Both the position numbers and the translations under genes were made by a program. DNA of 22,889 bases from positions 1 through 22,889 of the IMG/VR virus record IMGVR_UViG_3300033148_010416, one strand, 5' to 3'. The notes below the pieces were generated by a model that saw nothing but the letters and a program-made list of their open reading frames with translations, ran no database searches and had not been told where the DNA came from. Below, piece by piece: positions 1 through 22,889 of the stretch. This DNA comes from a virus. Numbering within the stretch: position 1 is the stretch's first letter; the number at the start of each line of letters is the position of its first letter.

Positions 1-408
1 TTACGCCATCATCTTATCAAACGCAATACGTAATATCTCGTAGCCATAGATAGCAAAGGATACTATCGATATCGCTATGCCAGCTATTGCCAAAATCCAT
101 CCACGCAACTCTTTCCGTTTAAGAGCTATCTGGACTAAAGCTACAATTCCAGATATAACCGATACCGGTAATAAAATTAAGCAAAGGAAAAGTAACATTG
201 AATTAAACGCTTCCAAAGGTGGGCTGTAAATTACCGTCTTTGCTAAAATTACTGACACGATTGCAAGAGGGACTATGGACACACCTGAAAAAAATGATAC
301 TTTAGCGGAGCGACAGATTTTTTTGACTTTATTTTGAGCAGTAGCTTCAACCTGTTTTTCAGTTGACTCCTGTCCGACTTCAATAATTTTATCGCTATTG
401 TTAGACAC
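1..408 (-). CDS. Three-helix membrane protein, DUF4190-like
   Basis: A 135-residue protein with a charged N-terminus (residues 1-35) and three hydrophobic segments at about 36-60, 67-96 and 102-124. The stretch 'GIVALVQIALKRKELRGWILAIAGIAIS' has the layout of DUF4190-type small membrane proteins, in which a short basic loop separates two helices; for length, the key parts are GIVALVQIAL, KRKELRG and WILAIAGIAIS. The start is GTG at 408 because no in-frame ATG precedes it; the SD is weak (GGGAAA). It lies 50 bases downstream of the recombinase and could be the last gene of the left operon or a separate unit. Role unknown: it could be a superinfection-exclusion or other membrane cargo protein, but nothing in the sequence shows that. 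Confidence 0.7.
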   Translation of the reverse strand: MSNNSDKIIEVGQESTEKQVEATAQNKVKKICRSAKVSFFSGVSIVPLAIVSVILAKTVIYSPPLEAFNSMLLFLCLILLPVSVISGIVALVQIALKRKELRGWILAIAGIAISIVSFAIYGYEILRIAFDKMMA

Positions 409-458
409 TCTAATTTTCCCAACTCATTTTTCCTGCTCAGATATGTTACTTTATTTGC

Positions 459-1151
459 CTACTCAATGCCAGCCCTTTTCAATATGTTTTTCACCGTTGC
501 GTGATGCCACTTCTGCTTATCGCCACGACAGCTAATACCCTGCTTTTCCAGTTCACGGCATATTTGCCTGTAGCCATATTTGCTCTCAGTCCGCAGTTTC
601 TTAACCAAATTGATTGCTGCCTGTTCCTGCTGATCTTCAATCAGCAGAGCAGGATTATCAGGGTCGGGTATCCAGCCGAACGGTGTTTTATAGCTCATTC
701 GCCTGCCGTTGGCCTGGTGTCGGAGCATAGCAGCTTTGGTTCGAGCTGCAATAGCTTCCCTTTCGTATTCGTCCAGAGACCGCAGGACGTTGCGGATGAG
801 CTTATCTTCGGGCGTATCATTCCAAGTACCCTCGCCGGAAATACTGATTATAGTTGCGCCTCGTTTTTTAACTGCGTGTTCGACAATGTAGCTGTTGTAA
901 ACGCTGCGAGCCAGACGGTCGAGCCGGTAAACTATCAGTGTGTATCCGTGTTTGAGAGATTCTATGGCATCCCACAGACCTGGACGGTTAAGGTCTTTGC
1001 CTGAAAGCACCTTATCCTGATGTTTGGAAACAACCTCGTAATTGTGCTTCCTGCAATAGTCGGCACACAGGTCAAATTGTGTTTCGTTACTTTCGCTTTT
1101 GTCGGCGTTGGGGCGTGGACTAAAGCGGGCGTAGATTACGGCTTTTCTCAT
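459..1151 (-). CDS. Serine recombinase (resolvase/invertase family)
   Basis: A 230-residue serine recombinase, predicted to cut and rejoin DNA through a phosphoserine link. The resolvase fold is visible: 'VIYARFSP' places the nucleophile at Ser11 with Arg9 beside it, and 'YRLDRLARS' (75-83) supplies the conserved Asp78, Arg79 and Arg82. A long helix 'EYEREAIAARTKAAM' (about 129-142) follows. From about 158 ('PFGW') to the end there is a short recombinase-type DNA-binding region with 'YRQICRELEKQGI' and 'KWHHATVKNILKR'. It is longer than Tn3-type resolvases (about 185) and much shorter than large serine integrases (above 450). Its start overlaps the stop of the 46-aa gene as ATGA, so translation is probably coupled. 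Integration, resolution or inversion are all possible; no att or crossover site was recognised. Confidence 0.93.
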   Translation of the reverse strand: MRKAVIYARFSPRPNADKSESNETQFDLCADYCRKHNYEVVSKHQDKVLSGKDLNRPGLWDAIESLKHGYTLIVYRLDRLARSVYNSYIVEHAVKKRGATIISISGEGTWNDTPEDKLIRNVLRSLDEYEREAIAARTKAAMLRHQANGRRMSYKTPFGWIPDPDNPALLIEDQQEQAAINLVKKLRTESKYGYRQICRELEKQGISCRGDKQKWHHATVKNILKRAGIE

Positions 1152-1288
1152 TCACCGACTTCCAGTATTGCGATTGGTGAAATTTCAAAGTTGCCATCTT
1201 CCGCTGTCTCCAGACCGTAAAACTCCAACACCCGTTTCTGTGCTTCGGCGGTCAAGTCATCGAACATGATTTCCAGGTTATCAGACAT
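1148..1288 (-). CDS. Small acidic protein coupled to the recombinase
   Basis: A 46-residue ORF starting MSDNLEIMFDDLTAEAQ and ending IAILEVGE. It fills an otherwise unexplained gap between two genes. It has a strong SD (GGAAGGA, 6 bases before ATG) that lies inside the last codons of the upstream gene. Its TGA overlaps the recombinase ATG as ATGA. The 'DLTAEAQKRVLEFYG' stretch looks like a short amphipathic helix seen in many small phage and plasmid proteins. Function unknown; an accessory role for the recombinase is only suggested by the coupling. The good SD and exact overlap make it likely real. Confidence 0.75.
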   Translation of the reverse strand: MSDNLEIMFDDLTAEAQKRVLEFYGLETAEDGNFEISPIAILEVGE

Positions 1289-1289
1289 C

Positions 1290-1601
1290 TTATTCCTTCC
1301 TGTCGATAAAGACCTCGCTTAATGTAAATTCCTCGATGATTTCGCTGCCGCAGCCCTTGCAGGTGTATATGATTTGTATAGCCTCGCAATCCAAATATCT
1401 CCTGTCCACAAATTCCCGCTGGTTGCTGTCAGCGCCGCATTTTGGGCAGGCGGTATCTACAGTGCCAATTAGTTTGTCCCTCAATTTCATAGCATCATCT
1501 AAATTGCCAAACTCACCGATTGAGATAGGCTCGCCAATATCCTGATAGTCATCAAGACTTTCGTCCACCTGCTCAATGTGAACCCAGACTTTGTATTTCA
1601 T
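1290..1601 (-). CDS. Small zinc-ribbon-like protein
   Basis: 103 residues from the ATG at 1601. This start is preferred over an in-frame GTG at 1610 because AAGGTGGG precedes the ATG at good spacing and the ATG overlaps the upstream TGA as ATGA. The N-terminal 50 residues are a mixed alpha/beta stretch (MKYKVWVHIE, DDAMKLRDKL). The C-terminal half has two CxxC pairs (Cys52/55 in 'CPKCG' and Cys81/84 in 'CKGCG') about 25 residues apart, as in a zinc ribbon. It probably binds zinc and may bind nucleic acid or protein; no specific role can be assigned. Confidence 0.75.
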   Translation of the reverse strand: MKYKVWVHIEQVDESLDDYQDIGEPISIGEFGNLDDAMKLRDKLIGTVDTACPKCGADSNQREFVDRRYLDCEAIQIIYTCKGCGSEIIEEFTLSEVFIDRKE

Positions 1602-2047
1602 AATTCCCACCTTTCGATAGCTTTTATCAGTTCTTGTCTCGTTGTTGTAGCCGGATGGTCTTCGCTGTCCTTGTCAATTTCCAAAAGCTCCATAAGCCCC
1701 TCAATATCTACAAGCGCACACTTGGCAGTCTTGAGTAAATCTGTATCAAGCAAGTGTGCAGGCAAAGAACCAATGGTATGATAGGTGATTCGACTTCGTA
1801 GCCAGTCCTCAATGGTAGTCTCGCCTACGCCTTTGATTTTCAGCCCAACGCAGCCGCCGCAGTATTCAAACCTGTCGGGGTCATCCGTTTTGTGTTCATC
1901 CGGCTCATCACCGTCATCATACCACTGGCTGAAATACTCTCTGGCTATTCGCCAGGCTTCATCAATGTTCTCGGCAGCAAGGATATGATTGTTGCTGTAC
2001 TCCTGTTCACCGTTATATTCGGTAGCGTGAATTTCAAATAGTTTCAT
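1598..2047 (-). CDS. Hypothetical acidic protein, 149 aa
   Basis: The reading frame stays open to 2137, but the ATG at 2047 is chosen because ACGGAGGA lies about 9 bases upstream and this leaves only a 14-base overlap with the gene before it. The product begins MKLFEIHATEYNGEQEY. It has an acidic middle (DDGDEPDEHKTDDPD, about 46-60), a CGGC motif near residue 65 and a helical C-terminus rich in Leu, Asp and Glu. The N-terminal 45 residues ('NNHILAAENIDEAWRIAREYF', shown here as NNHILAAEN plus DEAWRIAREYF) resemble small phage proteins that start with a beta-hairpin and a helix. Function not recognised. Confidence 0.75.
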   Translation of the reverse strand: MKLFEIHATEYNGEQEYSNNHILAAENIDEAWRIAREYFSQWYDDGDEPDEHKTDDPDRFEYCGGCVGLKIKGVGETTIEDWLRSRITYHTIGSLPAHLLDTDLLKTAKCALVDIEGLMELLEIDKDSEDHPATTTRQELIKAIERWEL

Positions 2048-2237
2048 CTGCGTAATCCTCCGTTTCATCTGTCCAGTATTCGCTGTCAAGTGTGTGGCTG
2101 TAGCTGAATCTATCTTCCAGACAAACCCCTTCGCCATTTTCTATTTTTCTAACAGCTTCCTCATAATTTTTTGCCTCAACCTTTACAGGCTGAACGTGAA
2201 CCTCTCTAACACCTACAATAAAAGTTTTAGTCTTCAT
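2034..2237 (-). CDS. Hypothetical protein, 67 aa
   Basis: A short protein, MKTKTFIVGVREVHVQPV..., with two likely beta strands, then 'AKNYEEAVRKIENGEG', and an acidic tail ending DYADETI. The strand-helix layout 'VKVEAKNYEEAVRKIENG' is common in small phage proteins of the left-operon type. It starts at ATG 2237 with TAGGAG about 7 bases upstream and overlaps the upstream stop by 11 bases and the downstream start by 14 bases, so it sits inside a coupled operon. Function unknown. Confidence 0.75.
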   Translation of the reverse strand: MKTKTFIVGVREVHVQPVKVEAKNYEEAVRKIENGEGVCLEDRFSYSHTLDSEYWTDETEDYADETI

Positions 2238-2574
2238 AGCTTACTCCTACATCCGCAATAAATTGCAGCAGCGCTGACAAATCGTATTCAGCAAAATAAA
2301 CATCCTTCGTTGCATCTGCTACTGTGCCATCGAGCCATTTTTCAACCGGCAGGGTCGGCAGAGCAGCCTTTAGTCCGCAGGCCATAGCTGCCAGCGTGCG
2401 AAGCCGTAAAACCAAGTTGTGCCTGCGCCTGAGTTGGTCAAAATCCTTTTCGTCTTTTGCCTCTGCTTCGATAGCCTCCCGAACCCTTCTGTGCAGATAG
2501 GTCTCGTTGCCTTCAAAATCCGTTTCAGCATCCATCTCCTTGATAAATTGCAAGACTTCTTCTAATAGCTCCAT
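2227..2574 (-). CDS. Hypothetical helical protein, 115 aa
   Basis: A charged, almost wholly helical protein with the central stretch 'DFDQLRRRHNLVLRLRTLAAMACGL' (split here as DFDQLRRRHN and LVLRLRTLAAMACGL) and a C-terminal 'YDLSALLQFIADVG'. No catalytic or zinc motif is visible. The ATG at 2574 has AGAGGG upstream at good spacing; the gene sits 12 bases after its upstream neighbour. Function not recognised. Confidence 0.75.
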   Translation of the reverse strand: MELLEEVLQFIKEMDAETDFEGNETYLHRRVREAIEAEAKDEKDFDQLRRRHNLVLRLRTLAAMACGLKAALPTLPVEKWLDGTVADATKDVYFAEYDLSALLQFIADVGVSYED

Positions 2575-2586
2575 AATTAGCCCTCT

Positions 2587-2805
2587 TTAATCTGCTTGTG
2601 GTCTTAATTGTTCCAAAGGTGGAAAATCAGCATCTTCCCTTAATGCGTTGACTTCCTCTAAAGTCATTCGGGTTTCTGTGGTGTAGTAATAAAACCCGCA
2701 CTCCAAACACTGTCCACTGACCACATCGTATGGTTTATGGTCGCTGTAGCAGCACATTTCAGCGCCGCATTTCGGACACGTACTGCCGTATGAACATCCA
2801 CTCAT
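2587..2805 (-). CDS. Small zinc-ribbon protein, 72 aa
   Basis: Two CxxC pairs, Cys10/13 ('CPKCGAEM') and Cys33/36 ('CLECGFYY'), form a classic short zinc ribbon; a Cys18-Cys19 pair and His23 lie between them. The C-terminal third, 'TRMTLEEVNALREDADFPPL', is a short helix plus a proline-rich tail. The ATG at 2805 follows AAGGGGA by about 8 bases. Small zinc ribbons of this type are frequent in phage early operons; the partner is unknown. Confidence 0.78.
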   Translation of the reverse strand: MSGCSYGSTCPKCGAEMCCYSDHKPYDVVSGQCLECGFYYYTTETRMTLEEVNALREDADFPPLEQLRPQAD

Positions 2806-2807
2806 AG

Positions 2808-2996
2808 TTAGTCCCCTTTAATTTCTATGTAAGGTTTTTCTTCCTTATTCTCAAATTCCCATTGGACAGGTTCACCATCGAAGAAACAATCATCCTCAAT
2901 CGCTTCCAATTCAAATTCGCCCTTCTTACCGTTGTAGTAGAGAAAACAGCCGATACAGAACGCTCGGTCTCTGTGTTTTAGATACTGTTTTCCCAT
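2808..2996 (-). CDS. Hypothetical protein, 62 aa
   Basis: A short acidic protein starting MGKQYLKHRDRAFCIGCF. It has one CxxC (Cys14/17), then an acidic beta-rich part (EFELEAIEDDCFFDGEPVQW). One CxxC alone is not enough to predict zinc binding. The ATG is one base after the upstream stop, with AAGGGA upstream. Function unknown. Confidence 0.7.
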   Translation of the reverse strand: MGKQYLKHRDRAFCIGCFLYYNGKKGEFELEAIEDDCFFDGEPVQWEFENKEEKPYIEIKGD

Positions 2997-2997
2997 T

Positions 2998-3339
2998 TCA
3001 ATAGTCCCTTGCCTTCGCTGCGATTTGTTCTAAAACCTCTCGCTCCTGACCATCAGCAGGCTTGCTTTCAGCTAATTCCTGAATCTCGGCTAAAACATCT
3101 TTTAGATACTCGTAGTCCTTTTCACATTGAGCCAGACAGTCCTTTATCCCGACCTCGAATCCACAATCGAGCATAAATCTGACAGGGTCAAAGAACCGGT
3201 TTTGCTCCTTGAAAAGCTCGCACAGTTTTTCCGCTATTCGTTTCGTGGCATCGTGCCAGCCTCTATCGTAGTCCTCGCCGGTAAAGGCATCACCTACTTG
3301 CTGGTTGATAATTTCTGCAATTTTTTCAAACTGTTTCAT
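2998..3339 (-). CDS. Hypothetical helical protein, 113 aa
   Basis: The first in-frame ATG is at 3345, but AGAGG touches it; the second ATG at 3339 sits six bases after the same AGAGG and is preferred (MKQFEKIAEIINQQ). The protein is mainly helical and charged, with 'GEDYDRGWHDATKRIAEKL' near 20-38 and an acidic coiled C-terminal half. The start overlaps the end of the 50-aa gene. The 'Y..GW.DA..RIA..L' pattern recalls small phage proteins that I cannot name. Function unknown. Confidence 0.75.
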   Translation of the reverse strand: MKQFEKIAEIINQQVGDAFTGEDYDRGWHDATKRIAEKLCELFKEQNRFFDPVRFMLDCGFEVGIKDCLAQCEKDYEYLKDVLAEIQELAESKPADGQEREVLEQIAAKARDY

Positions 3340-3478
3340 TTTCATCCTCTATTTCTATAAGACTGTAACCTATATCCTTTAATACATTTTCCGCAGCCTC
3401 GCCGGATGTATCAGCTTCATAAACTATGTCCGGCTCGATTGAACCGCAGACATCATTGTATAACTGAAATTTAGCCAT
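3326..3478 (-). CDS. Small hypothetical protein, 50 aa
   Basis: This ORF fills a gap of more than 130 bases between two accepted genes. The product begins MAKFQLYNDVCGSIEPDIVY and ends IEIEDENETV. Its ATG overlaps the upstream stop by one base (TGATG), with AAAGGA just upstream; its stop lies inside the start region of the 113-aa gene and its last codons supply that gene's AGAGG. The strand-then-helix pattern ('IVYEADTSGEAAENVLKDIG') looks like a real fold. Function unknown. Confidence 0.72.
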   Translation of the reverse strand: MAKFQLYNDVCGSIEPDIVYEADTSGEAAENVLKDIGYSLIEIEDENETV

Positions 3479-3900
3479 CATCTTCCTTTCAAAACTCTCC
3501 CCCTTGCTACAACCACATCCTCACCGCTCAAATCTCCAAGCACATCAGCCAAGCTGTGATAGTTGACATCGTGCAAGTCCTCAATTAGTACAGGACGGCT
3601 TAAAGTCTGTGGAATGTTCGTATATTGCAGGTAGTCATCAGCAAGGTTATTCAGCCAGTCCGAATCCTCATTTGGATAGGCACGCACATAAATATCTTTG
3701 AAGTCAACGTTATTCAGCCTGCACCATAGCTGACAGAGCAGCAGGATACATCCTTCGGACGTATCACCAATGGAAAAACATTTACCATTATTCCAGCACT
3801 CGAACCTGTCATTGATATAGTGCCAGCCGTCCCCCTGAGAATGTTTGTAAATCTTCATTCCCTTTTGTGCTTCTTTGATTTTTGCTTTTGTCCATTTCAT
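3478..3900 (-). CDS. Hypothetical protein, 140 aa
   Basis: The product from ATG 3900 begins MKWTKAKIKEAQKGMKIY. An alternative TTG start at 3915 would overlap the DUF2958 stop as TTGA and add five residues; neither start has a strong SD. There are several Cys and Trp residues (WNNGKCFSIGDTSEG, CQLWCRLNN) and a C-terminal 'LADVLGDLSGEDVVVARGRV'. No known domain recognised. It sits between the DUF2958 gene and the 50-aa gene, joined by very short overlaps. Confidence 0.72.
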   Translation of the reverse strand: MKWTKAKIKEAQKGMKIYKHSQGDGWHYINDRFECWNNGKCFSIGDTSEGCILLLCQLWCRLNNVDFKDIYVRAYPNEDSDWLNNLADDYLQYTNIPQTLSRPVLIEDLHDVNYHSLADVLGDLSGEDVVVARGRVLKGR

Positions 3901-3911
3901 AACTATACCAC

Positions 3912-4229
3912 TCAATTCAGCAGCTTGCTAACCACTGTCGGTTTGAAGTACAAGTCCCGCTCAATCGGCAGCGCTCTCAAACCCGTTAAACCCCGCTTGC
4001 AGTTTTGCAATTCCGACAGGGTAAAATATCCAAACTCTTTCTCGAAGCCATCAACCAAACCGTAAAACATCCAGTCCCCATCTTCCTGCTGCTCGCCCTC
4101 GATTACGAACCAACTCCACGAACCTACAGGGTCGAAGAACTTGATAACTGCTACGGGGTCTTGGACTTCGCTCTGTGAACCTATGGCCGGTAGTTTATTT
4201 TGGATTTCTTTTGTCAGCAGCTTCATCAT
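3912..4229 (-). CDS. DUF2958 protein
   Basis: About 105 residues matching the DUF2958 pattern along almost the whole length: 'MKLLTKEIQNKLPAIGSQSE' at the start, 'DPVAVIKFFDPVGSWSWFV' then 'EGEQQEDGDWMFYGLVDGFE', 'KEFGYFTLSELQ' and the end 'LPIERDLYFKP'. DUF2958 is a small domain of unknown function common on phages, plasmids and integrative elements. The start at 4229 is chosen because GAGGG lies five bases upstream; the ATG at 4226 is nearly as good. The longer ORF to 4253 would overlap the previous gene without an SD. Confidence 0.9.
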   Translation of the reverse strand: MMKLLTKEIQNKLPAIGSQSEVQDPVAVIKFFDPVGSWSWFVIEGEQQEDGDWMFYGLVDGFEKEFGYFTLSELQNCKRGLTGLRALPIERDLYFKPTVVSKLLN

Positions 4230-4237
4230 TTTGACCC

Positions 4238-4405
4238 TCAAAACGGATTGCACATTCTCGCAAATTTTTTACGGCTAAAGTTTGGATTTTCTTTTTCAAA
4301 ATACTCTGCCAGTCTATTGACTAAATCGTCTTCGGTTAGCTGGTTGTACGCCCTGTATTCAGCGATTGCGTCTGCTATCGCTTCATAGTCTTTTTCAGTC
4401 AACAT
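4238..4405 (-). CDS. Small protein, paralogue of the 4637-4840 product
   Basis: 55 residues from ATG 4405 (MLTEKDYEAIADAIAEYRAY...). That ATG is preceded by AGGGAG at good spacing; the open frame to 4489 adds only a basic stretch that reads like out-of-frame sequence from the neighbour. The C-terminus 'ENPNFSRKKFARMC' matches 'QTPNFNRQQFLNAC' of the 67-aa protein four hundred bases upstream, and both start with an acidic 'A.A.' helix ('YEAIADAI', 'CKAIAKIL'). The two are probable paralogues of a small phage family. Function unknown. Confidence 0.78.
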   Translation of the reverse strand: MLTEKDYEAIADAIAEYRAYNQLTEDDLVNRLAEYFEKENPNFSRKKFARMCNPF

Positions 4406-4640
4406 ATCTTCTCCCTTGCTTTTTCTTTTTAGTTTTCTGTCTTTTCTGGTCTTGAACGTGAGCCTTGATAGCCAGGTGATAGCAGGCATCGGTTGTCAAC
4501 AAGTACGACCTGCGGCAGCCTTTGGCACGAAACTTAATCACGTTCGGTGATTCGAGAATAACAACGACTTTTCGCAGCCTTCCAGCCTCACGAACAACAC
4601 CGGCAGAAACCCTCTTAACTGTCTTTTTTAAGTCTGTCAT
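4395..4640 (-). CDS. Small basic protein, 81 aa
   Basis: A strongly basic protein: 'MTDLKKTVKRVSAGVVREAG' at the start, then 'VVVILESPNVIKFRAKGCRR', and a Lys/Arg-rich tail (DQKRQKTKKKKQGRRYVD). The middle looks like a small beta barrel or sheet; the basic tail suggests nucleic-acid binding, which is inference. Its ATG overlaps the upstream TGA as ATGA, with GGAGTGG upstream, so translation is probably coupled to the 67-aa gene. Confidence 0.78.
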   Translation of the reverse strand: MTDLKKTVKRVSAGVVREAGRLRKVVVILESPNVIKFRAKGCRRSYLLTTDACYHLAIKAHVQDQKRQKTKKKKQGRRYVD

Positions 4641-4840
4641 TCATCCACTCCACAAGCATTTAGGAATTGCTGCCGATTAAAATTTGGTGTTTGCGTGGCG
4701 AAGTAGTCAGCCAATTCACAGGCAATCGAGGTGGACAAATCATATCGTCCTGCTGTATAATAATCACCGTCGCAGTCTTCCAGTGCTGGCCGTTCTGCTT
4801 TTAGTATTTTTGCTATAGCTTTACAGTCTTGTTCGTTCAT
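4637..4840 (-). CDS. Small protein, paralogue of the 4238-4405 product
   Basis: 67 residues, MNEQDCKAIAKILKAERPAL... through 'STSIACELADYFATQTPNF' to 'NRQQFLNACGVDE'. The last 17 residues resemble the 55-aa protein encoded downstream. The pattern 'IA..LA.YF....P.F.R..F..AC' is familiar from small phage proteins but I cannot name a function. ATG at 4840 overlaps the stop of the 43-aa ORF as ATGA and has AGAGGG about 8 bases upstream. Confidence 0.8.
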   Translation of the reverse strand: MNEQDCKAIAKILKAERPALEDCDGDYYTAGRYDLSTSIACELADYFATQTPNFNRQQFLNACGVDE

Positions 4841-4968
4841 CTGATAGCCCTCTGCGATAAAAGGCGGTGGCGGTGTTGAGCAACATACTCAACTTGGTCG
4901 TCAACTCGTTTGGGGACACAAGTTTTAACCTTAACATTTGCCACCGCCTTAATCTGTGAACCCATCAT
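4837..4968 (-). CDS. Probable small basic protein, 43 aa
   Basis: An ORF from ATG 4968 (or ATG 4965) that fills the gap between two genes: MMGSQIKAVANVKVKTCVPK... ending LLSQRAIR. Both ends overlap neighbours as ATGA, and its last codons carry the SD of the next gene. The product is basic and could form strands followed by a helix (VDDQVEYVAQHRHRLL). The same DNA holds a 10-bp inverted repeat (4861-4870 with 4941-4950), so part of the conservation here could be structural instead. Moderately sure it is translated. Confidence 0.55.
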   Translation of the reverse strand: MMGSQIKAVANVKVKTCVPKRVDDQVEYVAQHRHRLLSQRAIR

Positions 4969-5171
4969 CCCTTGCTAATCCTTTCCCGCTGCTCGAACAA
5001 TTTAGTTAGCTGGCTGTTGTAGTAATCAGCATTTTCGCACTTATGCTCGGCAAGCTCATCGGTCATAGTCCCTGCCAATTCAAAGAGTTTGTCGATTAGC
5101 TCCAGCATATTCACAGCCCACTTTAACGATGGGTTCTCCGCTACTATTTGTCTTGCTCTTTCCTCGTCCAT
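4965..5171 (-). CDS. Hypothetical helical protein, 68 aa
   Basis: A helical, acidic protein beginning MDEERARQIVAENPSLKWAV with a central 'LELIDKLFELAGTMTDELAE' and a C-terminal helix 'YYNSQLTKLFEQRERISKG'. It starts three bases after the 59-aa gene. The heptad-like Leu spacing suggests a helical hairpin or coiled coil. Function unknown. Confidence 0.75.
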   Translation of the reverse strand: MDEERARQIVAENPSLKWAVNMLELIDKLFELAGTMTDELAEHKCENADYYNSQLTKLFEQRERISKG

Positions 5172-5174
5172 TTC

Positions 5175-5354
5175 CTATTTCCCGATATAGGCATTTACGC
5201 CAACGATTACGGGTTTGCCGTCTATCTGAACATCGGTTTTGACACAGCCATGACTGCTTGCAACGACAAGAGTTTTACCGCTCTTTGATGGCGCCGGATT
5301 TGTAGCGATGTCGATAACGATGTGCAGCTTATCGCCTTCTTTTTTGACCTGCAT
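5175..5354 (-). CDS. First gene of the left operon, small conserved-type protein
   Basis: A 59-residue ORF beginning MQVKKEGDKLHIVIDIATN, continuing 'PAPSKSGKTLVVASSHG' and ending 'IDGKPVIVGVNAYIGK'. The block 'P.PS.SGKTLVVAS..G ... V.GKPV.VG.NAYI' is one I recognise as a recurring small protein of unknown function in diverse bacteria and phages. The alternating strands suggest a small beta-sheet protein. ATG 5354 is preceded by AAAGGGTGA, and the transcript from the minus promoter at 5420-5448 would reach it after a leader of about 59 bases. This ORF displaces a longer overlapping frame at 5222-5533. Confidence 0.82.
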   Translation of the reverse strand: MQVKKEGDKLHIVIDIATNPAPSKSGKTLVVASSHGCVKTDVQIDGKPVIVGVNAYIGK

Positions 5355-5419
5355 TTCATCACCCTTTCGATTTCAACAACCTGACTTATTCTGGCTTCAC
5401 TGTTACGCCATTGAGTCCT

Positions 5420-5448
5420 AATATACTTATTTTCTACAAGCGAGTCAA
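5420..5448 (-). promoter_or_regulatory. Leftward sigma70-type promoter
   Basis: Read on the minus strand: -35 TTGACT at 5448-5443, a 17-base spacer, then -10 TATATT at 5425-5420. Each hexamer matches the consensus at five of six positions. Transcription would start near 5413 and drive the whole left operon. It lies back to back with the rightward promoter, with about 41 bases between the -35 boxes. Confidence 0.7.
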
Positions 5449-5489
5449 GGCCAAAATGAATCTTTTTCAACATTTTTTGCAGAATTTTT

Positions 5490-5517
5490 TTGACAAGATT
5501 TTCAGGGGGTGTATAAT
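5490..5517 (+). promoter_or_regulatory. Rightward consensus sigma70 promoter with G5 motif in the spacer
   Basis: TTGACA (5490-5495), a 16-base spacer and TATAAT (5512-5517): both hexamers are exact consensus. The spacer contains the G-tract of the repeated element AGGGGG-N2-TATAA, here at 5504-5516. Transcription would begin near 5524 and run right, but no convincing gene follows until 6197. It may make a long leader or a non-coding RNA. Confidence 0.75.
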
Positions 5518-5642
5518 TCCATCTACCAGCCATTCAAAAGCCGATTTCCGCTGGCAGCAGACCTGAAAGACAAGCCATAAACCTGCCGGATTAAGGATTG
5601 GAAACAACAAAAACACACAACAACAGGCAGGTAAAGGCAGAT

Positions 5643-5655
5643 AGGGGGATTATAA
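5643..5655 (+). promoter_or_regulatory. Second copy of the AGGGGG-N2-TATAA element
   Basis: AGGGGGATTATAA matches the element at 5504-5516 and 6175-6187 at all 11 shared positions. No -35 hexamer lies 16-17 bases upstream. Read on the minus strand it contains an exact TATAAT (5654-5649), also without a good -35. It may be a stand-alone operator. Confidence 0.4.
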
Positions 5656-6122
5656 GGGGGAAAGATACCATTAGGATACCCAGCACCACTCTTTTTTTAC
5701 CTGTCTGGCAGCGTCCAGAGCCGACAGCAGTTGCCAGCACTTGACTTGCACGACACCAAAGGCCGAAAAGGCCAGCAGTGAGGGTTTACGGGGTTTGGAA
5801 GGTATATTGAGCATCTTCGGTCTGTTTGTCCGCACGCCCGCACACCCACGAGGACAGCCAGTAAATGCCTCTAATTGACTGCAAATGCCTGTATTGGCGT
5901 CAAGGGCACACACAACGCCAGTTTTGAGAGACAGGCCGGTAAAAAAAGAATGCTTTTTTAGCCAGAAACTGAACCACGCCCCCTGGCCGCATGGCGATTC
6001 CGTAAATATCTACCCCAAGAACCGAGACTGCGAAATTACAGGTACTCGACTCTATCTGTCGGCAATTTCCGTGTCCTCACAGAAGAATTTTTGTGCTTTC
6101 AGGCAGCATTTTGGCATTACAT

Positions 6123-6131
6123 TTATCCACA
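6123..6131 (+). other. DnaA box 1 (TTATCCACA)
   Basis: An exact match to the strongest DnaA box consensus TTATNCACA, followed by an A/T-rich stretch (6131-6166). A second exact box lies 35 bases downstream in the same direction and a third lies in the first gene. This suggests a host-DnaA-dependent origin or DnaA control of the adjacent promoter. Confidence 0.55.
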
Positions 6132-6157
6132 AAAAATATGCAGATATTTGTAGATTT

Positions 6158-6166
6158 TTATACACA
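6158..6166 (+). other. DnaA box 2 (TTATACACA)
   Basis: An exact TTATNCACA match in the same orientation as box 1. Its last six bases (TACACA, 6161-6166) coincide with the -35 position of the putative promoter in front of the small terminase gene, so DnaA binding and transcription could interfere. Confidence 0.5.
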
Positions 6167-6188
6167 CCTCATTCAGGGGGTATATAAC
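6161..6188 (+). promoter_or_regulatory. Putative promoter of the packaging operon, third G5 motif
   Basis: TACACA (four of six), a 16-base spacer and TATAAC (6183-6188, five of six) have the same geometry as the promoter at 5490-5517. The 16 bases TTCAGGGGGTATATAA (6172-6187) differ from TTCAGGGGGTGTATAA (5501-5516) at one position. Predicted start near 6194-6196, that is, at or just before the ATG at 6197. Confidence 0.45.
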
Positions 6189-6196
6189 TTGCAGAT

Positions 6197-6703
6197 ATGA
6201 CCCTGCGGGATGACAACATTCGTGTTCGGATAAGGCAGTTGGACAAATGGGATTACTTTATCGAGCGGCGAAAGGCTCTCGAAGCTCAGGGGCGAAACAA
6301 AAAGGATGCCTGGGAGCAGGCCGCCGCGGAAATCCTGGGAAAGACAGAAAATGAAGACACTGATGAAGATGACAATTTTTGTGATGTTGATATCGAGCAG
6401 TTTGCTGATAAACCGACTGCCTCTGCGAGACAGATTGTCCAGTGGGTGTTTGAGCACATCAGAGTCAGGAATGTCACGCCTGATATGGCACCGTCACCCG
6501 GAGCGTACTCACTGCTGCTCGATGTCAGAAACAATCCTGCCCTGCGAACGGATTTTATCCACAAGGTATGGGCCAAGTTACTGCCGACACGGGCAGAAAT
6601 CGAATCGAGCCGGAAATTTGAAGATGATGGCCGAAGTCAAATTCAAATCCTTGACAGAATCGAGCGAGCGAAACGCGAGGCCGAGGCAGACTCCGTACTA
6701 TGA
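6197..6703 (+). CDS. Putative terminase small subunit
   Basis: A 168-residue charged protein directly upstream of, and overlapping, the large terminase gene, which is the usual place of the small subunit that recognises phage DNA for packaging. No helix-turn-helix is obvious. The N-terminus is helical and charged (QLDKWDYFIERRKALEAQG), an acidic linker follows (ENEDTDEDDN), and the C-terminal half contains 'TPDMAPSPGAYSLLLDVRNN' and a charged terminal helix (ILDRIERAKREAEADSVL). ATG 6197 is the only good start because a TAA lies four codons before it. It has no SD, which fits a leaderless transcript from the promoter just upstream. A third DnaA-box match (TTATCCACA, 6555-6563) lies inside the gene. 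The assignment rests on position. Confidence 0.55.
   Translation: MTLRDDNIRVRIRQLDKWDYFIERRKALEAQGRNKKDAWEQAAAEILGKTENEDTDEDDNFCDVDIEQFADKPTASARQIVQWVFEHIRVRNVTPDMAPSPGAYSLLLDVRNNPALRTDFIHKVWAKLLPTRAEIESSRKFEDDGRSQIQILDRIERAKREAEADSVL
6555..6563 (+). other. DnaA box 3 (TTATCCACA) inside a gene
   Basis: An exact match in the same direction as the two boxes upstream, but within codons for Phe-Ile-His-Lys of the small terminase candidate. It could be chance; with the other two it makes three exact boxes in about 440 bases. Confidence 0.3.
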
Positions 6704-8453
6704 CCTTGTGCCGAAAGACTTCATAGCCAATTGTAAGTTTCGCAGGGAGATGATACAGCTTGGCTGTTCGGACGAAAAGGCTGCCGAAGAACTCTGGATT
6801 ATGTGCCGGCGTGATTTGCTCTTTTACGTCAATACTTTTGTCTTTACCTATGACCCACGGCTGCCGGAGCCGGTAATTCCCTTTATCACGTATGACTATC
6901 AAGATGAGGCTCTGGTTGAAACTGAGATTGCAATTGTCAGGGGACAGGATTTGCTGTTTGAAAAGTCCCGTGATATGGGTGCTACGTGGATCGGCGATAC
7001 GGTTATTGAAAAACGCTGGCATTTCCATACGCTGCAATCTTTTTTGATGCTTTCGCGTGTCGAGGATTTAGTCGATAAGACAGAAGACCCGGACTGTTTG
7101 TTCTGGAAGATTGATTTTCTCATTCAGAATTTACCGCCGTTTCTCAAACCTAATGTAAACCGCAACAAATTACATATTTACAACAAAGACAACAGTTCAA
7201 CGATAGACGGTGTCTCGACTACAGGCAATGCCGGGCGAGGCGGGCGCAGAACAGCAATATTCCTTGACGAGTTCGCCAGTATCGATATGGGACACGAAGT
7301 TTTAAGTTCAACGCGGGATGTCACCCGATGCAGGCTTTTCAACTCGACACCGAAAGGGACCGGAAACGCATTTTTTGACATGACACAAACACCGATTAAG
7401 AAGCTGCGCTTTCACTGGTCTTTACATCCGGTCAAGAGAATGGGGCTTTATACCTCAGAAAACGGAACGCTCAAAATACTTGATGATGGTTATAAATTTG
7501 AGGACGATTACCCGTTTATTCTTGATGGCAAACTGCGAAGTCCGTGGTACGACAACGAGTGCAAGCGAGCAGCTCACCCGATGGAGATCGCACAGGAGCT
7601 TGATATTGATTATCTCGGCTCTGACTATCAATTTTTTACTTCGGATGTAATAAAGCGTATCCAGACACAGGATATAAGGCCGCCGCTTAAAGTCGGTGAG
7701 CTTGAATTCGAACCGGATTCGCTTCGGCCTTTATATTTCACTGAGCAGGAAGGTGGGAATTTGCACGTGTGGATCAGTATCGATCCGCGAGGCAGGATTT
7801 CCGAAACAATTCCCTGTGTTTTAGGTGTGGATATCGCAGCCGGCACGGGTTCAAGTAATTCTGCTATCAGTGTTGTTAATGAGAAAACCGGTGAAAAAAT
7901 CTTAGAGTATGCTTCGGCTTTTATAAAACCAGAACGGCTGGCAAGGCTGGCTGTAGCTTTGGCCCGGTGGTGCAATAATGGCTTTTTGATATGGGACGGG
8001 GCCGGGCATGGCAGGGTTTTCAGTGATACGGTTATTGAGCTTGGTTATCGAAACATTTACTACAGGCGAAACGATAAAAGTATAACAAAGAAAGTCACTG
8101 ATATTCCCGGTTATTTTTTGACTTCTGATAACAAACTTTCGCTTTTAGGTGCATACCGCAAGGCTCTCGATTGTGGAGCTTTCACGCAGCGCTCTTACGA
8201 GGCAAACAGGGAATGTCTGCAATATGTTTTTACAACCAAAAGCACAGTGGAACACGCCGGCAGCAGAAACACCGTGGACCCGACAGGAGCAAAAGACAAT
8301 CACGGGGATCGTGTTATAGCCGATGCTTTGGCCTGGAGGGCGGTACAGGTTCATTCATATATCGAAAGCGAAATAGATGTAACGAATGATTATTGTTATG
8401 CAGCGCGTCGTCAAAGATATTTGGAACGGCAGAGAAACAAAAACTATTGGTAA
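6624..8453 (+). CDS. terL: Terminase large subunit
   Basis: The ATP-driven motor and nuclease that packages phage DNA. The 609-residue protein from ATG 6624 shows both domains. In the ATPase, a Walker-A-like 'EKSRDMGATW' lies at about 113-122 and Walker B 'TAIFLDEFA' at about 210-218. In the RNase-H-like nuclease, 'VLGVDIAAGTGSSN' (about 399-412), 'FLIWDGAGHGRVFSD' and 'DNHGDRVIADALAW' (about 558-571) carry the acidic residues. The Walker A lacks the usual GK[ST] and reads MGATW, as in a known variant of terminases. The open frame extends up to 6306, but that part is out-of-frame sequence of the small subunit gene. ATG 6624 (or 6627) has GGAAA upstream and overlaps the previous gene by 80 bases. 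A later GTG at 6708 would remove the overlap but has no SD. Confidence 0.93.
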   Translation: MMAEVKFKSLTESSERNARPRQTPYYDLVPKDFIANCKFRREMIQLGCSDEKAAEELWIMCRRDLLFYVNTFVFTYDPRLPEPVIPFITYDYQDEALVETEIAIVRGQDLLFEKSRDMGATWIGDTVIEKRWHFHTLQSFLMLSRVEDLVDKTEDPDCLFWKIDFLIQNLPPFLKPNVNRNKLHIYNKDNSSTIDGVSTTGNAGRGGRRTAIFLDEFASIDMGHEVLSSTRDVTRCRLFNSTPKGTGNAFFDMTQTPIKKLRFHWSLHPVKRMGLYTSENGTLKILDDGYKFEDDYPFILDGKLRSPWYDNECKRAAHPMEIAQELDIDYLGSDYQFFTSDVIKRIQTQDIRPPLKVGELEFEPDSLRPLYFTEQEGGNLHVWISIDPRGRISETIPCVLGVDIAAGTGSSNSAISVVNEKTGEKILEYASAFIKPERLARLAVALARWCNNGFLIWDGAGHGRVFSDTVIELGYRNIYYRRNDKSITKKVTDIPGYFLTSDNKLSLLGAYRKALDCGAFTQRSYEANRECLQYVFTTKSTVEHAGSRNTVDPTGAKDNHGDRVIADALAWRAVQVHSYIESEIDVTNDYCYAARRQRYLERQRNKNYW

Positions 8454-8455
8454 GA

Positions 8456-10228
8456 ATGATAAATCCCCTTAATCAAAAAGAAGTTAAGCAGCTACAGGAT
8501 TCGATGGCGTGGAGTCGCAAGAAACTCGCACCATTCCGGCGAAACCGTATGGAGATTTTACGCGAATATGTGGGCTTCCATTATTCCGACAATGGGGCTT
8601 ATGATAGAGTGCCGATTAACTTAATGGAATTAGCGTTGAATATCTATCAGCAATTACTTGCTGCTCAAGCTCCGCGGGTTTTGATCACAAGTCCTTATAA
8701 ACCGCTCAAGCCCAAAGCCGCAGATTTTCAACTGGGTATGAACCATCTGTTAGAGGAAATACAATTTGGCAAAACTATTGCAACCATAGTTTTAGACGCC
8801 CTGATTGGTATGGGGATAGGTAAAACCGCAATTAACAATTCCGCCACGATTGAGATCGGCGGCTTCCTACACGATGTAGCTCAGCCTTTTACGGATGCTA
8901 TACACCTTGACGATTGGGTACACGATATGACCGCAAAGGTTTATGAACAGGTCCAATATGCAGGCAACAGGTATACGCTGCTCTACGATGAGGCAATGGA
9001 AATGTTCAAGGCCAGCAAGGCCCGCGAACATCTTAGGGCCTCTGAAACACGCGGCTATAACGAAGGTGGAGAGCCAAAGGGTGAGACGCTTTCCCGCGGT
9101 GCTGCGACAAGCCGTGAAGAATTCCGCAAAACAGTAGAGGTTTGGGATATATGGCTGCCGAAAGAAGGTTTTGTTTTGACGATGCAGGCCGGTGACGGTT
9201 CTTCTGTTGAAGGTGAAGCGCTCAATGTTGTGGAATGGGAAGGCCCGGAAATCGGGCCTTATCAAATACTTTCGTTCAACGATGTGCCGGGCAATATTAT
9301 GCCCTTACCGCCTGCTGCATTATGGGAAGATTTACACGATCTGGAAAACCGGCTTTACCGCAAGCTCGGCAGGCAGGCCGAGAGGCAGAAAACAATTCTT
9401 GGTGTGCGCAGCGGTGGTAATGCCGATGGTCAGCGTGTTATCAAGGCCAATGATGGTGAGGCCATCAATCTTGATGACCCGCGAAATACGCAGGAATACA
9501 AGTTTGGCGGTATTGACAACACCACACTTGCTTTTCTGATTCAGTCGAAGGACCTTTACAGTTACCTGGCGGGCAACCTCGATGCTTTAGGCGGTTTAAG
9601 CCCGCAGGCTGAAACGCTTGGTCAGGACAGGCTCTTAGCTGCAAGTGCAAGCCAGCGTATTCTAAAAATGCAAAAAACTACGATTGAATTTACAACACAG
9701 GTGATTAAAAGTTTGGGGTTTTACTTATGGTACGATCCGTGGATTAGGCTGCCACTGGTCAAACGTGCTCCGGGCGGCATTGAAATACCGATTACGTTTA
9801 CGCCTGAAGATAGGGAAGGTGATTTTCTCGATTATAATATCAAGATAGAACCTTACTCAATGCAGCATCATTCCCCCGCTTCGAAGCTTCAGGCTATCCG
9901 CGAAATTTTCAGTAACTTTATTGCTCCGTTTCTGCCGATGCTTGAGGCTCAGGGTATCACGGTTGATTTTGAAGCCTTGTTTAAGACTATCGGCGACTAT
10001 GCAAACCTGACGGAACTAAAAGATTTTCTGATTTATACGAATCCGCACGAACCGGAAAAAATGCCGGTGCAGCCCGGTCGGCAGGCTCCCGTGACAAGAC
10101 GGATAAATGAACGGGTTAACAGACCTGGTGCAACTACGCAGGGCAAAGATGCCGCTCTAATACAAATGTTACTTGGCGGCAGAGTGCAGCCGGCAGAGGC
10201 AGCGGCAATACCGCGAGCAGTCGGATAA
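8456..10228 (+). CDS. Portal protein
   Basis: About 590 residues, beginning MINPLNQKEVKQLQDSMAWS two bases after the terminase stop. Portal proteins form the twelve-part ring through which DNA enters the head. Supporting signs are the location, the length, the early 'PINLMELALNIYQQLLAAQA' and the stem/clip-like 'LWEDLHDLENRLYRKLGRQA' followed by 'ERQKTILGVRSG'. 'QSKDLYSYLAGNLDALGGL' then 'ETLGQDRLLAASASQRI' and a disordered C-terminal tail rich in Pro, Gly and Ala complete the pattern. An earlier in-frame ATG at 8393 lies inside the terminase gene and is not used. The architecture resembles podovirus-type head-tail connector proteins. Confidence 0.88.
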   Translation: MINPLNQKEVKQLQDSMAWSRKKLAPFRRNRMEILREYVGFHYSDNGAYDRVPINLMELALNIYQQLLAAQAPRVLITSPYKPLKPKAADFQLGMNHLLEEIQFGKTIATIVLDALIGMGIGKTAINNSATIEIGGFLHDVAQPFTDAIHLDDWVHDMTAKVYEQVQYAGNRYTLLYDEAMEMFKASKAREHLRASETRGYNEGGEPKGETLSRGAATSREEFRKTVEVWDIWLPKEGFVLTMQAGDGSSVEGEALNVVEWEGPEIGPYQILSFNDVPGNIMPLPPAALWEDLHDLENRLYRKLGRQAERQKTILGVRSGGNADGQRVIKANDGEAINLDDPRNTQEYKFGGIDNTTLAFLIQSKDLYSYLAGNLDALGGLSPQAETLGQDRLLAASASQRILKMQKTTIEFTTQVIKSLGFYLWYDPWIRLPLVKRAPGGIEIPITFTPEDREGDFLDYNIKIEPYSMQHHSPASKLQAIREIFSNFIAPFLPMLEAQGITVDFEALFKTIGDYANLTELKDFLIYTNPHEPEKMPVQPGRQAPVTRRINERVNRPGATTQGKDAALIQMLLGGRVQPAEAAAIPRAVG

Positions 10229-10244
10229 CCGGAAAGGGGTTGTT

Positions 10245-10439
10245 ATGGATAAAATAACGAAAAATGACTTATGGCTGAAAGTGCTGCTTGGTCTGATTAT
10301 TACACTGGTTGTGGCAGGCTTTTCGTACATAGAAACCCGCAAACTCGATAAGGCAGTTTTTGAATTGCATAGAGAAAATGTCACCAAGCAGTTAGATCGA
10401 ATCGAAAGAGGTGTAGAAAAACTTATGCAGGGGCCGTAA
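10245..10439 (+). CDS. Small one-helix membrane protein
   Basis: 64 residues from ATG 10245, which follows GGAAAGGGG. The N-terminal 12 residues are polar (MDKITKNDLWLK), a membrane segment follows (VLLGLIITLVVAGFSYI, about 13-29), then a charged helix (ENVTKQLDRIERGVEKLMQ). The layout recalls small holin-like or XhlA-like proteins in reverse order, but nothing proves lysis function and the place, between portal and scaffold, is unusual for a holin. It could also be a virion membrane protein. Confidence 0.75.
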   Translation: MDKITKNDLWLKVLLGLIITLVVAGFSYIETRKLDKAVFELHRENVTKQLDRIERGVEKLMQGP

Positions 10440-10446
10440 GAAGTAA

Positions 10447-10556
10447 AGCCAAAAGAAAAACGGGCACAGCCGGGTCGCTCCCGGCGAGATGCTCATACCA
10501 TCGAGCCTGTATGAGAGGCTGTTGGGTTAATCCTGACAGCCTCTTTTCTTTTGGTT
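10447..10556 (+). ncRNA. Candidate structured RNA between portal and capsid genes
   Basis: The 141-base gap between 10440 and 10580, the largest in the right arm, folds by eye into a closed multi-branch structure. P1 pairs 10447-10459 with 10544-10556 (13 bp, one G-U). P2 pairs 10469-10474 with 10480-10485 (GCCGGG/CCCGGC, 5-base loop). P3 pairs 10492-10498 with 10509-10515 (CTCATAC/GTATGAG, 10-base loop). P4 pairs 10516-10526 with 10532-10542 (11 bp, two wobbles, loop TTAAT). P3 and P4 abut and could stack. The arm lengths and loops do not fit a tRNA. P4 followed by TTTTCTTTT also works as an intrinsic terminator. Function unknown; no conservation has been tested. Confidence 0.45.
10514..10552 (+). 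terminator. Possible intrinsic terminator (P4 hairpin)
   Basis: A stem of 13 bp (10514-10526 with 10532-10544, including two wobble pairs) with loop TTAAT, followed by the T-rich run TTTTCTTTT. It would sit between the portal/membrane-protein genes and the scaffold/capsid genes and could separate or modulate their expression. Confidence 0.55.
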
Positions 10557-10580
10557 GGATTGAATTTGTGGAGCTTTGAA

Positions 10581-10952
10581 ATGCCAACTTATTGTTTCAG
10601 ATGTCCTGAATGCGGACACGCGGAAAGTGAGGTTAGGCCGATGTCGAAAGCCCGCTGCAAAAAACGCTGCGGCAATTGCGGTGCAGTTTCGAACCGTGAT
10701 ATGAGAGCGGAGCATTGTAATTTTAAGAATTGTGCAGGCAATTGGCCTATGGAATCTGATGCTGCCGGTGTCGATGTTTCGCAGGCTGACGAAGCAGCCG
10801 CCCACGCTAAGGCTATTGGTGTGCCTACTGAATTTAATCCGCAAACCGGCAATCCGGTTTTTACAAGCCGCAACCACCGCAAAAGGTATTGCGAGGCGGT
10901 CGGTTTGTATGACCGCAACGGCGGATACGGTGATCCGCAGAAACAGAGCTGA
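10581..10952 (+). CDS. FmdB-type zinc-ribbon phage protein
   Basis: 123 residues from ATG 10581, which follows GGAG by 7 bases. The N-terminus 'MPTYCFRCPECGHAESEV' with Cys8/11 and then Cys30/33 ('CGNCG') is the FmdB-type zinc ribbon. A second part has 'HCNFKNCAGNWPMESDAAGV', then 'AHAKAIGVPTEFNPQTGNPV', and 'TSRNHRKRYCEAVGLYDRNG' near the end. This two-part layout recurs in phage head gene clusters next to the portal and scaffold genes, from recall. The role in assembly is unknown. The open frame extends to 10551 without an SD. Confidence 0.82.
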   Translation: MPTYCFRCPECGHAESEVRPMSKARCKKRCGNCGAVSNRDMRAEHCNFKNCAGNWPMESDAAGVDVSQADEAAAHAKAIGVPTEFNPQTGNPVFTSRNHRKRYCEAVGLYDRNGGYGDPQKQS

Positions 10953-10956
10953 ATTT

Positions 10957-11166
10957 ATGCCGGCGCTATCGAAAAAACAAAGAAGGATGATGGCTATTGC
11001 AGAGCATTTCCCAACAAAGCTATACGCCCGTAATCGCGGCGTTTTGTCAATGTCTAAACGGCAGCTAAGCGAGTTTGCAAGCACACCGGAAAAAGGTTTA
11101 CCGGCAAGCAAGCGACTGGCAGGCCGTCTGAAAAAAAGAAAGAGAACAAAGAAACTAATAGCTTAA
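10957..11166 (+). CDS. Small basic DUF3008-like protein
   Basis: 69 residues from ATG 10957, four bases after the upstream stop. The pattern 'MPALSKKQRRMMAIAEHFP' ... 'SMSKRQLSEFASTPEKGLP' resembles the short DUF3008 family ('MP.KSK.QQ..M', 'MSK....FAST...GLP'). It is strongly basic at the end (RLKKRKRTKKL). A longer open frame to 10732 overlaps the zinc-ribbon gene in another frame and is not used. Role unknown; frequently linked to phage structural genes. Confidence 0.75.
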   Translation: MPALSKKQRRMMAIAEHFPTKLYARNRGVLSMSKRQLSEFASTPEKGLPASKRLAGRLKKRKRTKKLIA

Positions 11167-11178
11167 AGGAGTTGAAAA

Positions 11179-12171
11179 ATGACTACCGAAAATCAAACCC
11201 AAACTGAAACAGAGGACGTTAAAACCGAAGATACTCGAACCGATGACCAAAAGTTAAAGGACCAATACGATTATGATGATTCGGCAGGCAGTGATGATTT
11301 GCCTGACGATGAAAAGGGCAAAGGCGATGACAAGGATTCCGCCGATGACCAAAAAGCTGCCGATGGTACTGCCGGCAGTGAAAAAGAGCAGCAAGATTCT
11401 GAAACAGAGCAAAAGCCTGTTATCAGTGACGAACTTCTTGAGCGTGCTGAAAAGATGGGCTTTACCAGATATGAGGCTCAATCTTTCAGTAACGCCGAGG
11501 ACCTGAAAAGGACTTTGGACATTCTCGATGGGGCGGACGCAAGAGCCGGCGGCGAAGATAAAGAAAAGACCGGTGAAGAAGATTTGCAAAAAGGGCCTGG
11601 CTTTAAGATTGATCTCAATCCCGATGAGTATGATGCAAAGGTCATCAAGACTTTTGAGGACCTAAACAAATTCCATACGGACAGGTACACGGCTCTTGAA
11701 GCGAAACTCAATGATGTTTTAGAGGCCGTAGGTAACGAGCAGGCCGCAGCAGCGGATTTGCGGTTCGAGTCTATGATTGATGGTTTGGGTGAGGACTTCA
11801 CAGATACGCTTGGCAAAGGCCCCGGCCATAGTCTTAACCGCAAAAGTCCACAGTTTGAAAACCGCGTAAAACTTCACGAAGAAATTGTCCGCATTGCAGC
11901 CGGTTATGCAGCTTTGGGCCAGCGGGTGCCTGCGGAAAAGGAACTGTTTGAACAAGCAGTTGGAACGGTTTTTAAGGACAAACAAAAAGACCTTGCGATG
12001 GATAAGCTCGGCAAAAAACTCGACAAGCGGAGCAGGCAGAGTCTTGGCCGGGCTGCACCACACAAGGATAAGGAATTATCGCCGGATCAACGGGCCGTCA
12101 AATTCGTTAATGATTTCTACAAAAAGAACAACATCGATCTTGGTGAAGGCTCGGACGAGACGTACTTCTAA
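11179..12171 (+). CDS. Probable scaffolding protein
   Basis: 330 residues with an ideal SD (AAAGGAG). The first 85 residues are extremely acidic and low in complexity (DSAGSDDLPDDEKGKGDD, then KDSADDQKAADGTAGSEKEQ), followed by 'LLERAEKMGFTRYEAQSFS', a long helical charged part and a C-terminus with a basic stretch and an acidic end. A highly charged, helical protein of this length immediately before the major capsid gene is typical of the scaffold that guides head assembly and is then removed. No protease motif is visible. Confidence 0.8.
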   Translation: MTTENQTQTETEDVKTEDTRTDDQKLKDQYDYDDSAGSDDLPDDEKGKGDDKDSADDQKAADGTAGSEKEQQDSETEQKPVISDELLERAEKMGFTRYEAQSFSNAEDLKRTLDILDGADARAGGEDKEKTGEEDLQKGPGFKIDLNPDEYDAKVIKTFEDLNKFHTDRYTALEAKLNDVLEAVGNEQAAAADLRFESMIDGLGEDFTDTLGKGPGHSLNRKSPQFENRVKLHEEIVRIAAGYAALGQRVPAEKELFEQAVGTVFKDKQKDLAMDKLGKKLDKRSRQSLGRAAPHKDKELSPDQRAVKFVNDFYKKNNIDLGEGSDETYF

Positions 12172-12201
12172 TTCCTTTGATTGAACGAAAGGAAATTTAT
12201 T

Positions 12202-13236
12202 ATGGAACTAACTGATTCTCAAATAAAAGATTTGATGCTCGGCACGCTCAATGAGCTTGGCCGAGGTCGATTCACGCAGATTGCTCAGGAATTGCAGGAG
12301 TATGAAGTTATGAGCAACCTGCTCAAAAAGGAAAAAGTGATATTCGATAGTGGTAAAGGCATACAGCGTACCATTATGACAAAAGTTGGCGGTACTTTCC
12401 GTCACGTTGGCCTGCATAGTCAGGATGAGGTCAACATTTCCGATCTGCTTGATAAGATTAACATTACCTGGAAACACGGTACGGCTTATTGGGCCTGGGA
12501 ACGCCGGGAGATGCTGGAGAACCGCGGCAAGGCCCTGATCGTCAATATCATCAAACCCAGACGCGCTGCTGCCATGATCGATATCGCTCAGGGTATGGAA
12601 GAAGCGTTTTTTGCTGCACCTGATCCATCTGACAAGCTTGTTCCCTACGGTATCAAATACTGGATTGTCAAAAATTCAACTCTTGGTTTTAACGGTGGTA
12701 ATCCTACAGGTTTTGGCAACTGCGCCGGTATTGATTCTGACGAGGTGCCGGCGTGGAAAAACTACACGGGTGAATACACCGACATTTCGAAGCTCGATTT
12801 GGTTAAGAAGCTGCGAAAAGCTCATCGCAAAACCAACTGGAAGTCACCTGTAACTATTCAGGATTTTCGTGGTGCAATGGGCCAGAAGCGCCGTCTTTAT
12901 GTCAACGAAGAAACTCTGTCCGACATAGAAGATTTGGGCGAGGCTCAAAACGAGAATCTTGGTCGTGACATTGCCAGTATGGATGATCAGATTGTGTTTA
13001 AGAAACACCCGATTGTTTGGGTCCCCTACCTTGATGACGACAGTACCAACCCGGTTTATATGATCGACCGCTCGACTTTCTATCCTGTAATTCTCAAGGG
13101 CGATTATATGCGTGAAACCGAGCCGGAGAAAGCACCGAAGCAGCACAACACTTTCGTTATCTACGTTGACATTACCTACAACTATCTGTGCATCGACCGC
13201 CGCCGCAACGCCGTGTTTAGTTTGGCCGCCGCATAG
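12202..13236 (+). CDS. Major capsid protein
   Basis: 344 residues from ATG 12202, which follows AAAGGAA; the reading frame opens earlier but no good start is there. The order scaffold-capsid and the size fit. The sequence begins MELTDSQIKDLMLGTLNELG and mixes helices and strands without low-complexity parts. Features are 'AWERREMLENRGKALIVNII', 'KPRRAAAMIDIAQGMEEAFF' and a beta-rich end 'HNTFVIYVDITYNYLCIDRR'. It is presumed to have an HK97-type fold, but sequence alone does not show that. Expected to be the most abundant virion protein. Confidence 0.8.
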   Translation: MELTDSQIKDLMLGTLNELGRGRFTQIAQELQEYEVMSNLLKKEKVIFDSGKGIQRTIMTKVGGTFRHVGLHSQDEVNISDLLDKINITWKHGTAYWAWERREMLENRGKALIVNIIKPRRAAAMIDIAQGMEEAFFAAPDPSDKLVPYGIKYWIVKNSTLGFNGGNPTGFGNCAGIDSDEVPAWKNYTGEYTDISKLDLVKKLRKAHRKTNWKSPVTIQDFRGAMGQKRRLYVNEETLSDIEDLGEAQNENLGRDIASMDDQIVFKKHPIVWVPYLDDDSTNPVYMIDRSTFYPVILKGDYMRETEPEKAPKQHNTFVIYVDITYNYLCIDRRRNAVFSLAAA

Positions 13237-13300
13237 TTTTAATTTCGGCAGGTCAGTAATTGAAAAATGAGAAACTGAAAAAATGTAAAGGAGAATTATT

Positions 13301-14380
13301 ATGAATCCAGCAGTCCACGAAAATCAAGCCAGGGCCTTTAAGAGATGGGTTTATTTCTTAGGCTCTGTAGCTCTCTGTAAGGGACAAGGATTATCTTATG
13401 ATCGCGGTTACTACACGGATAATTCCGATGAAGCGGTAACAGACCCGTGGGGCAGACGCGATAAAGTGGTCCGCCTGCCTTCAGGTTCATACAACGAGCA
13501 TTTCGCCGGTGCGACTGTAAAAGCATACAGGGCAAAACCAGGTGGACAATGGGTAGAGATATTCGAGCCGGGCAGTGTCTGTGAAATTGCTGCCAGTGTC
13601 AACACAACCGTTAATGCAACACTTCTGACGTGCTCAGCCGGGGCTGGCGATCCGGGACGGTTCGGTTTACAGGGCCTGCCCGGGCGCGGTACTGCATTGG
13701 CGCTGCAAACTAAGAGCAATGTTGTACTTCAAAGCGATCTTACCGGGGCCTCTGCCCTCGATGCTACAGGCAAAATCCTTACCGATGGAGCTGCAACTTT
13801 CGTTACAAACGGCGTTGCAGCCGGTGACAAGGTTATGATTGTTGCCGGCGAAAACGATGGCAGTAACGAAACTGCCCCCGGCCAATACACTGTTTCAAGT
13901 GTTGACAGCGAAACACAGTTGACCTTGACTGAAGCTGCTTCGGACGGTGGAACGATGCAGGTTAGCTACTACATTATTTCCGGCAATCCTCTTGTTTTGG
14001 CTTATCTCTATGACGGCGCCGAATCGGGCTTACAGGAAATAATTATGCCTATCGACAACACTGCCGTTGCTGCAATGGTTGGTGGTACTACCTTTGTTGC
14101 GGGCGGTGTTACTTTAGGTGCCGGCGCGTCAACACACATCTTAGCAGATGGCGTAAAGGAAGGACTGAAAAAAGTCTTTGCCGGTTTAGGTGCGCTTACC
14201 ACCAACGGCTATGTGGTAACGGTGACAAGCGGCATACAGGCTGATGGTGCTACTGCATTGGCTTCAGTTACGCTCGACGCTGCCAACGAAATTATCGCCC
14301 TTCAGTGGAATGGCTGTGTTGGCGGTGTTAATGCCGGTCTGTGGCGTGAGCTTATTTCGGCAGGTGCAACAAAAGCCTAA
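13301..14380 (+). CDS. Probable capsid decoration or minor head protein
   Basis: 359 residues, SD AAAGGAG. The first 80 residues are 'MNPAVHENQARAFKRWVYFL', then an aromatic/charged part; the rest is rich in Ala, Gly, Thr and Val (TTFVAGGVTLGAGASTHILA and similar), as in beta-rich capsid decoration proteins. It follows the capsid gene by 64 bases and is the largest protein there without another role. Other options are a second capsid-like or head-fibre protein. No catalytic motif is seen. Confidence 0.65.
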   Translation: MNPAVHENQARAFKRWVYFLGSVALCKGQGLSYDRGYYTDNSDEAVTDPWGRRDKVVRLPSGSYNEHFAGATVKAYRAKPGGQWVEIFEPGSVCEIAASVNTTVNATLLTCSAGAGDPGRFGLQGLPGRGTALALQTKSNVVLQSDLTGASALDATGKILTDGAATFVTNGVAAGDKVMIVAGENDGSNETAPGQYTVSSVDSETQLTLTEAASDGGTMQVSYYIISGNPLVLAYLYDGAESGLQEIIMPIDNTAVAAMVGGTTFVAGGVTLGAGASTHILADGVKEGLKKVFAGLGALTTNGYVVTVTSGIQADGATALASVTLDAANEIIALQWNGCVGGVNAGLWRELISAGATKA

Positions 14381-14403
14381 TGAAACTTTGGGTTTGGTTT
14401 GGC

Positions 14404-14429
14404 AGTCCCGGCCTTCGCGGGCCGGGGCT
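14404..14429 (+). other. Strong GC-rich hairpin between head genes
   Basis: The stem AGTCCCGGCC (14404-14413) pairs with GGCCGGGGCT (14420-14429), ten pairs with one G-T wobble, around the six-base loop TTCGCG. No T-run follows, so it is a poor intrinsic terminator. It lies 24 bases after the stop of the decoration gene and before the 82-aa gene and could protect or cut back the mRNA and set relative protein amounts. Confidence 0.5.
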
Positions 14430-14466
14430 TCCATACTGACCTGACATTTAATAAGGAGTCTGAATT

Positions 14467-14715
14467 ATGGGAATACACAATACACCGGATAAACTCAAAA
14501 GAGCACACTTTCCCCCATCAGGCCGGGACAGTTTTATTCCGGGGATCGGTTTTATGCGGGCCTGGGGTACAACCGTGCCTGCCGATGGTGAAACTGATTA
14601 TGCTCCATCGTGCATTTTTCACAAGTTGGACGGCTCTACCTTAGACACGGTTTTGTATATCAACGTCGGCGATAAAGATTCGTGCAATTTTGATGCTGCG
14701 ATAATGGCAAGTTAA
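14467..14715 (+). CDS. Small structural-type protein, 82 aa
   Basis: Begins MGIHNTPDKLKRAHFPPSGR after TAAGGAGT. Residues 25-75 are beta-rich with many Gly and Asp (GFMRAWGTTVPADGETDY, SCIFHKLDGSTLDTVLYINV). Position after the decoration gene suggests a head or connector component, but no family is recognised. Another open frame across 14399-14644 is a shadow. Confidence 0.65.
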   Translation: MGIHNTPDKLKRAHFPPSGRDSFIPGIGFMRAWGTTVPADGETDYAPSCIFHKLDGSTLDTVLYINVGDKDSCNFDAAIMAS

Positions 14716-14760
14716 TGTCGGCTTGTCTTAAAAACCAAACCCTTATTTGGAGATAGTGCA

Positions 14761-15165
14761 ATGAATGAACAAGTAGAAACAATGTATAAGCAAATGCTTG
14801 GCGTAACGGAACTGCCCGACAATCTGCGAAAAACCTATAGCAAGATTCTGTTTATGATAAACAGAGTTGACGGGTCTACCAAGTCCAATCCACAGGTATT
14901 AGCCCTGATAGCTGCAATTGCAGGTTGCAGTCCGCAAAAAGCTGATACGCAAGTTGAACAGGCTGCCTCTATGCCGCCGCCGACACAAGCTCCTAATGAA
15001 GAATTTCAGGCCGGTATGAAAGTCACGGTGTTCCATCAGGGACAACCTCGTCACGGGAAGGTTTTTTCGCCTTCTGACAAGCCGGATATGGTCCGCGTTG
15101 CTCTGGTAAATGACAGTGCCAGGTATCAAGAGGTTTACAAAAAAGATGTCAAGTTGCGAGAGTAA
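14761..15165 (+). CDS. Hypothetical protein with SH3-like C-terminus
   Basis: 134 residues, SD TTTGGAGA. The N-terminal 60 residues are helical (MNEQVETMYKQMLGVTELPD). A Pro/Gln-rich linker follows (about 61-82), and the end 'EFQAGMKVTVFHQGQPRHGK' continuing through 'RVALVNDSARYQEVYKKDVK' looks like a small SH3/KOW-type barrel (G.kV.V...G..r.GkV). It ends three bases before the adaptor gene. A role in neck or capsid assembly is only inferred from place. Confidence 0.68.
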   Translation: MNEQVETMYKQMLGVTELPDNLRKTYSKILFMINRVDGSTKSNPQVLALIAAIAGCSPQKADTQVEQAASMPPPTQAPNEEFQAGMKVTVFHQGQPRHGKVFSPSDKPDMVRVALVNDSARYQEVYKKDVKLRE

Positions 15166-15168
15166 ATC

Positions 15169-16173
15169 ATGGCCGAATCAACGCTTTCAGTTACCTATGC
15201 GGAATTGAAAATAGAAGTGGGCGTATTTTTAGGATTTGAAAGAGACTCACAGGTTTGGAGTAATGACGAAACTGCTGATGTTGAAGCGATTATCAAGAGA
15301 GGTCTGCGGCAATTTTACGCTCCACCGCCAATTACCGGCCAAGATGTACCTCATATTTGGAGCTTTCTGAAACCGGTAACTACACTGATTATATGGCCGG
15401 ATGTGGCTGTTAATGCGGCTGTTACAGTGACCGGCGTTCACGATGCCGGTGTCACAACAATAACAGCCACGTCCGCCAGCTTCTATGCGTCTATGGCTAA
15501 GAAGTCTATCGTTATTACAGACACCGGTGCGTTTACCATTACCGAATATGTTTCGTCTACGGTAATTAAAGTCAGCGGTGATGCGACCTGCTCAGACAAG
15601 ACTTTCTCTATCGCTTCTGAAGGTTCGTTTACCCTGCCAGATAATTTCGGCACTATCGAGGGTGGTTTTACTTTCGATAAGGACGATGACAGGTATACAC
15701 AGATAAAAGTTACCAGCGAATCGAATATACGCTCGTTTCGACAAAGAGACTATGGACCGGCTGTGCCGAAGTGGGCTGCGATCCGGCCTTTAGCTTCGGA
15801 TGGCAGCGGTGGTCAGCGATACGAAGTTGTTTTTGAACGTGATCCCGACAGTGTTTACAACCTTTGGTATCAGTATTCGGTTCTGTCTGAAATGGTCAGT
15901 GATAGCAATCCTTATCCGCTTGGCGGGGCCTCACACTCTGAAACTATTCTTGAAAGTTGTCTGTCCATTGCAGAGCAGCGAATGGAAGATAACGAGGGGC
16001 TTCATTACAAAAAGTTTTTAGAACGCCTTGCCGCAAGTATTCAGTACGACCGCCGCGCAAGTAATGTCGAAGTGCTCGGATACAACGCTGATAATTCAGA
16101 CGGACAGCGAACCGTAAAAGCTAATCGGATGGGCGGCAATGTAGTCACCTATGAAGGTGTGGAGTATGACTGA
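15169..16173 (+). CDS. Probable head-tail adaptor (tail tubular A-like)
   Basis: 334 residues. The N-terminal 60 residues are helical (MAESTLSVTYAELKIEVGVF, DETADVEAIIKRGLRQFYAP), as in adaptor proteins that dock on the portal. The part from about 80 to 150 is a Thr/Val/Ala-rich beta insert (VNAAVTVTGVHDAGVTTITA). The C-terminal third has helices 'SHSETILESCLSIAEQRMED' and 'YKKFLERLAASIQYDRRA'. Place between head genes and the propeller-like genes matches T7 gene 11 (adaptor) before gene 12 (nozzle). The beta insert resembles a small Ig-like domain, unusual for a minimal adaptor. Assigned mostly by order and fold pattern. Confidence 0.6.
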   Translation: MAESTLSVTYAELKIEVGVFLGFERDSQVWSNDETADVEAIIKRGLRQFYAPPPITGQDVPHIWSFLKPVTTLIIWPDVAVNAAVTVTGVHDAGVTTITATSASFYASMAKKSIVITDTGAFTITEYVSSTVIKVSGDATCSDKTFSIASEGSFTLPDNFGTIEGGFTFDKDDDRYTQIKVTSESNIRSFRQRDYGPAVPKWAAIRPLASDGSGGQRYEVVFERDPDSVYNLWYQYSVLSEMVSDSNPYPLGGASHSETILESCLSIAEQRMEDNEGLHYKKFLERLAASIQYDRRASNVEVLGYNADNSDGQRTVKANRMGGNVVTYEGVEYD

Positions 16174-16181
16174 GGACTATT

Positions 16182-16421
16182 ATGGCTGCAAAAGTAGAGT
16201 TCTTAATTCCATTGTTGGGTAAAAATGAAAATTGGGCCGCGTCGAAGCAGCCTAAATTAACTTCACCTGATCTGGAAAATGTCAGGGTCTACGGCGTGCT
16301 CGATAACCGTGCCCGTCTTGGTCAGCGACCGGGTTTAGATAAAAGATACAGTGCTCGACTCGGCGGTGACAGCGGTCAGCCTGTAGTTGCAATATGTCAG
16401 GTGACAACAGTGGAGCAATAA
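16182..16421 (+). CDS. N-terminal piece of a split tail nozzle (putative)
   Basis: 79 residues: MAAKVEFLIPLLGKNENWAA, then 'DLENVRVYGVLDNRARLGQR' and 'PGLDKRYSARLGGDSGQPVV', ending 'AICQVTTVEQ'. The 'NVR...G....R.GQRPGL.K' stretch followed by 'PV.AI' is how tail nozzle (tubular B-like) proteins of short-tailed phages typically begin, but here the frame ends after 79 residues. The next gene starts directly after the stop (TAAATG) with GGAG inside the last codons. I infer that a nozzle gene was split, with the main part at 19283-20851. A stand-alone small protein is the alternative. Confidence 0.6.
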   Translation: MAAKVEFLIPLLGKNENWAASKQPKLTSPDLENVRVYGVLDNRARLGQRPGLDKRYSARLGGDSGQPVVAICQVTTVEQ

Positions 16422-17978
16422 ATGCCTTATTCTCAAACATTAACACCGAATGAACCGCCGAACGGTTCAACCAATCAGCCGTTGATTCAAAGTATCGGCT
16501 GTAGCCAGTCCGGTTACCTGCTGCCGTGGAGTATTTATTTGAATGGTCAATTGAAGGCCTCGTATCCTCAAGGCAATATGTGGAAAAGCAGTTGGAATCC
16601 GCCTTCTGTTGATGAAGAACACGCAGAGGGTTCAAGCCATAGCTGGCACTTTCATTATGCCTATTATGCTGATTCCAGACAGTGGGTTGATGATCATTGG
16701 GAATTCGGCGGTTTGCTTTGGACAGACACACTGACCTGGAGCTTTACTACCTGTACTATACCACATGCAGCTATTGTAAATCCGGGCAGCGGTGCGACCG
16801 GGCAAGGGTTTAGTGTCAACCTGATTTGGGACAAGCCTACTATCGGCCCTGACGAGAACCCCTGTACTTGTGATTGGGTTGATGTCTGGTTTAGCAAGGC
16901 TTCTGAGCCGCTGGTTAAAGTTCGCAGTCAATATACCGGCACAGCTACACAAAGAATAAATCTTGAAGAAAACACAACGTACAAATGGCGTGTAGACCCG
17001 CATATTGTGGCGTGGGGTAGGGGTACGGGTGAAGAATGGACTTTTACAACCGGCCAAATGCCAAGCAAGGTAAGTAATCCGTCACCGGCAAACGGGGCCG
17101 ACCCTGTTGTGCCGGATGAACAAAATCCCTTTGACCCCTTGCGATTAAGTTGGTCTCCGGCAGCTCCCAAACCGGCTGATACATACGACGTCTGGTTTGG
17201 TGAAAAAGGCAGTATGGTCCTTTTCTCGGCAGGTCAGACGGGCACTTATATCGACATAGATTGGGGAAGTCTTACGGTATCGACCGAATACGAATGGCGT
17301 ATAGATTCAGTCAATAATGTAGGTACAACTACAGGCGATGTCTGGTCTTTTAAGACCGGCGATGTGCCGAGCAAACCGACAAATCCCAAGCCGGCGGATA
17401 TGACTACAGAAATAGAGTGCGATAGAAGAAATTTAAGCTGGGATGCTTCGTCACCTATTGCCGCGGATACATACGATGTCTGGTTTGGTCAGCAGGGCAA
17501 TATGGTTCTGGTTTCATACGCACAAGAGGAAACTGTATGGGATATACCAGGCGATCTTGCTTTTGAGACGGTATACGAATGGGCGGTTGTTGCAAGAAAT
17601 ACTGTAGGTATTACTGCCGGTGACATTTGGGCTTTTGCGACAAAGGCGGAGGAACAAGAGCCGCTGGATATGCAGACGATGATTTCTTTCTTAACTCCGC
17701 AGACTTTTAGCTGGCCCGAATATCCAGGTGCCACTGCCTATGATGTCTATTTCGGCAAATATCCAAATCTTGTTTATATCGGCAGACAAGCCACACGCGA
17801 ATATACCCCGCCTCTGCTTAGCTGCAGCACTAAATATATTTGGCGAATTGATGCAGTAATAAATGATGTGGTTGTTGACACAGGGCAAGTTTTTACCTGC
17901 ACAACTGTTCCTTGCGGTCGTTATAAAAAAAGGCTTGTAGCGGCTGCGAATGACAAATTTTTCTACGAGGGTGATTAA
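16422..17978 (+). CDS. Tail protein with five fibronectin-III-like repeats
   Basis: 518 residues, about five beta-sandwich repeats of 90-100 residues with ends near 110, 210, 311, 404 and 494. Repeats 3 and 4 both contain 'ADTYDVWFG' and a 'T.YEW....N..G.T.GD.W.F.T' end; the DNA of these units repeats about 288 bases apart. Repeats of this kind are common in planctomycete secreted proteins and could bind cell-surface sugars or proteins. The last 18 residues, YKKRLVAAANDKFFYEGD, recur with changes at the end of the next protein. The codons of the final residues carry GAGG, used as SD by the next gene. Probably exposed on the tail and used in adsorption. Confidence 0.72.
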   Translation: MPYSQTLTPNEPPNGSTNQPLIQSIGCSQSGYLLPWSIYLNGQLKASYPQGNMWKSSWNPPSVDEEHAEGSSHSWHFHYAYYADSRQWVDDHWEFGGLLWTDTLTWSFTTCTIPHAAIVNPGSGATGQGFSVNLIWDKPTIGPDENPCTCDWVDVWFSKASEPLVKVRSQYTGTATQRINLEENTTYKWRVDPHIVAWGRGTGEEWTFTTGQMPSKVSNPSPANGADPVVPDEQNPFDPLRLSWSPAAPKPADTYDVWFGEKGSMVLFSAGQTGTYIDIDWGSLTVSTEYEWRIDSVNNVGTTTGDVWSFKTGDVPSKPTNPKPADMTTEIECDRRNLSWDASSPIAADTYDVWFGQQGNMVLVSYAQEETVWDIPGDLAFETVYEWAVVARNTVGITAGDIWAFATKAEEQEPLDMQTMISFLTPQTFSWPEYPGATAYDVYFGKYPNLVYIGRQATREYTPPLLSCSTKYIWRIDAVINDVVVDTGQVFTCTTVPCGRYKKRLVAAANDKFFYEGD

Positions 17979-19280
17979 ATGATACTTGCAGCCGCTGCAA
18001 ACAGATTGTGTGCATTGAATTCTGATTTCACGGTTGACCGTGTTAAGGATATGGGGCCTGTCATTGGCGGTGGTTATATTTATTCGATTGCAGTTGGTAC
18101 AGGTGGAAACTTTTATATCGCCTCTAACCGCAAAGTTTACAAGTTAGATTCTGGCCTGAATTTGGTTACAAGCTGGGGTACAAATGGTTTCGTCTCTACT
18201 GAATTTGTATACAAAAGCAGAGGGCTTGCCGTCGATAGCAATGGTAATTTGTTCGTAGCTCATTATGACGACTATAACCAGAACTATGTTAGTACGACTT
18301 ATTTTAATGCCGGCGGTGTTAAGCAGTGGAGCGTAAATGTATACGGTTCGCCATACGGAGATATGTATGCCTGCTTCTTCGATGATGCGGGCGATTGTTA
18401 CGTTGCAGGTAAGTATGGTGCTTATAAGCTGAGCAGAGTTGATGGGACAAGGCTCGTTACGTACCAAACCACTGATACTATTTATGCCTTCCGGCCCGTA
18501 CCCGGCAGCACTGATGTTATTGTTGGTGACGATTATTTGAGACGCTATGCCAACGATGGCACATTACTTGGAAGCCATCCAATCGATCTTGATAGTCCAC
18601 AGGCGATTGCTGTCAAGGCTGACGGTACGGTTTTTATTGCAAGTCGTAAGTATTACAGCGGCAGCTACAATTCTGTGTGGCGGCTGGATTGGAGTGGTTC
18701 GGCTTTTTCTATCGGGGCGTCATATTACACGGGCGGCTACACATACGCAGTTGACCTTGAAAGTGACGGCAACATTGTTGTCTGCGGCGCTGTAAGCGGT
18801 GATAAAAATGTATGGCGGCTTAATCATAACCTCCAGTTGCAGAATTCGGCACTGCCATATAGCGGCTATTCTTACGCTGTACTTGCGGATGTCACGGTTG
18901 CTGCACCACTGCCTGCGAAGGCTGCCGATCCGGACCCCCAGAACGGAGAAATAGATACCGCTGAAGATACGGACCTGCAATGGACTAATGGAGCGGGAAC
19001 GGAAACGGTCGATGTTTACTTTGACAAGAAAAGTGAACACGATCCGCCAACTACAAAAGTGGTTGATAACTTAGACGTTGACACCTACAACCCGCCTGAA
19101 GTTTTAGAATACGTTACCGAATACGTTTGGCGTGTTGACTGTAAAAACGCACAGGGAACTACAACCGGCGACCAATGGTCATTCACGACACGTCCCAAGC
19201 CTTTTACCCCACCCGTTGACAAAAAATACAAAAAGAGAATAGCCGCCGTTGCGGGCGGTAAGTTTTATTATGAGGATTAA
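17979..19280 (+). CDS. Beta-propeller plus fibronectin-III-like tail protein
   Basis: 433 residues. From 1 to about 310 there are repeated strands of the NHL/propeller type: 'YSIAVGTGGNFYIASNRKVY', 'RGLAVDSNGNLFVAHYDDYN', 'QAIAVKADGTVFIASRKYYS' and 'YAVDLESDGNIVVCGAVSGD'. A fibronectin-III-like repeat follows (about 315-412, ending 'GTTTGDQWSFTT'). The tail YKKRIAAVAGGKFYYED matches that of the previous protein. The N-terminus MILAAAANRLCALN also resembles this tail, as if each gene begins and ends in a propeller blade. Starts right at the upstream stop (TAAATG). Likely a component of the tail or its fibre; exact role unknown. Confidence 0.72.
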   Translation: MILAAAANRLCALNSDFTVDRVKDMGPVIGGGYIYSIAVGTGGNFYIASNRKVYKLDSGLNLVTSWGTNGFVSTEFVYKSRGLAVDSNGNLFVAHYDDYNQNYVSTTYFNAGGVKQWSVNVYGSPYGDMYACFFDDAGDCYVAGKYGAYKLSRVDGTRLVTYQTTDTIYAFRPVPGSTDVIVGDDYLRRYANDGTLLGSHPIDLDSPQAIAVKADGTVFIASRKYYSGSYNSVWRLDWSGSAFSIGASYYTGGYTYAVDLESDGNIVVCGAVSGDKNVWRLNHNLQLQNSALPYSGYSYAVLADVTVAAPLPAKAADPDPQNGEIDTAEDTDLQWTNGAGTETVDVYFDKKSEHDPPTTKVVDNLDVDTYNPPEVLEYVTEYVWRVDCKNAQGTTTGDQWSFTTRPKPFTPPVDKKYKKRIAAVAGGKFYYED

Positions 19281-19282
19281 CA

Positions 19283-20851
19283 ATGCCTGATATGATTGAA
19301 CTTCAGGGCCTGACGCTGGACACAGCTATAAAGCTGGTAATGATTGAAGCCTACCAAAAGGTCTTTATCGCCAACGGTTCAATCCTCAAGATTGTAGACT
19401 TCATAAATACAAAACTCAGCACCGCTGACATTAAACCGGACGACAAAGTTATACCGAAAAAAGGCACAATTATTACAACCGGAACGGGCGAAGATACGGC
19501 CCAAATGATTGTTGACTATGTTACCGCTTCCGATGGGGCTGCTTTAATTTACGGGTATCGAACTACAGAGCATACGTTTGTTAGTGGTGACGTGTGCAAG
19601 GGTGAGGTTGAGGAAGCTGATGACGTTACCTTTACGCTTGATGCCGATGAGGTAGCACCGGAGACACCCCATCATTACGACTGGACTGTGTATGCTAACA
19701 ATACCAGCCTTTACGGTTCTCTGCCAGCGTTGGCCACGCTTATTTGTCTCTATCGTGGAAGGATTGTACTTGCCGGCAATCTTGAACGACCCCACCAATG
19801 GTATATGACCCGGCAGGGTAATCCGTGGGATTTTGCCTATATCGCCAATGATGCACAATCGCCGGTTTCAGGTAATGATGCAGATGCGGGCGAAGTCGGG
19901 GACATTATAACAGCACTCATACCATACAAAGATGATTATCTGGTTTTCGGCTGTGCAAACAGTATTTGGGTTTTACGCGGTGATCCGGCAGCGGGCGGTT
20001 CGTTGGATGAGGTAAGTTTAGTTACCGGTATTTTCGGAGCAAATAGCTGGTGCTGGGACGGGGCAAACAATCTGTATTTCTTCGGTACTAACGGCATATA
20101 CCGGATTCCACCGGGCTTTGGTCCGCCGCAGAACTTAACGGAAAGAAAGCTGCCAAATTTGGTATCGAATCTGGGACTTGATCCGAATGTTCACCGTGTA
20201 ACGATGGTCTATGACCGCCGCCGTCACGGTCTGATTATAACCGCTACGAAACTGGCTGACGGTACTAATCAAAACTTCTGGTATGACCTGCGTGTTGTAG
20301 ATGATCAAGGCATAGGCGGATTTTTCCCTGAGAAATACCCGGACCAGTGCGGGGTATATTCGATGCACTACTACGAGGCCGAAGACCCGGACTACAGAAA
20401 AGTAATGATAGGCTGCAAGGATGGTTATATCCGCGTCTTTGATGAGGCTGCAAAAGATGATGACATAGGCCAAACCGACCAGGAGATTGTAAGCCACGTT
20501 ACATTAGGCCCGAAGATTCTATCTGCACACGATGACCGTTTGGGCAAGCTGACGTCACTGACCGTTATAACGGGCGGCGGTGCTCCCGGCGGCAGCCAGG
20601 CCGATACCGATAGTCTTGATTGGCAAATCTTCGTAGCGGACAGTGCAGAAGAAATTATCGAAAAGGTTCGTGCCCCGGCACCTGCTCCACATTCCGCCGG
20701 CACTATTATCGAACCCGGCAGAACACGCAGATTTCGTCCACGGGTAAGGGGTGTCTACATGGGACTTCGGTTAAAGAATGACAAGTATCACGAGACCTGG
20801 AGCCTTGAAAAGATAATCGGCAACATCGAAACAGCCGGAAAAGTGAGGTAA
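19283..20851 (+). CDS. Main part of the tail nozzle, propeller-like (putative)
   Basis: 522 residues, SD GAGGAT. Repeated strand pairs occur throughout: 'ALATLICLYRGRIVLAGNLE' then 'PHQWYMTRQGNPWDFAYIAN', 'ITALIPYKDDYLVFGCANSI', 'NLYFFGTNGIYRIPPGFGPP' and 'VTMVYDRRRHGLIITATKLA'. These are typical of phage nozzle or tail tubular B proteins, which form the end of the short tail. It lacks the usual N-terminal 'R.GQRPG' part, which is present separately at 16182-16421. The start at 19283 gives MPDMIELQGLTLDTAIKLVM, two bases after the previous stop. Confidence 0.65.
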   Translation: MPDMIELQGLTLDTAIKLVMIEAYQKVFIANGSILKIVDFINTKLSTADIKPDDKVIPKKGTIITTGTGEDTAQMIVDYVTASDGAALIYGYRTTEHTFVSGDVCKGEVEEADDVTFTLDADEVAPETPHHYDWTVYANNTSLYGSLPALATLICLYRGRIVLAGNLERPHQWYMTRQGNPWDFAYIANDAQSPVSGNDADAGEVGDIITALIPYKDDYLVFGCANSIWVLRGDPAAGGSLDEVSLVTGIFGANSWCWDGANNLYFFGTNGIYRIPPGFGPPQNLTERKLPNLVSNLGLDPNVHRVTMVYDRRRHGLIITATKLADGTNQNFWYDLRVVDDQGIGGFFPEKYPDQCGVYSMHYYEAEDPDYRKVMIGCKDGYIRVFDEAAKDDDIGQTDQEIVSHVTLGPKILSAHDDRLGKLTSLTVITGGGAPGGSQADTDSLDWQIFVADSAEEIIEKVRAPAPAPHSAGTIIEPGRTRRFRPRVRGVYMGLRLKNDKYHETWSLEKIIGNIETAGKVR

Positions 20852-20854
20852 GAA

Positions 20855-21751
20855 ATGGCTATATCATTAACCAGTTTAATCCAGCAGTTTCAACAGCAGC
20901 AGGAACGTGCCCGGCAGGAAAATCTTAAACGTTATGCCGAAGCACAGAAGCTTTATGATGAAGTTATAAAACGGTATCAGCCGGGCGGGGAATTCGGCAA
21001 AGGTGCTTTATCTCAATACGAACGCGGCAAGGTTCGGGCATTGGCTTCAGCAGCACAAAATTTAGTCAGTTCGGGCTTGTATGGCACAAGTGTTACAGCC
21101 GGACTCGGCAAGAAATACGAAGAAGAAGTCGGCACACCTTTTCGTTTGCAGCTTGAAGATATTCGGATGAGCAGGTTATCCGAAGCTGAAAAAGCTAAAG
21201 CCGGGCTTATTGAAAGACGTGAAGATATCGGCCCTGATCCGAATCTTATCGCCCAACTTGCAATGCAGGCCAGTTCGGTACCGAGAACAATCAGCTATAC
21301 CCAGTCCAGTAAAGGACCGTCGCCGTGGGAAAAAGACTTTATGGGCGGCGGGTGGACGTTGAGCGGCGGTGTAACGTCAAGTGCTCAAAGACAGGCTGAA
21401 TCCGATGCCGCAATGAGAGCGGCGGGATATATAAAAACAAGTCGAGGCTGGCAGCGGGCACCAACAACGTATTCGACAATGCAGTCAAAAACTTCTTACC
21501 CACAGTTCTCAAGCGGTGGAGCGGGCCTGACAAAGTATTACATACCTGGCGGCCCTGAACCCGGCACATATTACGGAGCGGCTTACAAACCGCAGACCAC
21601 AGCAACGGCAATTCCAACTACATCAAAACCAAAAACTATTTATACCACCACAGCACCGAAAGTCAGCACAACGGTTTCAAAGCCACAGAGTTTTTGGGGA
21701 AGTGTCTGGGGCAAGGTAAGCAGTTACGCAAAGAAGATATTCGGCGGGTAA
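20855..21751 (+). CDS. Possible internal virion or tail-tip protein
   Basis: 298 residues. The N-terminal 45 residues form a Gln/Arg/Glu-rich helix (QQFQQQQERARQENLKRYAE). The middle includes 'SQYERGKVRALASAAQNLVS' and 'GLYGTSVTAGLGKKYEEEVG', a pattern seen in phage proteins after the nozzle gene. From 140 on it is low in complexity, rich in Ser, Thr, Gly, Pro and Tyr. It ends in an aromatic amphipathic segment 'FWGSVWGKVSSYAKKIFGG' that could insert in membranes. The place matches T7 gene 14-type internal proteins, but no homology is shown. Confidence 0.65.
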   Translation: MAISLTSLIQQFQQQQERARQENLKRYAEAQKLYDEVIKRYQPGGEFGKGALSQYERGKVRALASAAQNLVSSGLYGTSVTAGLGKKYEEEVGTPFRLQLEDIRMSRLSEAEKAKAGLIERREDIGPDPNLIAQLAMQASSVPRTISYTQSSKGPSPWEKDFMGGGWTLSGGVTSSAQRQAESDAAMRAAGYIKTSRGWQRAPTTYSTMQSKTSYPQFSSGGAGLTKYYIPGGPEPGTYYGAAYKPQTTATAIPTTSKPKTIYTTTAPKVSTTVSKPQSFWGSVWGKVSSYAKKIFGG

Positions 21752-21782
21752 AGTACGGCAGGATTAGGAAAGGAGATCAATT

Positions 21783-21989
21783 ATGCCAATAGACAATGAG
21801 AGTTTTATGGATGCTTACCACAGGTATCATAAAAACGTCAGACGACTGGGGGGAAAGGAATTTTTTACCCCGATACAGTTTCTTAAAACCGGTGAGTACA
21901 AGCGATGGCAGCGAAAAAAAGGACAAAAGTATAAGTCCTCAAATGTGTTAGTCAGGTACGCCCGCCGGTCAAGCCTGTATAGCAAGTAG
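21783..21989 (+). CDS. Small basic protein, 68 aa
   Basis: Begins MPIDNESFMDAYHRYHKNVR after AAAGGAGATC, an excellent SD. It is very basic and aromatic (QFLKTGEYKRWQRKKGQKYK, VRYARRSSLYSK). Could bind DNA or be a small internal virion protein; no family recognised. Confidence 0.7.
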   Translation: MPIDNESFMDAYHRYHKNVRRLGGKEFFTPIQFLKTGEYKRWQRKKGQKYKSSNVLVRYARRSSLYSK

Positions 21990-21998
21990 GAACAAATT

Positions 21999-22286
21999 AT
22001 GGGTGGATTAGGTTACAATTTGATTGATGGTGACTGGAACAGGTTGAGGCAGATAATTCAACAGCTATCAAGCCTAAGACTCACACAGTACATACATTCC
22101 AACGGAACAATTCCATTTACAGGTACAGGGGCCGGCTTCAAAGACGAGGACGATATGGCCTCTAATTCTGCTGTGGCGGCAGCAAGCCAACAGTCCATCA
22201 GGACTTTTGTAGAAAACAGTATTGCAGGTGCGAAAAAAGAAAGCCACATACCTTTTGTGGCTCTGGCAATCCCACAACCTTTTTGA
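21999..22286 (+). CDS. Short tail-fibre-like protein
   Basis: 95 residues. The stretch 'GFKDEDDMASNSAVAAASQQ' followed by 'SIRTFVENSI' matches the motif 'DDM.S.SA....TQQSIK.YV' found in phage fibre and spike proteins just before the binding domain. Here the protein ends soon after the motif, so it may be a shortened fibre or an adaptor onto which another fibre part binds. It starts nine bases after the previous stop with a weak SD (AGGAACAA). Confidence 0.65.
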   Translation: MGGLGYNLIDGDWNRLRQIIQQLSSLRLTQYIHSNGTIPFTGTGAGFKDEDDMASNSAVAAASQQSIRTFVENSIAGAKKESHIPFVALAIPQPF

Positions 22287-22301
22287 AAAGGAGTAACAAA
22301 A

Positions 22302-22889
22302 ATGGCTGCACAATTAAGCGTATATCTTGACTTCGGCGGCTCTGACGGCAGTCCGGGTACAGAACAGGATATTGATGCCCTGGGGCCGCCTAACCTGCGT
22401 TTCAAAACTGCTGATGATGCAACAATTGACGGTAACAATCCTATCCCGATTCCGGCTGCCGGGACCAAGTACAGTTATTGGAAACAAATTTATCTGCATT
22501 GTGATGCGGCCCCGGATACGCAAATCGACAATATAAGGTTTTACACCGACGGCGGTGGTTTCGGTACAGGGATTACTCTGAAGGTTGGTGAGCAATTCCC
22601 GACCAAAAACAGTGGTTCGGATGCAGGTTACGAGGTTGCAACCGGAACACCAGGCGATTCCGGCGATGAGATGGTTGCAGCACACGCTGGTCTGACCAGC
22701 TCGGTCGATGCGTTTAGCAAAACTCAAGGCAGTCCGTTGAGCGGGCCGTCGATTTCCGAAGCGGGTAATATCATAGATGCGGTTGGTGAAACTACTGACT
22801 ATCTCGTTCTGCAAATGGAAGTTGACGACACAGCTTCACCGGGCGATCTGGCAGACGAAACTTTAACTTTTCAGTACGATGAAATCTAA
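22302..22889 (+). CDS. Beta-rich virion surface protein (putative)
   Basis: 195 residues, SD AAAAGGAG. Begins MAAQLSVYLDFGGSDGSPGT and is rich in Gly, Asp, Thr and Ser with short strands (KYSYWKQIYLHCDAAPDTQI, GGGFGTGITLKVGEQFPT, DYLVLQMEVDDTASPGDLAD). Such proteins are often fibre or appendage parts. It follows the fibre-like gene and its stop is the last base of the window, so the operon probably continues. Function is a guess from composition and place. Confidence 0.6.
   Translation: MAAQLSVYLDFGGSDGSPGTEQDIDALGPPNLRFKTADDATIDGNNPIPIPAAGTKYSYWKQIYLHCDAAPDTQIDNIRFYTDGGGFGTGITLKVGEQFPTKNSGSDAGYEVATGTPGDSGDEMVAAHAGLTSSVDAFSKTQGSPLSGPSISEAGNIIDAVGETTDYLVLQMEVDDTASPGDLADETLTFQYDEI

Follow-up and report, generated by a model that had tools for sequence, protein, structure and literature searches.

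A pseudoknotted three-way-junction RNA followed by a terminator-like hairpin in the virion operon of uncultivated phages

Results

The window, i.e. the whole stretch of 22,889 nt that was analysed (IMG/VR record IMGVR_UViG_3300033148_010416), carries a virion operon whose largest gap spans positions 10440–10580 (141 bases). As the first-pass annotation had described, this gap separates the gene for a one-helix membrane protein (10245–10439) from an FmdB-type zinc-ribbon gene located directly downstream (10581–10952, + strand; PF09723, E 7e-7, under the curated cut-off; phrog_1076). Then follow a putative scaffold gene (11179–12171, + strand), which is assigned by position and acidic composition only and for which PHROGs supplies no name, and the major capsid gene (12202–13236). 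The left arm contains a serine recombinase gene with Resolvase and Recombinase domains on the – strand (459–1151).

For the + strand of positions 10431–10571 a minimum free energy (MFE) of -59.9 kcal/mol was computed, compared to -40.4 (sd 3.8) for 200 dinucleotide shuffles (z -5.1). The RNA element itself extends from 10447 to 10556 on the + strand, and a homologous element is found in the nearest relative, contig L002, and in at least 20 more contigs. It is practically certain that the gap RNA is a conserved structured RNA. The four helices proposed for it by the first-pass annotation are all present at 10447–10556; the pseudoknot and the junction had been overlooked, leaving the topology incomplete.

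All parts of the core are on the + strand. The MFE fold contains a helix P2 of 6 bp (10460–10465/10505–10510, counted with the pseudoknot open), which had not been listed before. Its 5' strand GGGC (10462–10465) pairs with the 3' strand GCCU (10505–10508), and in the relatives all four of these pairs have changed on both sides, with P2 being 96.4% paired in 22 sequences. P2 encloses two hairpins. The first, P3 (10469–10485, stems 10469–10474/10480–10485, loop GUCGCUC), corresponds to the previously noted 6-bp hairpin, and its six pairs all covary. The second, Pa (GAUG-CUCAUAC-CAUC, 10488–10502, stems 10488–10491/10499–10502), has 4 bp in the window and was absent from the earlier list; it is 100% paired among the members and covaries in 5 of 5 pairs. 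Its loop (10492–10498) is complementary to the strand GUAUGAG at 10509–10515 over 7 bp, all of which covary (swap test 0/5000). The pairing between CUCAUAC and GUAUGAG, formerly read as a 7-bp hairpin abutting an 11-bp one, is hence real, and it is the stem of a pseudoknot rather than an ordinary hairpin because its 5' strand is the Pa loop. Since the Pa loop supplies a pseudoknot strand and Pa itself lies inside P2, the element combines a pseudoknotted three-way junction with a terminator. The window's copy shows all defining features of the core, namely the P2-P3-Pa three-way junction, the Pa-loop pseudoknot and a terminator-like hairpin directly after.

This hairpin, P4 (10513–10545, stems 10513–10526/10532–10545, + strand), was obtained from both the MFE fold and a terminator scan and has 11 bp with the pseudoknot closed and 14 with the pseudoknot open. 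No other site in the right arm is as strongly terminator-like as P4 alone with its 14 pairs, which would suit a plain terminator, or a hairpin for RNase processing, whose upstream structure is incidental. We consider this very improbable: P2, P3, Pa and the pseudoknot covary across 22 contigs, and homologues were recovered by a model of the core from which P4 had been left out. The earlier view that the gap holds more than a plain terminator is supported by the compensatory changes in the homologous gaps.

P4 is followed by a U-tract in the region UUCUUUUGG (10546–10556, + strand), which in the MFE fold doubles as the 3' strand of a closing helix P1. The 5' strand of P1, in the region CCAAAAGAAAA (10447–10457, + strand), is mostly an A-run opposite this U-tract, with CCAAAAG against CUUUUGG. 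P1 is the weakest part of the structure: it shows no compensatory change and is kept in L002 and L074 only. A ribosomal frameshift site was rejected, as the A-run is not retained in L002, and so was a leader peptide, the 13-codon frame from the ATG at 10489 being stopped after two codons in the same relative.

The portal protein of L002 is 93% identical to that of the window, and L002 has the corresponding gap. All differences between the two in paired regions keep the pairing: one G-C pair is replaced by U-A in P3, one C-G pair by U-A in P4, and two pairs are changed in the pseudoknot stem. One further replacement, C-G by U-G, is permitted only in an RNA of the + strand.

For a broader comparison, 22 members were parsed by hand, and each parsed string was verified as a contiguous substring of its source. 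Standard pairs make up 99.1% of the 425 cells in 22 base pairs, compared to 65.7% in shuffled data (0/500), and every one of the 22 base pairs has changes on both sides among the 22 sequences. The number of compensatory cells is 136 versus 38.6 shuffled, and the covariation score 0.743 versus 0.188 (0/500); when the partner is slid by one column, pairing falls to 47%. The pseudoknot loop pairs with its own strand at a mean of 6.14, compared to 3.67 with the strands of other members (0/5000 permutations). These shuffle counts are not strict probabilities because the sequences are related and the hand alignment was made knowing the structure. In the aligned sequences pairing is kept despite differences at nearly every stem position, for which chance is no explanation.

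Relatives were collected via terminase, portal, capsid and FmdB proteins (for portal-bearing contigs, the best 80 of 484), and their gaps were read for a shared plan. The core is present in at least 22 distinct uncultivated phage contigs (24 counting two close variants), which are related through their terminase, portal and capsid genes, and every copy has a terminator-like hairpin as its end. A covariance model of P2-P3-Pa, R2, was trained on six members. Among the untrained members it matched L272 (E 4e-5), L168 (0.0025), L163 (0.003), L289 (0.008), L295 (0.016), L170 (0.037) and L005 (0.055), as well as L194 weakly, each time on the coding strand and at the same place in the operon; L261 was recovered by a further model, R3 (E 0.005). 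The window reaches 35.9 bits with R2, though it is part of the training set. Seven members (L180, L181, L173, L260, L263, L266 and L268) were identified by a structural descriptor or by eye and are weak (L260, E 0.73) or missed with R2 and R3, so that the member set is partly a judgement. Scanning with the descriptor alone yielded equal numbers of matches on both strands and is too loose; an additional terminator requirement made it better, with chance matches still remaining. Model matches in L191 (in need of a 35-nt insertion) and in L062 and L220 (both taken for coding sequence) were judged by inspection to be due to chance. Nine other terminator-like matches near scaffold starts are without the element, and most of them lie inside coding sequence.

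The relatives drawn from genome collections are contigs of Phycisphaerae, other planctomycetes and some other phyla. According to a rough census many related phages are without the element, which therefore is dispensable. Searching the collection for relatives of the capsid protein gave none in any named phage. A different structured element was seen in the terminase-portal gaps of three contigs (L023:6961–7086, L077:893–1012 and L093:2565–2669); its parts are a common 5' strand (near AUAUCGCGGG), one hairpin, one terminator and, after the U-tract, a CCCGC strand, and neither Pa nor a pseudoknot was seen.

Rfam 15, searched in both modes, gave no family at or above the gathering threshold in the window, and for eight member loci it returned nothing but a tRNA next to the element. 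Together with the absence of any tRNA or tmRNA in the window according to ARAGORN, this agrees with the initial impression that neither a tRNA nor a known family is present. The sub-threshold matches include McaS (24.4, cut-off 42) and DUF3800-I (18.6, cut-off 44.2); the weak matches inspected in the window and the members were rejected as driven by the terminator. In L163 a tRNA-Met gene (4743–4817) is located directly upstream of the element. Literature searches returned no description of such an element. It is a folded RNA uncatalogued until now, and two dozen or more different uncultivated phages carry it.

The genomic position of the element is largely shared. Most members have an acidic ORF directly after the element, the putative scaffold gene, which ends just before the capsid gene; this is in line with the suggestion of the first-pass annotation that scaffold and capsid expression might be controlled here, while direct support is absent for the packaging-RNA or processing roles it had also named. 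The FmdB-type gene takes this place in the window, L002 and L194, and the putative scaffold gene of the window lies two genes downstream of the element.

Most members have a further hairpin, P0, upstream. Its 5' arm is complementary to the terminator 3' arm as well, over roughly 15 bp in L219, 11 bp in L289 and 12 bp in L181 as judged by eye. Pairing of the terminator 3' arm with the upstream strand, an antiterminator-like 1:4 arrangement, reaches -22.4 kcal/mol, compared to -15.2 with permuted partners (minimum -18.2; 0/5000). A 2:3-type antiterminator gave a weaker signal than 1:4 and was rejected. A second competing helix, X, can form in most relatives between the stretch that includes the P2 3' strand and the next gene's Shine-Dalgarno region (mean -12.6 kcal/mol versus -8.4 permuted, minimum -10.6; 0/5000). 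Complementarity for mutually exclusive folds is present in most relatives and absent from the window: neither competing helix exceeds permuted partners in the window, L002 and L074, where P1 takes their place, and the window's own partners rank 13 and 7 of 22. These three show only the core, the terminator and the closing helix P1. At L272:2440–2700 a whole second element appears to be nested in the remains of an outer one, of which P0, the terminator 3' arm and the Shine-Dalgarno complement are kept and the core is gone.

Discussion

Taken together, the covariation of the core, the competing strands, the position at the scaffold gene, P4 and the lack of an Rfam family lead us to favour, as moderately probable, a cis-acting leader switch for the capsid-assembly genes. 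Termination, read-through, access of the ribosome and a ligand are what we infer from these features. The folded core would favour the terminator and keep the ribosome site open, and refolding would result in read-through or in a shut ribosome site. Scaffold and capsid expression might become tuned in this way, probably by a ligand, e.g. a capsid-assembly protein. Such a switch is less probable for the window's copy because both competing helices are absent and the FmdB-type gene comes next; in the subtype of the window, L002 and L074 the element is probably an attenuator that is partly read through.

A stand-alone small RNA gene acting in trans, for instance in capsid assembly or DNA packaging, has to be weighed against this. 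Its product would be compact, made by the terminator, closed by P1 or P0 and possibly a dimer through the P3 loops. The strong 3' hairpin and the closing helix would fit, and so would the P3 loops, of which 21 of 24 include a palindromic tetramer, compared to 8.1 after shuffling (maximum 17; 0/5000). Five tetramers (AGCU, CAUG, GAUC, CGCG and GGCC) occur in one fixed register, with different ones in the close relatives L192 and L229, and these palindromes suggest loop-loop dimers; palindromes are found in 4 of 22 Pa loops. Moreover, 10 of 22 members have an exact TTGACA in the 160 nt that precede the core, placed immediately before P0 in L260, L263, L266 and L268. However, a plausible -10 box follows only in some members (L185, L261) and many sites are without one; there is no promoter signal upstream of the window's element (p 0.9), and the P3 loop lacks the palindrome in the window (CGCU), L002 and L219. 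Pairing of helix X to a Shine-Dalgarno region is sensible only in cis. We therefore find a trans-acting RNA rather doubtful. In L048, near 10287, TTGACA is followed by a short hairpin terminator and then the scaffold start, without the core.

The anatomy of a junction plus pseudoknot on a platform with a terminator or Shine-Dalgarno site is typical of riboswitches, and the element could have been borrowed from host-like regulation as a sensor of a metabolite. This appears quite unlikely: no convincing copy precedes host genes, and in a set of 392 genomes from the planctomycete phylum the one convincing copy was that of the prophage in G005, the other three matches (L306–L308) being rejected for want of the pseudoknot; nor is there an Rfam match.

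A more speculative and rather improbable reading is a phage-specific assembly sensor. Free capsid-assembly protein would bind the pseudoknotted core, two leaders would kiss via the palindromic P3 loop, and synthesis of scaffold and capsid would go down or up with the assembly state. If true, this would be a class of RNA switch dedicated to virion assembly. A structured RNA class tied to the capsid-assembly genes of a large uncultivated phage clade would give a handle on unequal expression of late genes within one operon and on how scaffold levels match assembly.

Several known systems resemble the element in part. Ribosomal-protein leader attenuators, such as the L20 leader (RF00558), are autoregulated by the encoded protein and likewise place a pseudoknotted or junction RNA, then a terminator, before the controlled gene. 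Here, however, the genes are phage capsid genes, and there is no kinship in sequence or model to L20_leader (in L289, 15.5 bits versus a cut-off of 58.7, with the terminator accounting for the match). The scaffold gene of phage P22 is autoregulated post-transcriptionally, again a control point at the scaffold gene in the capsid module of a short-tailed phage; to our knowledge, an RNA structure of this kind is not known there. The phi29 pRNA is also a small phage RNA with potential for loop-loop pairing, but its architecture is different, no Rfam pRNA match is found in the window, and the element described here lies inside a coding operon, mostly with a helix competing for the ribosome site. 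Finally, put of phage HK022 is a cis RNA that influences read-through and consists of two hairpins without a terminator of their own, whereas here the terminator and the antiterminator-like strands belong to the element.
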